Source: Pediococcus acidilactici
Lineage (GTDB): Bacteria > Bacillota > Bacilli > Lactobacillales > Lactobacillaceae
Reading direction: 5' to 3'
Length of the DNA: 64,000 nucleotides
Assembly (NCBI GenBank): GCA_024970065.1
Contig: CP103908.1
Coordinates: forward strand, 1,550,001-1,614,000
This document shows positions 1 through 64,000 of the stretch, in pieces. A program made the position numbers and the translations under genes. The notes beneath the pieces were generated by a model. It ran no database searches and had not been told where the DNA came from. It saw nothing but the letters and a program-made list of their open reading frames with translations. Every line of letters begins with the position of its first letter. The first letter of the stretch is position 1.

Positions 1-581
1 CGGTCAATAATTTTTTCTAATTCGCTCAAAACATGGCTTGAAATCAGCAAAGTTACTCCCGTCTGATTAAGTTTTTTTATTAATTGCCTCAACTCTCTTG
101 TAGCGATAGGATCCAAACCATTCATAGGTTCATCTAAAATTAAAAAATCCGGATGCTTAACCAACGCAATCGCAATACCTAATTTTTGTTTCATACCTAA
201 AGAATAGTTTTTTGATGTCTTATGGATATAACTTTCCATCTCAAGTTGTTGAATAATATCATTAAATCTATTATTTTTACTATACATTTTTAAATGTTCA
301 TAACCGGTTAAAAAAGGATACAAATCTGGATACTCAATTAAAGCCCCCACATCCTCCAACATAGAATGGTCATGCGATTTCACCGTTTTACCGTGAACTT
401 CAACCACACCTTGGTCAGGTGGGGTAATGCCCAGTATTATTTTCATTAAAGTAGTTTTACCAGCACCATTGGGACCTACTAATCCAACAATTTTACCTCG
501 TGGAATTTTAATATTGATACTATCTAATGCCAATTTTTTACCAAATTTTTTCTTCACGTTAGTTAATTCTGCAATTTCCAT
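1..581 (-). CDS. ABC transporter ATP-binding protein, partial at left edge
   Basis: This is the ATPase subunit of an ABC exporter, probably acting with a membrane permease encoded beyond the left edge. The visible 193 residues include Walker A (GPNGAGKTT), the signature region (YSLGMKQKLGIA), Walker B (FLILDEP) and the switch histidine (ISSHVLSE). The sequence resembles BcrA/LanF-type peptide-resistance or lantibiotic-immunity ATPases. The ATG at 579-581 follows a GGGGAG ribosome site at about 8 bases. The C-terminus is cut by the window edge. A LanC-like coding remnant lies just upstream, which fits a former bacteriocin locus, but substrate specificity cannot be read from the ATPase alone. 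Confidence 0.85.
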   Translation of the reverse strand, partial: MEIAELTNVKKKFGKKLALDSINIKIPRGKIVGLVGPNGAGKTTLMKIILGITPPDQGVVEVHGKTVKSHDHSMLEDVGALIEYPDLYPFLTGYEHLKMYSKNNRFNDIIQQLEMESYIHKTSKNYSLGMKQKLGIAIALVKHPDFLILDEPMNGLDPIATRELRQLIKKLNQTGVTLLISSHVLSELEKIID

Positions 582-629
582 TATTATTACTCCCCTAGCT
601 ACTAGAACTTAGCTTTGACCTTTCATAAT

Positions 630-773
630 CTATCCTCTAAAAATTTCGTCATTAATTAACGGCATCCATGACCACCATTTTTTCTTTTCAATGTCACTAA
701 GTGCCAATAATAATCCTGCAGTCCCATTGTTCACATAAAAAATACATCTATATATTTTTAACCTAGCAAAAAA
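630..773 (-). pseudogene. LanC-like C-terminal remnant
   Basis: An open stretch bounded by stops reads through VNNGTAGLLLALSDIEKK and then WWSWMPLINDEIFRG before a TAG. The pattern N-G-T-A-G-L-L-L-A-L followed by a tryptophan-rich tail resembles the extreme C-terminus of LanC-type lanthionine cyclases. Upstream it is closed by a stop after only about 15 residues, and the zinc ligands and the rest of the roughly 400-residue cyclase are absent. If real, it is a decayed fragment directly before the ABC ATPase gene. A short unrelated peptide is possible, since the match rests on about 30 residues. Confidence 0.4.
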
Positions 774-796
774 TCAGGTTCAACTTTTTACCCGGT

Positions 797-839
797 GTAA
801 AAATAATACCATACACAAATATTTAAGTAAACGCTTTCA
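797..839 (-). promoter_or_regulatory. Promoter with overlapping cre-like site
   Basis: Read on the minus strand, TTTACT (-35) is followed after 17 bases by TATTAT (-10). The CcpA-box-like sequence AGTAAACGCTTTCA (826-839) differs from the cre consensus only at its first base and overlaps the -35. It would drive the LanC-like remnant and the ABC ATPase gene, suggesting carbon-catabolite repression of that locus. Confidence 0.5.
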
Positions 840-926
840 TTTTTAGGGATTATACAAATATCTAACTCTACAATTTCATTTAATTGGATATTTTCTTACC
901 ACAAAATACTTTATTAAAACTATCTT

Positions 927-966
927 GGTGGTACAAAAATTTAAAATGTACCACATTTGTACCACC
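927..966. repeat. Perfect 11-bp inverted repeat GGTGGTACAAA
   Basis: GGTGGTACAAA at 927-937 is repeated as TTTGTACCACC at 956-966, with 18 bases between. The spacer holds a further TGTACCACA, so the GTAC core occurs three times. It lies between the rplL terminator and the promoter of the LanC-like/ABC locus. There is no T-run, so it is more likely an operator than a terminator. The cognate regulator is not in the window. Confidence 0.5.
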
Positions 967-1009
967 TAAGTATCCTACTTATCCCGTTTATCCCACTTCT
1001 GAAAGCACA

Positions 1010-1054
1010 AAAAAACCACCTATATTCCGGTATAACCGGGATAAGGTGGTTTTT
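1010..1054 (-). terminator. Terminator of rplJ-rplL
   Basis: ACCACCT...CCGG pairs with CCGG...AGGTGGT around a short loop. On the minus strand it is followed by a run of T (A-run at 1010-1015). It lies about 15 bases downstream of the rplL stop. Confidence 0.8.
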
Positions 1055-1067
1055 GTAGAAATTAAAC

Positions 1068-1433
1068 TTATTTAACTTCTACTGTAGCACCAGCTTCTTC
1101 AAGCTTAGCCTTCATGTCGTTTGCTTCGTCTTCGGAAAGGTCTTCCTTGATAACTGTAGGAGCGTTATCAACCATGTCCTTAGCGTCCTTCAAGCCAGCA
1201 CCTGTGATTTCACGAACTGCCTTGATAACCTTGATCTTAGCTGAGCCAGCGCCAGTAAGTTCAACGTTGAATGATGTCTTAGCTTCTGCAGCACCGCCAG
1301 CAGCACCTGCAGCAGCAACTGGAGCAGCAGCTGAAACACCGAATTCGTCTTCGATTGCTTTAACAAGATCGTTTAAGTCAGAAATTGAAGCACCTTTTAA
1401 GTCTTCAATAAATTGGTCTTTATCTAATGCCAT
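1068..1433 (-). CDS. rplL: Ribosomal protein bL12 (L7/L12)
   Basis: The stalk protein of the 50S subunit, which recruits translation GTPases. It has 121 residues, the usual length. The N-terminal dimerisation region begins [14 protein letters not shown], followed by an Ala/Gly-rich hinge (about residues 36-50) and a C-terminal factor-binding domain with [20 protein letters not shown] place the start at the ATG at 1431-1433, preceded by GGAGG, rather than five codons upstream. It is the last gene of the rplJ-rplL pair, 45 bases after rplJ, and is followed by a terminator. It should be co-regulated with rplJ through the L10 leader. Confidence 0.98.
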
Positions 1434-1478
1434 TTTTGTTTCCTCCAATATTAATTGTAATTAAATGTAATGTAATGA

Positions 1479-1985
1479 TTATGCAGCGTCTTCTTCAGAC
1501 TTCTTATCAGCAACAGCCTTAAGAGCATATGCAACGTCACGTACTGGTGACATAAATTCATTAGCAAGCATTGCAAGCAAGTCTTCACGACTAGGCATTG
1601 TAGCGAAGGTATTGATTGTATCAATATCAGCCACTTTACCTTCGATAACCCCACCCTTGATGGAAAGGTTGTCGTTGCTGTCAGCAAATTGCTTCAAAAT
1701 TTTAGCAGGGGCAACGGCATCTTCAGCAGAAAATGCAACGGCTGAAGGACCAACGAAAATATCATCCATACCTTCAAAACCTGCTTGTTCAGCAGCGCGA
1801 GTCAAAATCTTGTTCTTGATCACGCGGAACTTGATTCCAGAATCACGAAGTTGTTTACGTAAGTCAGTTACTTCAGCAACTGTTAAACCACGTGAATCAA
1901 CAACGATTGCGGAAACAGCGTTCTTCATTTCTTCTGCAACTTCATCAACGATTGCAGCTTTCTTTGCGATAGCTTCTTTACTCAA
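1479..1985 (-). CDS. rplJ: Ribosomal protein uL10
   Basis: Base of the L10-(L7/L12) stalk on the large ribosomal subunit. The 168 residues begin [20 protein letters not shown] and contain the conserved [20 protein letters not shown] segment; the C-terminal helix binds L12 dimers. The start is a TTG at 1983-1985 with an AGGAGG site about 9 bases upstream. The gene is preceded by a roughly 150-base leader carrying the L10 autoregulatory RNA and a leader terminator. Excess L10(L12)4 is known to shut down such operons by binding this leader. Confidence 0.98.
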
Positions 1986-2019
1986 TGTGTTTCACCTCCT
2001 GGAGATTTGTTTGAACTAT

Positions 2020-2142
2020 AAAAAAATTCGTGACTCAAAGACTCTGAGACACGAATTAATTCATACGTTCCTCGGCAGGCAATATATTAAGGCCAAAGCA
2101 AGGCCACCTGAGTCTTAGGTAAATTATTCAGTTATAATTCAC
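2020..2142 (-). ncRNA. L10 leader (autoregulatory mRNA element) with leader terminator
   Basis: Between the promoter at 2150-2178 and rplJ, the minus strand carries the sequence CTAAGACTCAGGTGGCC, characteristic of the Firmicutes L10 leader, then GCCTGCCGAGGAACGTATG. A hairpin at 2025-2057 (ATTCGTG.CTC pairing with GAG.CACGAAT) is followed by seven T residues and forms an intrinsic terminator before the ribosome site. Family knowledge: L10 or the L10-L12 complex binds this leader and represses rplJ-rplL. Confidence 0.88.
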
Positions 2143-2149
2143 TCTTGAT

Positions 2150-2178
2150 AGTATATCACAAACCGAAGAACTAATCAA
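2150..2178 (-). promoter_or_regulatory. rplJ-rplL promoter
   Basis: On the minus strand TTGATT and TATACT are separated by 17 bases. The promoter lies directly after the rplA stop codon and upstream of the L10 leader. Confidence 0.75.
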
Positions 2179-2184
2179 GAGAAT

Positions 2185-2874
2185 TTAGAATTGAGTAAAG
2201 TCAACCTTAACTCCTGGTCCAAACGTTGATGCAACTGAAACGTTTTGGATGTAAGCACCCTTAACAGATGCTGGGCGTAAACGAACAATTGTATCGTTGA
2301 TTGTTTGTAAGTTACCAAGTAATTGGTCAGCTTCGAATGAAACCTTACCAATTGGCATGTGAACGTTACCGTCACGGTCGGTACGGTATGTAACCTTACC
2401 AGACTTAGAATCAGCAACTGCTTTTTCAACGTCCATTGTAACTGTACCAGTCTTAGGGTTAGGCATTAAGTTCTTAGGTCCTAAGATCCGTCCTAAGCGA
2501 CCTACTTGGCCCATCATGTCTGGAGTTGCAATGGCAACGTCGAAGTCTAACCAACCGTCTTGGATGCGTTGAACTAAGTCATCGTCACCAACGACATCTG
2601 CACCAGCTGCTTTAGCTGCTTCAGCCTTAGCACCCTTAGCAAATACAACTACGGTTTGTTCTTTACCAGTACCGTTTGGTAAAACAACGGCACCACGTAA
2701 TTGTTGGTCAGCTTGCTTTGTGTCAACGTTCAACTTGTAAACTACTTCAACAGTAGCGTCGAACTTTGCAAAATCAATTTTCTTAACTAATTCAAGAGCT
2801 TCTTTTGGTGCGTATGCTTTAAGCGAATCTACTTGCTTTGCAGCTTCTTGAAACTTTTTACCTTTTTTAGCCAT
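2185..2874 (-). CDS. rplA: Ribosomal protein uL1
   Basis: L1 stalk protein of the 50S subunit, involved in E-site tRNA release. It is 229 residues, the normal length, starting [20 protein letters not shown]. The diagnostic segments [21 protein letters not shown] (about residues 126-146) and [19 protein letters not shown] are present. The ATG at 2874 follows GGAGG. It is downstream of rplK in the usual rplK-rplA pair. In many bacteria L1 represses this operon; I did not identify an L1 site in the 90-base spacer. Confidence 0.98.
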
Positions 2875-2965
2875 CTGTGTGTTTTCCTCCTAGCAAATGT
2901 GGTTATAGCGGATTTTCCTCCCACTTTGATACATCTACTTTAGTAGAGTATCCGACAGTTTCGTA

Positions 2966-3391
2966 TTAGCCTTCGACTTCGAAGCCCATGCTACGAGCTG
3001 TACCTTCGATCATGCGCATAGCAGCTTCAACATCTGCAGCGTTTAGATCTTGCATTTTTGTTTCAGCGATTTCCTTAACTTGTGCAGAAGTAACCTTAGC
3101 TACTTTCTTTGTGTTAGGTTCGCCGGAACCATGTTCTACACCAGCAGCCTTCTTTAATAGAACTGAAGCAGGTGGTGTCTTTGTAATGAAGTCAAATGAA
3201 CGATCTTCATAAACGGTAATCACAACTGGAATCAACATACCAGCTTGGTCAGCTGTACGTGCGTTGAAGTCCTTTGTGAATCCCATGATGTTAATACCTG
3301 CTTGTCCAAGAGCTGGTCCAACTGGTGGAGCTGGAGTTGCTTTTCCTGCAGGAATTTGCAATTTAACAATATTTGCTACTTTCTTTGCCAC
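2966..3391 (-). CDS. rplK: Ribosomal protein uL11
   Basis: L11 forms the GTPase-associated centre with the 23S rRNA and is needed for RelA/Rel activation. The 141 residues start [20 protein letters not shown], with the proline-rich [18 protein letters not shown] hinge region and a C-terminal rRNA-binding domain ([12 protein letters not shown] end). The start is GTG at 3389-3391 with AGGAGG 8 bases upstream. A strong promoter lies at 3483-3511. Confidence 0.98.
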
Positions 3392-3482
3392 GAGACGTAC
3401 CTCCTTAAAATAAGTCCGTGTGTGGTCACGATGAAGATTTATATTTCTTCTCCCACATTAAGTATGCAAGGCATACTACGAT

Positions 3483-3511
3483 ATATTACCATAGACCAAA
3501 AAAATTATCAA
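3483..3511 (-). promoter_or_regulatory. rplK-rplA promoter
   Basis: Minus-strand TTGATA and TAATAT are separated by exactly 17 bases, just downstream of the nusG stop. The leader to rplK is about 80 bases. Confidence 0.8.
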
Positions 3512-3519
3512 ACTAGAAT

Positions 3520-4065
3520 TTAATCAATCTTATCGATTTGGTCAATATCTAATTCAGTGCTGGTTTCCCGGCCAAACATGTCGATATTAACTTTAAGTTT
3601 CATGTTATTGTGGTCGATTTCGGTAATTTTACCAGTCAAGCCTTCAAACGCTCCGTCAACGATCGTAACTAGTTCGCCAACTTCCACGTCGATGTCCGCG
3701 TGGCGAGCCGTCATTCCTAAACGGCGAAGCACCCGGTCAACTTCTTCAGGTAGTAGCGGCGTTGGCTTACTTCCGGAACCATGAGAACCGATGAACCCGG
3801 TTACGCCCGGTGTATTCCGTACCACGTACCAGGAATCATCCGTCATCACCATTTCCACCAATACGTAGCCCGGAAATTCGTTTTTCTTAACCGTTTTTTC
3901 CTTACCGTTCTTGGTTTCAATCTCTTCTTCTTCCGGTACGACTACCCGAAAAATGTAGTCTTCCATTCCCATGGACTTTGCCCGAGAATCTAAGTTATTT
4001 TTAACTTTATTTTCGTAACCAGAGTAAGTATGTAAAACGTACCATTTCTTTTCTTCAGATTCCAA
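3520..4065 (-). CDS. nusG: Transcription antitermination/pausing factor NusG
   Basis: NusG binds the RNA polymerase clamp and links transcription to translation. The 181-residue product has an NGN domain (KKWYVLHTYSGYENKVKNNL near the N-terminus; PGYVLVEMVMTDDSWYVVRN) and a C-terminal KOW domain (VGELVTIVDGAFEGLTGKI). The start is taken as TTG at 4063-4065 because AAGGAGCG lies just upstream and this gives the family length. The longer frame to an ATG at 4128 runs through a terminator-like hairpin and is rejected. The gene has its own extended -10 promoter and a hairpin in its leader. Confidence 0.95.
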   Translation of the reverse strand: MESEEKKWYVLHTYSGYENKVKNNLDSRAKSMGMEDYIFRVVVPEEEEIETKNGKEKTVKKNEFPGYVLVEMVMTDDSWYVVRNTPGVTGFIGSHGSGSKPTPLLPEEVDRVLRRLGMTARHADIDVEVGELVTIVDGAFEGLTGKITEIDHNNMKLKVNIDMFGRETSTELDIDQIDKID

Positions 4066-4084
4066 AATTAGCGCTCCTTTTCCA

Positions 4085-4116
4085 AAATAAAAAAACTCCG
4101 TAGACACGAAGTTTTT
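4085..4116 (-). terminator. Terminator-like hairpin in the secE-nusG spacer
   Basis: On the minus strand AAAACTTCG and CGGAGTTTT form a 9-bp stem (one G-U) around TGTCTA, followed by T residues. It lies 44 bases after the secE stop but only about 20 bases before the nusG start. It may end the rpmG-secE message and/or act as an attenuator of nusG. Confidence 0.75.
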
Positions 4117-4128
4117 ACCAACAATCAA

Positions 4129-4134
4129 ATTATA
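4129..4134 (-). promoter_or_regulatory. Extended -10 promoter for nusG
   Basis: TGTTATAAT on the minus strand is an extended -10 with a perfect TATAAT. The -35 is weak. It lies between the secE stop and the terminator-like hairpin, so a nusG transcript would begin just before the hairpin. Confidence 0.5.
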
Positions 4135-4159
4135 ACAAAATTATCTCTATAAAGCCATT

Positions 4160-4330
4160 TTAGATAAACAACTTTAAGAATAATTGAATCAACCAGTCTA
4201 CCAGTGCCAAGAAGGCCACAAAGAACAATGACGTGGAAACTACCGTTGCCGAATCATGTCTTAACTGTCGAAAATTAGGCCAGTCAACTTCCTTCATTTC
4301 TTGTCCAATGCTTTTTAAAAACCGAAACAT
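4160..4330 (-). CDS. secE: Preprotein translocase subunit SecE
   Basis: Essential small subunit of the SecYEG channel in the cytoplasmic membrane. The 56-residue single-span form typical of Gram-positives reads MFRFLKSIGQEMKEVDWPNF, with the conserved amphipathic segment (KEVDWPNFRQL) and one membrane helix (about residues 32-54, SLFFVAFLALVDWLIQLFL). The ATG at 4328-4330 is 12 bases after the rpmG stop, so the two are co-transcribed. Confidence 0.95.
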   Translation of the reverse strand: MFRFLKSIGQEMKEVDWPNFRQLRHDSATVVSTSLFFVAFLALVDWLIQLFLKLFI

Positions 4331-4342
4331 ATGTCCCGCCTC

Positions 4343-4492
4343 CTATCTGGTTTCACTGTGAAGGGTGTGCTTATTGCAACGTTTGCAATATTTTTTCACT
4401 TCTAAACGTTCCGTACGTTGTGGGTTTGCAACAATCGTGTAATTTCGCGATCCACAAACTGTACATGCTAAAGCAATCTTTTTCTGGGACAT
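4343..4492 (-). CDS. rpmG: Ribosomal protein bL33, zinc-binding form
   Basis: The 49-residue protein starts [19 protein letters not shown] and has two cysteine pairs (CTVC and CKRC), so it is the zinc-containing type of L33. The ATG at 4490-4492 follows a GGAGG site. It precedes secE-nusG in the standard Firmicutes order. Confidence 0.95.
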
Positions 4493-4546
4493 AAAAACCC
4501 CTCCTTGTCGTCACTCAACTTTAGCATGGTCTTTTCTGAATGTCAA

Positions 4547-5128
4547 TTAGCGTTGTCCGTATAATTGGCGACTTAACTTTTGCTTACACCGAAGCAACGC
4601 ATTTTGAATTTTAGCAACGTCATATCCCAACCGTTCCGCAATTTGGTCCGGCCGTAGCCCCTGAAAAAGCAACACCGAAACTTCCTTTTCAAATGGCGAT
4701 AGTAACGTTTCGTACTCCGCATACGTTTCCTTGACCATCAGCTGATTTTGCGGAGTAATCTGGGAAACCTGTTGTCCTAAGACCTCGGCTTCTTCTTCCA
4801 ACTCTTCTAACGACTGTGCGGCAAAGCCCGCCTTTCGTTTATACGCCATTTCAAAGCGTAAAATACTAAAAATACGGTTGCGAAAGTTATTTTTGAAAAA
4901 AGCTCCCAACGTAATTTTTAAATCCGCGTCGTAATTAACCACCGAGTTAAAAAAGACGATCCGGCCTTCTTGCATCCAATCATCCCAATCAAAACTTCGA
5001 ATGGTGTACTTTTGGCGCATCTTTTTGATAATCGGGTGGTACTTGTTAAACAATCGTTCAAAATTGTGCGTGTCATCTGCCTTGACCTCCGCAATAATTT
5101 TGGCCTCATCCAAATCAACTTGTTGCAT
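4547..5128 (-). CDS. sigH: SigH/ComX-like alternative sigma factor
   Basis: A 193-residue sigma-70 family protein of the SigH group. Region 2 is visible around residues 28-85 (FNKYHPIIKKMRQKYTI, FDWDDWMQEGRIVFFNSV) and region 4 near the C-terminus (LSPFEKEVSVLLFQGLRPDQ, then IAERLGYDVAKIQNALLRCK). Its place directly before rpmG-secE-nusG is that of sigH in Bacillus and relatives. In lactic acid bacteria this factor is generally linked to late competence genes. Here yacP is absent between rlmB and sigH, and a terminator separates them. The TTTGTA...GGAGAGG region upstream holds a clear ribosome site. Confidence 0.85.
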   Translation of the reverse strand: MQQVDLDEAKIIAEVKADDTHNFERLFNKYHPIIKKMRQKYTIRSFDWDDWMQEGRIVFFNSVVNYDADLKITLGAFFKNNFRNRIFSILRFEMAYKRKAGFAAQSLEELEEEAEVLGQQVSQITPQNQLMVKETYAEYETLLSPFEKEVSVLLFQGLRPDQIAERLGYDVAKIQNALLRCKQKLSRQLYGQR

Positions 5129-5216
5129 TTTAACCTCTCCTTTTTGTAATCGCTTACTTTTTACGGAAAGTTATGCTACCAAGCCTTTTTTGAACTACCA
5201 ACCCGGTTTTTTGGAT

Positions 5217-5255
5217 TAAAAAAACGAATAACCGACTTTTTAGTCAATTATTCGT
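5217..5255 (-). terminator. Terminator downstream of rlmB
   Basis: ACGAATAATTGAC and GTCGGTTATTCGT form a 13-bp stem (one mismatch/wobble) on the minus strand, followed by seven T. It lies 10 bases after the rlmB stop and ends the gltX-cysS-side transcript. Confidence 0.88.
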
Positions 5256-5264
5256 TAATTAGTT

Positions 5265-6020
5265 TTATAGCGGGTGTCGCGAGTTGTATCCCTGATAAAT
5301 CAGTAACCCTGCAGCCACACTGGCATTCAAGCTTTGGATGTCGCCGACCATCGGGATGGTTAACATCTCATCAACATTTTCTTTGGTAAGCCGCGCCATT
5401 CCCTTACCTTCGTTACCGATGATTAGGCCAACTGGGCCGGTGGCATCCCAGCGCCGGTAGTCGGTGCCTGCCATATCAGTACCAAAGATCCATAAACCGC
5501 GGTCCTTCAATTCTTTCAAAGTGTTCACCAAGTTATTAACTTGCACTACGGGTACCCGTTCGATGGCCCCGGCCGAGGTTTTGGCAACCGTGCTGGTCAA
5601 CCCTACCGCCCGCCGTTTCGGGATGATTACTCCATGGACCCCGGCAGCATCTGCCGTCCGTAAAATCGAACCGAGGTTATGCGGATCTTCGATTCCATCT
5701 AAAATCACCACAAACGGTGCTTCGTTACGAGACTCCGCTAATTCAAAAACTTGCTCTAAGGAAGCATACTCAAAGGATGCTACCGCCAAAACTACTCCTT
5801 GATGATTTTGCCCGTTAGCTAGCGTATCCAATTTAGATTTAGAAACCCGTTGAATCACCAGCCCCTGCTTCTTAGCCTTCGAGATAATTTGGCCGATGCT
5901 TTCTGATTTTAAGCCTTCTTGGATGAAAACCTTATTGATCGAATGGCCGCTTTTTAGGCTAGCCATCGCCGGATGCCGGCCGATTACGAAGTCCGGTTGT
6001 TGTTTGTTTTCGTTATTCAA
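5265..6020 (-). CDS. rlmB: 23S rRNA (guanosine-2'-O-)-methyltransferase RlmB, TrmH family
   Basis: SPOUT-class SAM-dependent RNA 2'-O-methyltransferase. The 251 residues begin with an L30e-like substrate-binding domain ([14 protein letters not shown]) and continue into the SPOUT knot. Motif 1 is [21 protein letters not shown], motif 2 [10 protein letters not shown], and motif 3 [20 protein letters not shown]. The start overlaps the end of mrnC by 8 bases, so translation is probably coupled. It is the last gene of the cysS-mrnC-rlmB set. Confidence 0.93.
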
Positions 6021-6426
6021 TACGTAATTTTCCTTCCTCTACTTTATCAATGCACCACTGTGCAAATTCGTCTAGGCGTTCAGTTTGGTTGGTCAAGGAT
6101 AAATAACCAACGATTGCTTCAAATCCAGTCGAAATTCGATACGTTAAAACAGAAGTGTTTTTAGCCGAAGTGTGACTTTTAGCGTTACGCCCCTTCTTAA
6201 AGGCTTCCCACTCCGCTTCCGTGAGAAAATCATTTTCTTGCATTGCGTCAATTAACGCTGCTTGAGCCTTTGCTGACACGTAGCGGGTCGCCACGTGGTG
6301 TAGCCGATTCGGTTTAGTCATGCCCTCTTCAATCAAATGTCTTCTAATGTAAACTTCGTATTCCGCATCCCCTAAATAAGCAAGGGCGATTCCGTTAATT
6401 GCTTGATAATTAATCTCTTTACTCAT
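6013..6426 (-). CDS. mrnC: Mini-ribonuclease III (Mini-III)
   Basis: Dimeric RNase III-like catalytic domain without a dsRNA-binding domain; in Bacillus subtilis it matures 23S rRNA ends. The 137 residues contain the signature [17 protein letters not shown] with the catalytic acidic residues, and a second conserved patch ([26 protein letters not shown]). It overlaps both cysS (stop) and rlmB (start) by 8 bases, which marks a tight operon. Confidence 0.93.
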
Positions 6427-7837
6427 CTTTTTTTCTCCAACGCGTTCCTTGGGGGGTATCTTCTAGAATAATCCCCATTTCTTTTAATTGATCCCGCAAC
6501 CGGTCGCTAGTTTCAAAATCGCGCGCAGCCCGGGCCGCGTCACGTTGCTTAACGAGCGCTTCAATTTTTTCGTCAGCTGGTGCTTCAGTTGCGGTTGCTA
6601 ATTCAATACCGAAAATTGCAGCCATATCAGCAAATTGTTTCGCTAACCGGTCAATTTGTTCGTGGTTTACCGTTGCTTGTTCACTATAAACGTTAATTAA
6701 GCGGGCAAATTCGTAAACTACCGTAATGCCGTTTTGGGCGTTGAAATCGTCATCCATGGCCGCCACAAAGTCAGCTTGCAACGCTGCGGCTTGTTGATCA
6801 ACTGCTGGATCAGCAGCCCCGTCCGCAGTTTGCCGGCGATAGTTTAAGTTAACGTACGCATTTTGCAACTTTTCCAAGTTGTTTTTCGCGTCTTGCAGGC
6901 TAGCTTCGGTATATTGAATTGGCTTGCGGTACTGGGTGGTCGACATCAAGAACCGCAAAACTTGTGGGTTAACTTGCTTAATTAAGTCGTGCACCGTGAC
7001 AAAGTTACCGAGAGACTTACTCATCTTTTCGTTATCGTCGCCCACGGTCACAAACCCATTGTGCATCCAGTACCGGGCAAATTGCACACCGGTCCGGGCT
7101 TCACTTTGGGCGATTTCATTTTCGTGGTGCGGGAATTGTAAATCTTCGCCGCCCCCGTGGATGTCAAAAGTATCACCTAGATACTTAGTTGACATGACCG
7201 AGCATTCGATATGCCAACCGGGACGCCCTTTTCCCCACGGAGCTTCCCAAGCGATCTCGCCAGGTTTAGCGGCCTTCCACAACGCAAAGTCAATCGGATC
7301 TTCTTTTTGCGCCGTTTCTTCATCATTGATGTGTTGGCTAGCACCCTGTTCTAATTCATCGATATTTTGGTGGGAAAGTGCGCCGTAGTCTTTAAAGCGG
7401 CGGGCCCGGTAATACACGTTGCCTTCCACAACGTAGGCGTAGTCTTTTTCAATAAGGTCCGCCACGAAGGCAATGATGTCCGCAATGTTTTCAGTTGCCC
7501 GTGGATTTACGGTTGCCGGCTCTACGTTCAATGCCTGAACGTCTTCCTTAAATGCGGCAATGTACCGATCTGCCAATTCCGGGACCGTTATATTTTCGGC
7601 TTGGGCAGCCTTAATCATTTTATCGTCCACGTCAGTAAAGTTAGACACGAACCGAACTTGATATCCCCGGTATTCCAAGTAGCGACGAATGGTGTCAAAC
7701 GCAATTACGCTACGAGCATTTCCAATATGGATATAGTTGTACACGGTCGGGCCACATACGTACATAGAAACCTGATGATCAACTAAAGGTTTAAAAACTT
7801 CTTTTGAACGAGTCATCGTGTTGTATAGTTTAATCAT
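6419..7837 (-). CDS. cysS: Cysteinyl-tRNA synthetase
   Basis: Class I aminoacyl-tRNA synthetase charging tRNA-Cys. The 472 residues are the normal length. Visible motifs are the HIGH-type YIHIGNARS near residue 36, the zinc ligands ([18 protein letters not shown] with downstream [10 protein letters not shown]) and KMSKSLGNF near residue 270. The ATG at 7837 follows AGGGAG. In Bacillus cysE precedes cysS; here cysE is missing and gltX is directly upstream, with a terminator between. Confidence 0.97.
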
Positions 7838-7906
7838 TTTTTCACTCCCTAGGGGGATTTTTATCTCTTCTAATCATAATTGAAAACAAAAGCTAACGCA
7901 AAGAAG

Positions 7907-7961
7907 AAAAGGGGCCCAAAAAGCAATCTCCCTCAGGAAATTACTTTTCCAGCCCCTTTTA
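7907..7961 (-). terminator. Terminator of gltX
   Basis: A long stem (AAAGGGGCTGG...TTTCC with GGAGA...GGGCCCCTTTT) lies 24 bases past the gltX stop and ends in a T-rich stretch. The symmetrical A/T flanks make it potentially bidirectional. Confidence 0.8.
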
Positions 7962-7984
7962 ATCATTTATTAAATATTTTTAAT

Positions 7985-9472
7985 TTAGCTTAATTCTTCA
8001 ATCATTGCCCGCAAATGCTTCATTGACAATTCGTGACCGAGTAATTCCAAACTTTCTGGTAATTCTGGTCCGTGCATTTCGTGAGTAATCGCAATCCGAA
8101 TTGGCATCCATAATTTACGTCCCTTAACGCCGGTTTCTTTTTGAACCGCCTTAATAGCCGCCAAGATGTTTACCGTATCAAAGACTTCTAAGTCAGCAAA
8201 CTTCTTTTCCAAAGCCTTCAAAACTGGTAAAGCATCGTCTTTTGCCATTTCTGCCTTGGCTTCTTCGTCAATGTCTTCTGGACCGTTAAAGAATAGTTCA
8301 GCAAAGTCAACAATTTGCGCGGTATAACTCATTTGCCGCTTAAACAAGTTAATCAACTTACGAGCCCATTCGATCTTCATTGGGGCAGGATCGGATTCAA
8401 TCTTGCCCGCCTTGATCAATTGGTGTAACGCGGAGTGCATAATGCGATCTTCATCAGCAGCCTTCACGTACTGGTTGTTGATCCATTCTAGCTTCTTCGC
8501 GTCAAACGCTGCGGGTGACTTACTCAAACGTTTTTCATCGTACATCTTGATAAATTCACGTTGGGTGAAGATTTCACTTTCGCCCACTGGAGACCAACCG
8601 AGTAATACGATGAAGTTTAGCATTGCTTCTGGTAAGTAACCTAGGCTCCGGTATTGTTCAATAAATTGAAGGATCGTTTCGTCCCGCTTACTGAGCTTCT
8701 TACCAGTTTCACTATTGATGATCAAGCTCATGTGACCGAATTTAGGTGCTTCCCAGCCCAAAGCTTCGTAAATCATCAATTGTTTTGGTGTGTTGGCAAC
8801 GTGATCATCCCCACGGAAAACGTGGCTGATCTTCATCATGTGGTCGTCAACTACCACCGCGAAGTTATAGGTCGGCATGCCGTCCCGTTTTTGGATAACA
8901 AAGTCGCCTCCGATGGTTTCAGAATCAAAGGCAACGTGGCCCTTAACGATGTCATCCCATTCGTACTTCTTGTGTTCGGGTACCTTAAACCGAATTACGG
9001 GTTGAATTCCCGCAGCCTTTGCGTCAGCAATCTTTTGGGCCTTTTCTTCAGGTGATAATCCAGCGTATTCGTCAACGTAATGCGGCATTTCACCATTTGC
9101 CCGTTGTTCTTCGCGTTGAGCAGCTAATTCTTCTTCCGTCATGTATGACTCGTAAGCTTTGCCTTCCGCTACCAACTGGTCGATCAGGGGTTGGTAAATC
9201 TCTTTTCGTTCAGATTGCCGGTAAGGACCGTAATCGCCGGGTTTATCAGGACCTTCGTCCCAATCCATACCTAACCACTTCAAGTTATCGATTTGGCTTT
9301 GTTCACCATCGGCGATGTTCCGACTCTGGTCGGTATCTTCAATTCTTAAGATAAACTTTCCCTTGTAGTGACGAGCAAATAAATAATTAAATAAAGCTGT
9401 CCGGGCGTTACCGATATGCAAATGTCCCGTTGGACTTGGCGCATACCGCACGCGAATTTCTTGCTTTGCCAA
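7985..9472 (-). CDS. gltX: Glutamyl-tRNA synthetase
   Basis: Class I synthetase for glutamate; in Firmicutes usually non-discriminating, also making Glu-tRNA-Gln for the amidotransferase. The 495 residues carry [20 protein letters not shown] (HIGH motif) at the start and KLSKRDE near residue 255. The start is a TTG at 9470-9472 preceded by GGGAGAGG; the six codons upstream are within the ribosome-site region. It stands between yacL and cysS, as in Bacillus, without the ispD-ispF genes, consistent with mevalonate-pathway isoprenoid synthesis in lactobacilli. Confidence 0.96.
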
Positions 9473-9597
9473 AATTAACACCTCTCCCAAAATTATGTCA
9501 CAATGTCTCTATTCTACATTTATCTACTACAGAAATAAAGTGAGCCATGGAAAAACTTTTCTTCCGTGCTTCTGAATCTTTAAGCTTGAGCAATTCG

Positions 9598-10746
9598 TTA
9601 CTTAGATCCTGGCTTTTTGCCTTCCTTTTCGTCCGGCTTATCGTGAGTGATTTCCTTCGTGGAATGCATTGGTTTAGCGAAAATCATCCGGCCCGCATCG
9701 GTTTGGATTGCACTCGTAACGATAACTTCAATCGTCTTTCCGATGTAGAACTTCCCATCTTCGACCACGACCATCGTTCCGTCATCTAGGTAAGCAACCC
9801 CTTGTTGCCGTTCCGTACCATTCTTAACTACGTGAACGCTCATTGATTCACCCGGAATTACCCGGGGCTTCAAGGCGTTAGCCAATTCGTTAATGTTGAG
9901 CACCTGAACGTTTTGGAACTGGCTCACCTTGTTTAAGTTGTAGTCGTTAGTGACGATTACCGCGTCCTTATCCTTGGCCAACTGGATCAGTTTACTATCA
10001 ACTTCTTCGATCTCTTCGTAATCGCCTTCGTACATCTCAATTGGCATGATTTTTTCGTTTTGCAACTTGTTTAAGAAATCAAGTCCACGCCGACCACGTA
10101 CCCGTTTGATACTATCCGCGGAATCCGCAATGTATTGTAGTTCGTACAATACGAAGTTCGGAACTAGCAGCGTACCTTCTAACAATCCCGTTTTCACCAA
10201 GTCGTAAATCCGACCATCAATCAAAATGTTGGTATCCAAAATTTTATAATGGTGGTAATTTTCACCAGCCCGGCGGTCAAGCACCTGGTTATTCACGTCG
10301 CGCTTCCGGGTTTGGAACAACTTTTTCCACTCGTTAAAGCGAGTCGTTCCTAACCGGTACCCTAAATATCCCAGCATTAACATTAAAATTAGTGGAATCA
10401 CCGTATTTACAAAGAAAACGTGGGACCGATAGAATAAGGTCGAAATTAAAATTGCAATTACTAGCCCCAAAACCGTTCCAATGCTACCGGTAATTAAATA
10501 GAGTGGCGACGTGTCAATCAGTGCCTTTTCGATTCGTTTCATCATTTTCAAAACGTAACTCGTCAAGAAAATGGAAAGAATCCAAAAAATAACCGCCCCA
10601 ATCAAAAAGTTAGTCACCCGGTTATTTAGTAAAACAATCGTGTTGATCTTAAAGACCAACCAAATCAACGGCAGGTACGCCATCCCAAGCGCCCCACCGG
10701 CCAAAGCGAAAACCGCTTGGACGATTCGTTTTTTGATGTCTTTCAT
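9598..10746 (-). CDS. yacL: PIN and TRAM domain membrane protein (YacL family)
   Basis: A 382-residue protein with an N-terminal block of about four membrane helices (residues 10-130), a PIN nuclease-like domain starting at ILDTNILIDGRIYDL with downstream acids (VTNDYNLNKV), and a C-terminal TRAM domain (GVAYLDDGTMVVVEDGKFYIGKTIEVIVTS region). PIN domains are typically Mg2+-dependent RNases and TRAM domains bind RNA; the cellular role of YacL is not settled. It lies between radA and gltX, the standard Firmicutes position. Confidence 0.9.
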   Translation of the reverse strand: MKDIKKRIVQAVFALAGGALGMAYLPLIWLVFKINTIVLLNNRVTNFLIGAVIFWILSIFLTSYVLKMMKRIEKALIDTSPLYLITGSIGTVLGLVIAILISTLFYRSHVFFVNTVIPLILMLMLGYLGYRLGTTRFNEWKKLFQTRKRDVNNQVLDRRAGENYHHYKILDTNILIDGRIYDLVKTGLLEGTLLVPNFVLYELQYIADSADSIKRVRGRRGLDFLNKLQNEKIMPIEMYEGDYEEIEEVDSKLIQLAKDKDAVIVTNDYNLNKVSQFQNVQVLNINELANALKPRVIPGESMSVHVVKNGTERQQGVAYLDDGTMVVVEDGKFYIGKTIEVIVTSAIQTDAGRMIFAKPMHSTKEITHDKPDEKEGKKPGSK

Positions 10747-10860
10747 TCTCTTTCCCCCTCGTGTTAAATAAATTCAAGTCGAAAAGTTGCCCTTCCAACT
10801 TCACTCGTACATTAAACAATCAATTATCTTTTTAATGCCCTTACTTAATGGCCAACGCTG

Positions 10861-12231
10861 TTAATTAAACGCCCGGCGAATTGCATCAGCAATCGTTGCT
10901 ACGCCCACAACTTCAATTCCTTCGGGGGGTTGCCAACCCTTCAAATTATTCTTCGGAATTAAAATTCGCTTGAAACCAAGCTTTTGTGCTTCAGCGACCC
11001 GTTGTTCAATCCGGTTAACTCGGCGGATTTCACCAGTTAAGCCAATTTCACCAACAAAACTATCGGTCGGCCGGGTTCCCTGATTTTTAAAGCTTGAAAC
11101 GATACTGATTGCCAACGCTAAGTCAATTGCGGGTTCGTCGAGCTTAACGCCGCCCGCCGCCTTCAAATAGGCATCTTGGTTTTGCAAGGTAAGCTTCGCG
11201 CGCTTTTCAAGTACCGCCATGATCAGCGAAACCCGGTTGCGGTCCAAGCCACTAGCCGTCCGTTGCGCATTTCCAAAAATGGTCGGCGTAATCAAGGCTT
11301 GAATTTCAACTAAAATCGGTCGAGTTCCTTCCATTGAGACCACAATTGCCGAACCCGACGCATCTTTTAGCCGCTCTTCTAGAAAAATCTCCGACGGGTT
11401 AGCTACCTCGCGCAACCCTTCTTCACGCATTTCAAAAATTCCTAATTCGTTCGTGGAACCAAACCGGTTCTTCACCGCTCGCAAGATCCGGTAAGTGTGG
11501 TGCAGGTCACCTTCAAAGTAAAGCACCGTATCCACCATGTGTTCCAAAATCTTTGGCCCGGCAATTGCGCCGCCCTTGGTCACGTGACCAACGATGAAGA
11601 TGGTGATGTTATTAGTTTTCGCGATTTGCATCAATTCCGCGGTAATCTCACGAATCTGGGAAACACTACCAACTGCCGATTCAATATCGGGCTCCTGCAT
11701 GGTTTGAACCGAATCAATAATCACGTATTCGGGGTGCAACTCCTCAATTACGGCACGTACGCTAGACATATCCGTTTCCGGATACAAGTAGAAGCGTTCA
11801 CTATTGACTTTCAATCGTTCGGCACGCATCTTAATCTGGGAAGCACTTTCTTCACCCGATACGTAAAGCACTTTGCGTTGCGTCTCTGCCAACTGTCCTG
11901 ATAGCTGTAACAACAAGGTCGATTTTCCGATTCCAGGATCCCCACCAATCAAGACTAGGGAGCCATCAACCACCCCGCCGCCAAGTACGCGGTTAAGTTC
12001 TTCCATCCCGGTTTTCACCCGGGGTTCTTCGTGCATCGCGACGTCCGAAATCAACTGCGGCCGCGTGTGTTTACCATCAAAGCTTACCCGACTCTTCCGT
12101 TCGGTCTTGGGATCGCTCATCCGTTCTTCAACTAAAGTGTTCCACTTACCACAATTGGGACAGCGTCCTAAAAATTTAGGGGAGGCGTATCCGCAATTAT
12201 TACATACAAACTGGGTCTTAACTTTTGCCAT
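10861..12231 (-). CDS. radA: DNA repair protein RadA
   Basis: RecA-like branch-migration ATPase for recombination and, in naturally competent relatives, transformation. The 456 residues begin with a four-cysteine zinc finger ([21 protein letters not shown]), followed by Walker [10 protein letters not shown] (about residue 96), the RadA-specific KNRFGST motif (about residue 255) and a Lon-protease-like C-terminal domain ([29 protein letters not shown]). The ATG follows GGACGGGAG. ctsR-mcsAB-clpC and disA, often next to radA in Bacillus, are not present here. Confidence 0.96.
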
Positions 12232-12324
12232 TCTCCCGTCCTCTCAATCCGTGTGATCACCTTATAGAATAGCATGGATCACCTAGATTTATTAGTGATT
12301 TGTTTGACCTTTATTGATTTTTAA

Positions 12325-12861
12325 TTATCGTTTGGTTGAACCAAAGCCACCCGTCCGCGTTTGCAGATTGCCGGTTTCACCGTCCGCAGTCAGGTAGTTC
12401 ATGAAAATTCCTTGACCAATCCGTTCACCCTTTTTAATGGTGATGTCCGTAATGCCGTAGTTAATTAATTGGAAGAAAATTTCTCCTTCATTTCCGGAAT
12501 TATTGTAGTAATCAGCGTCAACAATCCCCACCCCGTTAGGTAAAATCAACCCTCGTTTTAGCGGGTTGCTGGAACGGTTGGCTAGCATTAAATATTCATC
12601 ATCTGCCATGTAAGCCTTAATTCCCGTTGGCACTAAGTAAGGTTTTAAAGCCGCTTGGGCCAATTGTTGCTGCGCGGGAGAAACTTCTTCTTGGTGGCGA
12701 ACTGCCCACAACACTTTAATGAAGTCCATCTTCCAAATACTTGGCAACGTAAAATCACGGGCAGCTTCAAAATCATACCCCGCGGCTGCCTTGGTCTGCC
12801 GTTGTGGCAAATGCAATCCTTGTCCTTCGTAACTGCTTACAATCTCAAATCCTCGTTTCAT
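12325..12861 (-). CDS. dut: dUTP diphosphatase
   Basis: Trimeric dUTPase hydrolysing dUTP to dUMP. Conserved motifs are AAGYDFEAA (motif 1), ANRSSNPLKRGLILPNGVG (motifs 2-3 region) with GIVDADYYNN, ERIGQGIF (motif 4) and the C-terminal RTGGFGSTKR (motif 5, which closes on substrate). The ATG at 12859-12861 has GGGAGG 7 bases upstream, giving 178 residues; the longer frame has no ribosome site. It is divergent from the acetyltransferase-rpiA-pepC genes. Confidence 0.94.
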   Translation of the reverse strand: MKRGFEIVSSYEGQGLHLPQRQTKAAAGYDFEAARDFTLPSIWKMDFIKVLWAVRHQEEVSPAQQQLAQAALKPYLVPTGIKAYMADDEYLMLANRSSNPLKRGLILPNGVGIVDADYYNNSGNEGEIFFQLINYGITDITIKKGERIGQGIFMNYLTADGETGNLQTRTGGFGSTKR

Positions 12862-12989
12862 ATCGTTCCTCCCAATGATGTTTATTTCATTATCCGTTGT
12901 ATCCAAAAATTTGTAAACGTAAATCTCGGTAATCAATTGACTTTATCCGCTTTCTTTACGACAATTAGTAGGGTAAGGAGGCTTGGAAA

Positions 12990-13313
12990 ATGGAGCGTAA
13001 CCTTGATGAAAATCGCCTTTTTTGGACAAACGACGCTAACGACCAGGTCGGACAAATTTTGTATTCTCCAATGCCGGATCAAGCGACCTTGATCTGCGAA
13101 GAAGTTCTAGTAAACCCTCAGTTTCGCGGGCGTGGAATTGGGGGCAAAATCATGACTGATTTTGTGGAATTTGCTAAAGAACGGCAGCAAAAAATTTATC
13201 CGCTTTGCCCGTTTGCCCTCAAGTACTTTCAAAACCATCCCGAACTTGCCGGCATGAATATGCACGAGCAAATCACTGCTGAAAAAGTTAAAAATCTAAC
13301 CAACCGAAAGTGA
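12990..13313 (+). CDS. Small GNAT-family N-acetyltransferase (YjdJ/NATD1 type)
   Basis: A 107-residue protein of the minimal GNAT fold. The acetyl-CoA binding loop reads VNPQFRGRGIGGKIMTDFVE and the C-terminal half has YPLCPFALKYFQNHPE, typical of the YidJ/NATD1 group. The substrate is unknown for this group. The ATG follows AAGGAGG by 8 bases. It ends 10 bases before rpiA, so the two are likely one transcript. Confidence 0.85.
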   Translation: MERNLDENRLFWTNDANDQVGQILYSPMPDQATLICEEVLVNPQFRGRGIGGKIMTDFVEFAKERQQKIYPLCPFALKYFQNHPELAGMNMHEQITAEKVKNLTNRK

Positions 13314-13323
13314 GTAGATAATT

Positions 13324-14010
13324 ATGGATCAAAATGAACTAAAAAAACTGGTAGGTAACGAAGCCGTTAAATTTATTGAAGACGGCATGACCGTTGGCTT
13401 AGGAACCGGCTCGACGGTTAAATTTATGGTTGACGCCCTGGGTAAGCGCGTCAAGGAAGAAAATTTAAACATTGTGGGAGTTCCGACTTCCGACCGCACT
13501 GCTAAACAAGCTCGCGATTTAGGGATTACCGTTAAGTCCGTTGACGAAGTTGACCACATTGACTTGACCATTGACGGTGCCGACGAAATCAGTAGCGATT
13601 TCCAAGGCATTAAGGGCGGCGGGGCAGCCCACCTCTTCGAAAAAATTGTGGCCACCAATTCCACTAAAAACATGTGGATTGTTGACGAATCCAAAATGGT
13701 CGACAAGTTAGGCGCTTTCCCACTTCCGCTTGAAGTAATTCCTTACGGTAGCAAGCAAGTCTTCAAGAAGTTAGAAGCTAAGGGATTCAATCCTGAGTTC
13801 CGCATGGACGAAAATGGCAACCACGTCTTAACCGACTCTAAAAATTACGTAATCGATTTGCATTTACACGAAATTGACGATCCACATGCATTGGCAGATT
13901 ACCTAATCAAACAGGTTGGAATTGTCGAACAAGGTCTCTTCTTAGATATGGTCAACACGGTTATCGTGGGTCGGCAAGACGGTCCCGAAGTTCTTCAAGC
14001 ACGTCCTTAA
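13324..14010 (+). CDS. rpiA: Ribose-5-phosphate isomerase A
   Basis: Interconverts ribose-5-phosphate and ribulose-5-phosphate in the pentose phosphate pathway. The 228-residue protein shows [18 protein letters not shown] (phosphate-binding loop), TIDGADEI (catalytic acids), [14 protein letters not shown] and the late motif [11 protein letters not shown]. The ribosome site is weak (AAGTGAG). It is co-oriented with the acetyltransferase upstream and pepC downstream. Confidence 0.95.
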
Positions 14011-14055
14011 TTATTTAATAAGCAAAGTTTTTTAAAAGAATTGGAGCTGATTTAT

Positions 14056-15402
14056 TTGAGTAAAGAAATTTCTAACGAATTGATTAACCAATTTAATCAA
14101 GAATATCACGACCGCAAAGAAGCCAAGGTTTTGGAACGTACGGTCACTAAAAACGGAATTTTAAACGCAAGCCGCAACTTAGCTGCTGACGTGCAAAGCA
14201 CCCCGGTTTTCTCCATTGATTTAGACACTGGTGACGTAGCTAACCAAAAACAAAGTGGGCGTTGCTGGATGTTTGCCGCTCTAAACACCATGCGTCACGA
14301 CATGAAAAACCGGTTTAAAGTGCCCGGCAATTTCGAACTCTCCCAAAACTACACCTTCTTCTGGGACAAATTCGAAAAATCAAACTGGTTCTACGAAAAC
14401 ATCATTAAAACCGCAGAACTTGAACCAGACGACCGCAAAGTGGCCTTTCTACTTAACGAACCCCAAGGCGACGGTGGTCAATGGGACATGTTGTGCGCCC
14501 TAATTGAAAAATACGGCGTGGTACCACAATCCGTTTACCCAGAAACATACAATAGTTCTAAATCTCGCGAATTTGACACCCTATTAAACGAAAAACTTCG
14601 TAAAGATGCGATCACCCTCCGTAAGATGGTCCGGGACCAAGCTAGTGACGATGAAATCCAAAGCCGGAAGGAAAAGATGCTTAGCGAAGTTTACCGGATG
14701 GCCGCTTATAGCTTTGGTGAACCACCGGTTAAATTTGATTGGGAATTCCGGGATAGCGATCAAGTTTACCATCGGGAAGCCGGAATCACCCCTAAAGAAT
14801 TTTATGACAAGTACGTGGGCTGGAACCTTGATGACTACGTTTCAATCATTAACGCACCAACTGCGGACAAGCCATTTAACAAGACGTACACAATTGAAAT
14901 GTTAGGTAACGTGGTCAATGGTCGTCCTGTTAAACACTTGAACCTCACCATGAAGGACTTCAAGCAAGCAGCAATCAACCAATTAAAAGCTGGTAAATCG
15001 GTTTGGTTTGGCTGCGACGTTAACCAACATTCGGAAGCTCGTGAAAAGGGACTGCTTGACCTTGACGCCTTTGCGGAAGATGAACTATTTGATATTGACC
15101 TTTCCATGACCAAGGCTGAACGTTTGGACTACAAGGAAAGCTTGATGACCCATGCGATGGTATTAACCGGGGTCGACCTCGTCGATGGTCAACCAACGAA
15201 GTGGAAAGTCGAAAATAGTTGGGGAAAGAAAGTCGGCGAAAAGGGCTACTTGGTAATGTCAGACGCGTGGATGGACGAATACTGCTACCAAGTTGTTGTG
15301 GAAAAACAATACTTGACGGAAGCCCAACGCAAGGCTCAAGCAGAAGAACCAACCGTGTTGAAGCCATGGGATCCGATGGGATCGTTGGCGTACAAGGATT
15401 AG
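14056..15402 (+). CDS. pepC: Aminopeptidase C (bleomycin hydrolase family, C1B)
   Basis: Cytosolic hexameric cysteine aminopeptidase, a main enzyme of peptide use in lactic acid bacteria. The 448-residue protein contains the catalytic Cys segment NQKQSGRCWMFAALNTMRHD (about residue 70), the catalytic His in LMTHAMVLTGVDL and Asn in VENSWGKKVG near the C-terminus. The start is taken as the TTG at 14056-14058 with TTGGAG upstream; another TTG lies at 14041. Its 3' region carries a solitary copy of the hairpin repeat found near levR, then a terminator. Confidence 0.94.
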   Translation: MSKEISNELINQFNQEYHDRKEAKVLERTVTKNGILNASRNLAADVQSTPVFSIDLDTGDVANQKQSGRCWMFAALNTMRHDMKNRFKVPGNFELSQNYTFFWDKFEKSNWFYENIIKTAELEPDDRKVAFLLNEPQGDGGQWDMLCALIEKYGVVPQSVYPETYNSSKSREFDTLLNEKLRKDAITLRKMVRDQASDDEIQSRKEKMLSEVYRMAAYSFGEPPVKFDWEFRDSDQVYHREAGITPKEFYDKYVGWNLDDYVSIINAPTADKPFNKTYTIEMLGNVVNGRPVKHLNLTMKDFKQAAINQLKAGKSVWFGCDVNQHSEAREKGLLDLDAFAEDELFDIDLSMTKAERLDYKESLMTHAMVLTGVDLVDGQPTKWKVENSWGKKVGEKGYLVMSDAWMDEYCYQVVVEKQYLTEAQRKAQAEEPTVLKPWDPMGSLAYKD

Positions 15403-15430
15403 AGCGCAGAAGTCCCTGGGTAGCTTATGA

Positions 15431-15543
15431 GGACTAACAGAATTTAGGGTTTAATTGTGGTTAGGCGATTAAACCATAAATTTGGTTAACCGGAAAAGCT
15501 TGGTGGCTGAAGCTCGTTTCGATTACATTGCAGTGAAAAGCCG
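15431..15543 (+). repeat. Solitary hairpin repeat (type C) downstream of pepC
   Basis: A relative of the array at 25092-25662, in the same sense as pepC. The flank GGACTAACAGAATT is followed by a hairpin (15441-15482) with arms AATTTAGGGTTTAATTGT and GCGATTAAACCATAAATT around GGTTAG. The conserved second domain then reads TTTGGTTAACCGGAAAAGCT, GGCTGAAGCTCGTTTCGA, with a closing AGC at 15538-15542. Arm sequences differ from types A and B but still pair. The element ends about 15 bases before the pepC/gpmA terminator. Confidence 0.7.
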
Positions 15544-15556
15544 CTCTACCACCATC

Positions 15557-15603
15557 TAAAAAAAGCTGAGATTAGGATTAACGTCCTTGTCTCAGCTTTT
15601 TTA
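15557..15603. terminator. Bidirectional terminator between pepC and gpmA
   Basis: AAAAAGCTGAGA and TCTCAGCTTTTT form a 12-bp stem with further partial pairing inside. It is flanked by A- and T-runs, so it serves both pepC (+) and gpmA (-). Confidence 0.9.
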
Positions 15604-15614
15604 GTATTAAAAAT

Positions 15615-16286
15615 TTACATTTTAGTTTTTTCCACAATGTTTAGCCGGTGATCCATTTCATAAATGATCGGCTCGCCGTTTTCCACTTCGACCCCATCAA
15701 TTCCCCGATCCGAAATCTGTTCGAGATACTTAATCAAGGCTCGCAGCGAGCTGCCGTGGGCGACCACTAGTTGATTTTCTCCTTGAATTAATCGCGGTGC
15801 GATCTGGTCAACCCAGTAAGGCAGCAGCCGGTCGTAGGCCATGTGTAAGCTTTCTCCCAACGGTTCGTGGAGAATTCCGTACATTCGGTAACGTCGGTCG
15901 TGGTCGGCGTGTTTTAATAAGGGCGGAACCGCATCGAAACTTCGGCGCCATAACGCCACCTGATGTTTACCATAAATTTGACGGGTCGCGTCCTTATTCT
16001 GCCCCCGCAGTGCTCCATAGTGTCGTTCATTCAACCGCCACGTTTTGGCAATTGGTAACCAACTTTGACCGAGCTCATCAACCACAATATTGGCGGTCAC
16101 GATGGCCCGTTGCAACATCGAAGTATGCACCGCAGTAAAATTAATCCCCGCGTTTGCCAATAACTTCCCCGCTTCGTGGGCTTGTTGAATCCCCCGTTCC
16201 GTCAGTGGGACGTCGGACCAGCCTGTATAAACGTTATCCCGGTTGGCAGTACTTTCACCATGTCGAATCAAAACTAATTTAGCCAT
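15615..16286 (-). CDS. gpmA: 2,3-bisphosphoglycerate-dependent phosphoglycerate mutase
   Basis: Glycolytic enzyme interconverting 3- and 2-phosphoglycerate. The 223 residues begin [18 protein letters not shown] with the catalytic histidine in RHGES, then [15 protein letters not shown], the active-site acidic region ([14 protein letters not shown]) and the second histidine in [19 protein letters not shown]. The ATG at 16284-16286 follows GGGGAG. It lies 23 bases downstream of accA on the same strand, an unusual attachment of a glycolytic gene to a fatty-acid operon. It may be one of several gpm paralogues. Confidence 0.93.
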
Positions 16287-16309
16287 TACTTTCTCCCCTA
16301 TTTCAGCAG

Positions 16310-17077
16310 TTAATCGGCAAACCAATTCCGTAAAATTTGCTGAAATTTTTGCTCACGTTGCATCACTAATTCATTTTCATCCATTTTCCGGCTCGTTGCA
16401 AGCCATTGCCGCAAAGCTTCCCGTAAATTTTCAGTTAATTGGGGAACCTCTTTGAAAACTTGGTCCGCAACTCCGATTTGCTGTAATTGGTTAGCAGTCA
16501 TCGGCACCCGGGCTAATGCGTGGTCGTCACGTAAAATTGCCGCCATGGCTTCTGGAGCCGCAACGGAAAATAAACCATTCTCTAACATCCATAATTGGTT
16601 AGCATTCGCAAAAGCTAGGGCGCCTCCACTATGACCTTCACCAACGATAATTGCCAAGTTAGGCACCCGGAGCGCGCCCATGGCTTCCATCAGGTTGGCA
16701 ATCATTAAACTCTGACCTTCATTTTCGGAGTCTACGCTGGCATCGGCTCCGGGCATGTTCAGTAAACTAATCACCGGGCGCCCAAAACGTTGAGCTAATT
16801 CCACGTTTCGTAACGCTTTGCGGTAACCGCCCGCCCGGACTGCACCACCATTTTTCGCTAACCGCTCGGTAAGGTCCTGCCCCCGATCCACGCTTAAAAA
16901 AGTCACCGGTTGTTCTTCAAAAAGACCAATTCCCGTCCAAACCGCCGGGTCATCGCTATTCATCCGGTCCCCGTGAATTTCCACAATTTCCGTAAGCAGT
17001 TGTCGAATAATTTGTTGGCCCGTAATCCGCTGGGCGGCGCGAACCTTGTTTAGTCGTGCGCTTAATTCTTTATCCAT
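16310..17077 (-). CDS. accA: Acetyl-CoA carboxylase carboxyltransferase subunit alpha
   Basis: With AccD it transfers the carboxyl group from carboxybiotin to acetyl-CoA to give malonyl-CoA. Carboxyltransferase features include [39 protein letters not shown] and the oxyanion-hole segment [20 protein letters not shown] choose the ATG at 17077, which follows the accD stop by one base; an ATG 12 bases earlier is possible. The length (255 residues) fits the short lactobacillar form. Confidence 0.93.
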
Positions 17078-17078
17078 A

Positions 17079-17861
17079 CTAACCACCATACCCGTGTAAT
17101 TTTAATAATTGTCGTAAATAATCACGGAGCTCTTCACGTTGCACCACGGCATCTAATTGACCATGCTGCAGTAAGTATTCTGCCGTTTGGAAATCAGTGG
17201 GCAAGGCTTCGCCAGTTGCCTGCTGAATCACCCGTTTTCCTGAAAAGCCAATCTGGGCGTGATCTTCCGCAATTACGTAATCACTTTTAAAGGCAAAGCT
17301 GGCCGACACCCCACCCATCGTCGGGTCGGTCAACACGTTAATGCTTAAAACATCAGCTTCCCGCAACCGGCGTTGCTCAGCTAGAATCGTATTCATTTGA
17401 AGTAACGCATAGATTCCTTCTTGCATCCGAGCCCCGCCGGAAGCCGTAAACAAAATCAGCGGGTAACCTTGGTGCCGCGCCCAACGCATAATTTGCCGCA
17501 ACGCCGTCCCAGTTACCGTACTTAAGGTCCCCATCATAAATCGGTTATCCATAATTCCCGCAGCTACCGGAACGCCCGCGATGGTTCCCCACCCAATGGT
17601 GATTGCCTCGGTATGTCCGCTTTGCTGCTTACTTTTAGCTAATTTTTGATCGTAATTAGGGAATTTTAAACGATTTTGCGTCGCTACCGGTACGGCGAAT
17701 TGATTAAACGTACCTTCGTCGAAAGTAATTGCAATTCGTTCTTCCACCGTTAAGCGTTGCGGACAACGACAAAAAGGGCAACGCCGAAACGTTCCCCATT
17801 GTAATTCATGTACGTGTTTGCCACATTTTGGGCACTTTGACCAACGATTTTGCTTTTGCAT
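17079..17861 (-). CDS. accD: Acetyl-CoA carboxylase carboxyltransferase subunit beta
   Basis: Partner of AccA. A four-cysteine zinc ribbon opens the protein (CPKCGKHVHELQWGTFRRC then CRC). The carboxyltransferase core follows with AGIMDNRFMMGTLSTVTG, LFTASGGARMQEGIYALLQM and DPTMGGVSASFAFKSDYVI. The ATG at 17861 is 2 bases after the accC stop; a GTG three codons earlier overlaps accC. Length is 260 residues. Confidence 0.94.
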   Translation of the reverse strand: MQKQNRWSKCPKCGKHVHELQWGTFRRCPFCRCPQRLTVEERIAITFDEGTFNQFAVPVATQNRLKFPNYDQKLAKSKQQSGHTEAITIGWGTIAGVPVAAGIMDNRFMMGTLSTVTGTALRQIMRWARHQGYPLILFTASGGARMQEGIYALLQMNTILAEQRRLREADVLSINVLTDPTMGGVSASFAFKSDYVIAEDHAQIGFSGKRVIQQATGEALPTDFQTAEYLLQHGQLDAVVQREELRDYLRQLLKLHGYGG

Positions 17862-17863
17862 CA

Positions 17864-19159
17864 CTAACACCCATCCAAAAGATTTTGATAAGTCCGAATG
17901 TCATAAGTTCCTTGAATAAATGCGGGACTTGCGACTAATTGTTCTACCGCGGCCAAGTTTGTTGGCACTCCGGTAATTTTAGTTTGTTTTAAAGCTTGTC
18001 GTAATTTTTGTACCGCTTGTGCTCGCGTAGAAGCCGTAACAATAATTTTTCCTACCAACGCATCGTAATACGGTGCAATTTGGTTGCCCGCAGCATATCC
18101 GGTCTCAATACGAGCCTCGGGCCACTCTAATTTCATAATTTTTCCAGGCGCAGTGGCGTTGATTCGCGCCTCAATTGCGTGAATTTGGGCATCCCCCACC
18201 TTTACCAGCTCCGGTTGTCCGGCTGCCACTACGATTTGGGTCTGCACAATGTCAATCCCGGTAGTTTCTTCGGTCACCCCGTGTTCAACTTGCAAGCGAG
18301 TGTTCATTTCTAAAAAATAAAATTCTTCCCCCACTTGCAAAAATTCCACGGTTCCCAAACTTTCATAGCCGCTTTGATCCAACAAACGGTGAACCGCTTG
18401 ATACAACCGCTCACGTTGTTCAATCGTCAAGTTAGCGGGACTTTCTTCCACCACTTTTTGGCGGTGCAACTGAATACTACAGTTCCGGTCGCCTAAAATG
18501 ACAATTTGATCGTTAAGCCCCAATACTTGCACTTCAATGTGCCGGGCGTTTTGGAGGTCCCGTTCCAGATACAGCGGTGAACTTCCAAAGGAAGCTCCGG
18601 ATTCTTGGCGAACTACCGCAATAATTTGGGCTAATTCTCGTTCGTCGCGGGCAACCCGAATACCCTTGCCTCCGCCCCCAAAACTAGCCTTTAATAAAAC
18701 TGGATAGCCAATTTTTTCGGCTGCTGATTTAATTTGGCGGTCGTCAGTAATTAACCCACTTCCCGGAATAGTGGCAACCCCGCGCTGTTGAGCCAATTCC
18801 CGGGAGCGTTCTTTGTCTGCGTAACGCTGGATTTGTTCCGGACTCGGACCGATCCAAGTTAGCCCGCATTCGGCAACCATGGTCGCAAACAACGGGTCCT
18901 CCGATAAAAATCCGTATCCCGGATGGATCGCGTCGCTACCGGTGATCTGGGCCGCCATTAAAATTGCTTCCCGATTCAGGTAAGATTCCTGCGCGCTCGC
19001 TGGACCCACACAAATTGCTTCGTCGGCCATTTGAACGAATTGGGCCTGCTCATCACCGGTTGAATACACCACGACCGTTGGAATCGCTAACTGGCGACAA
19101 GCCGTAATAATCCGCACGGCAATTTCGCCGCGGTTAGCAATCAAAACCTTCTTAAACAT
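17864..19159 (-). CDS. accC: Acetyl-CoA carboxylase, biotin carboxylase subunit
   Basis: ATP-grasp enzyme that carboxylates biotin on AccB. The protein starts MFKKVLIANRGEIAVRII, with the ATP-binding glycine loop KASFGGGGKGIRVARDE, the catalytic region YFLEMNTRLQVEHGVTEETTG (split over about residues 285-305) and the biotin carboxylase C-terminal domain. It has 431 residues, slightly shorter than the 450 usual in enterobacteria. The ATG at 19159 follows the accB stop by one base. Confidence 0.95.
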   Translation of the reverse strand: MFKKVLIANRGEIAVRIITACRQLAIPTVVVYSTGDEQAQFVQMADEAICVGPASAQESYLNREAILMAAQITGSDAIHPGYGFLSEDPLFATMVAECGLTWIGPSPEQIQRYADKERSRELAQQRGVATIPGSGLITDDRQIKSAAEKIGYPVLLKASFGGGGKGIRVARDERELAQIIAVVRQESGASFGSSPLYLERDLQNARHIEVQVLGLNDQIVILGDRNCSIQLHRQKVVEESPANLTIEQRERLYQAVHRLLDQSGYESLGTVEFLQVGEEFYFLEMNTRLQVEHGVTEETTGIDIVQTQIVVAAGQPELVKVGDAQIHAIEARINATAPGKIMKLEWPEARIETGYAAGNQIAPYYDALVGKIIVTASTRAQAVQKLRQALKQTKITGVPTNLAAVEQLVASPAFIQGTYDIRTYQNLLDGC

Positions 19160-19160
19160 T

Positions 19161-19538
19161 TTATTTCCCCACCAATTCCACGAGCGGTTGGTCGTAAGCG
19201 ACCCCTTCACCGTCGACTACCAAAAGTCGCTGAACCGTACCAGCTTGGGGAGCTTTAATGTCATTAAACAGCTTCATGCTTTCAATTTGCGCAATTACCT
19301 GTCCCTTTTCCACCACTTGTCCCGCGGCGAGTTCCTGATTAAAGTGTACGATTCCCACCATCGGGCTCTTCACCATAACCCCGGATGGCTCCGGAACTGG
19401 TGTTGTGGTCTGTGACGTTGTTTGGGAAGCATCCGCCTTTTTCACGTGTAGCTTTAACCCATCCACCTCGACGTCAATTTCTTGGTACGGGTAATCTTTT
19501 AGGCGATTTAAAATATCATAGACTTTGTCAATTTTCAT
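19161..19538 (-). CDS. accB: Biotin carboxyl carrier protein of acetyl-CoA carboxylase
   Basis: Carries the biotin moved between AccC and AccA-AccD. The 125 residues have an N-terminal helix region, a Thr/Pro-rich linker (TSQTTTPVPEPSG, about residues 39-52) and the biotinyl domain with the acceptor lysine in ESMKLFNDIKAP (EAMKM-type motif with Ser for Ala). Its ATG is 9 bases after the fabH stop, with a weak GTAGG ribosome site suggesting translational coupling. Confidence 0.92.
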   Translation of the reverse strand: MKIDKVYDILNRLKDYPYQEIDVEVDGLKLHVKKADASQTTSQTTTPVPEPSGVMVKSPMVGIVHFNQELAAGQVVEKGQVIAQIESMKLFNDIKAPQAGTVQRLLVVDGEGVAYDQPLVELVGK

Positions 19539-19547
19539 CTTTTATAC

Positions 19548-20516
19548 CTACAATTTAATAATTAAACTACCATAATCTAAACCGGCGCCAAAACCAGTCA
19601 ACAAGACTGTTTTAGCACTGGGATCCCGACTTTGCAACTGATCCAACGCCATCGGAATTCCGGCAGAAGACGTGTTGCCGTAATCTTGGACGTTGGTAAC
19701 AAATTTTTCAAACGGAATTTGCGTTTCTTCCGCAATCTTTTCAATGATTCGCAAATTAGCTTGGTGACAAATTACGTAATCAATGTCGTCATGCAGCCCA
19801 TTACGGTCCAAAATCGTTTGCATTTGTGGGGGTACCGCCCCTGTCGCAAAGCTAAACACGTCCCGTCCACTTTGGTAAAATGCGTCAATTTGCGGATAAT
19901 TACTTGCTTTTACCTCGCTAATGGCTGGAATTCGTCCACTATGGATGTACCCATTTTTTTCAGCTAAGGTAGCTAACTCTTCATCAACGAAAAAGTCGTC
20001 GGTCTTCGTCGATTGACTTAAGATTACTCCGCCTGCTCCATCACCAAAAAAGACGGCCGAGGTGCGGTCTTGAAAGTCCATCATTTTGGAATTAGTTTCC
20101 GCACTAATCACCATGGCATTTTGGTAACGCCCGGAGCGCAAAAACTTTTCAGCAGTACTTAGTCCAAACACAAAGCCTGCGCAAGCCGCCGAAATGTCAA
20201 AAGCAAAAGCGTTACGGGCACCAATTTTATCCTGCACTAGGGCCGCAGTTGCCGGAGTCAGGGAGTCAGGGGTGATGGTTGATAAAATAATTAAATCGAT
20301 TTGGTCAGCCGTTAAGCCACTCTTTTCCAACAGTTGTTGGCCCACCGTTGCTGCTAGATCCGAGGTGTTTTCCGCACCTAACGCATAGTGGCGAGTTTTA
20401 ATCCCTGTATGAGATTGAATCCATTCGTCGCTCGTATCCATAATTTGTGCTAATTCATCATTATCTACCACCCGTTCGGGAACGTAATGGGCGGTAGCTA
20501 AAATTTCTAAACTCAT
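19548..20516 (-). CDS. fabH: Beta-ketoacyl-ACP synthase III
   Basis: Starts fatty-acid synthesis by condensing acetyl-CoA with malonyl-ACP. The 322-residue protein shows the catalytic Cys in FDISAACAGFVFGLS, the active-site His in VICHQANLRIIEKIAE and the Asn in QDYGNTSSAGIPMAL. It heads the accB-accC-accD-accA set here. The usual neighbours fabZ, acpP, fabD, fabG, fabF and fabI are not in the cluster, so they must lie elsewhere or be partly missing. Confidence 0.94.
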   Translation of the reverse strand: MSLEILATAHYVPERVVDNDELAQIMDTSDEWIQSHTGIKTRHYALGAENTSDLAATVGQQLLEKSGLTADQIDLIILSTITPDSLTPATAALVQDKIGARNAFAFDISAACAGFVFGLSTAEKFLRSGRYQNAMVISAETNSKMMDFQDRTSAVFFGDGAGGVILSQSTKTDDFFVDEELATLAEKNGYIHSGRIPAISEVKASNYPQIDAFYQSGRDVFSFATGAVPPQMQTILDRNGLHDDIDYVICHQANLRIIEKIAEETQIPFEKFVTNVQDYGNTSSAGIPMALDQLQSRDPSAKTVLLTGFGAGLDYGSLIIKL

Positions 20517-20744
20517 TTCGCCAACTCTTCCTTACTTTAATTTATCATTTTATTTTATCAGTAAATAATTGGTTATGAAAACTATCTCACTAGTCCATCT
20601 AACCACTTTAATTGATTTATCCGCCAAAAGCTTCTCAAAGGCTAATTCTTATTTTTCTCTTAAGAAATCGACTACTTGCCTTTTAGGGAATTAATATTTA
20701 TCCTTAAAGTTAACAAGCACCGTATTTTAATGGAGGTATGCTGA
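20517..20744. other. Divergent intergenic region, fabH / small membrane protein
   Basis: Holds the fabH ribosome site and upstream A/T-rich sequence that should contain promoters for both directions. I found no convincing FapR- or FabT-like inverted repeat and no coding sequence in it. Confidence 0.5.
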
Positions 20745-21206
20745 ATGTTTAATTTTTCAATTAGTTGGTTAATCTTTTGGATGAAGGGCCGGGTAGAAGT
20801 TGACAATCAATCCGTTCGCAGCCGGATCCCGCGGTTATTAATTTGGATTTTCCCATACGGGATGGTTGCCAAGGACGTTAACTTAGCCGATATTAAGGCT
20901 ACCGAGGTTAAGGGGAAGACCCAAGCCTTCCCCCTCTTGTTGGGCATCGTTTTAATTGTTTTAGGGATTTTAAGCGCAATGAATGACGGAGTTGGTTTAG
21001 GGATTTTGGCGATTGTAATCGGGATCATCCTAGGAGGCGCAGGTTTTAAAGCCCGCTTAGTATTGAATACCACTCAGGGCACCGTCAATTTTGACGCAGT
21101 TGCTTTCCACAAGGACGTTCTCGTTCAGATTGCCCAAGAAATAAAAAATCGGCAAACCAAGCCAGAACCACAAATTAAGGACAACCAAGTTCTCGAAGAA
21201 CTATAA
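20745..21206 (+). CDS. Hypothetical small membrane protein
   Basis: I do not recognise a named family. The 153 residues contain an N-terminal basic segment (VDNQSVRSRIPRLL), two adjacent hydrophobic helices (about residues 62-81 and 86-103; LLLGIVLIVLGILSAM and GLGILAIVIGIILGGAG), and a soluble C-terminal tail ending in acidic residues. It looks like a bacterial PH-like or DUF-type membrane-anchored protein. The ATG follows GGAGG by 9 bases, and a strong terminator follows the gene, so it is a single-gene unit. Confidence 0.75.
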   Translation: MFNFSISWLIFWMKGRVEVDNQSVRSRIPRLLIWIFPYGMVAKDVNLADIKATEVKGKTQAFPLLLGIVLIVLGILSAMNDGVGLGILAIVIGIILGGAGFKARLVLNTTQGTVNFDAVAFHKDVLVQIAQEIKNRQTKPEPQIKDNQVLEEL

Positions 21207-21285
21207 CCGCTTCGTTTTACCAATGAAGTATCCTTTAACTGAAAAAACGTGGAACAAAGGTTGGTTAGTTTATAGTCATTAACTG

Positions 21286-21329
21286 AAAATCGACTATTAT
21301 GCCAGATACAGGCATAATAGTCGATTTTT
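21286..21329 (+). terminator. Terminator of the small membrane protein gene
   Basis: AAAATCGACTATTATGCC and GGCATAATAGTCGATTTT form an 18-bp perfect stem around AGATACA, followed by T residues. Confidence 0.92.
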
Positions 21330-21353
21330 GTTTGGGTTAAACAAGGCATACTG

Positions 21354-21400
21354 CCTTTTGGCGCACGTTTTTACCCCATTAAAGGCAAATCGCCAAAAGG
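21354..21400. repeat. 10-bp inverted repeat CCTTTTGGCG downstream of the orphan EIIB
   Basis: CCTTTTGGCG (21354-21363) is inverted as CGCCAAAAGG (21391-21400), with a 27-base spacer that also contains GGCA/TGCC pairing. It lies 38 bases after the EIIB stop. There is no immediate T-run, so its role (weak terminator or RNA stabiliser) is uncertain. Confidence 0.45.
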
Positions 21401-21437
21401 ATTTTTCTAGTCTTCCCCGGTCTATTTTAGCTAAAAT

Positions 21438-21938
21438 TTATAATCCGTTCTTATCAAGCATTTTAATTAAATCTTTGCGATTATCGTTCGGGATTTTCTG
21501 AGCGTATACCGTTAAACCATGCGCAGCCAGAGCCCTAATTGCCGCAATTTCATCCTTACCAACCGCAATGGCATCCGTTAACATCGTCATATCTACCGCA
21601 TAGGCCAGACTCCCCACGTCAACTCCTAAATTACTGATGTCGATGCCGCCTTCGACTAGTTTCAGCATATCTTGAATCGTTTCCGTTAGCAACAACACCT
21701 TAAACGAATCAAATTGCGGATCGTGATAGATCTTAATCATTTTATCGACCGTAATCACGTTCACAAACACTCCCGGAGGAGCAGCCTGGGTAATCAGCGT
21801 TTTTCGTAACGTATCTTCGGCCACGCTATCAGAAACCACCAAAATCCGGTTGGGCTTTACCTTCTTAGCCCACGCGGTGGCAACTTGCCCATGCAAAAGC
21901 CGACTGTCTACCCGTGCGAGCAATATTTCCATTGTCAT
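21438..21938 (-). CDS. Orphan mannose-family PTS EIIB component
   Basis: A stand-alone IIB domain of the mannose/fructose/sorbose PTS family, 166 residues. It begins [23 protein letters not shown], where the histidine in LLHGQV is the site phosphorylated by EIIA. The rest of the fold is complete (ILVVSDSVAEDTLRKTLITQ; GLTVYAQKIPND). No EIIA, EIIC or EIID gene accompanies it. It begins 20 bases after levR with a GGAGG site, so it is co-transcribed with the regulator. In Listeria an EIIB of the mpo operon conveys sugar status to ManR, and a similar sensor role is the best inference. Confidence 0.88.
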   Translation of the reverse strand: MTMEILLARVDSRLLHGQVATAWAKKVKPNRILVVSDSVAEDTLRKTLITQAAPPGVFVNVITVDKMIKIYHDPQFDSFKVLLLTETIQDMLKLVEGGIDISNLGVDVGSLAYAVDMTMLTDAIAVGKDEIAAIRALAAHGLTVYAQKIPNDNRKDLIKMLDKNGL

Positions 21939-21958
21939 ATCCTAATTTCCTCCAAAAA

Positions 21959-24889
21959 TTATTGATTCTTCTCCATCTCATTTAGGATTGTATCATTTTT
22001 TTCTTGCCAGGTTTCTAACAATTTGTAAATATAAAATTCTTCACCTAACGTCATTTTGATTTGGATTCGTTGAAGGAACTGGTCGTCTGCCGCTTGAACC
22101 GCTTTGAACCACGGCTGTTCTTGAACTTCTGCTAACTCGGCTGCGTTGACTTGCATGGGGTGGTTGGTCAATTGACGCTCTACCGCACCCGCCACGTGCA
22201 TAATTAGGTTAATCCTAAAAGACTCGCTAAACTCTACCCGTTGGCTTTGTGCAAGGTAATCGACATAATTCCATAAGATATCGGCAAATTTATCGGCATT
22301 CAAGAACACAAAGTACTTCGACAAGTACTGCCGACAAACACTGCGGGTTAATTTAGCATCCTTTTCGTCAAAAACCCATGAAAGTTCACTTCTTTCCGCT
22401 AACTGGCGGACAAACTTTTCGCCACCGCCCTGCAATAAGGATTGTAACGGCATGAAGGGAACCCCTACTTCCGGATCCACCACCCCAGTGGCGGCAACAA
22501 TGGTATATTTCTGTCCAATTTCTTCAATTGCTTGATGCATATCCACAATTGAAATTGGGAACACTTTAATATCTTCAATTAAGTTCTGCAAGAGGAGTTG
22601 GTCAAGAATCCCCTTAATCTTTTGGGCAGTGCCTTCGCCTGTAGAACAAATTGCAATTACCGCCTTGGGCTTACCCGAAAGCATCGCCACGGCCTGATTA
22701 TCTTCCACCGATTGGCTTTCGTCGGTAATTGCTACTCGGGAGTATCCGTGAAATTCACGAAGTTCCGCATAAATCTCATCTAAATTACTATCGATAAAGG
22801 ACGCCTTTCGGGTAGCTTCCAAAACCATCGCGGTGGTCACCATGTCGATCACCTTGACCGGAATCTGGGTTTCTTCGGTTATTTTTGGTCCAAAAGTACT
22901 TAAGGAGCCCATGTCTACAAGGAGCAGCACCCCTTCGCCTTGGTTGGCGGCCCGAACCCGGTCAACAATTCCCTTATAGGCCACCTGTGGATTCATATCC
23001 AACGGCATGTCAAAGGCTTGAATTGAATTATCCGATAATAGTTGCGAAACCACTTGCGCCATTGAACTAGCCGTATTGCTGCCATGTGCGGCCACTACAA
23101 TACCAACCTTACCGGTACTGGTAGGCACCGTTTTAAGTGAAATTAGGAGTACGGCCAGGTAGTAGCTTTCCGATTCTGGGATTGGCAACCCGTAATGTTG
23201 TTCTAGCGACTCTTTGATTGATTTAGCGACTTCGAGCTCTTCTGGATAATCCTTAACCATTGCCACTAAGTCGTTGCCCATTAACCGCATCGGCTTTCCC
23301 GATTGGATTCGTTTGATGAAGGAACTAATGTGCAAACTCATCGCGTAAATAAAGTTGTCCTTAAAGTGATAGTTAAGCCGGTTTTCCACCTTAGGCTGAA
23401 TTTGCTTGGTGAAATTAATGATCCCCTTGTCCACGATTTCAGCCAACTTACTTTCCGCGTTCACCGTGTCTAGGTCGTTTTTATAAAACGATTTTAAATG
23501 GAGATTAATATCGGTAGTAATGAAGTTATTAATATTTTCTTGGTCGAGCCCCTCTTCGCGAAGCATCATCGCTTTATCCCCAATGATTTCGTACAAGTTG
23601 TAGGGGAGCTCGTAACTATCTTTGCGGGTAACCGGAGTGGCGTAACTAGCTCCGGGCTTAACCACCATGTAAGGTTCCAAAAGTTTGGAAATTGCCCCGA
23701 GTTCCTGTCGGTTAGACGCCAAATTTAACAATCCGTCCTTGATGTTGCTAGGTAAATCATCGGAAGTAATCATGATTTTTCCTTCATTACCAATGTTGTT
23801 AAGGAACCCTTTCGCACACACCAGTTGGATGTTGGACTTCAACTGACCAACGTTTCCGTAAGTAACGCTACCAAGCAAAGCTTGCACCACGTCTTCGGTT
23901 AACGTGATTTCCTTGTTCGTCCGGTTAGCTTCAATGGTAACTAACGAACGCAGCAGTTCAATTCGTTCTTCCGGACTCCGTTTATTGAATGGTGGGAGCT
24001 GAATCGTAATTGGAATCCGTCGTACAAAAGTTTGCAATAGCGTGCTTTCCGGATCTTCAGTTGTCGCACACACTAACCGAACGTTGGCATGGTGGGTTTT
24101 AGCAGTTTCCCCTAACCGACTGTAGGTCCCGTGATCCATAAAATAAAAGATCATCTCTTGACCTTCTGGCGGAAGGCGGTGTACTTCATCGAGAAACAGC
24201 ATTCCGCCGTCCGCTTCTTGGATCAAGCCGTCTTGTTCGTCATCTGCTCCGGTAAAGGCTCCCTTCACGTAACCAAACAAATGGGACATCAGCAATTCTG
24301 GGTTATGGGCGTAATCCGCACAGTTAAAGGTTACCAGTTGTTGGTCCTTACTGAGTAAATTGCGGGCTTGCGCGAAATCAAACATCGCGTTAGCAAAGTA
24401 TGTCTTTCCTGACCCCGTGGGACCGATGATTAACGTATTCAACCCGCGCGGTGGGTACAACATGGCCGCCTTTGCCTGCTCGATTTGGTTTTTCATACTT
24501 TGATCTTTCCCAATCATTCGGTCAAAAATGTCTTTATGGGAATTAGGGTGTTTAGCAGGGGAAGGGTCATCTAATTTTCCCGCCAACTTTTTCTTCCCTA
24601 GCTCCATCCCGCTAATCCCATCTTCAATGTGGTATTCCGAAGGGTCTTGCGCCAGCGGATCGTTTTCATTTAGTGCTAGTTGACAATAGCGGACCGGACG
24701 TCCAGAAATTTTAAATAGTTTTCGTTGCCGAACTAAATCATTTAATTCCTTACTAACGTTGCTACGTGCAATCTTTAACGCGTCCGCAATCGTCGAAGTT
24801 GTTAAGCCGTTTTGCCGGTTTGCTTCGTCCGTTGAAGCAGGCTCCGTATGTTCCAAAACGTATTGATATATTCTTTCTTGTCGTTTCAT
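21959..24889 (-). CDS. levR: LevR/ManR-type sigma-54 transcriptional activator
   Basis: PTS-controlled activator of RpoN-dependent mannose PTS genes. The 976 residues contain an N-terminal winged helix (TSTIADALKIARSNVSKELN), an AAA+ domain with Walker A GPTGSGKT (156-163), the sigma-54 contact motif GAFTGA (210-215) and Walker B LFLDE (231-235). A first PRD follows (NRLNYHFKDNFIYAMSLHI), then an EIIA-man-like domain (VAAHGSNTASSM), an EIIB-like domain (ICSTGEGTAQKI) and a second PRD (LIMHVAGAVERQL). Phosphorylation of the PRD and EIIA histidines by HPr and EIIB tunes activity. An ATACACTA octamer shared with the manX promoter region and a cre-like site lie upstream. The sigma-54 gene itself is not in the window. 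Confidence 0.95.
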   Translation of the reverse strand: MKRQERIYQYVLEHTEPASTDEANRQNGLTTSTIADALKIARSNVSKELNDLVRQRKLFKISGRPVRYCQLALNENDPLAQDPSEYHIEDGISGMELGKKKLAGKLDDPSPAKHPNSHKDIFDRMIGKDQSMKNQIEQAKAAMLYPPRGLNTLIIGPTGSGKTYFANAMFDFAQARNLLSKDQQLVTFNCADYAHNPELLMSHLFGYVKGAFTGADDEQDGLIQEADGGMLFLDEVHRLPPEGQEMIFYFMDHGTYSRLGETAKTHHANVRLVCATTEDPESTLLQTFVRRIPITIQLPPFNKRSPEERIELLRSLVTIEANRTNKEITLTEDVVQALLGSVTYGNVGQLKSNIQLVCAKGFLNNIGNEGKIMITSDDLPSNIKDGLLNLASNRQELGAISKLLEPYMVVKPGASYATPVTRKDSYELPYNLYEIIGDKAMMLREEGLDQENINNFITTDINLHLKSFYKNDLDTVNAESKLAEIVDKGIINFTKQIQPKVENRLNYHFKDNFIYAMSLHISSFIKRIQSGKPMRLMGNDLVAMVKDYPEELEVAKSIKESLEQHYGLPIPESESYYLAVLLISLKTVPTSTGKVGIVVAAHGSNTASSMAQVVSQLLSDNSIQAFDMPLDMNPQVAYKGIVDRVRAANQGEGVLLLVDMGSLSTFGPKITEETQIPVKVIDMVTTAMVLEATRKASFIDSNLDEIYAELREFHGYSRVAITDESQSVEDNQAVAMLSGKPKAVIAICSTGEGTAQKIKGILDQLLLQNLIEDIKVFPISIVDMHQAIEEIGQKYTIVAATGVVDPEVGVPFMPLQSLLQGGGEKFVRQLAERSELSWVFDEKDAKLTRSVCRQYLSKYFVFLNADKFADILWNYVDYLAQSQRVEFSESFRINLIMHVAGAVERQLTNHPMQVNAAELAEVQEQPWFKAVQAADDQFLQRIQIKMTLGEEFYIYKLLETWQEKNDTILNEMEKNQ

Positions 24890-24932
24890 TTAGCCTCACC
24901 ACGTTAACTGTATTAAACACTGTCTGTTATTG

Positions 24933-24972
24933 ATACACTACAGTTTAACACACTTTTCCCAAAGCGTTTTCA
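24933..24972 (-). promoter_or_regulatory. levR upstream region: ATACACTA octamer and cre-like site
   Basis: ATACACTA at 24933-24940 matches the octamer clustered before manX. On the minus strand TTGAAAACGCTTTGGG (about 24958-24973) resembles a CcpA box except at its 3' end and could double as a -35 (TTGAAA). Together they suggest autoregulation and catabolite control of levR. Confidence 0.45.
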
Positions 24973-25012
24973 AGTTGGATTTTCTAGGGAACGGGTTTGA
25001 TTTCTCGGGTGA

Positions 25013-25058
25013 CAAGTTAAGGCCCTGACCAGTTTATTACGGTCGGGGCCTTAACTTG
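25013..25058. repeat. 18-bp inverted repeat at the end of the hairpin array
   Basis: CAAGTTAAGGCCCTGACC (25013-25030) and GGTCGGGGCCTTAACTTG (25041-25058) pair over 18 positions with one G-U, around a 10-base loop. It follows the array in the sense direction (minus), but has no T-run on either strand. It could be an mRNA 3'-end stabiliser or another hairpin repeat member lacking the second domain. Confidence 0.6.
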
Positions 25059-25091
25059 GACATTCTATTCTGGTGCGGTGGTTCTGGGGAA

Positions 25092-25662
25092 AGGATACTC
25101 TACTATCGTCATGCTGAAACAAGCTCCAGCCCTTAGCTTCTTCCGGTTAACCAAATATAAGGACCAACCGCCTAGCCCGCGGTTAGTCCTTATATTCCGT
25201 TAATCTTGCCGTCCTACTGCTGCCGTGTCAAAATGGGCTCCGAAACCCAGCTCTTTCCGGTTAATCAAATCCCCCACCAATCGCCTAAATCGCGATTAAT
25301 GGGGGATCCAATTAATATTCTGCTCTCCTACTGCCGCCATGTCGAAATGAGCTCCAGCCCCTAGCTTCTTCCGGTTAACCAAATATAAGGACCAACCGCC
25401 TAGCCCGCGGTTAGTCCTTATATTCCGTTAATCCTGCCGTCCTACTGCTGCCGTGTCGAAACGGGCTCCGTACCCCAGCTCTTTCCGGTTAATCAAATCC
25501 CCCATCAATCGCCTAAACCGCGATTAATGGGGGATTCAATTAATATTCTGCTCTCCTACTGCCGCCATGTCGAAATGAGCTCCAGCCCCTAGCTTCTTCC
25601 GGTTAACCAAATATAAGGACCAACCGCCCAGCCCGCGGTTAGTCCTTATATTCCGTTAATCC
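25092..25662 (-). repeat. Tandem array of five ~115-bp hairpin repeats (A1-B1-A2-B2-A3)
   Basis: In plus coordinates the units are A1 25092-25206, B1 25207-25319, A2 25320-25434, B2 25435-25547 and A3 25548-25662; the A-B pair repeats with a 228-base period. In the minus sense each unit starts with a long hairpin. Type A arms are AATATAAGGACTAACCGC / GCGGTTGGTCCTTATATT; type B arms are AATCCCCCATTAATCGC / GCGATTGATGGGGGATT. Both have a G-U at the same position and a loop of the form GGNYTAG. A conserved domain follows: TTTGRTTAACCGGAARRAGCT, then GGAGCYC, TTTCGACAYGGC and CAGTAGGA. A closing GCTC/GAGC (A) or GCC/GGC (B) pair covaries. A1 is the most decayed. No open reading frame is conserved. 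It lies downstream of the DUF956 gene in the same sense. Confidence 0.88.
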
Positions 25663-25691
25663 TCACAAGCTGCCCAAGGGGCTTCCGCTCT

Positions 25692-26072
25692 CTATTTTCG
25701 TATCCTTCTCCACACTTCTTTTAATCCGCGCTTTACTACGTCTACTACTCCTAGTGAGCGGACCATTCTTTCCTCATCCACGTATTTGCGAATTCCTCTC
25801 AACAATTCGTGGGGCTGCCTTGCCGCAAAGCTGAAAGTTCCACTATGCTTGGTTTTAATTGCGAACCGGGGAATCCACCTTCCCCCAAACATTAACGACG
25901 CAATTACCTTGTCGACTTCCTTCCACGGAATTTGAATGTAGTTTTTTACGTTGCGGTTATCAAAAAATTCAAAACCACGGTCGCCAATCATTATTTTGCC
26001 GTAATCCCCCATTCCAAGAAATGAGGTTGCGTCCGTAACTTGGTCCACCTTGGTGTTAATCGATTGTACCAT
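25692..26072 (-). CDS. DUF956 family protein, mannose PTS-associated (ManO-like)
   Basis: A 126-residue protein of the DUF956 family, regularly found after man PTS operons in lactobacilli, streptococci and Listeria. Visible segments are ATSFLGMGDYGKIMIGDRGF and YIQIPWKEVDKVIASLMFGG with RFAIKTKHSGTFSF. The fold is probably PH-like. It may modulate PTS expression (the lactococcal/Listeria homologue has been called ManO), but the mechanism is unclear. A terminator separates it from manZ, and it has its own promoter, so it can be uncoupled from manXYZ. Confidence 0.85.
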   Translation of the reverse strand: MVQSINTKVDQVTDATSFLGMGDYGKIMIGDRGFEFFDNRNVKNYIQIPWKEVDKVIASLMFGGRWIPRFAIKTKHSGTFSFAARQPHELLRGIRKYVDEERMVRSLGVVDVVKRGLKEVWRRIRK

Positions 26073-26106
26073 TCAATTTGCTCCATTCTTTATATTTGCT
26101 GTTTCC

Positions 26107-26135
26107 ATTATAATGCGCGGTCGAGTTAACCGCAA
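26107..26135 (-). promoter_or_regulatory. Promoter of the DUF956 gene
   Basis: Minus-strand TTGCGG and TATAAT are separated by 17 bases. An inverted repeat GCGGT...ACCGC lies between them. The start codon is 35 bases downstream of the -10. Confidence 0.65.
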
Positions 26136-26145
26136 AAACTCTTAA

Positions 26146-26175
26146 CAAAAAAAGCCCAGGCCATTGCCCAGACTT
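26146..26175 (-). terminator. Terminator after manZ
   Basis: AAGTCTGGGC and GCCTGGGCTT form a 10-bp stem (three G-U) around AATG, followed by seven T on the minus strand. It lies 17 bases after the manZ stop and before DUF956. Confidence 0.85.
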
Positions 26176-26191
26176 TATTGGAATCATTGCA

Positions 26192-27103
26192 TTACATAAC
26201 GTGTAGTAAGTGAAGTACAACACCAAGAATGAATAGACCAAAGATAACGATGATTGGTGAAACACCCTTCTTAAGCAACCACATGCAAAGTAATGTAAGC
26301 AGTAATCCTGCTAAACCTGGAATTAATTGATCCAAGTTGTCTTGCAAAGTAGTAACCTTTTCACGAGTGAGTGACAAACCATTCGATTGTTCGATAAGGG
26401 CTTTTTGGATACCCTTTGCACCACTTGGCAAGTTTGCCCAGTCAATGTAAGCACCCTTACTTTGCTTTACAGTTGAAACAACCGGTGTGAACTTAACCAC
26501 AACCCAACGGTTAATCAATGAACCTAAGATAAACATACCGAGGATGGAAGCACCCTTAGTAACGTCTTGGAGTAAACCACCAGACATATCTTCAGTAATC
26601 TTTGAACCAGCTTTGTAGCCGAATTCTTGAGTATACCAAGTGAAGCCCATCCGAATTGCGTTCCACAATACGAAGTAAAGGATTGGTCCTAAGATACTGC
26701 CACCCATTGCTAGTGAAGCAGCCAAAGCACCTAAAATTGGCTTAACGGTGAACCAGAATACCGGGTCACCAACCCCAGCGAGGGGTCCCATCATACCAAC
26801 TTTAACACCTTGGATAGCAACGTCATCAATTGGTGCACCATTAGCACGTTCTTCTTCAAGTGACATTGTAACCCCAAGGATTGGAGCAGCTAAATATGGG
26901 TGAGTGTTAAAGAATTCCAAGTGACGAGTCAAAGCTGCGGCACGGTCTTCTTTAGTCTTGTATAACTTCTTGAGGGCTGGGATCAATGTGTATGCCCAAC
27001 CACCATTTTGCATCCGTTCGTAGTTCCATGAACCTTGCAGGAATGTGGAACGTAACCAAACGTGAATACGATCTTTTTTAGTTAATTGAACTTTTTCTTG
27101 CAT
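26192..27103 (-). CDS. manZ: Mannose-family PTS system EIID component
   Basis: Membrane subunit IID of the mannose/glucose PTS transporter. The 303 residues show the IID hallmark regions: FLQGSWNYERMQNGGWAYTL near the N-terminus, a conserved GPLAGVGDPVFWFTVKPILG loop, and hydrophobic helices through the C-terminus (ILGVVLHLLHVM end). With IIC it forms the sugar channel and is also the docking site for class IIa bacteriocins (pediocin-like) in sensitive strains. It begins 17 bases after manY. Confidence 0.96.
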   Translation of the reverse strand: MQEKVQLTKKDRIHVWLRSTFLQGSWNYERMQNGGWAYTLIPALKKLYKTKEDRAAALTRHLEFFNTHPYLAAPILGVTMSLEEERANGAPIDDVAIQGVKVGMMGPLAGVGDPVFWFTVKPILGALAASLAMGGSILGPILYFVLWNAIRMGFTWYTQEFGYKAGSKITEDMSGGLLQDVTKGASILGMFILGSLINRWVVVKFTPVVSTVKQSKGAYIDWANLPSGAKGIQKALIEQSNGLSLTREKVTTLQDNLDQLIPGLAGLLLTLLCMWLLKKGVSPIIVIFGLFILGVVLHLLHVM

Positions 27104-27120
27104 TTTATGTTGGCCTCCTT

Positions 27121-27927
27121 CTAGTATTTGTCGATAATGTCGCCGAGTGGATCACCAGTACCTGAATTACCACCGTTGCTTGAACCACCCATCTTAGAAA
27201 GGGTTAAGTAAATCAACGCAAGTGAGATACCGATTGTACCTAAAGCGATCAATGTTAAATCTTGAACAGTTGCTAAAACAAAGCCAAGTGCGAAGAATGG
27301 CCAAACTTCTTTAGTAGCCATCATGTTGATAACCATTGCGTAACCTACGGCAACAACCATTCCACCACCGATTGATAGACCATCGGTCAACCAAGCTGGC
27401 ATAGCAGAAAGTAAACCACGTACAGGACCAGCACCGATTGCCAAGATCAATGCTGCAGGGATCGCAATCCGCAAACCTTGCATGATGATCGCAATGTAGT
27501 GCCACATTTCCAATTTAGCAAAGCTACCTTCTTTAGCAGCCGCGTCCATGATGTGAACAATCAAGGTTGCCAATGTACGAGCAATGATGGTAAGCAAAAG
27601 ACCAGCTACAGCTAGCGGAATTGCAAGGGCAATCGCTGATGAAACACCTGCTTTACCTTGACCACCTAAAACTAAAATAATAGCAGAAGCTACAGAAGCT
27701 AAAGCAGCGTCAGGAGCAACCGCAGCCCCAACGTTAGACCAACCTAAAGCGATCATTTGTAGTGAACCACCTAAAATAAGGCAAGGTACTAAATTACCAG
27801 TTACTAAGCCGATTAACGTACATGCAATTACTGGTTGATGGAAATGGAATTGGTCCAAAATACCTTCCATACCAGCTAAGAATGACACGATAACGACTAA
27901 AATCATTTGAATTGCATTCAATGCCAT
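27121..27927 (-). CDS. manY: Mannose-family PTS system EIIC component
   Basis: Integral membrane subunit IIC, 268 residues, largely hydrophobic with about seven or eight spans. Family features include the N-terminal FLAGMEGILDQFHFHQPVIA, the conserved GLVTGNLVPCLILGGSLQMIALGW and the AAVAPDAALASV segment. It ends with a short Gly/Ser-rich tail. It sits between manX and manZ in one operon. Confidence 0.96.
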   Translation of the reverse strand: MALNAIQMILVVIVSFLAGMEGILDQFHFHQPVIACTLIGLVTGNLVPCLILGGSLQMIALGWSNVGAAVAPDAALASVASAIILVLGGQGKAGVSSAIALAIPLAVAGLLLTIIARTLATLIVHIMDAAAKEGSFAKLEMWHYIAIIMQGLRIAIPAALILAIGAGPVRGLLSAMPAWLTDGLSIGGGMVVAVGYAMVINMMATKEVWPFFALGFVLATVQDLTLIALGTIGISLALIYLTLSKMGGSSNGGNSGTGDPLGDIIDKY

Positions 27928-27948
27928 GATTATTAATCCTCCGTTTTA

Positions 27949-28929
27949 TTAGTTATTTTTTTGTTTATTAAGCTCATCTTGAGCCTTCTTCATAATTGCG
28001 TCTAAATTATCCTTTGAATCGGAAGGAACTTTCCGAACGTCCATTTCAACGCCCATGTCTTCCAGCTTCTTGTAAGTGTCAATATCATTTTGGTCAAACG
28101 CCAATACGGTATTTGGTTGAACTTTTCCAGCTGAATGAGCCATCGAACCAACGTTCAAAGTCTTAATTGGAACACCGCCTTCGATAGCCTTCAAAGCATC
28201 TTGAGGGGTTTCAAACAAAAGCATTGCCCGGGTGCCACCAAAGTGTTTGTCGTCTTTAGCCAACTTAATCATTTGTTCGATTGGAACAACGTGGGCCTTA
28301 ACGCCTGCTGGGGCAGCTTGTTTGATCATTGATGAACGCAACTTGTCTTTAGCAACGTTGTCAGAAACAACAATGATCCGGTCTGGGTTAGTAGTCTTCG
28401 TCCATGAAGTAGCAACTTGACCATGAAGTAAACGAGTATCGATCCGTGCTAACACGTAATCAAAGTGGCCTGGCTTACCAGTGTTAACTGGTGCAGCAGC
28501 CTTAGCAGCCTTTGGAGCTTCCTTAGGTTGGAGTTCTTCAGGACGAACCTTAACCCCTTCTTTTGCTGTATCAATGATGTGTGCAGCAATTTCTTGCGCT
28601 GATTCCATTGATAGACGAGAAGCGTATGCTTCAATTAACATTGGCAAGTTCAAACCGGCAACGATTGCCCATTTGTCCTTGTGTTCTTCAAACAAGTTAT
28701 TAACTTGGTTGAATGGAGTGCCTCCCCATAGGTCGACTAAGAATAATACTTGGTCTTGGTTACTAAAAGAAGCAATTGCTTCTTGAAGTTTTGCTCTGAG
28801 ATCGTCAGGGCCTTCGCTAGGCATTAAGGTTACGGCCTTAACGTCTTCTTGTTCACCGAAGATCATTGAACCGGATTGTAAAATGCCTTTGGCAAATTCA
28901 CCATGACTAGCAATGATAATTCCTACCAT
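27949..28929 (-). CDS. manX: Mannose-family PTS system EIIAB component
   Basis: Fused cytoplasmic IIA-IIB phosphotransfer protein, 326 residues. The IIA domain has its active histidine in [13 protein letters not shown] (His10). An Ala/Lys/Pro linker (about residues 133-152) joins the IIB domain, whose phosphorylated histidine is in [15 protein letters not shown]. It is the first gene of manXYZ, behind a sigma-54 promoter (29196-29211) and a leader of about 250 bases. The ATG at 28929 follows GGGAGG at 11 bases. This is the main glucose/mannose uptake PTS in Lactobacillaceae. Confidence 0.96.
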
Positions 28930-29151
28930 CTGTCTGTATACCTCCCATTTTTTGTTTGTTACAGTTGAAAAAATAAAAAATAAGTTCTAAACCTGCAACT
29001 AGTTAGAATAAATTCTTGACAGCCTTTCCAATTTTAAAATTAATTAACCAATCCCAAAAACGTTTTCACAACGTCCCAGAAAAAATTAAATTTGCAATAA
29101 AATTGTGGCCAGCTGTCGATCTACCGCCACCGAATGGTAATCAGTAGGACC

Positions 29152-29176
29152 AACATACCGCTAACACAGTATGTTT
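29152..29176 (-). other. Hairpin in the manX 5' leader
   Basis: AACATAC and GTATGTT pair over 7 bp just downstream of the predicted transcription start, in a leader of about 250 bases that holds no other gene. Function unknown; no T-run. Confidence 0.4.
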
Positions 29177-29195
29177 AGCTTCCATTAACTATATA

Positions 29196-29211
29196 AGCAA
29201 ATACCGTGCCA
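29196..29211 (-). promoter_or_regulatory. Sigma-54 (-24/-12) promoter of manXYZ
   Basis: Minus-strand TGGCAC-GGTAT-TTGCT matches the RpoN consensus TGGCAC-N5-TTGCW at every position. It lies upstream of manX, and LevR with the GAFTGA motif is encoded in the same region. Confidence 0.9.
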
Positions 29212-29213
29212 AA

Positions 29214-29307
29214 ATACACTAGGCTTAACGTAAGCGAATACAAGCCTTTTTAATAATACACTATTTTAATACACTATTCTGTATCACTTAGTGTATCAAG
29301 TGTGTTA
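29214..29307 (-). promoter_or_regulatory. Clustered ATACACTA octamers, candidate LevR upstream activating sequence
   Basis: ATACACTA occurs at 29214-29221, 29256-29263 and 29269-29276, and inverted (TAGTGTAT) at 29289-29296. The 29255-29265 and 29268-29278 copies are an 11-base direct repeat (AATACACTATT, period 13). The last two form an inverted pair with a 12-base spacer. Placement from -24 outward is typical of an enhancer-type activator. A further copy lies before levR. Confidence 0.7.
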
Positions 29308-29339
29308 TTAACTCCCCCGAAAATCTGGTCATTTTTTGA

Positions 29340-29384
29340 CAAAAAAAGAGCTGTGATCCAAGTTAAGTTGAATCACAGCTCTTT
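29340..29384 (-). terminator. Terminator after tRNA-Leu
   Basis: AAAGAGCTGTGAT and ATCACAGCTCTTT pair over 13 bp, followed by seven T on the minus strand, 14 bases past the tRNA 3' end. Confidence 0.9.
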
Positions 29385-29397
29385 AACCGAAGAGTAA

Positions 29398-29483
29398 TGC
29401 GGCCAAGAGGGTTCGAACCTCCACCCGAGTAAATTCGGACAGGATCCTTAATCCTGCGCGTCTGCCAATTCCGCCATGGCCGC
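29398..29483 (-). tRNA. tRNA-Leu (anticodon AAG)
   Basis: An 86-base class II tRNA with acceptor GCGGCCA/TGGCCGC, discriminator A, a long variable arm and the T-loop GGTTCGAACC. The anticodon stem CAGGA/TCCTG encloses TTAAGGA, giving AAG (A34 likely inosine, reading CUU/CUC). No CCA is encoded. Confidence 0.93.
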
Positions 29484-29554
29484 AAAAAACCTTACTAGAT
29501 AATAATAGCAAAACCACCATTAGCTAGCAAGTGTTTTTTATAAAAATATTTTTA

Positions 29555-30007
29555 TTAGTGTTTTAACCTTAACCGGCCCCCGCAACGCCCACAAACGTAG
29601 CGTCGCACGTTGATTCGGCGTTGGCGATGATAAAGTTGACCACAATTTTCACACTGGTATACTAATCGCCCCGTTGCAGCAGTCCGGCGCTTAGACGTCA
29701 CTGGAGCGTAGCGTAATCCCCCGGTCCGTTGCAGCAACTCCTTAAAATGTGGGTTGCGGTGGTCCGGCTTTTCATGGTGTACGTGTAGCCAATAGTGCAC
29801 CAACTCGTGCTTAATTACGCCCACCAAAGTCGCTTCATCAAACTCACTTAACATGAGGGGATTAATTTCAATGTGGTGATCACGCAAAAAGTAGCGACCG
29901 CCCGTCGTCCTTAAACGGCGGTTAAACCGCGCTTCATAAGGGAACTCCTGATCAAAAAATTGTTTAGCCAGTTGGCGCGTTAATTGAGTTAACTCTAGAT
30001 CAGTCAT
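29555..30007 (-). CDS. SprT-like zinc metalloprotease-fold protein
   Basis: A 150-residue SprT family protein (Bacillus YdcK type). The zinc site is in VIKHELVHYWLHVHHEKPDH (HExxH with a downstream His), and a C-terminal zinc ribbon has CENCGQLYHRQRR and CGRCGGRLRL. The exact role in bacteria is unknown; eukaryotic relatives (Spartan) cut DNA-protein crosslinks. It overlaps the tex stop by 4 bases, as in Bacillus where the two genes are neighbours. Confidence 0.88.
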   Translation of the reverse strand: MTDLELTQLTRQLAKQFFDQEFPYEARFNRRLRTTGGRYFLRDHHIEINPLMLSEFDEATLVGVIKHELVHYWLHVHHEKPDHRNPHFKELLQRTGGLRYAPVTSKRRTAATGRLVYQCENCGQLYHRQRRINVRRYVCGRCGGRLRLKH

Positions 30008-32178
30008 TGTTCTTCATCCGGGACCATGGTGAGTTGGATCCGGTTTCGTTTAGTATCCACGCTTTCTACCCAAACGGTGACGATGTCTCCGACCGCCACC
30101 ACATCACTAGGGTGCTTAACAAAGCCCTTTTTAAGCTTAGAAATGTGTACCAATCCGTCCTGTTTAACGCCAATATCCACAAACGCGCCAAAGTCGATAA
30201 CGTTGCGGACGGTGCCTTGCAGCTGCATCCCTGGTTGAAGATCTTCTAAGGTTAATACGTCGGAGCGTAATAGCGGTGCGGGCATTTCGTCCCGTAAATC
30301 CCGCCCCGGTTTTTGTAGTTCTTCGAGGATGTCGTGAAGCGTTTCTTCCCCCACCTGCAGCTGGGCTGCCAATTGTGCGACCTTAACCTGTTGCAACGTT
30401 TGGTTAAAAGCCGGAGTCCCTAAATCATGCAGGTTTAATCCCAGTTCCTTCATCAGGGCCTTAACCACCGGGTAACTTTCTGGATGAATTCCCGTATTAT
30501 CGAGCTCATCGTCCCCATCAACAATCCGCAAAAAACCAATTGACTGTTCGTATGCTTTAGGTCCCAATCGTGGAACTGATTTAATTTCTTGTCGGGTTCG
30601 GTAACTGCCGTTGGTTTCCCGAAACTTAACGATGTTTTGCGCCGTCGTTTTAGTTAACCCCGAAATGTGGGTCAATAACTCTGGACTGGCGGTATTTAAG
30701 TTGACCCCCACCTGGTTAACCGCGGTCTCTACCACGTGGTCTAGTTGTTCGCGTAAATCTTTTTGGGCTACGTCGTGTTGGTATTGGCCGACTCCTACCG
30801 CTTGGGGATCGATTTTAATCAACTCTGCTAACGGATCTTGTAAACGCCGGCCAATGCTAATTGCACTACGTTCTTCCACTTGTAAATCAGGAAACGCTGC
30901 ACGAGCAGCCGGACTAGCTGAGTATACGGAAGCTCCGGCTTCGTTGACGATTACGTAATAAACCGGACGCGCAATCGTTTTGATGACTTGAGCCACGAAT
31001 TCTTCAGATTCCCGGCTAGCTGTCCCGTTTCCAATCGCAATCATTTCCACATGGTATTTTTCAATGAAGTCCTTCAGTTGATCAGCCGCAGCAGCCCGTT
31101 TAGCCTGGGGAGCCGGGCGGTGTGGGTAGATCACTAACTTATCTAAGAACTTCCCGTTTTCATCAATTACCGCTAATTTACAACCAGTACGGTAAGCAGG
31201 GTCAAACCCGAGCACCACCTTGCCCTTGAGTGGCGCTTGCATTAGCAAGTGGTACAAGTTTTCCCCAAAAACTTTAATCGCCCGTTGTTCGGCCATTGCC
31301 GTCAGTTCCGCACGCATTTCTCGTTCAATTGCCGGACCAATGAACCGTTTGTAAGCGTCCCGATAAGCAGCTTGGACCACTGCCACTGCCGGGCCCCGGT
31401 GCTTTTGCACTAAGCGAAAGTTTAGGTAGCGTTCGATTGCCGCTTCTTCCACCGCGACTTTGACCCGCAGAATCTTTTCCTTTTCCCCACGGTTAATTGC
31501 TAACACTTGGTGGGGAGCTAATTGAGTAAGCGCCGCTTGAAAATCGTAGTAAATCGCGTAAACGCCGTTTTCATCCATTTCTTTTCCCTGACGCTTAACT
31601 TTGCTGACTAACGTACCGTTATGTTGGGTATATTTACGAATCCACGCCCGCATTTCCGCCTGTTCGCCAAAGGCTTCGGCTAAAATTTCGTGAATTCCTG
31701 CTTCCACATCTTCTACGGAGCTTAATCCCGTCGACGAGTTAACCGCAGCCGCAAACCGCTCTTGTAAACCCCGTTGGGGAAAAGTTAATACCCACGCTGC
31801 TAAAGGCTCCAGACCAGCTTCCTTAGCAATTGTCGCTTTAGTCCGCCGCTTTTGCTTGTACGGTAAATACAAATCTTCTACCGTAGTTAAGGTTGTGGCT
31901 TGCTTAATTTGTTGTTTTAAACTTGCAGTTAATTTTCCCTGTTCTTCAATCTGCTTTAAAACTTCGGCTTTCCGCTTTTCCAACGTTTCCGTTTGGTGGT
32001 AAGCCGCCTGGATTTCGCGAATTTGTACTTCATCAAGACTATGGGTCCGCTCTTTACGATAACGTGCGATGAACGGCACCGTATTTCCTTCGTCCAACAT
32101 CTCCAACGTTGCCCGAATTTGTTGCGGACGGTAAGCAGGCAACTGCTTTTCTACCAAACTTAAAATATCTGCTTCCAA
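30004..32178 (-). CDS. tex: RNA-binding transcription accessory protein Tex
   Basis: Tex/YhgF family, 724 residues, nucleic-acid binding and associated with transcription-linked genome stability. It has the N-terminal helical domain (YRPQQIRATLEMLDEGNTVP), a YqgF-like RNase H fold (KVVLGFDPAYRTGCKLAVID), helix-hairpin-helix motifs (NTASPELLTHISGLTKTTAQ) and a C-terminal S1 domain (MQLQGTVRNVIDFGAFVDIGV). The start is set at a TTG (32176-32178) with GTGGGG upstream; a GTG at 32211 is the alternative. Confidence 0.93.
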   Translation of the reverse strand: MEADILSLVEKQLPAYRPQQIRATLEMLDEGNTVPFIARYRKERTHSLDEVQIREIQAAYHQTETLEKRKAEVLKQIEEQGKLTASLKQQIKQATTLTTVEDLYLPYKQKRRTKATIAKEAGLEPLAAWVLTFPQRGLQERFAAAVNSSTGLSSVEDVEAGIHEILAEAFGEQAEMRAWIRKYTQHNGTLVSKVKRQGKEMDENGVYAIYYDFQAALTQLAPHQVLAINRGEKEKILRVKVAVEEAAIERYLNFRLVQKHRGPAVAVVQAAYRDAYKRFIGPAIEREMRAELTAMAEQRAIKVFGENLYHLLMQAPLKGKVVLGFDPAYRTGCKLAVIDENGKFLDKLVIYPHRPAPQAKRAAAADQLKDFIEKYHVEMIAIGNGTASRESEEFVAQVIKTIARPVYYVIVNEAGASVYSASPAARAAFPDLQVEERSAISIGRRLQDPLAELIKIDPQAVGVGQYQHDVAQKDLREQLDHVVETAVNQVGVNLNTASPELLTHISGLTKTTAQNIVKFRETNGSYRTRQEIKSVPRLGPKAYEQSIGFLRIVDGDDELDNTGIHPESYPVVKALMKELGLNLHDLGTPAFNQTLQQVKVAQLAAQLQVGEETLHDILEELQKPGRDLRDEMPAPLLRSDVLTLEDLQPGMQLQGTVRNVIDFGAFVDIGVKQDGLVHISKLKKGFVKHPSDVVAVGDIVTVWVESVDTKRNRIQLTMVPDEEQ

Positions 32179-32218
32179 ATTTAAACCCCACTTCGTTAAT
32201 ACTTTTAACACAAGCTAA

Positions 32219-32242
32219 GAGGCTGGAAAAATTTCCAGCCTC
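32219..32242 (-). terminator. Hairpin between the coiled-coil gene and tex
   Basis: GAGGCTGGAAA and TTTCCAGCCTC form an 11-bp perfect stem with a two-base loop. The T-run is weak (TTAG). It may be a weak terminator of the ATPase/coiled-coil transcript. Confidence 0.6.
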
Positions 32243-32282
32243 CTCCTTAAACTAATTTTTTACTAACTAACCTAGGCTTGTC

Positions 32283-32693
32283 CTAGCCCATTAAGCTACT
32301 CATAAATTTGGTTAATGTTTTAGTCATTTGTTCCATTGCAGCTTCCTGAGCACGCTCAGACGCTTGAAATGCTTCTTCGTCCAACTTTTTAGCCTGAGCA
32401 TCTACCGCATCAACCATTTTTTGACATTGTTCAACATATTCTTTTAGGTGGCGTTTCAATAGTTGATGTTTGCCGATTAATTTTGCAGGCACTTTAGCGT
32501 TTCTAATCATTTTTTCTAACGCTTGGTACTGCTCGGTTGCCACTTGAAATTGTTGCTTAATTTCCTCCACCGTTCCTAGCTGACCAGCTTTCTTTAGTTC
32601 TTGAAAGAACGGATCCACGTTGGAACCGACCTCTTCTAACTTCTCCGTTAACTTTGAAATGGTGTTTGCGTATGCTTGAATACTTACCTTCAT
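32283..32693 (-). CDS. Hypothetical coiled-coil protein
   Basis: I do not recognise the family. The 136 residues are strongly helical with heptad-like patterns throughout (ISKLTEKLEEVGSNVDPFF; VEQCQKMVDAVDAQAKKLDE), no membrane span, and a C-terminus rich in Met/Thr (EQMTKTLTKFMSSLMG). It begins one base after the P-type ATPase stop codon, so the two are translated from one message. A structural or regulatory partner of the pump is possible but unproven. Confidence 0.75.
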   Translation of the reverse strand: MKVSIQAYANTISKLTEKLEEVGSNVDPFFQELKKAGQLGTVEEIKQQFQVATEQYQALEKMIRNAKVPAKLIGKHQLLKRHLKEYVEQCQKMVDAVDAQAKKLDEEAFQASERAQEAAMEQMTKTLTKFMSSLMG

Positions 32694-32694
32694 C

Positions 32695-35364
32695 TTAATT
32701 TCCCCGTGTTTTCTTTAAAGTTCGTTGAACTAATTTTACCACTTCCACAATCACAATCATTGATAAAGATGCCCCAATTACAATCAACCACTGGTGTAAG
32801 TTTAGGTGACTAACGTGGAAAAGGTCGTTGAAGCCTGGTACCACAATCGTAATTGCTAACAAAGCAAACGCGATGAGGATCGCCCAGTTAAAGAATTTAT
32901 TTTTCCAAGTGGTTGCTTGGAAAATTGAGCCGTGAATCGACTTCGAGTTAAAGGCGTGGAAAAGCTGGATCAAGCCTAACGTTGCAAACGCCATGGTCAA
33001 GGCATCGGCATGGATCTGTGCACTACCAGAATGGTCTGGGAAAGCCAACGCCATTGCGTAAACAAATAGGGTGATGGCTCCTTCCAGAATCCCTTGATAA
33101 ATCACGTTTCCGGCCACCCCACCCGATAAGAAACTAGATCTTTTATCGCGTGGCGGTTGCTGCATCACGTTTTTTTCTGCGGGCTCAAGTCCTAGAGCAA
33201 TGGCAGGCAAAGTGTCGGTCACCAAGTTTATCCACAGAATGTGCACTGGTGCTAAAATTTGCCAACCCATCATCGTCATTACGAACAGGGTCAAAACTTC
33301 CCCAAGGTTAGCTGATAAGAGGTATTGAATCGCCTTTTGAATATTAGCAAATACTTTACGCCCTTCTTCAACCGCCACTACGATGGTAGCAAAGTTGTCG
33401 TCGGCCAACACCATGTCACTAGCACCTTTGGAAACTTCGGTTCCGGTAATTCCCATTGCCACCCCGATATCCGCTTGTTTTAAGGATGGGGCGTCGTTTA
33501 CGCCGTCCCCGGTCATCGCCACCACTTTGCCCTTCTTTTGCCAAGCATCCACAATCCGGACCTTGTGTTCGGGAGCCACCCGGGCGTAAACCCGGTAATT
33601 TGCTACGTGATCTGCTAGTTGTTCGTCGGTTTGCTGATCGAGTTCTGCGCCAGTAACCACCGCCGTGTCCACTTCAGCATCGGTGATCATCCCTAACCGT
33701 TTAGCAATTGCACCTGCGGTATCACGGTGATCCCCAGTAATCATTAGGGTTTGGATTCCCGCGGCGTGGGCTTCTTGAATAGCTTGTGCCACTTCGGGAC
33801 GTTCTGGGTCAATCATCCCCACTAATCCCGCAAAAACTAACTCGTTTTCCACTACCGCACTGGTTAATTCTTCGGGAACCGCGTCAACAATCCGGTACGC
33901 AAAGCCCAGTACCCGGATTGCTTGCAACGCTAAATCATGGTTTACGGCTTGAATTCGGCGCTCTTCATTTTCATCCATTGGCAATTCAGCACCCGGCATT
34001 GCATACTTGGTGGTCCGTTTCAAAAGTTCATCCGGCGCTCCCTTAACGGTAATCAGATACTTACCGTCCGGCAACGCATTGATTGTGGACATCAGCTTTC
34101 GTTCTGAATCGAACGGTACTTCAGCGACCCGCTGGTACTGGTCAATTACCGCGGCACTAGAGTACCCCCGCTGGTCATTGAACGCAATCAAGGCCGTTTC
34201 AGTAGGGTCCCCCACCAAATCCTCGTCAATTTTTTTCGTGTCGTTGTTTAAAATCATTAGGTCAAACAACTTGGATTGGAAATCAGGAGCCACCGCTGTG
34301 GCATCCATTAGCTGGTTGTCCACAAAAAGTTTTTCAACCGTCATTTTATTCTGGGTGAGGGTTCCCGTTTTATCCGAAGCAATGATCTGCGTACTACCTA
34401 AAGTTTCCACTGCCGGGAGTTTTCGAATGATTGCATGCCGTTTAACCATCCGTTGGGTACCCAAAGCTAAAGTGATTGTAACGATTGCTGGTAAGCCTTC
34501 AGGGATGGCCGCTACCGCAAGCGAAATTGCGGTTAGCAACATGTCAATTAAGCTTTCTTGGCCCCGTAGCATACCGACCGCAAACACCACCACCGCAATG
34601 GCCAAGATCAACCACGTTAACGTCTTGCTTAACTTAGTCAGGTTGCGTTGTAAAGGAGTAATGGTTTCATCAGCATCGTTAATTAACCGGGCAATTTTAC
34701 CCACTTCGGTTGCCATGCCGGTATGAATCACAATTCCCTTTCCGCGTCCGAAAGTAACGTTACTATTCATAAAGGCGAGGTTGGTGCGGTCGCCTAGGGG
34801 AAGCTGTTCGTCATCTAGGGCCGCCGTTTGCTTATTTACCGGGACCGATTCTCCCGTTAGCGCCGATTCTTCAATCTGCATGGAAGCTGATTCTATTAGG
34901 CGTAGGTCGGCCGGCACCACGTCCCCAGCTTCTAAAATGACCACGTCTCCCGGAACCAAATCGGTACTCTGAATTTGCTGGATTTGGCCATCCCGTTCAA
35001 CCTTGGCTTGCGGAGCAGCCAAACTTTTTAACGCATCAATAGCCTCTTCTGCCTTAGATTCCTGAAAAACGCCAAAGATTGCGTTTAACACCACTACCAG
35101 CAAGATAATCAAAGCGTCGACTCCTTCGCCCACAAATACTGAGATTAAGGCGGCCACGAGTAACACAATGATCATTAAATCTTTAAACTGGGCCAAAAAC
35201 TTTTGTAGCAAAGTCGTTTTACTCTTAGTAGCTAATTCGTTACTACCGTATTTTTCCAACCGTCGTTGCGCTTCGGCGGCCGTGAGTCCGGATAACCGAG
35301 CGTCTTGCTCAACCACGGTATCCTCAACGGTCCGTTGCCAATCCTTTAACTTACTTGCCTTCAT
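32695..35364 (-). CDS. P-type (P2A-like) cation-transporting ATPase, probably Mn2+/Ca2+ exporter
   Basis: An 889-residue P2-type ATPase of the SERCA/PMR1 group. Features are the N-terminal cation ATPase domain (GLTAAEAQRRLEKYGSNELA), actuator TGES (LTGESVPVNK), M4 PEGLP, the phosphorylated aspartate in DKTGTLTQNK, the ATP-binding KGAPDELLKR, the hinge TGDGVNDAPSLKQADIG, M6 NLVTDTLPAIALG and a C-terminal domain. Such pumps are often called Ca2+ ATPases, but a yybP-ykoY manganese riboswitch with a leader terminator precedes it. This matches lactococcal yoaB and pneumococcal mgtA, which export Mn2+ and/or Ca2+. Confidence 0.93.
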   Translation of the reverse strand: MKASKLKDWQRTVEDTVVEQDARLSGLTAAEAQRRLEKYGSNELATKSKTTLLQKFLAQFKDLMIIVLLVAALISVFVGEGVDALIILLVVVLNAIFGVFQESKAEEAIDALKSLAAPQAKVERDGQIQQIQSTDLVPGDVVILEAGDVVPADLRLIESASMQIEESALTGESVPVNKQTAALDDEQLPLGDRTNLAFMNSNVTFGRGKGIVIHTGMATEVGKIARLINDADETITPLQRNLTKLSKTLTWLILAIAVVVFAVGMLRGQESLIDMLLTAISLAVAAIPEGLPAIVTITLALGTQRMVKRHAIIRKLPAVETLGSTQIIASDKTGTLTQNKMTVEKLFVDNQLMDATAVAPDFQSKLFDLMILNNDTKKIDEDLVGDPTETALIAFNDQRGYSSAAVIDQYQRVAEVPFDSERKLMSTINALPDGKYLITVKGAPDELLKRTTKYAMPGAELPMDENEERRIQAVNHDLALQAIRVLGFAYRIVDAVPEELTSAVVENELVFAGLVGMIDPERPEVAQAIQEAHAAGIQTLMITGDHRDTAGAIAKRLGMITDAEVDTAVVTGAELDQQTDEQLADHVANYRVYARVAPEHKVRIVDAWQKKGKVVAMTGDGVNDAPSLKQADIGVAMGITGTEVSKGASDMVLADDNFATIVVAVEEGRKVFANIQKAIQYLLSANLGEVLTLFVMTMMGWQILAPVHILWINLVTDTLPAIALGLEPAEKNVMQQPPRDKRSSFLSGGVAGNVIYQGILEGAITLFVYAMALAFPDHSGSAQIHADALTMAFATLGLIQLFHAFNSKSIHGSIFQATTWKNKFFNWAILIAFALLAITIVVPGFNDLFHVSHLNLHQWLIVIGASLSMIVIVEVVKLVQRTLKKTRGN

Positions 35365-35400
35365 TCTCTTTCCTCCATTTAACTTGGGATATTAAAGTTT

Positions 35401-35449
35401 AAAAAAAGACCCATGTGCGTCGAAAAACACTTCTCGACACACATGAGTC
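35401..35449 (-). terminator. Riboswitch expression-platform terminator
   Basis: GACTCATGTGTGTCGA and TCGACGCACATGGGTC form a long stem on the minus strand, followed by seven T. Its 5' arm contains CTCATGT, which is also the 3' strand of the aptamer P1 helix, so the two structures are mutually exclusive. Confidence 0.9.
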
Positions 35450-35527
35450 TCACTAATTTAAGGTAATACCAGATTTTTTCTTGCTGATGACATTACCACA
35501 GCTAAGCTGCAAGTTACTCCCTCATGT
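35441..35527 (-). ncRNA. yybP-ykoY (manganese) riboswitch
   Basis: In the leader of the P-type ATPase, the minus strand reads ACATGAGGGAGTAACTTGC, then GTAATGTCATCAGC, CTGGTATTACC and GAGACTCATGT. ACATGAG and CTCATGT close P1. The GGGAGTA, GTCATCA and CTGG...GAGAC blocks match the conserved core of the family. Formation of P1 would break the terminator, so Mn2+ should turn expression on. Confidence 0.85.
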
Positions 35528-35534
35528 TATCCAC

Positions 35535-35564
35535 ATTATACCGGAAATTATTTTCCCTTTACAA
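35535..35564 (-). promoter_or_regulatory. Promoter of the riboswitch-ATPase unit
   Basis: Minus-strand TTGTAA and a perfect TATAAT are separated by 18 bases. The start would fall just before the riboswitch P1. Confidence 0.8.
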
Positions 35565-35588
35565 GTGACGGGCCTTGAACTTAACGAT

Positions 35589-36407
35589 TTATTTATCAAA
35601 AACGGTATACGGCAAAGCACGTTTATGGGCGGTCCGTTGGTACCAACCTTCAATTTTTTCAGCCGCTGCGTCGCTAACTTCCTTACCTTCTAGATAATCA
35701 TCAATGTCTTGGTAAGTTACGCCTAACGCGACTTCATCCGGTAATGCTGGACGTTCATCTTCTAAGTCCGCCGTGGGCACCTTTTCGTAAAGCTCAACGG
35801 GCGCGTTTAACGCTTTAAGCATCGCCTTGCCCTGTCGCTTATTCAAGCGCCATAGCGGAACGATGTCCGCACCGCCATCCCCAAATTTGGTATAAAATCC
35901 GGTCACCGATTCGGCCGCGTGGTCGGTTCCCACCACGATTCCCGCGGTTTCCCCGGCGATACCGTATTGGGCAATCATCCGTTGCCGAGCCTTGATGTTT
36001 CCCTTGTTAAAATCAGATACCTGAACTCCAGTTGCCTCAATAGCGGCTACCATTGCGTCTGCAGCCGGTTTGATGTCAATTCGTACCACCCGGTCCGCCT
36101 GCATGAATTCAATTGCTTTCATAGCGTCCGATTCATCAGCTTGCACTCCGTAAGGTAGGCGCACCGCGATAAATTGGTAATCGGCATTGCCGGTTTCTTT
36201 CCGGAGCTCCCGAATTGCCATTTGTGCTAACGCTCCGGCCAAGGTGGAATCCTGCCCGCCAGAAATTCCCAATACTAGCGAACGTAGGCTAGGAACGCTT
36301 TTTAGGTAGCGTTTCATAAAATCAACGCTGCGTCGGATCTCCTTTTCTGGGTCAATTGTTGGTTGAACCCGTAAAGCTTCAATAATTTCTTGTTGCATTT
36401 TGCGCAT
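35589..36407 (-). CDS. nadE: NH3-dependent NAD+ synthetase
   Basis: Converts nicotinate adenine dinucleotide to NAD+ with ammonia. The 272-residue single-domain form has the PP-loop [19 protein letters not shown], conserved [25 protein letters not shown] and the C-terminal [12 protein letters not shown]. There is no glutaminase domain. The ATG at 36407 follows GGGGG. It begins 20 bases after pncB, forming an NAD salvage operon. Confidence 0.96.
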
Positions 36408-36427
36408 TTTTTACGCCCCCCATATAT

Positions 36428-37891
36428 TTAAAATTTAAGTTGATTTACGTAATCTCGAACGCGTTTAATAATGGAAACCTTGTGGTCGTAACACTCTTGT
36501 GAAAGATCCACCGGATAATCTTGTGGATTCAAATCACGTTTGTATTCATCCCATAAGGAATCTAAACTTTGCCGAGAGAATTCTTTGATTTCTGCTAAGG
36601 ATGGTCGGTCATAGACTAACTCGCCGTCCTTGAAGATGGTTTGTAGTAACGGACGGGCTTCAAAGTCAGTCACCGTCTTATTAATGTACGTATAGTTCGG
36701 GTGGAACATGTATAGCGAATCCTTTTCGCGAGGATCTTCATCCCAAAGCGTAATGTAATCCCCTTCTGATTTACCATCCGCCCGCCGAGAAATTCGCCAA
36801 ACCTGCTTTTTGCCTGGTGTAGAAACTTTTTCAGCATTGTTAGACAATTTGATGGTGTCGACCATTTTTCCGTCCCGTTCGATGGAAACCATCTTATAAA
36901 CGGCCCCTAACGCGGGTTGGTCGTAAGCGGTAATTAATTTGGTACCCACGCCCCAAACTTCAATCTTGGCTCCCTGCATCTTTAAGTTTTGAATGGTCTT
37001 TTCATCCAAATCGTTGGAAGCGTAGATTTTAGCGTTTGGATAACCCGCTTCATCCAATTGTTCGCGAACTCGTTTAGATAGGTAAGCCATGTCACCACTG
37101 TCGATCCGTACTCCAAGGAAATTAATCCGGTCGCCCATTTCTTTAGCCACCCGAATGGCGTTAGGTACCCCACTTTTGAGGGTGTCGAAGGTGTCGACCA
37201 AAAAGACGCAATCATGGTGGGTCGTTGCATAAGCCTTGAACGCATCGTAGTCGTTCATGTAATATTGCACCATTGCGTGAGCGTGGGTTCCACTAATTGG
37301 AATCCCAAATTTCTTTCCGGCCCGAACGTTGCTAGTAGCATCGAAGCCCCCGATGTAAGCAGCTCGGGTTCCCCAAATTGCCGCGTCAAATTCTTGGGCA
37401 CGGCGCGTACCAAATTCTAATAATTTATCTGAACCAACTACGGACTTAATCCGTGCCGCCTTGGTTGCAATCAAGGTTTGGTAATTAACTACGTTTAAGA
37501 TTGCCGTTTCCACCAGTTGGCAGTCGGCCAGCGGCCCTTCAACTTGTAAAATCGGTTCGTTATTAAAAACTAGGTCGCCTTCTACTGCCGAGCGGATGGT
37601 TCCTCGAAAATGAAAGTTCTTTAAAAATTCTAGAAAGTCATCCGGGTAGCCACCCACTTCCCGAAGATATTCAATATCACTTGCTGAGAAATGGAGATTT
37701 TCAATATAGTCAATCACCCGTTCTAGCCCAGCAAAAACTGCGTATCCATTGTCAAAGGGCATCTTTCGAAAGAAAACTTCAAAAATTGCCTTTTGGTTAT
37801 GGATTCCCTTTTCCCAATAAGTTTGAATCATATTGATTTGATAAGCGTCTGTGTGTAAAGTTAATGTGTCATCTGGAAATTCTTGTACCAT
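36428..37891 (-). CDS. pncB: Nicotinate phosphoribosyltransferase
   Basis: First enzyme of nicotinate salvage (Preiss-Handler pathway), forming nicotinate mononucleotide. The 487 residues contain LHTDAYQINMIQTYWEKG at the N-terminus, the loop LLEFGTRRAQEFDAAIWGTR with the conserved active-site region and FGIPISGTHAHAMVQYY with the phosphorylated-type histidine, then FLGVRIDSGDMAYLSK. It precedes nadE. No de novo NAD genes are nearby, consistent with the known niacin requirement of pediococci. Confidence 0.96.
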   Translation of the reverse strand: MVQEFPDDTLTLHTDAYQINMIQTYWEKGIHNQKAIFEVFFRKMPFDNGYAVFAGLERVIDYIENLHFSASDIEYLREVGGYPDDFLEFLKNFHFRGTIRSAVEGDLVFNNEPILQVEGPLADCQLVETAILNVVNYQTLIATKAARIKSVVGSDKLLEFGTRRAQEFDAAIWGTRAAYIGGFDATSNVRAGKKFGIPISGTHAHAMVQYYMNDYDAFKAYATTHHDCVFLVDTFDTLKSGVPNAIRVAKEMGDRINFLGVRIDSGDMAYLSKRVREQLDEAGYPNAKIYASNDLDEKTIQNLKMQGAKIEVWGVGTKLITAYDQPALGAVYKMVSIERDGKMVDTIKLSNNAEKVSTPGKKQVWRISRRADGKSEGDYITLWDEDPREKDSLYMFHPNYTYINKTVTDFEARPLLQTIFKDGELVYDRPSLAEIKEFSRQSLDSLWDEYKRDLNPQDYPVDLSQECYDHKVSIIKRVRDYVNQLKF

Positions 37892-38016
37892 GATGATTAT
37901 GCTCCTACTCTTTATTTTTTAAAGTATTAAATTTACCGGTGGACATAAAATACATTGTTTTAATTTTATCATTTATGCGCCAAATCGCAATTTTATCGTG
38001 AGGAGAACCGTTAATT

Positions 38017-38739
38017 ATGAAATTTCCAACCGCCAACGTCTTGGGGTTTAATTTTTTACAAACAACCCAAGCCCAATTTTTAGAACAATTACATACTGAT
38101 TTAGCGGCCCACCAGAACCGTTTCGTGGTCACCGCTAACCCCGAAATTATTATGTACGCTAAAAAGCATCCCGCCTATGCCCAGATTCTTCACCAAGCAG
38201 ATTACTTGGTCGCCGACGGCATTGGCGTCGTGAAAGCAACCCAACACACTGCCGTTCCTTTACCTGAACGTGTGACTGGATACGAGCTTTTCGAAGAGCT
38301 TTTACGTTGGGGGAACGCCCACCACTCGCGAATTTACTTCCTAGGAAGCAAACCGGACGTGATTACCCAAGTAATTGCCAAAGTTAACCGCCAGTATCCT
38401 CATGTTGAGGTGGCTGGTTTTCACGATGGTTATTTTGCTGATTTCGCCCCCATTCAAACTGAAATTCAACGCACCCAACCCGCAATGGTATTCGTGGCTA
38501 CCGGATTTCCGAAGCAAGAAGAGTTCATTCAAAAATCCCGCCATCTGGCACCGGCAATTTGGATGGGCATCGGGGGCAGCTTCGACGTCTTTGCCGGGGC
38601 GGTCAAGCGGGCACCGCAATTTTGGCAAAACCACAACTTAGAGTGGTTGTACCGTTTAATCACCGATCCACGACGGATCAAACGGCAAATCGTGCTCCCC
38701 GTCTTCATGATTAAGGCGTGGTGGGCCAACCGGAAGTAA
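38017..38739 (+). CDS. WecG/TagA family glycosyltransferase
   Basis: N-acetylmannosaminyltransferase-like enzyme (GT26) that adds the second sugar to undecaprenyl-PP-GlcNAc for wall teichoic acid linkage or surface polysaccharide. The 240 residues show TANPEIIMYAKKHPAYAQIL, YLVADGIGVVKA, YFLGSKPDVI, VFVATGFPKQEEFI and GIGGSFDVFAG, the main conserved blocks. It stands alone, divergent from pncB, with a bidirectional terminator behind it. The precise acceptor (teichoic acid or exopolysaccharide) is not shown by the sequence. Confidence 0.88.
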   Translation: MKFPTANVLGFNFLQTTQAQFLEQLHTDLAAHQNRFVVTANPEIIMYAKKHPAYAQILHQADYLVADGIGVVKATQHTAVPLPERVTGYELFEELLRWGNAHHSRIYFLGSKPDVITQVIAKVNRQYPHVEVAGFHDGYFADFAPIQTEIQRTQPAMVFVATGFPKQEEFIQKSRHLAPAIWMGIGGSFDVFAGAVKRAPQFWQNHNLEWLYRLITDPRRIKRQIVLPVFMIKAWWANRK

Positions 38740-38749
38740 CTATCCACAC

Positions 38750-38798
38750 AAAAAAACGAGGATTAGAGTTCTTAAAAAGAACCTAACCCTCGTTTTTT
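38750..38798. terminator. Bidirectional terminator, glycosyltransferase / gntR
   Basis: AAAAAACGAGG.TTAG.GTTCTT pairs with AAGAAC.CTAA.CCTCGTTTTTT. Runs of A and T flank both sides. Confidence 0.9.
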
Positions 38799-38840
38799 GT
38801 GGCTTGGGAATCAACTGTCCCAATTCCTTACCACTCATCT

Positions 38841-39542
38841 TTAACGATTTAAATAAAATTCGAACCGTTCACCTACGTACTGAGTTCGCACGTATTCAAA
38901 TGGCGTCCCATCTTGGGCGTACGACACCTGATGGAGCCGTAAAATTGCTGCTCCCCGTTTAACGTCAAGGTATTCTGCAACCTTTTCAGAAGCTAACATC
39001 GCCGACACGGTTTGCTCAGCACGGCCGATCACCAACCCTGCGCGTTCTTCCAAAGTATTGTACAACGACTTGGTTACTTCAGATTTACTAAAATTAGTAA
39101 CTAATTTTTCGGGAATGGTCGCCGTTTCGTAACAAATCGGTACCCCATCCGCATACCGGATCCGTTCCATTCGGAGTACTAAATCTCCATCCGCTAACTT
39201 TAATTTTTCAATCTCACTTAACGATGGCTCACTAGTATGGTAAGAAATCGTCTTACTTGACGGCTTCTTACCTTGGGCTTCCGTTAGTTCCGTAAAGCTG
39301 GTCACTCCAGAAACTTTTTCCTGAACTTTCTGGCTGGCAACGTACGTTCCCGAACCCACCTTACGTTCTAAAATCCCTTCATCAACCAAAGTTGAAATCG
39401 CTTGGCGTAAAGTCATTCGGCTAACTTTAAAATGGTTTGACAGTTCCCGTTCGGCGGGAATCCGCTCCCCAACTTTCCATTTTCCTGCTTCAATTGCCTT
39501 CTTGATTTCATTATGAATCTGAATATATACCGGTGAATTCAT
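38841..39542 (-). CDS. nagR: GntR/HutC-family repressor (NagR/YvoA-like)
   Basis: Regulator of amino-sugar catabolism, 233 residues. The N-terminal winged helix reads GERIPAERELSNHFKVSRMT with LRQAISTLVDEGILERK, followed by a UTRA effector domain (TSFTELTEAQGKKPSSKT; GVPICYETATIPEKL). The effector is expected to be glucosamine-6-P or GlcNAc-6-P. It lies 27 bases downstream of nagA in the same operon. A dre-type operator overlaps the nagA promoter, so it probably autoregulates. Confidence 0.87.
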   Translation of the reverse strand: MNSPVYIQIHNEIKKAIEAGKWKVGERIPAERELSNHFKVSRMTLRQAISTLVDEGILERKVGSGTYVASQKVQEKVSGVTSFTELTEAQGKKPSSKTISYHTSEPSLSEIEKLKLADGDLVLRMERIRYADGVPICYETATIPEKLVTNFSKSEVTKSLYNTLEERAGLVIGRAEQTVSAMLASEKVAEYLDVKRGAAILRLHQVSYAQDGTPFEYVRTQYVGERFEFYLNR

Positions 39543-39569
39543 GATTGTACTCCTACTTGTTTTTAACTA

Positions 39570-40712
39570 TTAATCTTCCTTAGCAAACTTTTTACCGTAG
39601 CTGTAAGTTTCTAACTTGTTAAGGTCGCCGTCGAAGACGTTTAAATCGGCGTCTTTACCGACTTCTAGGGTTCCTTTAGAATCTAAGCCAAATTCACGCG
39701 CTTGGTTTACCGAACTCATTTGAACAGCTTCGGCAATTCCACAACCAAAGAACTTCATGGCGTTCCGGAAGGCATCGTCAAAGGATAGCACTGATCCGGC
39801 CAACGTACCATCGGCTAAGCGAGCTTGCTTGTCCTTTACGTAAACCTTTTGTCCACCAAGTTCGCTTTCTCCTTCGGCAATCCCTTTAGCACGCATTGAA
39901 TCGGTAACCAATTCGATCCGTTCCGGACCCTTAACTTCATAAGCCAGTTTTAACATGTCGGGAACGATGTGGAAACCATCACAGATTAATTCCGCGTAGA
40001 TGTTGTCTTCCAACATTACGTGTCCCGTAACCCCTGGTTCACGATGCTTAAATTCACGTTGGGCATTGTATAAGTGGGTGGCGTGAGTAACCGTACTATT
40101 TAGCAACTGTGCGCGAGTAGCGTTGGAATGTCCGACTGAAGGAACAATTCCATGATCCAAGCAGTATGCTTCAAATGCGTCGGAGCCCGCGTGTTCAGGT
40201 GCAATCGTAATTAATTTCACCCGGCCGCCTGAAAGCTCGTTCCATTTACCAAGCAGTGCTGCATCCGGATCCTTAATGTATTCTTCTGGTTGAGCACCCT
40301 TGTATTTCGCCGAAATGAAGGGACCTTCCAAGTGAACTCCTTGGATAACGGGATTCTCTTCCGCGGCCTTTGCCACGCCCCGCATTGATTTCTCAATGTT
40401 TTCGTTGGATTGGGTCATTGTGGTACAGAAGAAACTGGTAACCCCTTCGTTGACTACCGCTTGGTTTACCATTTCGTTGATTTGTTCTGGATCGCCGTCC
40501 ATCGCATCAAATCCGTAACCACCGTGAGTGTGCACGTCAATGAAGCCTGGAACAATAATTTTGCCCCCTGCGTAATAAACTTCATCGTCACCCTGTGCCT
40601 TATACTCGCTCATTGGGCCAACTGCTTCGATGGTCTTACCAAATCGAATGTAGCCGTCATCAATCTTTTCGAGGCCCGTATAAATTGTCGCATGTCGTAA
40701 AACTGTACTCAT
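39570..40712 (-). CDS. nagA: N-acetylglucosamine-6-phosphate deacetylase
   Basis: Amidohydrolase removing acetate from GlcNAc-6-P. The 380 residues have the metal-binding PGFIDVHTHGGYGFDAMDGD, HLEGPFISAKYKGAQ, the histidines in VPSVGHSNATRAQ and VTHATHLYNAQ, and the catalytic aspartate in LVTDSMRAKG. Its promoter contains a NagR-type operator. nagB (glucosamine-6-P deaminase) is not adjacent. Confidence 0.96.
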   Translation of the reverse strand: MSTVLRHATIYTGLEKIDDGYIRFGKTIEAVGPMSEYKAQGDDEVYYAGGKIIVPGFIDVHTHGGYGFDAMDGDPEQINEMVNQAVVNEGVTSFFCTTMTQSNENIEKSMRGVAKAAEENPVIQGVHLEGPFISAKYKGAQPEEYIKDPDAALLGKWNELSGGRVKLITIAPEHAGSDAFEAYCLDHGIVPSVGHSNATRAQLLNSTVTHATHLYNAQREFKHREPGVTGHVMLEDNIYAELICDGFHIVPDMLKLAYEVKGPERIELVTDSMRAKGIAEGESELGGQKVYVKDKQARLADGTLAGSVLSFDDAFRNAMKFFGCGIAEAVQMSSVNQAREFGLDSKGTLEVGKDADLNVFDGDLNKLETYSYGKKFAKED

Positions 40713-40743
40713 GAATTTTCCTCCTCTAAGTTAATCTAGCTTC

Positions 40744-40775
40744 ATTATATATCGGTATAGACCAAAAAACAAGAT
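40744..40775 (-). promoter_or_regulatory. nagA promoter with NagR (dre) operator
   Basis: Minus-strand TTGTTT and TATAAT are 17 bases apart. Between them lies TTTGGTCTATACCGAT (40751-40766), with the GT-N-TA-N-AC core of GntR/HutC operators (dre). Repressor binding would block polymerase. Confidence 0.78.
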
Positions 40776-40779
40776 TACC

Positions 40780-41568
40780 TTAACCGTTTTCTTTTGCCAC
40801 GGTTGCGTCGATTCCCTTTACTACGGCGGGACTAAACCCAGCTTCTTCCATTGCCAGCAAACCTGCCACGGTGGTTCCGCCCGGCGAAGAAACCTTATCG
40901 ATCAATGCGTATGGCACCTCATCGCTATTAAGCACCATTTGCGCGCTGCCTTGAACCATTTGCGCAGCAATTTTAGTAGCATCAGCCTTAGTTAACCCAT
41001 ATTTAACTCCCGCCCGGGAAAGTGCGTCAATAAATAGGTAGGCGTAGGCTGGTGCGCTTCCTGCAAGTGCTGCAAAGATTGGAAAATCATTTTCGGCAAC
41101 TTCCATGGTTTTTCCAATCCGAGCAAATAACTCAACCCCCGCTTGGTACGGAGCAGCGTTAAGGTCGCCCGTGGCTTTGACCGCTGTCATTCCTTGCGCA
41201 ATTTCAACGTTCACGTTCGGCATTACCCGTAAAATTGGTTGGGTAGTACCTAAAACTGCTTGTAAGTCCGCTAAGCTAACTCCAGAAGCAATTGAAACTA
41301 CTAATTTGTCTTCAGTTAGTGCCGGCTGAATTTCTTCAGCAACGCGCTTAATCACCGTTGGCTTCACCGCCAAAACGATTACGTCTGCTTGTTGGGCTAC
41401 CGCCGTGTTATCTGACAACGCGGTTAATCCATGTTGCTTTGCAAAAGTTTCGTAATTTTGTGGGTGCGCGCTGTGGACCAAAATATCCTTACCAGCGACA
41501 TCTTTTTTTACTAATCCACCAATAATTGCTTTGGCCATGTTTCCAACGCCAATAAATCCAAGTTTCAT
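40780..41568 (-). CDS. proC: Pyrroline-5-carboxylate reductase
   Basis: Last step of proline synthesis, NAD(P)H-dependent. The 262 residues begin MKLGFIGVGNMAKAIIGGLV (Rossmann GxGxxA), with VLAVKPTVIKRV, IASGVSLADLQAVLG, RVMPNVNVEIAQGM and the C-terminal signature DKVSSPGGTTVAGLLAMEEA. proA and proB are not adjacent. It is a single gene between nagA and adh. Confidence 0.95.
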   Translation of the reverse strand: MKLGFIGVGNMAKAIIGGLVKKDVAGKDILVHSAHPQNYETFAKQHGLTALSDNTAVAQQADVIVLAVKPTVIKRVAEEIQPALTEDKLVVSIASGVSLADLQAVLGTTQPILRVMPNVNVEIAQGMTAVKATGDLNAAPYQAGVELFARIGKTMEVAENDFPIFAALAGSAPAYAYLFIDALSRAGVKYGLTKADATKIAAQMVQGSAQMVLNSDEVPYALIDKVSSPGGTTVAGLLAMEEAGFSPAVVKGIDATVAKENG

Positions 41569-41683
41569 TTGTATTCCCCCGCTTTTTCGTTAATTATTTT
41601 AATTTTATCATTAAATCGGCGCTAGTTAAGCAATATTTATGAAGGTTTAACACTTCTCTAATTGCTGAGGTTTCCTTAAATAT

Positions 41684-41713
41684 AAAAACGAGGTCGCATT
41701 CTACGACCTCGTT
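41684..41713 (-). terminator. Terminator of the adh gene
   Basis: AACGAGGTCG and CGACCTCGTT form a 10-bp perfect stem around a 7-base loop. On the minus strand it is followed by TTTTATA. It lies 24 bases past the adh stop. Confidence 0.85.
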
Positions 41714-41736
41714 AAAATTCAATTGATTTGTATCAA

Positions 41737-42753
41737 CTATTTATGCATGTCAACGACCATCCGTCCTTCAATTTGTCCAGCACGCATTTCATCAATAATA
41801 TCGTTAACTTCGTCTAACCGACGAGTTTGAACAATCGGCTTTACTTGTCCGTCCGCCGCAAACTGGAAGGCTTCTTTTAAGTCATTACGGGTGCCTACTA
41901 AGGAACCTACCACTTCAATACCATCTAGGACGACCCGGGGAATTGATAGGTCCATTGTGTCTACTGGTAAAGCTACGGCAACCAGCACTCCACCAGCCTT
42001 CAGACAATCTACTGCGGCGTTAAAGGCTACCTTGGCTACCGCCGTTACTACCGCTGCTTGCGCGCCGCCGCACCGCTCTTGGATGACCTTGGCAGGATCG
42101 TCCTTGGCAGAATTAATTACTAAATCTGCACCTAATTTTTTAGCTAGGTCTAACTTCTCATCGTTGATATCAACAACCGCTAACTTCGCGTTAAATACAT
42201 TCTTTGCGTATTGGATCGCCAGATTACCTAATCCACCAGCCCCAAAAACTGCTAGCCATTCGCCAGGACGGATTTTAGATTCCTTAATTGCTTTATAGGT
42301 GGTTACGCCCGCACATGTAATCGAACTGGCCGCCACCGGATCCAAATTGTCCGGCACCTTTACTGCGTAATCCGCAGTTACGATCACTTGATCCGCCATG
42401 GCACCATCAACTGTGTATCCAGCATTTTTAACTTCCCGGCAGAAAGTTTCTCGCCCGGTGGTACAGTATTCACAATGCCCACAGCCTTCAAAGAACCAGG
42501 CAATGGAAACCCGATCTCCCACTTTTAAACTACGGACGTCCGCACCGATTTCCCGCACAATGCCAATTCCTTCGTGACCAATCACCCGACCAGGTTGTTC
42601 ACCAAAGTCACCGTTCGCCACGTGCAGGTCCGTATGACAAACCCCACAGTATTCAACGTCAACTAAAGCCTCATTGTCTCTGATCGGACGCAATTGCTTT
42701 TCAACAATATCAACGTACCCATCACTTTGGTCTCTAACAACTGCTGCACGCAT
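41737..42753 (-). CDS. adhP: Zinc-dependent alcohol dehydrogenase (AdhP-like)
   Basis: Medium-chain dehydrogenase, 338 residues, NAD(H)-dependent. Catalytic zinc ligands are in [15 protein letters not shown] and the GHE segment ([10 protein letters not shown]), the structural zinc site is [15 protein letters not shown], and the cofactor fold starts at [16 protein letters not shown]. It most resembles the AdhP/Adh1 ethanol dehydrogenases. The promoter carries a site that reads as a cre box and also as half of a Rex box. It is not linked to other fermentation genes. Confidence 0.93.
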
Positions 42754-42802
42754 TTCAACTACCTCCCAACCAAGCTAAAGATTTATTTTCACTACCTTTA
42801 TT

Positions 42803-42837
42803 ATAATACGATACCGTACTTTGTGAAAGCGTTTTCT
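42803..42837 (-). promoter_or_regulatory. adh promoter with cre/Rex-like site
   Basis: A minus-strand TATAAT (42803-42808) lies about 16 bases after TTCACA. The box TGTGAAAGCGTTTTCT (plus strand 42822-42837) covers the -35. It differs from cre only at the last base and also contains the Rex half-site TTGTGAA. Confidence 0.6.
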
Positions 42838-42947
42838 AAAAAGGATCATGAAATAACTTTTTCTATAACTACTTAATTGTTTGATTATGCAAAGCTTATC
42901 GTTCAAATAACCACTTTTGAGATCAAAACTGCAATAAAAGAGCGCAC

Positions 42948-42979
42948 AAAAAAACTCCACGTCATCGACATGGAGTTTA
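42948..42979 (-). terminator. Terminator of the tRNA-Tyr/tRNA-Gln unit
   Basis: AAACTCCATGTC and GACGTGGAGTTT pair over 12 bp (one G-U), followed by seven T on the minus strand. Confidence 0.88.
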
Positions 42980-42983
42980 ACTG

Positions 42984-43057
42984 ATTGGGCTAGCTGGGTT
43001 CGAACCAGCGCATCACGGGATCAAAACCCGTTGCCTTACCACTTGGCTATAGCCCAA
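42984..43057 (-). tRNA. tRNA-Gln (anticodon TTG)
   Basis: Acceptor TTGGGCT/AGCCCAA, D-loop AGCCAAGTGGTAAGGC, anticodon stem ACGGG/CCCGT around TTTTGAT (TTG at 34-36) and T-loop GGTTCGAACC. CCA is not encoded. Confidence 0.93.
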
Positions 43058-43059
43058 TA

Positions 43060-43146
43060 TGGTGGAAGGGAGTGGATTCGAACCACCGAACCCGAAGGAG
43101 CGGATTTACAGTCCGCCGCGTTTAGCCAGACTTCGCTACCCTTCCA
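43060..43146 (-). tRNA. tRNA-Tyr (anticodon GTA)
   Basis: Class II tRNA with acceptor GGAAGGG/CCCTTCC, anticodon loop CTGTAAA (GTA), a long variable arm and T-loop GGTTCGAATC. The CCA tail is encoded (43060-43062). It is just upstream of tRNA-Gln; TTGCAA and TATTAT 17 bases apart upstream form its promoter. Confidence 0.93.
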
Positions 43147-43233
43147 TATAAGTTGTCGTCTTATCTATCCGACTTAATTATAATAACTAATCTCGAAGAA
43201 TTTTGCAAGCTTTTTTTGAAACTTTTTTTAAAT

Positions 43234-44046
43234 TTATTCAAGATCAATTATAAGTAATCGCTGAGCCCATTCAGTAATAAAATTATCCGAATTCCACTCG
43301 TTGATTCGTCTCTTATGATATCCGACTGAATTATTATAATATATCCCGCCAGCTGTTGCAAGAGGTTTATAGTGAAAATGTAGGTGTCCAGATAAAATAA
43401 TTTTTGGTTGGTATTTTGCCAGTAATTGTTCCATTCGGCGACTGCCCATCATCCCGTTAGCCATGTTCCAAAACCGATAGTCATCCGTATACCGAATGTA
43501 TTCATGCCGCACCGCAAAATGAGTCATAAAAAGTACCGACTTAGGTTGAGCCGCTTGCAGTTGCCGTTCCGTTTGCTGTAAAACACGATCCATCCGTTCC
43601 AGATCGGAGATCGGCTGATCAATGGCGGTATCTACCCAAAATGTCTTTTTCCACCGCCAAAATTGTTCGGGTGTTTTGTCCACATTATCTGCAAAACTGT
43701 AGTCATACCAGCCGTTGTTGCCAATAATACGCCAGTCGGTTCCCGGAACGTCATAGAATTGGTTGTGTAAATACTGGGGATGTTTTAGATTTTCTAAGCC
43801 AGCGTAATCAATATCATTTAGCATATCGTGGTTACCAGCAATGAAAAATACTTTAGTCTCCGGTAATTGTTTCTGCAATTTTTCCACGTATGCCTTACTC
43901 CGGTCGAACTTATTAAATAAGTCCCCCGCAATTAAGTAAATTGCCACGTGATTTTCCTTAAGGTACTGTGCTTGCTCCACCAGCGTTTGTTCAATATCCA
44001 CCTTATTAATGTCAAAGTGATTATCACTAGTCATTGCTACTCTCAA
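43234..44046 (-). CDS. Metallophosphoesterase
   Basis: Calcineurin-like phosphoesterase, 270 residues. Metal ligands are in MTSDNHFD, LIAGDLFNKFDRS, FFIAGNHDMLND, FMTHFAVRHE and LSGHLHFHYKP, the usual five-block signature. There is no signal peptide, so it is cytoplasmic. The natural substrate is unknown. The start is taken as TTG (44044-44046) after GTAGGGG; a longer frame would begin inside the dtpT terminator. Confidence 0.85.
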   Translation of the reverse strand: MRVAMTSDNHFDINKVDIEQTLVEQAQYLKENHVAIYLIAGDLFNKFDRSKAYVEKLQKQLPETKVFFIAGNHDMLNDIDYAGLENLKHPQYLHNQFYDVPGTDWRIIGNNGWYDYSFADNVDKTPEQFWRWKKTFWVDTAIDQPISDLERMDRVLQQTERQLQAAQPKSVLFMTHFAVRHEYIRYTDDYRFWNMANGMMGSRRMEQLLAKYQPKIILSGHLHFHYKPLATAGGIYYNNSVGYHKRRINEWNSDNFITEWAQRLLIIDLE

Positions 44047-44082
44047 AACGTTCGCCCCTACTTTACTTAACTTATCCCCAAA

Positions 44083-44119
44083 TAAAAAAGATGAACTAAG
44101 CATAACCTAGTTCATCTTA
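44083..44119 (-). terminator. Terminator of the peptide transporter gene
   Basis: AAGATGAACTA and TAGTTCATCTT form an 11-bp perfect stem, followed by six T on the minus strand. Confidence 0.92.
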
Positions 44120-44134
44120 TAAATTCAAATTTTA

Positions 44135-45601
44135 TTAACGAATTCCTTGCATCTTTTTACTGATCCATGGTGAAAGTAACCATAGAACGAGCGCAAAGAT
44201 AATCGTAATGATTCCGGTCCAAATGAAGTAGCCAACTTCGTGACCAGGATAGAGTTTAACTAGTTGCGCGTTAATCGCTTGTCCAGCCGCATCCGCTAAG
44301 AACCACATACTCATCATCTGTGATGCAAACGCTGCGGGAGCTAATTTAGTAGTTACGGATAATCCAATTGGGGAAATCAACATTTCACCAATTTCAACGA
44401 TTGCCCAGCTACCAACTAGCCAAAGGGCGTTTACCTTTCCATCAGTACCAAACATCAAGCCTGGTAGTGCAATAAAGAGGTATGAAATCCCGGTAAATAC
44501 CAACCCGTAGGTAAATTTCTTCGGAGACGAAGGTTGTTTTTTACCTAGCTTAGTCCACAACCAAGCAAAAATCGGGGTGTATAACATGATAAACAACGGG
44601 TTCAACGATTGGAAGTTAGCTGGCGTGATGTTGATCCAACCATAATGAAGTTGGGTCCGATCCGCAGCGAACAATGCCAACACAACTGAACCTTGTTCTT
44701 CGATTGCCCAGAATAAAGTTGCGGCAATGAAAAGTGGTACGTATGCCCATAAACGGGAACGTTCACCTTTAGAAACCTTGTTGCTGGTGAACATTAAGAT
44801 GAAGTAAACCACTGGCGTAATAATAGCTACAATACTGATTAACAAGACTACGTTATCAATCGTAAGTACGTTAGCAATGAACATTACCAATAAAATTAAT
44901 GCAAGTACTACTACACCCACAAGTACGCGTAGGCTAAACTTCTTAACTTCTTCTGGTTGAATTGGATCTGAAGGATATAAACTATCCTTATTTAAGTATT
45001 TTTTACCATCAAGATAATATTGTACCAGTCCGAAGAACATTCCAATTGCGGCTAACGAGAAGCCAGCATGGAAACTGATTTGAAAACCAACCCACGAAAC
45101 AATTAACGGAGCCAGCAACGCGCCCAAATTAATACCAAAGACAAAAATACTAAATCCGGCATCTCGTCTGGTATCTTCTACAGAGTAAAGTGAGCCGACC
45201 ATCTCAGAAACGTTAGGCTTCAACATTCCTGTACCGATAACGATTAGCGCAATTGACACAAGTAATGCCGCGCTACCGAATGGCAATGAAAGGGCAATGT
45301 GCCCGAACATAATTAAAACACCACCGTAAAAAACGGTCTTCCGACTACCCAAAATCCGATCACTGATAAATCCACCAGCGACACTAGCTAAATAAACTAA
45401 TGAACCATAAATGGCCATAACTGAAGCAGCAGTAGCTTGGCTAAAACCTAGCCCACCTTGCGTGACTGCGTAATACATGTAATAAATTAAAATTGCACGC
45501 ATTCCGTAGTAACTGAACCGTTCCCACATTTCTGTGAAGAACAACGTCATCAAACCACGCGGTTGACCAAGAAAAGCTTTATCTTTTTCTTGTGTATTCA
45601 A
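44135..45601 (-). CDS. dtpT: Di-/tripeptide:proton symporter (POT family)
   Basis: Imports di- and tripeptides with protons. The 488 residues have about 14 membrane spans. POT signatures are [20 protein letters not shown] near the N-terminus (ExxER-like proton site) and [20 protein letters not shown] (PTR2 motif), plus [16 protein letters not shown] and [13 protein letters not shown] later. The start is a TTG at 45601 with GGAGG 9 bases upstream. It lies after the rRNA operon terminator and supplies peptides for enzymes such as PepC. Confidence 0.95.
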
Positions 45602-45671
45602 TTTTCATTTCCTCCATGATTCTTGCCCAATCAAAATAATACTTAAGGCTATAAACTTGGGACTATATATG

Positions 45672-45703
45672 AAAAAAACGCCTTATCTTTAACATTAAGG
45701 CGT
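45672..45703 (-). terminator. Terminator of the rRNA operon
   Basis: ACGCCTTA and TAAGGCGT form a stem on the minus strand, followed by seven T, 10 bases after tRNA-Thr. Confidence 0.88.
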
Positions 45704-45712
45704 ATTCCATAA

Positions 45713-45785
45713 TGCCGGCTAGGTGAGTCGAACACCTGACCTACGGTTTACGATACCGCCGCTCTACCAACTGAGCTAAGCCGGC
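45713..45785 (-). tRNA. tRNA-Thr (anticodon CGT)
   Basis: Acceptor GCCGGCT/AGCCGGC, discriminator A, D-arm GCTCAGTTGGTAGAGC, anticodon loop ATCGTAA (CGT) and T-loop TGTTCGACTC. Last gene of the rRNA operon. It reads ACG. Confidence 0.92.
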
Positions 45786-45846
45786 ATTGGCTTGGCTTTA
45801 TAGCATAAAAGGATGCTAACAACTCGGTTAACATCCTTAAAGCTAA

Positions 45847-45919
45847 CTCCGGCAGGCGGACTCGAACCGTCGACACCCTGATTAACAGTCAGATGCTCTA
45901 CCAACTGAGCTATGCCGGA
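45847..45919 (-). tRNA. tRNA-Asn (anticodon GTT)
   Basis: Acceptor TCCGGCA/TGCCGGA, discriminator G as expected for Asn, anticodon loop CTGTTAA (GTT) and T-loop GGTTCGAGTC. It lies between 5S rRNA and tRNA-Thr. Confidence 0.95.
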
Positions 45920-45925
45920 ATAATC

Positions 45926-46042
45926 GCATGGCAACGTCCTACCCTCGCAGGGGGCGATCCCCCAACTACTCTTGGCGTTAAGAAGCTTGACTTCTGTGTT
46001 CGACATGGGAACAGGTATATCCTTCTCACTATCGTCACCACA
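45926..46042 (-). rRNA. rrf: 5S ribosomal RNA
   Basis: Minus strand begins TGTGGTGACGATAGTGAGAA and contains the conserved CCTGTTCCCATGTCGAACAC and GGGGATCGCCCCCTGCGA. About 117 bases. The ends are set by the terminal helix and are accurate to a few bases. Confidence 0.95.
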
Positions 46043-46139
46043 CTCTGTGCTAACTTGCGTTATCACTTGAGAAAACTTTTGTCCTCTCAAAACTGAATAA
46101 TATCTACATTTTCTTTCGAGTTACTTGCCACGTTCTACT

Positions 46140-49062
<2,923 letters not shown>

Positions 49063-49239
49063 AACTTTACCTACGGTAAAGCGATTAATTGAGTATTGCG
49101 ATTATTTTGAACTAATCTTGTTTAACTCTTTAAAATTACGCGGTTTTCTCTCGGTTTAATTATGATTAATTAAAATTAGAAAATTATAGATATTATTCAG
49201 TTTTCAAAGAACAAAAGCAGAACAACAAACGTTGTTCAA

Positions 49240-49312
49240 TGGAGAATAGCGGGATCGAACCGCTGACCTCCTGCGTGCAAGGCAGGCGCTCTCCCAGCTG
49301 AGCTAATTCCCC
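49240..49312 (-). tRNA. tRNA-Ala (anticodon TGC)
   Basis: Acceptor GGGGAAT/ATTCTCC (with G-T), anticodon loop CTTGCAC (TGC) and T-loop GGTTCGATCC. Second of the two spacer tRNAs. Confidence 0.95.
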
Positions 49313-49317
49313 ATGTA

Positions 49318-49391
<74 letters not shown>

Positions 49392-49464
49392 GATACGCAT
49401 GTGTTTTGAGAGTAGACCTCTCAAAACTAAACAAAACTTTGACTCGTGTGCGGTTCCGTATTAT

Positions 49465-51049
<1,585 letters not shown>

Positions 51050-51233
51050 AATGATGAGTCTTTTTCAAGCTCATTAATTGTTTGTTTTTGCGAATTGACT
51101 TCGCATGTTTGTTCTCACTAAATCATATTGATTTGCGAGTCCTCACACGATCGTTTGTCAAAATTTTGTTCAGTTTTCAAAGGTCTACCATCGTTGTCAG
51201 GTCAACGTTTATAACGCTTTTGACAACTATTTA

Positions 51234-51262
51234 ACTATATCATTGAGAAAAATGATTGTCAA
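51234..51262 (-). promoter_or_regulatory. rRNA operon promoter
   Basis: Minus-strand TTGACA and TATAGT are exactly 17 bases apart, about 185 bases before the 16S 5' end, with an A-rich block directly upstream. Confidence 0.88.
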
Positions 51263-51543
51263 CACTTTTTTTAATGAATATCTCATTATTTCTCGTTTCG
51301 AAATAGCGTATCATTGGCACTCAAATATATTACCAAGTTTGACCACTCCTCGTCAATAGCAATTTTAAGAAAACCATTATAAAAAATAATTCTTTCACAC
51401 CAAAAGGCCACACTGCGCGATTCGGTAACGCTTGCATTCAAAAAAATTCATGCACGACATTTCTACTCCGCACTTTTGCCATCACATTTCACATAATATT
51501 TTGGTTTAAGTTTGCTTACGTACCGGTTTTAGTTTTACACAAT

Positions 51544-51572
51544 AAAAAGCCACGCTAAAAAGCGTGGCTTTT
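51544..51572 (-). terminator. Terminator of lysS
   Basis: AAAAGCCACGCT and AGCGTGGCTTTT form a 12-bp perfect stem with loop TTTT, 14 bases past the lysS stop, ending in T residues. Confidence 0.9.
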
Positions 51573-51585
51573 GCATATTTATATA

Positions 51586-53106
<1,521 letters not shown>

Positions 53107-53147
53107 TCAAATATAATTATTACTTACCAAAACGGTAAATTGCAACC

Positions 53148-54146
53148 TTATTTCGCAACTCGGCTCATCCGGGATTCTAACTTTTCGATAAACCGGTCGA
53201 AAATATCAATCATTTCTTGCTCAGTTTCTGCAGCGTTTAAAGCTACCTTCGTCCGGGCAGAATGTGGTACTCCCTTCAAGTAGTAGGCAGCTTGACCCCG
53301 GAATTCACGTGGGCCGACGTTATCGCCCTTTAATTCGACTAAACCATGCAAATGTTCCTTAGCAATCTTAATCTTTTCTGCTGGAGTAGGTTCATCAATG
53401 ATGGTCCCGTCATTAAGGTATGCTGCCACTTTTTGTAATTCCCACGGATTGCCTAAAACGGCCCGACCAATCATTACCGCATCAGCACCAACTTCATCTA
53501 ACATCCGTTTAGCATCTTGCGGCGTCTTAACATCCCCGTTACCCATGAACGGGATGTGCAATTGGCTGGCAACTTCCTTTAAGATATCCCAATCGGCATG
53601 TCCAGTGTACATTTGTTTCCGGGTCCGACCGTGCATCGCTAAGGCAGCCGCACCAGCTCGTTCCGCGGCTAGGGCATTTTCCACCGCATAGATGTGCTTA
53701 TCATCCCAACCAGTCCGCATTTTTACGGTTACAGGCTTTTTAACGGCGTCAGTAACGTAAGAAACCATCTCATAAACCTTATTAGGATCTAATAGCCAAC
53801 GTGCTCCCGCATCCGTGTTAACAACTTTATTAACTGGGCAGCCCATGTTGATGTCAATAATGTCTGCGTCGGTGTTTTGGTCCACAAATTTAGCGGCTTC
53901 CACCAAAGTTTCCTTCGTCCCACCGAAAATCTGGATACTCATTGGATGTTCGTTGGGGTCGACTTGCATCATACTTAACGTTTTTTTATTACCGTAAATG
54001 ATGCCCCGGTCCGAAATCATTTCGCAAACTACCAGTCCGGCACCAAACTGCTTGCAAATTACTCGAAAGGCCGTGTTCGTTACTCCAGCCATCGGTGCAA
54101 CAACTAATTGATTTGGGATCGTTATGTCCCCAATTTTCCATTCCAT
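53148..54146 (-). CDS. dusB: tRNA-dihydrouridine synthase (DusB type)
   Basis: FMN-dependent reductase making dihydrouridine in tRNA D-loops. The 332-residue TIM barrel shows VVAPMAGVTNTAFRVICKQF, IDINMGCPVNKVVNTDAGAR (catalytic Cys), KPVTVKMRTGW, ALAMHGRTRKQMYTGHADW and GADAVMIGRAVLGNPWE. A helical C-terminal domain follows. It sits between hslO and lysS, the normal Firmicutes place. Confidence 0.95.
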   Translation of the reverse strand: MEWKIGDITIPNQLVVAPMAGVTNTAFRVICKQFGAGLVVCEMISDRGIIYGNKKTLSMMQVDPNEHPMSIQIFGGTKETLVEAAKFVDQNTDADIIDINMGCPVNKVVNTDAGARWLLDPNKVYEMVSYVTDAVKKPVTVKMRTGWDDKHIYAVENALAAERAGAAALAMHGRTRKQMYTGHADWDILKEVASQLHIPFMGNGDVKTPQDAKRMLDEVGADAVMIGRAVLGNPWELQKVAAYLNDGTIIDEPTPAEKIKIAKEHLHGLVELKGDNVGPREFRGQAAYYLKGVPHSARTKVALNAAETEQEMIDIFDRFIEKLESRMSRVAK

Positions 54147-54249
54147 TTTTTCACCTCATCAAACTTTTTATGCATGCAGAATATGATAGCACACAAAATT
54201 GTGATTGTGGAGGAGCACTAAGTGGACTCCTTACATAAATTGTAGCTAA

Positions 54250-55128
54250 TTATTTTTCATCAATGATTTTTTGCAGATCAGCTTCCGAAAATTGGTATTG
54301 ATTGCCACAGAACCGACAAACCGCTTGCGCTCCCTGGTCTTTATCAATCATTTCTTGCAGTTCCTCCGTGGGAAGTGAAGCTAATGATTGGGCAAACCGT
54401 TCTTTAGAACAGTCACATTCAAATTTAACATCCATTTTATCTAGGATTTTAACCTGATCGTCCTTAAAAATGTCATTTAAAATTTCTTCCGGAGTCTTCC
54501 CATCACGCAACATTTCCGAAATTAACGGGATTTCTTTAAGCCGTTGTTGCAACCGATCGATTGCATCATCCGTAGCATCCGGCATAACTTGAATCAAGAA
54601 ACCGCCCGCTACGCCAACCGTTTCATCCGGGTTCACAAAAACCGATACTCCTACCGCCGAAGGAATCTGTTCAGATTGTGCAAGGTAGTAAGTAAAGTCG
54701 TCGCCAATTTCGCCAGAAACTAATCCAACTTGCCCGGTAAACGGATCGCCAAGACCCATATCCTTAGTAACTGCCATGACTCCTTGGTTGCCAACTGCTT
54801 GACCCACGTCAATATGGTGATCTTTTTTCAACGGCAAGGATACGTGCGGGTGTTGAAGATAACCTTTAACGGTTCCTTTGGCATTACCGTCCACCACGAT
54901 GGTGCCCACCGGACCGCCACCGTTAATTTTTACCGTAAGCTTTTCTTCACCCTTTAAAACTGAAGAAGATAGCAATAGGGTCGCCGTTAACGAACGACCT
55001 AGCGCTGCCGTGGCTGCGCTCCATGAATCGTGGCGTTGTTGAGCCTCTCGAACCAAGTTAGTAGTGTTGACCGCGTACGCCCGAAACATTCCGTCATTGA
55101 TAATACTTTTTATTAAATAATCGCTCAT
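54250..55128 (-). CDS. hslO: Redox-regulated chaperone Hsp33
   Basis: Holdase activated by oxidation. The 292 residues carry the core domain (YAVNTTNLVREAQQRHDSWS; KINGGGPVGTIVVDGNAKGT) and the C-terminal redox switch with zinc-binding cysteines CDCS (CxC) and CRFCG (CxxC). It follows ftsH after a terminator. Its neighbours match the ftsH-hslO-dusB-lysS order of lactobacilli. Confidence 0.95.
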   Translation of the reverse strand: MSDYLIKSIINDGMFRAYAVNTTNLVREAQQRHDSWSAATAALGRSLTATLLLSSSVLKGEEKLTVKINGGGPVGTIVVDGNAKGTVKGYLQHPHVSLPLKKDHHIDVGQAVGNQGVMAVTKDMGLGDPFTGQVGLVSGEIGDDFTYYLAQSEQIPSAVGVSVFVNPDETVGVAGGFLIQVMPDATDDAIDRLQQRLKEIPLISEMLRDGKTPEEILNDIFKDDQVKILDKMDVKFECDCSKERFAQSLASLPTEELQEMIDKDQGAQAVCRFCGNQYQFSEADLQKIIDEK

Positions 55129-55146
55129 TGAGTATGCTCCTTCCGC

Positions 55147-55182
55147 AAAAAAATCGTGAGTGCATTGGGCAACCCACGATTC
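55147..55182 (-). terminator. Terminator of ftsH
   Basis: AATCGTGGGT and ACTCACGATT pair over 10 bp (one G-U) around a 10-base loop, followed by seven T on the minus strand. Confidence 0.88.
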
Positions 55183-55190
55183 TTAAGCTA

Positions 55191-57281
55191 TTAATTTGTT
55201 GAACCGTCGTCGTGATCCTCGTCATTTGGATAGTAAACGGTTGTGTCTTGATTGTCTTTATCGTTGGATTCCTTATCCTTAACCGAGTTAGCTGCTTGTT
55301 CATGACGTTCGGCTTCCTTGCGTTCTAATTCACGCTTAGCCTCTTCGAAAGTTGCGGCTTTCTCACTTGGAAATTCGGTATCCGATTTCTTTTCCGGCAT
55401 CTTACCAGTCTTGAATAAGCTGAGAATTTGTTTTTCATCCAAAGTTTCATACTTAAGCAACGCTTCCGCAATAATCTTATGTTGTTCACGATGCTCTTGG
55501 ATAATCTTGCGAGCTTGTTCGTAACCTTCGGTAGTAAAGCGCCGAATTTCTTCGTCGATGGTTGCAGCAGTCTTTTCAGAGTATGCCGGTCCACTTTCGC
55601 CATAGTAGGATTGGCCAGGTGCAGCTAATTCTACTTGACCGATCTTATCACTCATCCCGTACTGCATAACCATTGAGCGGGCAATTTGGGTAGCTTGTTC
55701 AAAGTCATTAGATGCCCCTGAAGATTGTTGATTGAAGATAATTTCTTCAGCAGCACGACCACCCATTAAACCAGCAATTTGTTCCATCGCGTCCTTCTTA
55801 GACATTAACATCTGGTCTTCACGCGGTAGCATAATCGCGTAACCGCCTGCGCGACCCCGGGGAACGATGGTAACTTTATGCACAACCCGGGCGTCGTTCA
55901 AGACTAACCCAACAATGGTATGCCCAGCTTCGTGGTAAGCCACCGTTTGACGTTCCTTCTTGCTGACCACCGCGTTCTTCTTCGCTGGTCCAGCAATTAC
56001 CCGGTCTTCAGCTTCGTCTAAGTCCGCCGCGTCGATAACCTTCTTGTTACGCCGGGCAGCCAACAATGCCGCTTCGTTAAGCAAGTTTTCCAAATCCGCC
56101 CCTACAAAACCAGGAGTTTGTTTGGCAATCTCAGCTAAATCCACGTCGCTAGCAATTGGCTTGTTTTTCGCGTGGACGTGCAGGATGGCTTCCCGTCCGT
56201 TAACGTCTGGACGACCAACCAAAATCTTCCGGTCAAAACGGCCTGGACGAAGTAACGCAGGGTCCAATACGTCGGAACGGTTAGTAGCCGCCATAACGAT
56301 TACTCCTTCATTACCGGTAAATCCGTCCATTTCAACCAGCAATTGGTTCAAGGTTTGTTCACGTTCATCGTGACCGCCGCCAGTACCGTTGCCCCGGCGC
56401 CGACCAACCGCATCAATTTCATCAATAAAGATGATCGATGGTGCGTTCTTTTTCGCTTGGTCAAATAAGTCCCGAACCCGGCTGGCACCGACCCCGACGA
56501 ACATTTCTACGAAGTCTGAACCAGAAATTGAGTAGAACGGAACCCCAGCTTCACCAGCTACCGCCTTAGCCAATAAGGTTTTACCAGTCCCGGGAGGTCC
56601 CTCAAGCAGGACTCCGGCTGGAATCCGCGCCCCCAGTTGTACAAACTTCCGGGGATCTTTTAAGAATTCAACAACTTCAACTAATTCTTGCTTTTCTTCT
56701 TCTTCTCCAGCTACATCAGAGAAACGAACTTTATTTGCACTTTTATCTGCGGGTTTAACCTTCGATTTACCAAAGTTCATTACTCCTTTGCCAGCACCGC
56801 CTTGGCCGGCTTGTCCCATCATCATGTAGAAGATGAAAATAAAGAAGATTAATGGCAATCCCGTTACGAGGAGTTGAACCCAGAAGCTACTCGATTCCTC
56901 CTCCTTAGTGCTTACCTTAACTCCATCTGCTGATGCAGTTTTGGTAATTTGGGAGACCGTCGAGTCGTTCTGTAAGACCGAAGTTTGGAACCCGGTTACC
57001 TTACTAGATGAAACTGTTCCGGGGAATAACCCTGTGGCAGTATCATCCTCTTGCGCAGAACGATATTTACCAGTGATTTTATACACACCATTTGATGGCT
57101 GAATATCAAAACTTTTCACGTTGTCTTTTTTAAGCTGTGAAATAAACTCGCTTGACGAAATGGTGGAGGTTTGGTTATTGCCACCCTTGCCCACTACCGC
57201 AGCGATAATTCCCATAATACTCAAAAAAACTACGATATAGAAAAGACTATTTTTAAACAGCCCATTTCTGTTATTTTTCAT
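55191..57281 (-). CDS. ftsH: ATP-dependent zinc metalloprotease FtsH
   Basis: Membrane-anchored AAA+ protease. The 696 residues have a first span at about 10-30 ([19 protein letters not shown]), an extracellular segment, a second span at about 131-152 ([20 protein letters not shown]), Walker A GPPGTGKT, Walker [35 protein letters not shown] and the protease motif [12 protein letters not shown] Lys/Glu/Asp-rich C-terminal tail follows. A CtsR operator overlaps its promoter, so it belongs to the heat-shock regulon. Confidence 0.97.
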
Positions 57282-57331
57282 GTAGTTCCTCCTTGTAAGG
57301 CATCAAGACGCATTAATTTTAATCTTGACTG

Positions 57332-57367
57332 TTGTCGATATAATATCACATTTGACTAACTTTGACC
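57332..57367 (-). promoter_or_regulatory. ftsH promoter with CtsR operator
   Basis: Minus-strand GGTCAAA-GTT-AGTCAAA (plus 57351-57367) matches the CtsR heptad tandem repeat RGTCAAANNNRGTCAAA. It lies over the -35 region of a promoter with a TATTAT -10 at about 57337-57342. CtsR control of ftsH has been reported in Lactobacillus plantarum. Confidence 0.82.
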
Positions 57368-57374
57368 AATGTTT

Positions 57375-57911
57375 TTACTTATAAATTTCCGGCTTTAAAA
57401 CACCTACGTACGGTAAATTGCGGTAATAACCTTGGTAATCTAGCCCATATCCGACCACAAATTCGTTTGGAACCGTAAAGCCCACGTAGTCAGCCGTAGC
57501 TTCCACATCGCGACCGGCAGGCTTATCCAAGAAGGTACAAATTTTCACGCTCTTTGCGTTACGGGAATATAGTAAATCCATTACGTATCGTAAAGTCCGG
57601 CCAGTATCCACAATATCTTCGATGATTAATACGTCACGGTCACTAACATCTTCGGAAATATCAGTAATTAATTCAACTTTCCCGCTTGACTTAGTGCCCC
57701 CGTTATAACTAGAAACATCAATAAAATCGATTTGTGCGTAACCATCAAATTCGCGGACCACGTCCGTTGTAAAAAACATTGCACCCGTCAATACGCTTAA
57801 AATCAACGGGCGTTTACCAGCATAATCCTTCGTCAACTGCTTACCTAAACGTTGGCAAGCTTCTTTTATATCCGCCTCACTGTACAAAACTTTGGCGATA
57901 TCATTGTCCAT
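57375..57911 (-). CDS. hpt: Hypoxanthine phosphoribosyltransferase
   Basis: Purine salvage enzyme forming IMP/GMP from hypoxanthine/guanine and PRPP. The 178 residues include the PRPP-binding VLIIEDIVDTGRTLRYVMDL, the flexible-loop region (DVSSYNGGTKSSGKVEL) and VGYGLDYQGYYRNLPYVGVL. The ATG follows GGAGG and overlaps the tilS end by 11 bases. The tilS-hpt-ftsH order is classic for Firmicutes. Confidence 0.96.
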   Translation of the reverse strand: MDNDIAKVLYSEADIKEACQRLGKQLTKDYAGKRPLILSVLTGAMFFTTDVVREFDGYAQIDFIDVSSYNGGTKSSGKVELITDISEDVSDRDVLIIEDIVDTGRTLRYVMDLLYSRNAKSVKICTFLDKPAGRDVEATADYVGFTVPNEFVVGYGLDYQGYYRNLPYVGVLKPEIYK

Positions 57912-59274
57912 GGGGACGTCCTCCAGTTCTATATTCCAAAATATATTGTGTTTGCGTTGCTAAATAGGGTTCTGCTAACCACGCCTGTCTTAGACCTAGG
58001 ACCCACAAAACCCGTTGATCGCCATCCACAACTGCCCAAAAGTCTGCGCGTAACTCGCGGGGGATTTTTTGGTCGATTAACTCCCGCCGGACGCTTTTGT
58101 ACTTTCCGTTTTTTAGGCGCAACCGATCTTCCGGGGTTGCTTGACGAACAAAAAGCGGTTGCTTAAGTTGATTGCTACTCAATATCATTGCTCCAGCAGC
58201 CGGCTCAGTGACGGGCTGGTCGCTAAGGCGAAATTGAGTGCGTTCATCCAAAGTTAACCACTTGTTCAATGTTACCATACGCTTTTTAGCTTGTTCACTT
58301 TTTACGGTCTTTTTTTTGATTATTTGTAACAAATCGTACGTGATTTCCAGTATGTAGCCGTTGCCGAGATCAATCGCTCCCTGTGCTAAATTGGTTTGAT
58401 TAATAAATTCTAAAACTTCATCCAGCTTATTTTGCCCAATGGCAACTTCCGGACAAACCTCATTGGTCAACTGCTTAATTAGCTGCTTTTGCCATGACCG
58501 CGTTTGCGCCTTGAATTCTGACAGCCGATACTGATTACCTTGGCGAAGTTGTTCCAATTTTTGGTGACTAATTTCTGCAATTAACTGGGTTTCTTCCGCA
58601 ATTTCGCTTTGATACTGGCCAATGTGTTCGATCACCCGTGGATTTTCTGCTTGTAAAGCCGGCAAAATTTGATTGCGCACCCGATTTCGCAAAAAATCAT
58701 TTTGTTGATTAGTTTCATCTTCAAACCAAGTCAGGTGATTTTGTTGGGCGAGCGCCACTAGCGTTGGTTTACTAATCTTTAAAAATGGCCGCACTAACCG
58801 CCCGGACGCAAAATTTCGTTCTTCAGGGATTCCACGCAACTGGCTTAACCAGCCGCCCCGAATCACCTGCATCACAAAACTTTCCGCCTGTTCGGTAGCA
58901 TTGTGCGCCGTCAAAAGCGTGCTGGCGTGATACTGGTACATTACTTTTGCAAAAAAGTCATACCGAAACCGCCGAGCCGCCGCTTCTACTCCCGTATCCG
59001 GATGCTGGTCTTGGGGCCACTTCGTAGTTTCCAATTTCAGCTGCCGATTTGCGCACCATTGCCGCAAAAATTCCTCTTCTTGCATGCTTTGGGGACGGAG
59101 TTGATGGTTGACGTGAGCGATAATTAGCTGCTCTTTGGCAAGGTGGGGCGCCGCTAAAAGGGCGTTCACTAATACCGTAGAATCCACTCCCGTAGAAACG
59201 GCCACCACCACCGGCGCTTGATTCAATTGATATTGGTTAACAATTTTTTCACCCAGCGCCTTTAAATTCATCAT
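57901..59274 (-). CDS. tilS: tRNA(Ile)-lysidine synthase
   Basis: Converts C34 of tRNA-Ile(CAU) to lysidine, an essential decoding step. The 457 residues have the PP-loop VAVSTGVDSTVLVNALL (Thr in place of the usual first Gly in SGGxDS), HVNHQLRPQSMQEEEFLRQW, TAHNATEQAESFVMQVIRG and a C-terminal TilS domain (LRLKNGKYKSVRRELIDQKI). The ATG overlaps the S1 gene stop (TAATG). The S-T-G variant loop is seen in many lactobacillar TilS. Confidence 0.93.
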   Translation of the reverse strand: MMNLKALGEKIVNQYQLNQAPVVVAVSTGVDSTVLVNALLAAPHLAKEQLIIAHVNHQLRPQSMQEEEFLRQWCANRQLKLETTKWPQDQHPDTGVEAAARRFRYDFFAKVMYQYHASTLLTAHNATEQAESFVMQVIRGGWLSQLRGIPEERNFASGRLVRPFLKISKPTLVALAQQNHLTWFEDETNQQNDFLRNRVRNQILPALQAENPRVIEHIGQYQSEIAEETQLIAEISHQKLEQLRQGNQYRLSEFKAQTRSWQKQLIKQLTNEVCPEVAIGQNKLDEVLEFINQTNLAQGAIDLGNGYILEITYDLLQIIKKKTVKSEQAKKRMVTLNKWLTLDERTQFRLSDQPVTEPAAGAMILSSNQLKQPLFVRQATPEDRLRLKNGKYKSVRRELIDQKIPRELRADFWAVVDGDQRVLWVLGLRQAWLAEPYLATQTQYILEYRTGGRPHGQ

Positions 59275-59729
59275 TAGTTACGCCGTCCCCCGCGGCCACC
59301 GCGCTTGCCATCCGTATTTTTCTTAAGCATGGAAAGTCGGGATTCACTGTCCTTTAAAAAGCCCGATAGCATTTGGTCAAACGATTCGTTTGAATGGTGT
59401 TGTTTTGCTTGGTGATTAGCTTGATGACTGAATTGCCGGTCGTCCCGTGAATGGTGGTATTCATGAGATTTCTTCGGTGCTGTCTGAGCTGGACGTTCCA
59501 CCGCCTTACGAATTGATAAAGCAATTTTGCCATCATCAGCAATCGAAAGCACCTTCACCGTGACCGAATCGCCCACCTTAAGTACGCTGTGAATATCCTT
59601 AACAAAACTATCAGAAACTTCACTGATATGAACTAAGCCAGACCGATGCTCCCCTAAATCTACAAAAGCTCCAAAATTAGTGATTCCAGAAACTTTCCCA
59701 TCTACCTTAGTTCCAACTTCAATTGACAT
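59274..59729 (-). CDS. yabR: S1 domain RNA-binding protein (YabR-like)
   Basis: A 151-residue general-stress-type S1 protein. The OB-fold S1 domain covers residues 5-73 (GTKVDGKVSGITNFGAFVDLG; GLVHISEVSDSFVKDI), followed by a charged, His/Gln-rich disordered region and a Gly/Arg C-terminus (GKRGGRGGRRN). It lies between divIC and tilS, the position of Bacillus yabR. Its extended -10 promoter (TGGTATAAT) is at about 59766-59774. Confidence 0.88.
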   Translation of the reverse strand: MSIEVGTKVDGKVSGITNFGAFVDLGEHRSGLVHISEVSDSFVKDIHSVLKVGDSVTVKVLSIADDGKIALSIRKAVERPAQTAPKKSHEYHHSRDDRQFSHQANHQAKQHHSNESFDQMLSGFLKDSESRLSMLKKNTDGKRGGRGGRRN

Positions 59730-59988
59730 AAATCCGTATGTTCCTCCTAAAAAATTTAATGTCTAATTATACCATTTCTTACCAGCTGCTTGCGAGTTGT
59801 CGACCCGGAAAAATTTATTTTCAATGACCCGTGAAAAGACTTGCGTGGGTTTGAAAAAATTTATGAAATTAGTTGGTGTTGAATAGCGAATAAAGAAAAA
59901 AGTGAAAAGCAACTTTTTGAAGTCTTGCTTTTCACTTTCATAATATTAACTATTTAATTGCGCTTAACCCATCCACGCTCGGCTTACA
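59730..59988 (-). other. divIC-yabR spacer
   Basis: Contains the divIC terminator (59895-59936) and the yabR promoter (extended -10 TGGTATAAT). I see no gene in it. Confidence 0.6.
59895..59936 (-). terminator. Terminator of divIC
   Basis: AGTGAAAAGCAA and TTGCTTTTCACT form a 12-bp perfect stem on the minus strand, followed by six T. Confidence 0.92.
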
Positions 59989-60357
59989 CTACTTAGCATC
60001 ATCAGGCAGATTATAAACCGTTTCGCCTTTTTTAGTGTAAAAGTATTTTGCCCGGATCAATTTTTCCAAATAATCTTCATCATTCATTTGCTTAACCTTG
60101 TCTTTTAGCTGCGTGTTTTCATCCTTCATTTTTGTATAACGCGCAGATTCCACCGCTAACTTAGCGTTCACGTTGTTCTGAGACACTTTTGCGTGGATGA
60201 TTTGAAAAAGGAAGACCGCTGCCACGGCCGCAAAGACGCCTAAAATAAACAAAGCCCGTTTTTTACGTGCTCGTGCATACGGATTAGGTGCTCCGGTTGC
60301 CGTCCGGTAATTCATTTTGCTGTGGTCTTTTTTTTGATGGTGTTGATTATTTGTCAT
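59989..60357 (-). CDS. divIC: Septum formation initiator DivIC (FtsB/FtsL family)
   Basis: Bitopic cell-division protein of the DivIB-DivIC-FtsL complex. The 122 residues have a basic cytoplasmic N-terminus (PNPYARARKKRALF), one span at about 32-52 (ILGVFAAVAAVFLFQIIHA) and an extracellular coiled coil (SARYTKMKDENTQLKDKVKQ). The C-terminal IRAKYFYTKKGETVYNLPDD is the conserved FtsB-type tail. It lies downstream of yabO. Confidence 0.9.
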   Translation of the reverse strand: MTNNQHHQKKDHSKMNYRTATGAPNPYARARKKRALFILGVFAAVAAVFLFQIIHAKVSQNNVNAKLAVESARYTKMKDENTQLKDKVKQMNDEDYLEKLIRAKYFYTKKGETVYNLPDDAK

Positions 60358-60433
60358 TGTTATATCCCCTTAATCACTTTTGATTATAACAACGCTTACC
60401 TAGCCTGTCCACGCATATTTACCAAGTTTTAAA

Positions 60434-60703
60434 TTATTTTCTAAAATCCTGTTGATAATTTTCAGAAATAATCGTATACATGCGTTCTGCATCGTCTTTT
60501 TTAGTCGTATCTAGCAACTGTTCTACCCGGATCACCAAAGTTTTATTTCCAAAACGAATTTCGACTTGGTCGTTTGGCATTACGTTTGACGAGGACTTAG
60601 CTACTTTATCATTAATCAAAATCCGTCCCTGATCGGCAACTTCTTTTGCCAACGCCCGTCGTTTAATAATCCGCGAAACTTTTAAAAATTTATCTAGTCT
60701 CAT
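60434..60703 (-). CDS. rqcP: S4 domain RNA-binding protein (YabO/RqcP family)
   Basis: An 89-residue S4-domain protein starting [20 protein letters not shown] and continuing with [20 protein letters not shown]. Bacillus YabO (RqcP) works with RqcH in ribosome quality control, moving alanine-tailing tRNA; heat-shock Hsp15 is a distant relative. It overlaps the flippase stop by 4 bases. Confidence 0.88.
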
Positions 60704-62283
60704 TTAACCATCCTCTGTATTGTTCTTATTATTTTTTTACCAAAAGGAATCGTCAGCCATTCTCGCAGGGTGAATACGCGATTAATGAGCACAAAGCTTA
60801 GCCAAGTTAACGCACCCATTAGCGTAGCCACTGCCGTAATTATCAAGGCAGCGCCCCGACCGGTTCCCGCAATCATCAAGTGTAGAAAACCAGCCATCAG
60901 CTGAACGACGACGAACATTATCGCGTTTCCCACTAGCAGTTTCAGTAAAAAGTGATTTTCTAGGTAAACCCGCTTTAATAATCGCGCCGGTAAAGCCCAA
61001 CTCATCGCAAAAGCAATGATAGCCAAACTAAGTACGGTCACCCAGCTTGCGCCATCAATTGACCAATGCCGCACTGCCCAGCCGTTGCAAAGCACCTTGA
61101 CGCAGAGTCCCGCGAAAATTGCCCAAAAAGTCATTTTTAAGCGTCCCATACTTTGAAGAACGCTGTTATTAACAAATATCATTGCAGCCAATATTATGCT
61201 GAGATTGTAGATTGCTAAGGCGCCCGAGCCAGTTGAGCTACCGAACAACAGCCGGTTAATGAACGGCATTAAAGCAATCATTCCCACACTAGCTGCCGAT
61301 GAAATTGCCACGGCCACCCGTATCAAAGAAGTTGCCGACCGGTAAAATCCACCAGTATCACGCTTTTGGAGCGCTTCGGTTAACGATGGTAATAACGTGG
61401 TTGCAAACGCAGTCGCAATTACCGTTCCAACTTGGACCAATGGTTGCGCACGATCATAGACCCCTTTTAAAGCCTTTGCAGCGTCTGGTAACATTCCTGA
61501 TGCTACTAAGCTATTTTTCACCGTAAAGGAATCTACTAGTTGCAATAAAATAATCATCGCCGAAAGCAGGCAAATCAACCCACCTTCCACAATAAAACGT
61601 TTCCCCAGCTGTCTAAAAACGGACCATTTAAAATGGTGATTGCCTTCGCGCACAATTTTGCCGATCACCGGGATAAAAAACCAACTTGCCGCCACGGCCG
61701 CCACGGTGGAACTAGCCATCGCATACGCTCCCATTTTATAAACGGACCAGTCCTGACGAACCGTCAAAATCGCCACGAGAATGATAATGCTCACTCGAAC
61801 GACTTGCTCGACCACTTGCGACTTAGCCGTAGGAAGGACGTCGTAGATGCCCTGGTAATATCCTCGGCCAGTCGCTAAAAGCGGCATTAGTAAAAACATG
61901 GTCGCCACCACCCGCAGCATCGGTGCTAATTGGGGATCCCCCATTGCCTGGGCAATGGGATGGGCGCCCCCGACTAATACCAAAAATATCGTGACGGAAA
62001 GTACTGCTAAGATCATCAAAGAATATTGGCTAAGCACCAACTTTTTTCTTTGATCAGGCTCCTCAGCAATGATTTTAGAAATAAAGTTGGGGTAGCCGTT
62101 AAGCGCAAAGGTCATCCCAATTCCGTAAATCGGATAGATTTGCTGGTATACGTAAAATCCAGTGTTGCCCACCAAATTTTGCAGTGGAATGCGGTATACG
62201 GCGCTTAAAATCTTAGCGATAATTGCGGCAACCGACAGGATAAATGCTCCTTGCATTACTTTTTGCTCGGTTATTTTTTTCAA
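60700..62283 (-). CDS. Polysaccharide/lipid II flippase-like membrane protein (MATE/MurJ-MOP superfamily)
   Basis: A 527-residue MOP-superfamily exporter with about 14 membrane helices. It resembles Bacillus YabM and the SpoVB/MurJ group ([20 protein letters not shown] at the N-terminus; [20 protein letters not shown]). It sits between mfd and yabO as in Bacillus. Candidates for its cargo are lipid-linked wall precursors; MurJ identity is not certain from sequence alone. Confidence 0.85.
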
Positions 62284-62292
62284 ATCGCTTCC

Positions 62293-64000
62293 TCACAAAT
62301 ATTCAGCTAATTTTTTAACGTAACTCATTAGTTGTTCAAACCAATCCGATTGTTGCATTTGCGGTTGAATAACTAACTTTATATGCATTTTATCATTTGA
62401 TTCCGCCACTGTCGCTCGTAGTTTGGTAACTGATAACGCAGCAAAGACGTTTTCCCCACTAATTCTTTGACTTGCTGCCGGCGTTAAAGTAATAAATAAA
62501 TTACCGTTTTTACGTTCAATTTTTTCTACCTGAGCAGCATCCGCGTGTAATTTTAGCTCGGTAACTTTAATTAAGTTTGCTACTTCGGTCGGATATTCGC
62601 CAAACCGGTCAATCAAGTCATCCACCACGTCCATCAAGCCTTCGGTAGAGTCTACCTGACGAAGACGTTTGTAGAATTCGATTTTTTGTTGTGGGTCTTC
62701 GATATACGTACTTGGTAGAAAAGCTTCAATTTCCAAGTCGATCTCACTATCGGACCGTTTTGGAACTTGCTTACCCTGTTTTTGCTTAACTGCGTCAGCC
62801 AGCATTTGCGTGTATAAATCGTAACCAACCGAATCAATAAACCCGTGTTGTTGCTTTCCAAGCAAATTGCCCGCGCCCCGGATGGAAAGGTCTCGCATAG
62901 CGATTTTAAAGCCGGACCCCAGCTCCGTGAAGTCTTTAATGGCTTCCAACCGTTTTTCACCTAATTCAGTTAACACCCGGTCCCTTTGATATAGGAAGTA
63001 CGCGTACGCCACCCGGGAAGAACGTCCAATCCGCCCCCGCAGCTGGTACAGCTGGGAAAGCCCCATGTGATCGGCGTTTTCCACAAATAAAGTATTGGCG
63101 TTAGGAATGTCGATTCCGGTTTCGATAATCGTAGTCGTTACTAGTACGTCATATTCACCTTCGATGAAGTCAAACAAAATGTCTTCAAGTTGTTTTTCAG
63201 TCATCTGCCCGTGAATGTAGGCAACCCGGGCCTCGGGTACCAACGCCTCGATTTGGGCGACCACTTTTTCAATATCTTGCACCCGGTTATGCAAGAAAAA
63301 CACCTGGCCATCTCGACGGATTTCTCGCATAATTCCTTCACGAATAATGCCAGCGTTCTCCTCGACCACGTAGGTTTGAATCGGGTACCGGTTAGTTGGC
63401 GGTGTTTCAATTACCGAAAGATCCCGCACCCCAATCATCGACATGTTTAGGGTTCGCGGAATCGGGGTAGCCGTAAGGGTCAAGACATCCACTTGGGAAC
63501 GCAATGCCTTAATCCGTTCCTTGTGCTTCACCCCAAAACGCTGCTCTTCGTCGATTACTAGCAATCCTAAATCCTTAAACTGCACGTCCTTTGACAATAA
63601 CCGGTGGGTTCCCACCACAATGTCAATGGTTCCGTCAGCCAACCCCTCCAACGCTTCCTTGATCTGTGCGTTAGTTTGAAACCGGGATAGCATCGCGGTT
63701 GTGACTGGATAATCTTCAAAACGATCGTTCATCGTATCAAAGTGTTGTTGTGCCAAAATCGTGGTGGGAACGAGAATTGCCACCTGCTTGCCGCCTTCGA
63801 TGGCTTTAAAAGCAGCTCGGAGGGCTACCTCAGTTTTCCCGTAACCCACGTCTCCCACTAGCAAACGATCCATCGGCCGTGGCTTTTCCATATCCTCCTT
63901 AACTTCCTTGATCGACCGGAGTTGGTCGGGAGTTTCGGTATAAGGAAAATCATTTTCAAATTGCAATTGCAAGTCGTCATCCGGCGGAAAAGCAAATCCT
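62293..64000 (-). CDS. mfd: Transcription-repair coupling factor Mfd, partial at right edge
   Basis: SF2 translocase that removes stalled RNA polymerase and recruits UvrA. The window holds the last 568 residues: the helicase motor with Walker A GDVGYGKTEVALRAAF, motif II DEEQRFGVKHKE, TATPIPRTLNMSM, the second RecA lobe (IGRSSRVAYAYFLY; TIIETGIDIPNANTLFVENA) and the C-terminal TRCF domain (LEIEAFLPSTYIEDPQQKIE). The frame stays open to the window edge, so the N-terminal UvrB-like and RNAP-binding parts lie outside. Confidence 0.97.
   Translation of the reverse strand, partial: GFAFPPDDDLQLQFENDFPYTETPDQLRSIKEVKEDMEKPRPMDRLLVGDVGYGKTEVALRAAFKAIEGGKQVAILVPTTILAQQHFDTMNDRFEDYPVTTAMLSRFQTNAQIKEALEGLADGTIDIVVGTHRLLSKDVQFKDLGLLVIDEEQRFGVKHKERIKALRSQVDVLTLTATPIPRTLNMSMIGVRDLSVIETPPTNRYPIQTYVVEENAGIIREGIMREIRRDGQVFFLHNRVQDIEKVVAQIEALVPEARVAYIHGQMTEKQLEDILFDFIEGEYDVLVTTTIIETGIDIPNANTLFVENADHMGLSQLYQLRGRIGRSSRVAYAYFLYQRDRVLTELGEKRLEAIKDFTELGSGFKIAMRDLSIRGAGNLLGKQQHGFIDSVGYDLYTQMLADAVKQKQGKQVPKRSDSEIDLEIEAFLPSTYIEDPQQKIEFYKRLRQVDSTEGLMDVVDDLIDRFGEYPTEVANLIKVTELKLHADAAQVEKIERKNGNLFITLTPAASQRISGENVFAALSVTKLRATVAESNDKMHIKLVIQPQMQQSDWFEQLMSYVKKLAEYL

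Follow-up and report, generated by a model that had tools for sequence, protein, structure and literature searches.

A dispersed repeat predicted to fold as a single rod, often at stop codons, in Pediococcus acidilactici and other Lactobacillaceae

The tandem array that follows the DUF956 gene in our window (the whole 64,000-nucleotide stretch of the Pediococcus acidilactici genome analysed here) is one copy of a dispersed repeat that we found in about half of the sampled Lactobacillaceae genomes, and in its complete form it has an outer helix made with a leader at the stop codon of the host gene. Neither the dispersal nor this outer helix had been foreseen in an earlier note on the window that was made from the sequence alone. 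To the reading that this is an RNA element kept for a role in the stability or processing of mRNA 3' ends, with a history as a mobile repeat, we give about even weight.

The array runs in the order A-B-A-B-A on the minus strand (25094-25663), its five units all in one orientation and spaced 114 bases apart, and like units are 92-93% identical to their first copy; the earlier note had described the single orientation and the 228-base A+B period correctly. The A-type hairpin arms (AATATAAGGACTAACCGC/GCGGTTGGTCCTTATATT) and the B-type arms (AATCCCCCATTAATCGC and its partner) are each paired on the minus strand, are unrelated to each other, and have a G-U at the same place, again as described, with the addition that the second B copy has two G-U pairs. 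The 711-nt array region has a predicted fold of -320 kcal/mol (z = -15.3 against 20 shuffles). The note had placed the array at the 3' end of the DUF956 gene in its sense direction; position and direction held, but the extent did not, as the element starts 30 bases farther upstream and overlaps the stop codon. These 30 bases are the leader, lying upstream of unit A1 and pairing with a segment 3' of the hairpin, so that its 5' strand adds two helices, an outer one, P1, and a second one, P2; leader bases 1-2 supply the AG of TAG, the stop codon of DUF956 (offset +2). Because the leader lies upstream and overlaps the stop codon, the outer helix had been overlooked. The genes before the DUF956 gene presumably form a mannose-PTS operon. 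Between the array and a PRD/sigma-54-activator gene there is also an 18-bp inverted repeat (window 25013-25058) without a T run, which was not seen in the sequence of the comparison genome, P. acidilactici G001.

A search of the window's own genome (G000) with the 228-base query gave 52 matches, ruling out a unique local array. With a five-unit profile run over 31 loci and the window we saw 87 unit matches, some of them partial or doubtful, in 37 oriented arrays of 1-5 units each. Across these loci the units are mostly 100-128 nt apart, and most internal units lack a leader, complete tandem copies occurring at L048, L050 and L057. We aligned 32 of the 37 array starts (alignment A1, which omits L061, L062 and L070 as partial, and L050-minus and L053 as another subtype) and built from them a covariance model of 44 pairs, R1; covariance-model searches found eight further complete copies outside the 31 loci and the window. 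Coordinates of the features in the window are collected in the table.

Table. Repeat copies, their parts and the host gene in the window
Feature	Position	Strand	Remarks
First complete element (leader, hairpin A, closing strands)	25564..25693	-	Full-length R1 match (model 1-129), 126.0 bits, E 2.2e-34; itself one of the 32 rows used to build R1
Leader: AGAGC, P1 5' strand, conserved one-sided bulge, P2 5' strand	25664..25693	-	
Unit A1	25550..25663	-	Arms 25603-25627 / 25635-25659
Unit B1	25436..25549	-	Without leader; arms 25489-25512 / 25520-25543
Unit A2	25322..25435	-	Without leader; arms 25375-25399 / 25407-25431
Unit B2	25208..25321	-	Without leader; arms 25261-25284 / 25292-25315
Unit A3	25094..25207	-	Without leader; arms 25147-25171 / 25179-25203
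DUF956 gene (PF06115), host gene	25692..26072	-	Stop codon overlaps element
Second copy, single	15401..15528	+	102.6 bits; at TAG stop (offset +2) of 453-aa ORF; also a row of R1
Weak third copy, GTGGRACAAA subtype	21246..21379	+	40.5 bits, E 1.1e-8

The 453-aa ORF at the second copy we take to be aminopeptidase C, and G001 has the element at the same gene end. The third copy begins ~40 nt past the stop of a 153-aa ORF (20745-21206) and belongs to a subtype with GTGGRACAAA at its base, also seen at L050 and L053, in which some copies start farther past the stop codon. L050 has two elements pointing towards each other in the space between converging genes. At L042 (~2410-2460) the downstream terminator hairpin resembles the B hairpin of the neighbouring array plus a T run, and looks as if an array unit had turned into a terminator.

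The complete element, ~125 nt, is predicted to fold as one rod of 44 pairs, in the order P1 (variable), a one-sided bulge CGGKTA, P2, a GA/GGA internal loop, P3 (TTAAC/GTTAA), P4 (the variable arms) and a capped loop. In A1, 96.1% of cells are paired, against 77.8% after shuffling and at most 48.9% with slid partners, and a double compensatory change is found at 35 of the 44 pairs within this one genome. The earlier note had asked for homologues with covarying arms elsewhere, and these exist: among 59 matches from 41 loci in other genomes, in an alignment fitted to R1, all 44 pairs show double changes and 93.6% of cells are paired, against at most 42.5% with slid partners. With three mostly-wobble columns dropped, G-U occupies 61 cells and A-C only 7, and 31 of 32 elements have a better fold on the sense than on the antisense strand. 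Conservation extends to several unpaired bases: the element opens with AGAG, its one-sided bulge contains CGG, its internal loop GAG and GGA, and GTTT comes after P1. Taken together, the strand-specific pairing signal and the conserved unpaired bases point to recognition of the folded sense strand. One earlier claim survived only locally: a helix can be drawn in the window for the closing pairs of a "second domain" (GCTC/GAGC versus GCC/GGC), but we rejected it as a general feature, since a test over 31 candidate junctions, using a pattern that also caught some unrelated sequence, gave p = 0.09.

The covariance-model search of Pediococcus and Lactobacillaceae that the note had suggested was productive. 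Counted as E-value-limited matches among the best-scored candidates, and including units without a leader and some cases of one copy echoed on the reverse strand, R1 matches were present in 12/12 genus genomes (1 to 126 per genome, with 126 in G000 and 121 in G001 among the best 150 candidates scored), in 102 of 201 Lactobacillaceae genomes and 22 of 40 genera (E <= 1e-3, with a filter scoring few candidates), and in 19 of 246 Lactobacillales genomes (E <= 1e-5), 12 of these being in Lactobacillaceae and 7 in three other families. A deeper search of Lactobacillaceae matched 19 of 39 genomes (E <= 1e-6), with up to 80 matches in one genome of another genus; two genomes of another Lactobacillales family had one match each (E 6e-7 and 8e-14), and in a class-wide sample of 299 genomes R1 matched its own genome only. 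Hosts named among the first 80 of 120 pattern stretches included Levilactobacillus, Lactiplantibacillus, Companilactobacillus, Paucilactobacillus, Latilactobacillus, Lacticaseibacillus and Pediococcus. Since 99 of the 201 family genomes had no match at E <= 1e-3 under the filter scoring few candidates, and since the number per genome varies so widely within the genus, the element is dispensable. Plasmid and phage collections gave no blastn match for the window's element, nor did the plasmid collection for element L143 of genome G323; as single queries were used, distant copies could be missed. Viral contigs held one exact-pattern match (L266, IMGVR_UViG_3300002098_000831), which may be host sequence.

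The elements tend to start at stop codons. In the window genome, 20 of 37 complete elements begin no more than 4 nt from the stop of an ORF with 60 or more codons, against 1.7% at random (the 37 come from 41 full-length matches of at least 60 bits, four leaderless internal units being omitted), and in the G001 stretches plus the window the figure is 25 of 50 against 1.5% (48 elements from P. acidilactici G001 and two from the window, all at least 60 bits). The commonest offset is +2, at which the element supplies the AG of TAG (11 cases in the window genome and 14 in the G001 and window set). In named genomes from several genera, 46 of 94 elements lie within -10..+14 of a stop, against 5% at random and 3 of 86 for genes on the opposite strand; of 111 matches, 101 entered this test (P. 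acidilactici and those below 58 bits omitted) and 94 were scored, leaving out five array followers and two too near a contig end. By a home-made rule applied without a control, a terminator-like hairpin lies at most 260 nt downstream in 18 of 34 arrays, the window's own array having none by the same rule. From the stop-codon register and these downstream hairpins, the element thus often lies in the predicted 3' UTR, after the stop codon and before a terminator. The host genes are varied and mutually unrelated (Pfam assignments for nine; trpS, ndk, a response regulator and GMP reductase are among them) and have no obvious common theme. At the stop of trpS, which has an R1 element in the window genome, four of nine other genus genomes have a different hairpin repeat of similar plan (L295 in G008, L296 in G003, L297 in G007 and L298 in G005), whose long arms are variable and self-complementary, on a base such as GAGACAAAGCGGTA ... 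TTGACTTGTCGAGCTGTCC, and whose tip is GCGGGATYGCAATCCCGC in L297 and L298 and nearly so in L296.

We compared the arrays in place with those of G001, a P. acidilactici genome that our analysis treats as a between-species comparison. Thirty of the 37 arrays have an orthologous site in the G001 stretches, which were chosen around P. acidilactici matches and are biased in that respect, and element sequence is present at 30/30 (28 by unit profile and two by alignment and covariance model), with differing numbers of units. At four further sites looked up without that bias the element was at the same gene end in 4/4, so that both genomes have it at 34/34 sites compared. Three arrays were not compared separately (L062 and L070, which are partial, and the second L041 array, which shares its site with the first). 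At the DUF956 gene the G001 array is A-B, and its arms are 98-100% similar to those of the first two units in the window. At L041 a stretch with a small ParE-like gene lies between two complete elements, and G001 is without the stretch and has one element left, a possible case of gene loss or gain through recombination between elements.

Ten like-for-like first elements (identity >= 0.9, a cut-off that lowers the apparent divergence) differ at 41 of 1154 positions, and four-fold sites in nine comparable neighbouring genes at 244 of 1377; where a change in these elements hit one side of a formed pair, pairing survived in 15 of 21 cases. A broader set of 35 unit pairs (identity >= 0.75, with the same effect on divergence, and with units of one array not independent) has 123 of 1590 stem positions changed (7.7%) and 110 of 580 unpaired positions (19%), against 581 of 2937 four-fold sites in 21 neighbouring genes (18-20% over the range of comparisons). 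Pairing in this set survived 50 of 89 one-sided changes (expectation 27-40%) and 14 of 17 double changes. With fewer changes in stems than at unpaired and four-fold positions, unpaired positions thus drift like silent sites and stems are held. The earlier note's view that the fold is under selection, most likely as RNA, is therefore strengthened by the double changes at 35 of 44 pairs, the preference for G-U over A-C, and the slower change of stems.

Some loci do not fit this picture. At seven of them (L042, L046, L047, L048, L052, L064 and L067) the first unit in G001 is of the window genome's second type, and the pairing of each leader is stronger with the first unit of its own genome (-15.9 to -25.0 kcal/mol) than with that of the other genome. 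This could reflect differential loss from an ancestral set of several complete elements, or copying of leaders from the partner strand. At the orthologous element L068/L301 the arms are almost wholly different and yet paired in both genomes, with an identical closing segment GGTGGCTGGA. Pairing is thus renewable wholesale, and DNA-level copying or unit exchange could also renew it, so such a process may add to the pairing signal. That it accounts for the pairing outright, with hairpin-templated repair or replication slippage copying one arm from the other, would suit both the seven switched leaders and L068/L301, but we consider it very unlikely: the conserved unpaired bases (AGAG, CGG, GAG, GGA, GTTT) and the excess of G-U over A-C need a strand-specific reason, one-sided changes that keep the pair through G-U are common, and one of the seven loci, L048, is a tandem run of complete elements, every one with a leader, and the switching may therefore be explained by simple loss or reordering. 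A part in transcription termination, as an unusual intrinsic terminator or pause hairpin, is suggested by the place of the element between stop codon and next gene and by the GTTT tract after P1. We think it very unlikely, as there are only three T after P1, the 18 of 34 arrays with a terminator-like hairpin by our uncontrolled rule have it as a separate structure downstream, and within the window's array the terminator-like calls amount to short pieces of the P4 tip.

A purely selfish miniature mobile element, with its folded single strand read by some recombinase and its copies surviving beside stop codons because an insertion does the least damage there, would fit the many dispersed matches, the tandem arrays, the patchy distribution and the lack of a theme among host genes, and the authors of the pneumococcal BOX, RUP and SPRITE families read those as parasitic elements (PMC3049150). 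We hold this to be unlikely on balance: with 34/34 sites occupied in both genomes (30 from the biased choice, 4/4 unbiased) no recent insertion was seen, stems evolve more slowly than unpaired and four-fold sites, plasmid and phage collections gave no blastn match and viral contigs one exact-pattern match, and G000 and G001 have no match to Y1 transposase (PF01797), the sole transposase searched, which was found in one of 12 genus genomes (G007). The ends of the element, AGAG...GTTTC, are weakly inverted. Looking for empty sites that might reveal a target duplication, we saw terminator-like sequence or other genes at the DUF956 stop in other genus genomes; in G009-G011, by eye, terminator-like sequence follows DUF956 at the element's place in G000/G001, with divergence too high for boundaries.

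We therefore return to the RNA element retained at mRNA 3' ends. The element probably arose and spread long ago as a BOX/EFAR-like repeat, and our best reading is that selection on the folded mRNA form now keeps it where it is; among the roles proposed in the earlier note (a processed small-RNA cluster, an mRNA 3' stabiliser and a sponge), a 3' stabiliser is the most plausible candidate. We infer that the element is transcribed, as we do any effect on mRNA decay, processing or termination. The host gene would be transcribed through the element, and once the last ribosome left the stop codon, which adjoins the foot of the rod, the ~125-nt tail would close into a long interrupted helix. This rod could then serve at the mRNA 3' end as a barrier, binding or processing site (an exonuclease block, or a target of RNase III or a protein), with tandem units supplying further hairpins. 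A tentative but credible extension is that the element represents a new class of structured RNA at stop codons, in which a protein or the ribosome would read the bulges and loops and the arms would be free to change so long as they stayed paired, thereby becoming locus-specific barcodes; in the same proposal a second repeat of like plan would take up comparable sites in other members of Pediococcus.

If the retained-RNA reading is right, dozens of genes per genome in many lactobacilli, including food and probiotic ones, end in an undescribed structured element that routine genome annotation overlooks because Rfam lacks it. The copies form a natural library, with one fold, many arm sequences and a near-constant stop-codon register, in which effects on mRNA decay, 3' processing and termination are directly testable. 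The element also offers a test of whether small dispersed repeats of the BOX/EFAR type are parasites or functional RNA.

The earlier note had not recognised a known Rfam motif, REP/BIME or CRISPR in the array, and our searches agree. Rfam 15 gave no match at the array when the whole window was searched at gathering score and none at elements in 13 loci at E <= 1; at E <= 5 in six loci there were three sub-threshold microRNA-family matches at element positions (E 2.3-4.2). We did not find the family described in the open-access papers searched, and as most subscription papers fell outside this scope its absence from print is unproven. CRISPR was rejected on the near-identical 228-bp A+B units and the lack of a spacer pattern. 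REP/BIME sequences are clustered extragenic palindromes downstream of genes, and REPs are tied to Y1/RAYT transposases. REPs are palindromes of 20-40 bp (PMC3733652). The present element differs on both counts, being ~125 nt long with no Y1 match in the two copy-richest genomes (G000 and G001), and REP/BIME was ruled out for these reasons. Integron attC sites are structure-recognised, sequence-variable hairpins just downstream of an ORF in sense orientation, and our element is like them in having a sequence-variable hairpin just downstream of an ORF in sense orientation, a likeness of plan only from which we claim no membership. EFAR, which we take to be the same as Efa-1, integrates into terminator-like stem-loops. 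It is listed among MITEs in one paper (PMC3733652), and Efa-1 of Enterococcus faecalis is described as 163 bp long with 65 copies and a pair of adjacent stem-loops (PMC2267715). By these descriptions EFAR/Efa-1, which is ~160 bp long and comes from another member of the order, is alike in being a dispersed, folded intergenic repeat, and differs in its two adjacent stem-loops from the one coaxial rod seen here, with its outer helix at the stop codon. BOX (boxA-boxBn-boxC) comes close in plan, again as described: its start module is fixed, its middle units vary in number, and it is structured, partly shown to be transcribed, present in > 100 copies per genome and of low current mobility (PMC3049150). 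BOX is known from a few streptococci, and the available part of that paper does not mention a stop-codon register, whereas the element described here has locus-specific, compensated arms and occurs in many genera of Lactobacillaceae.
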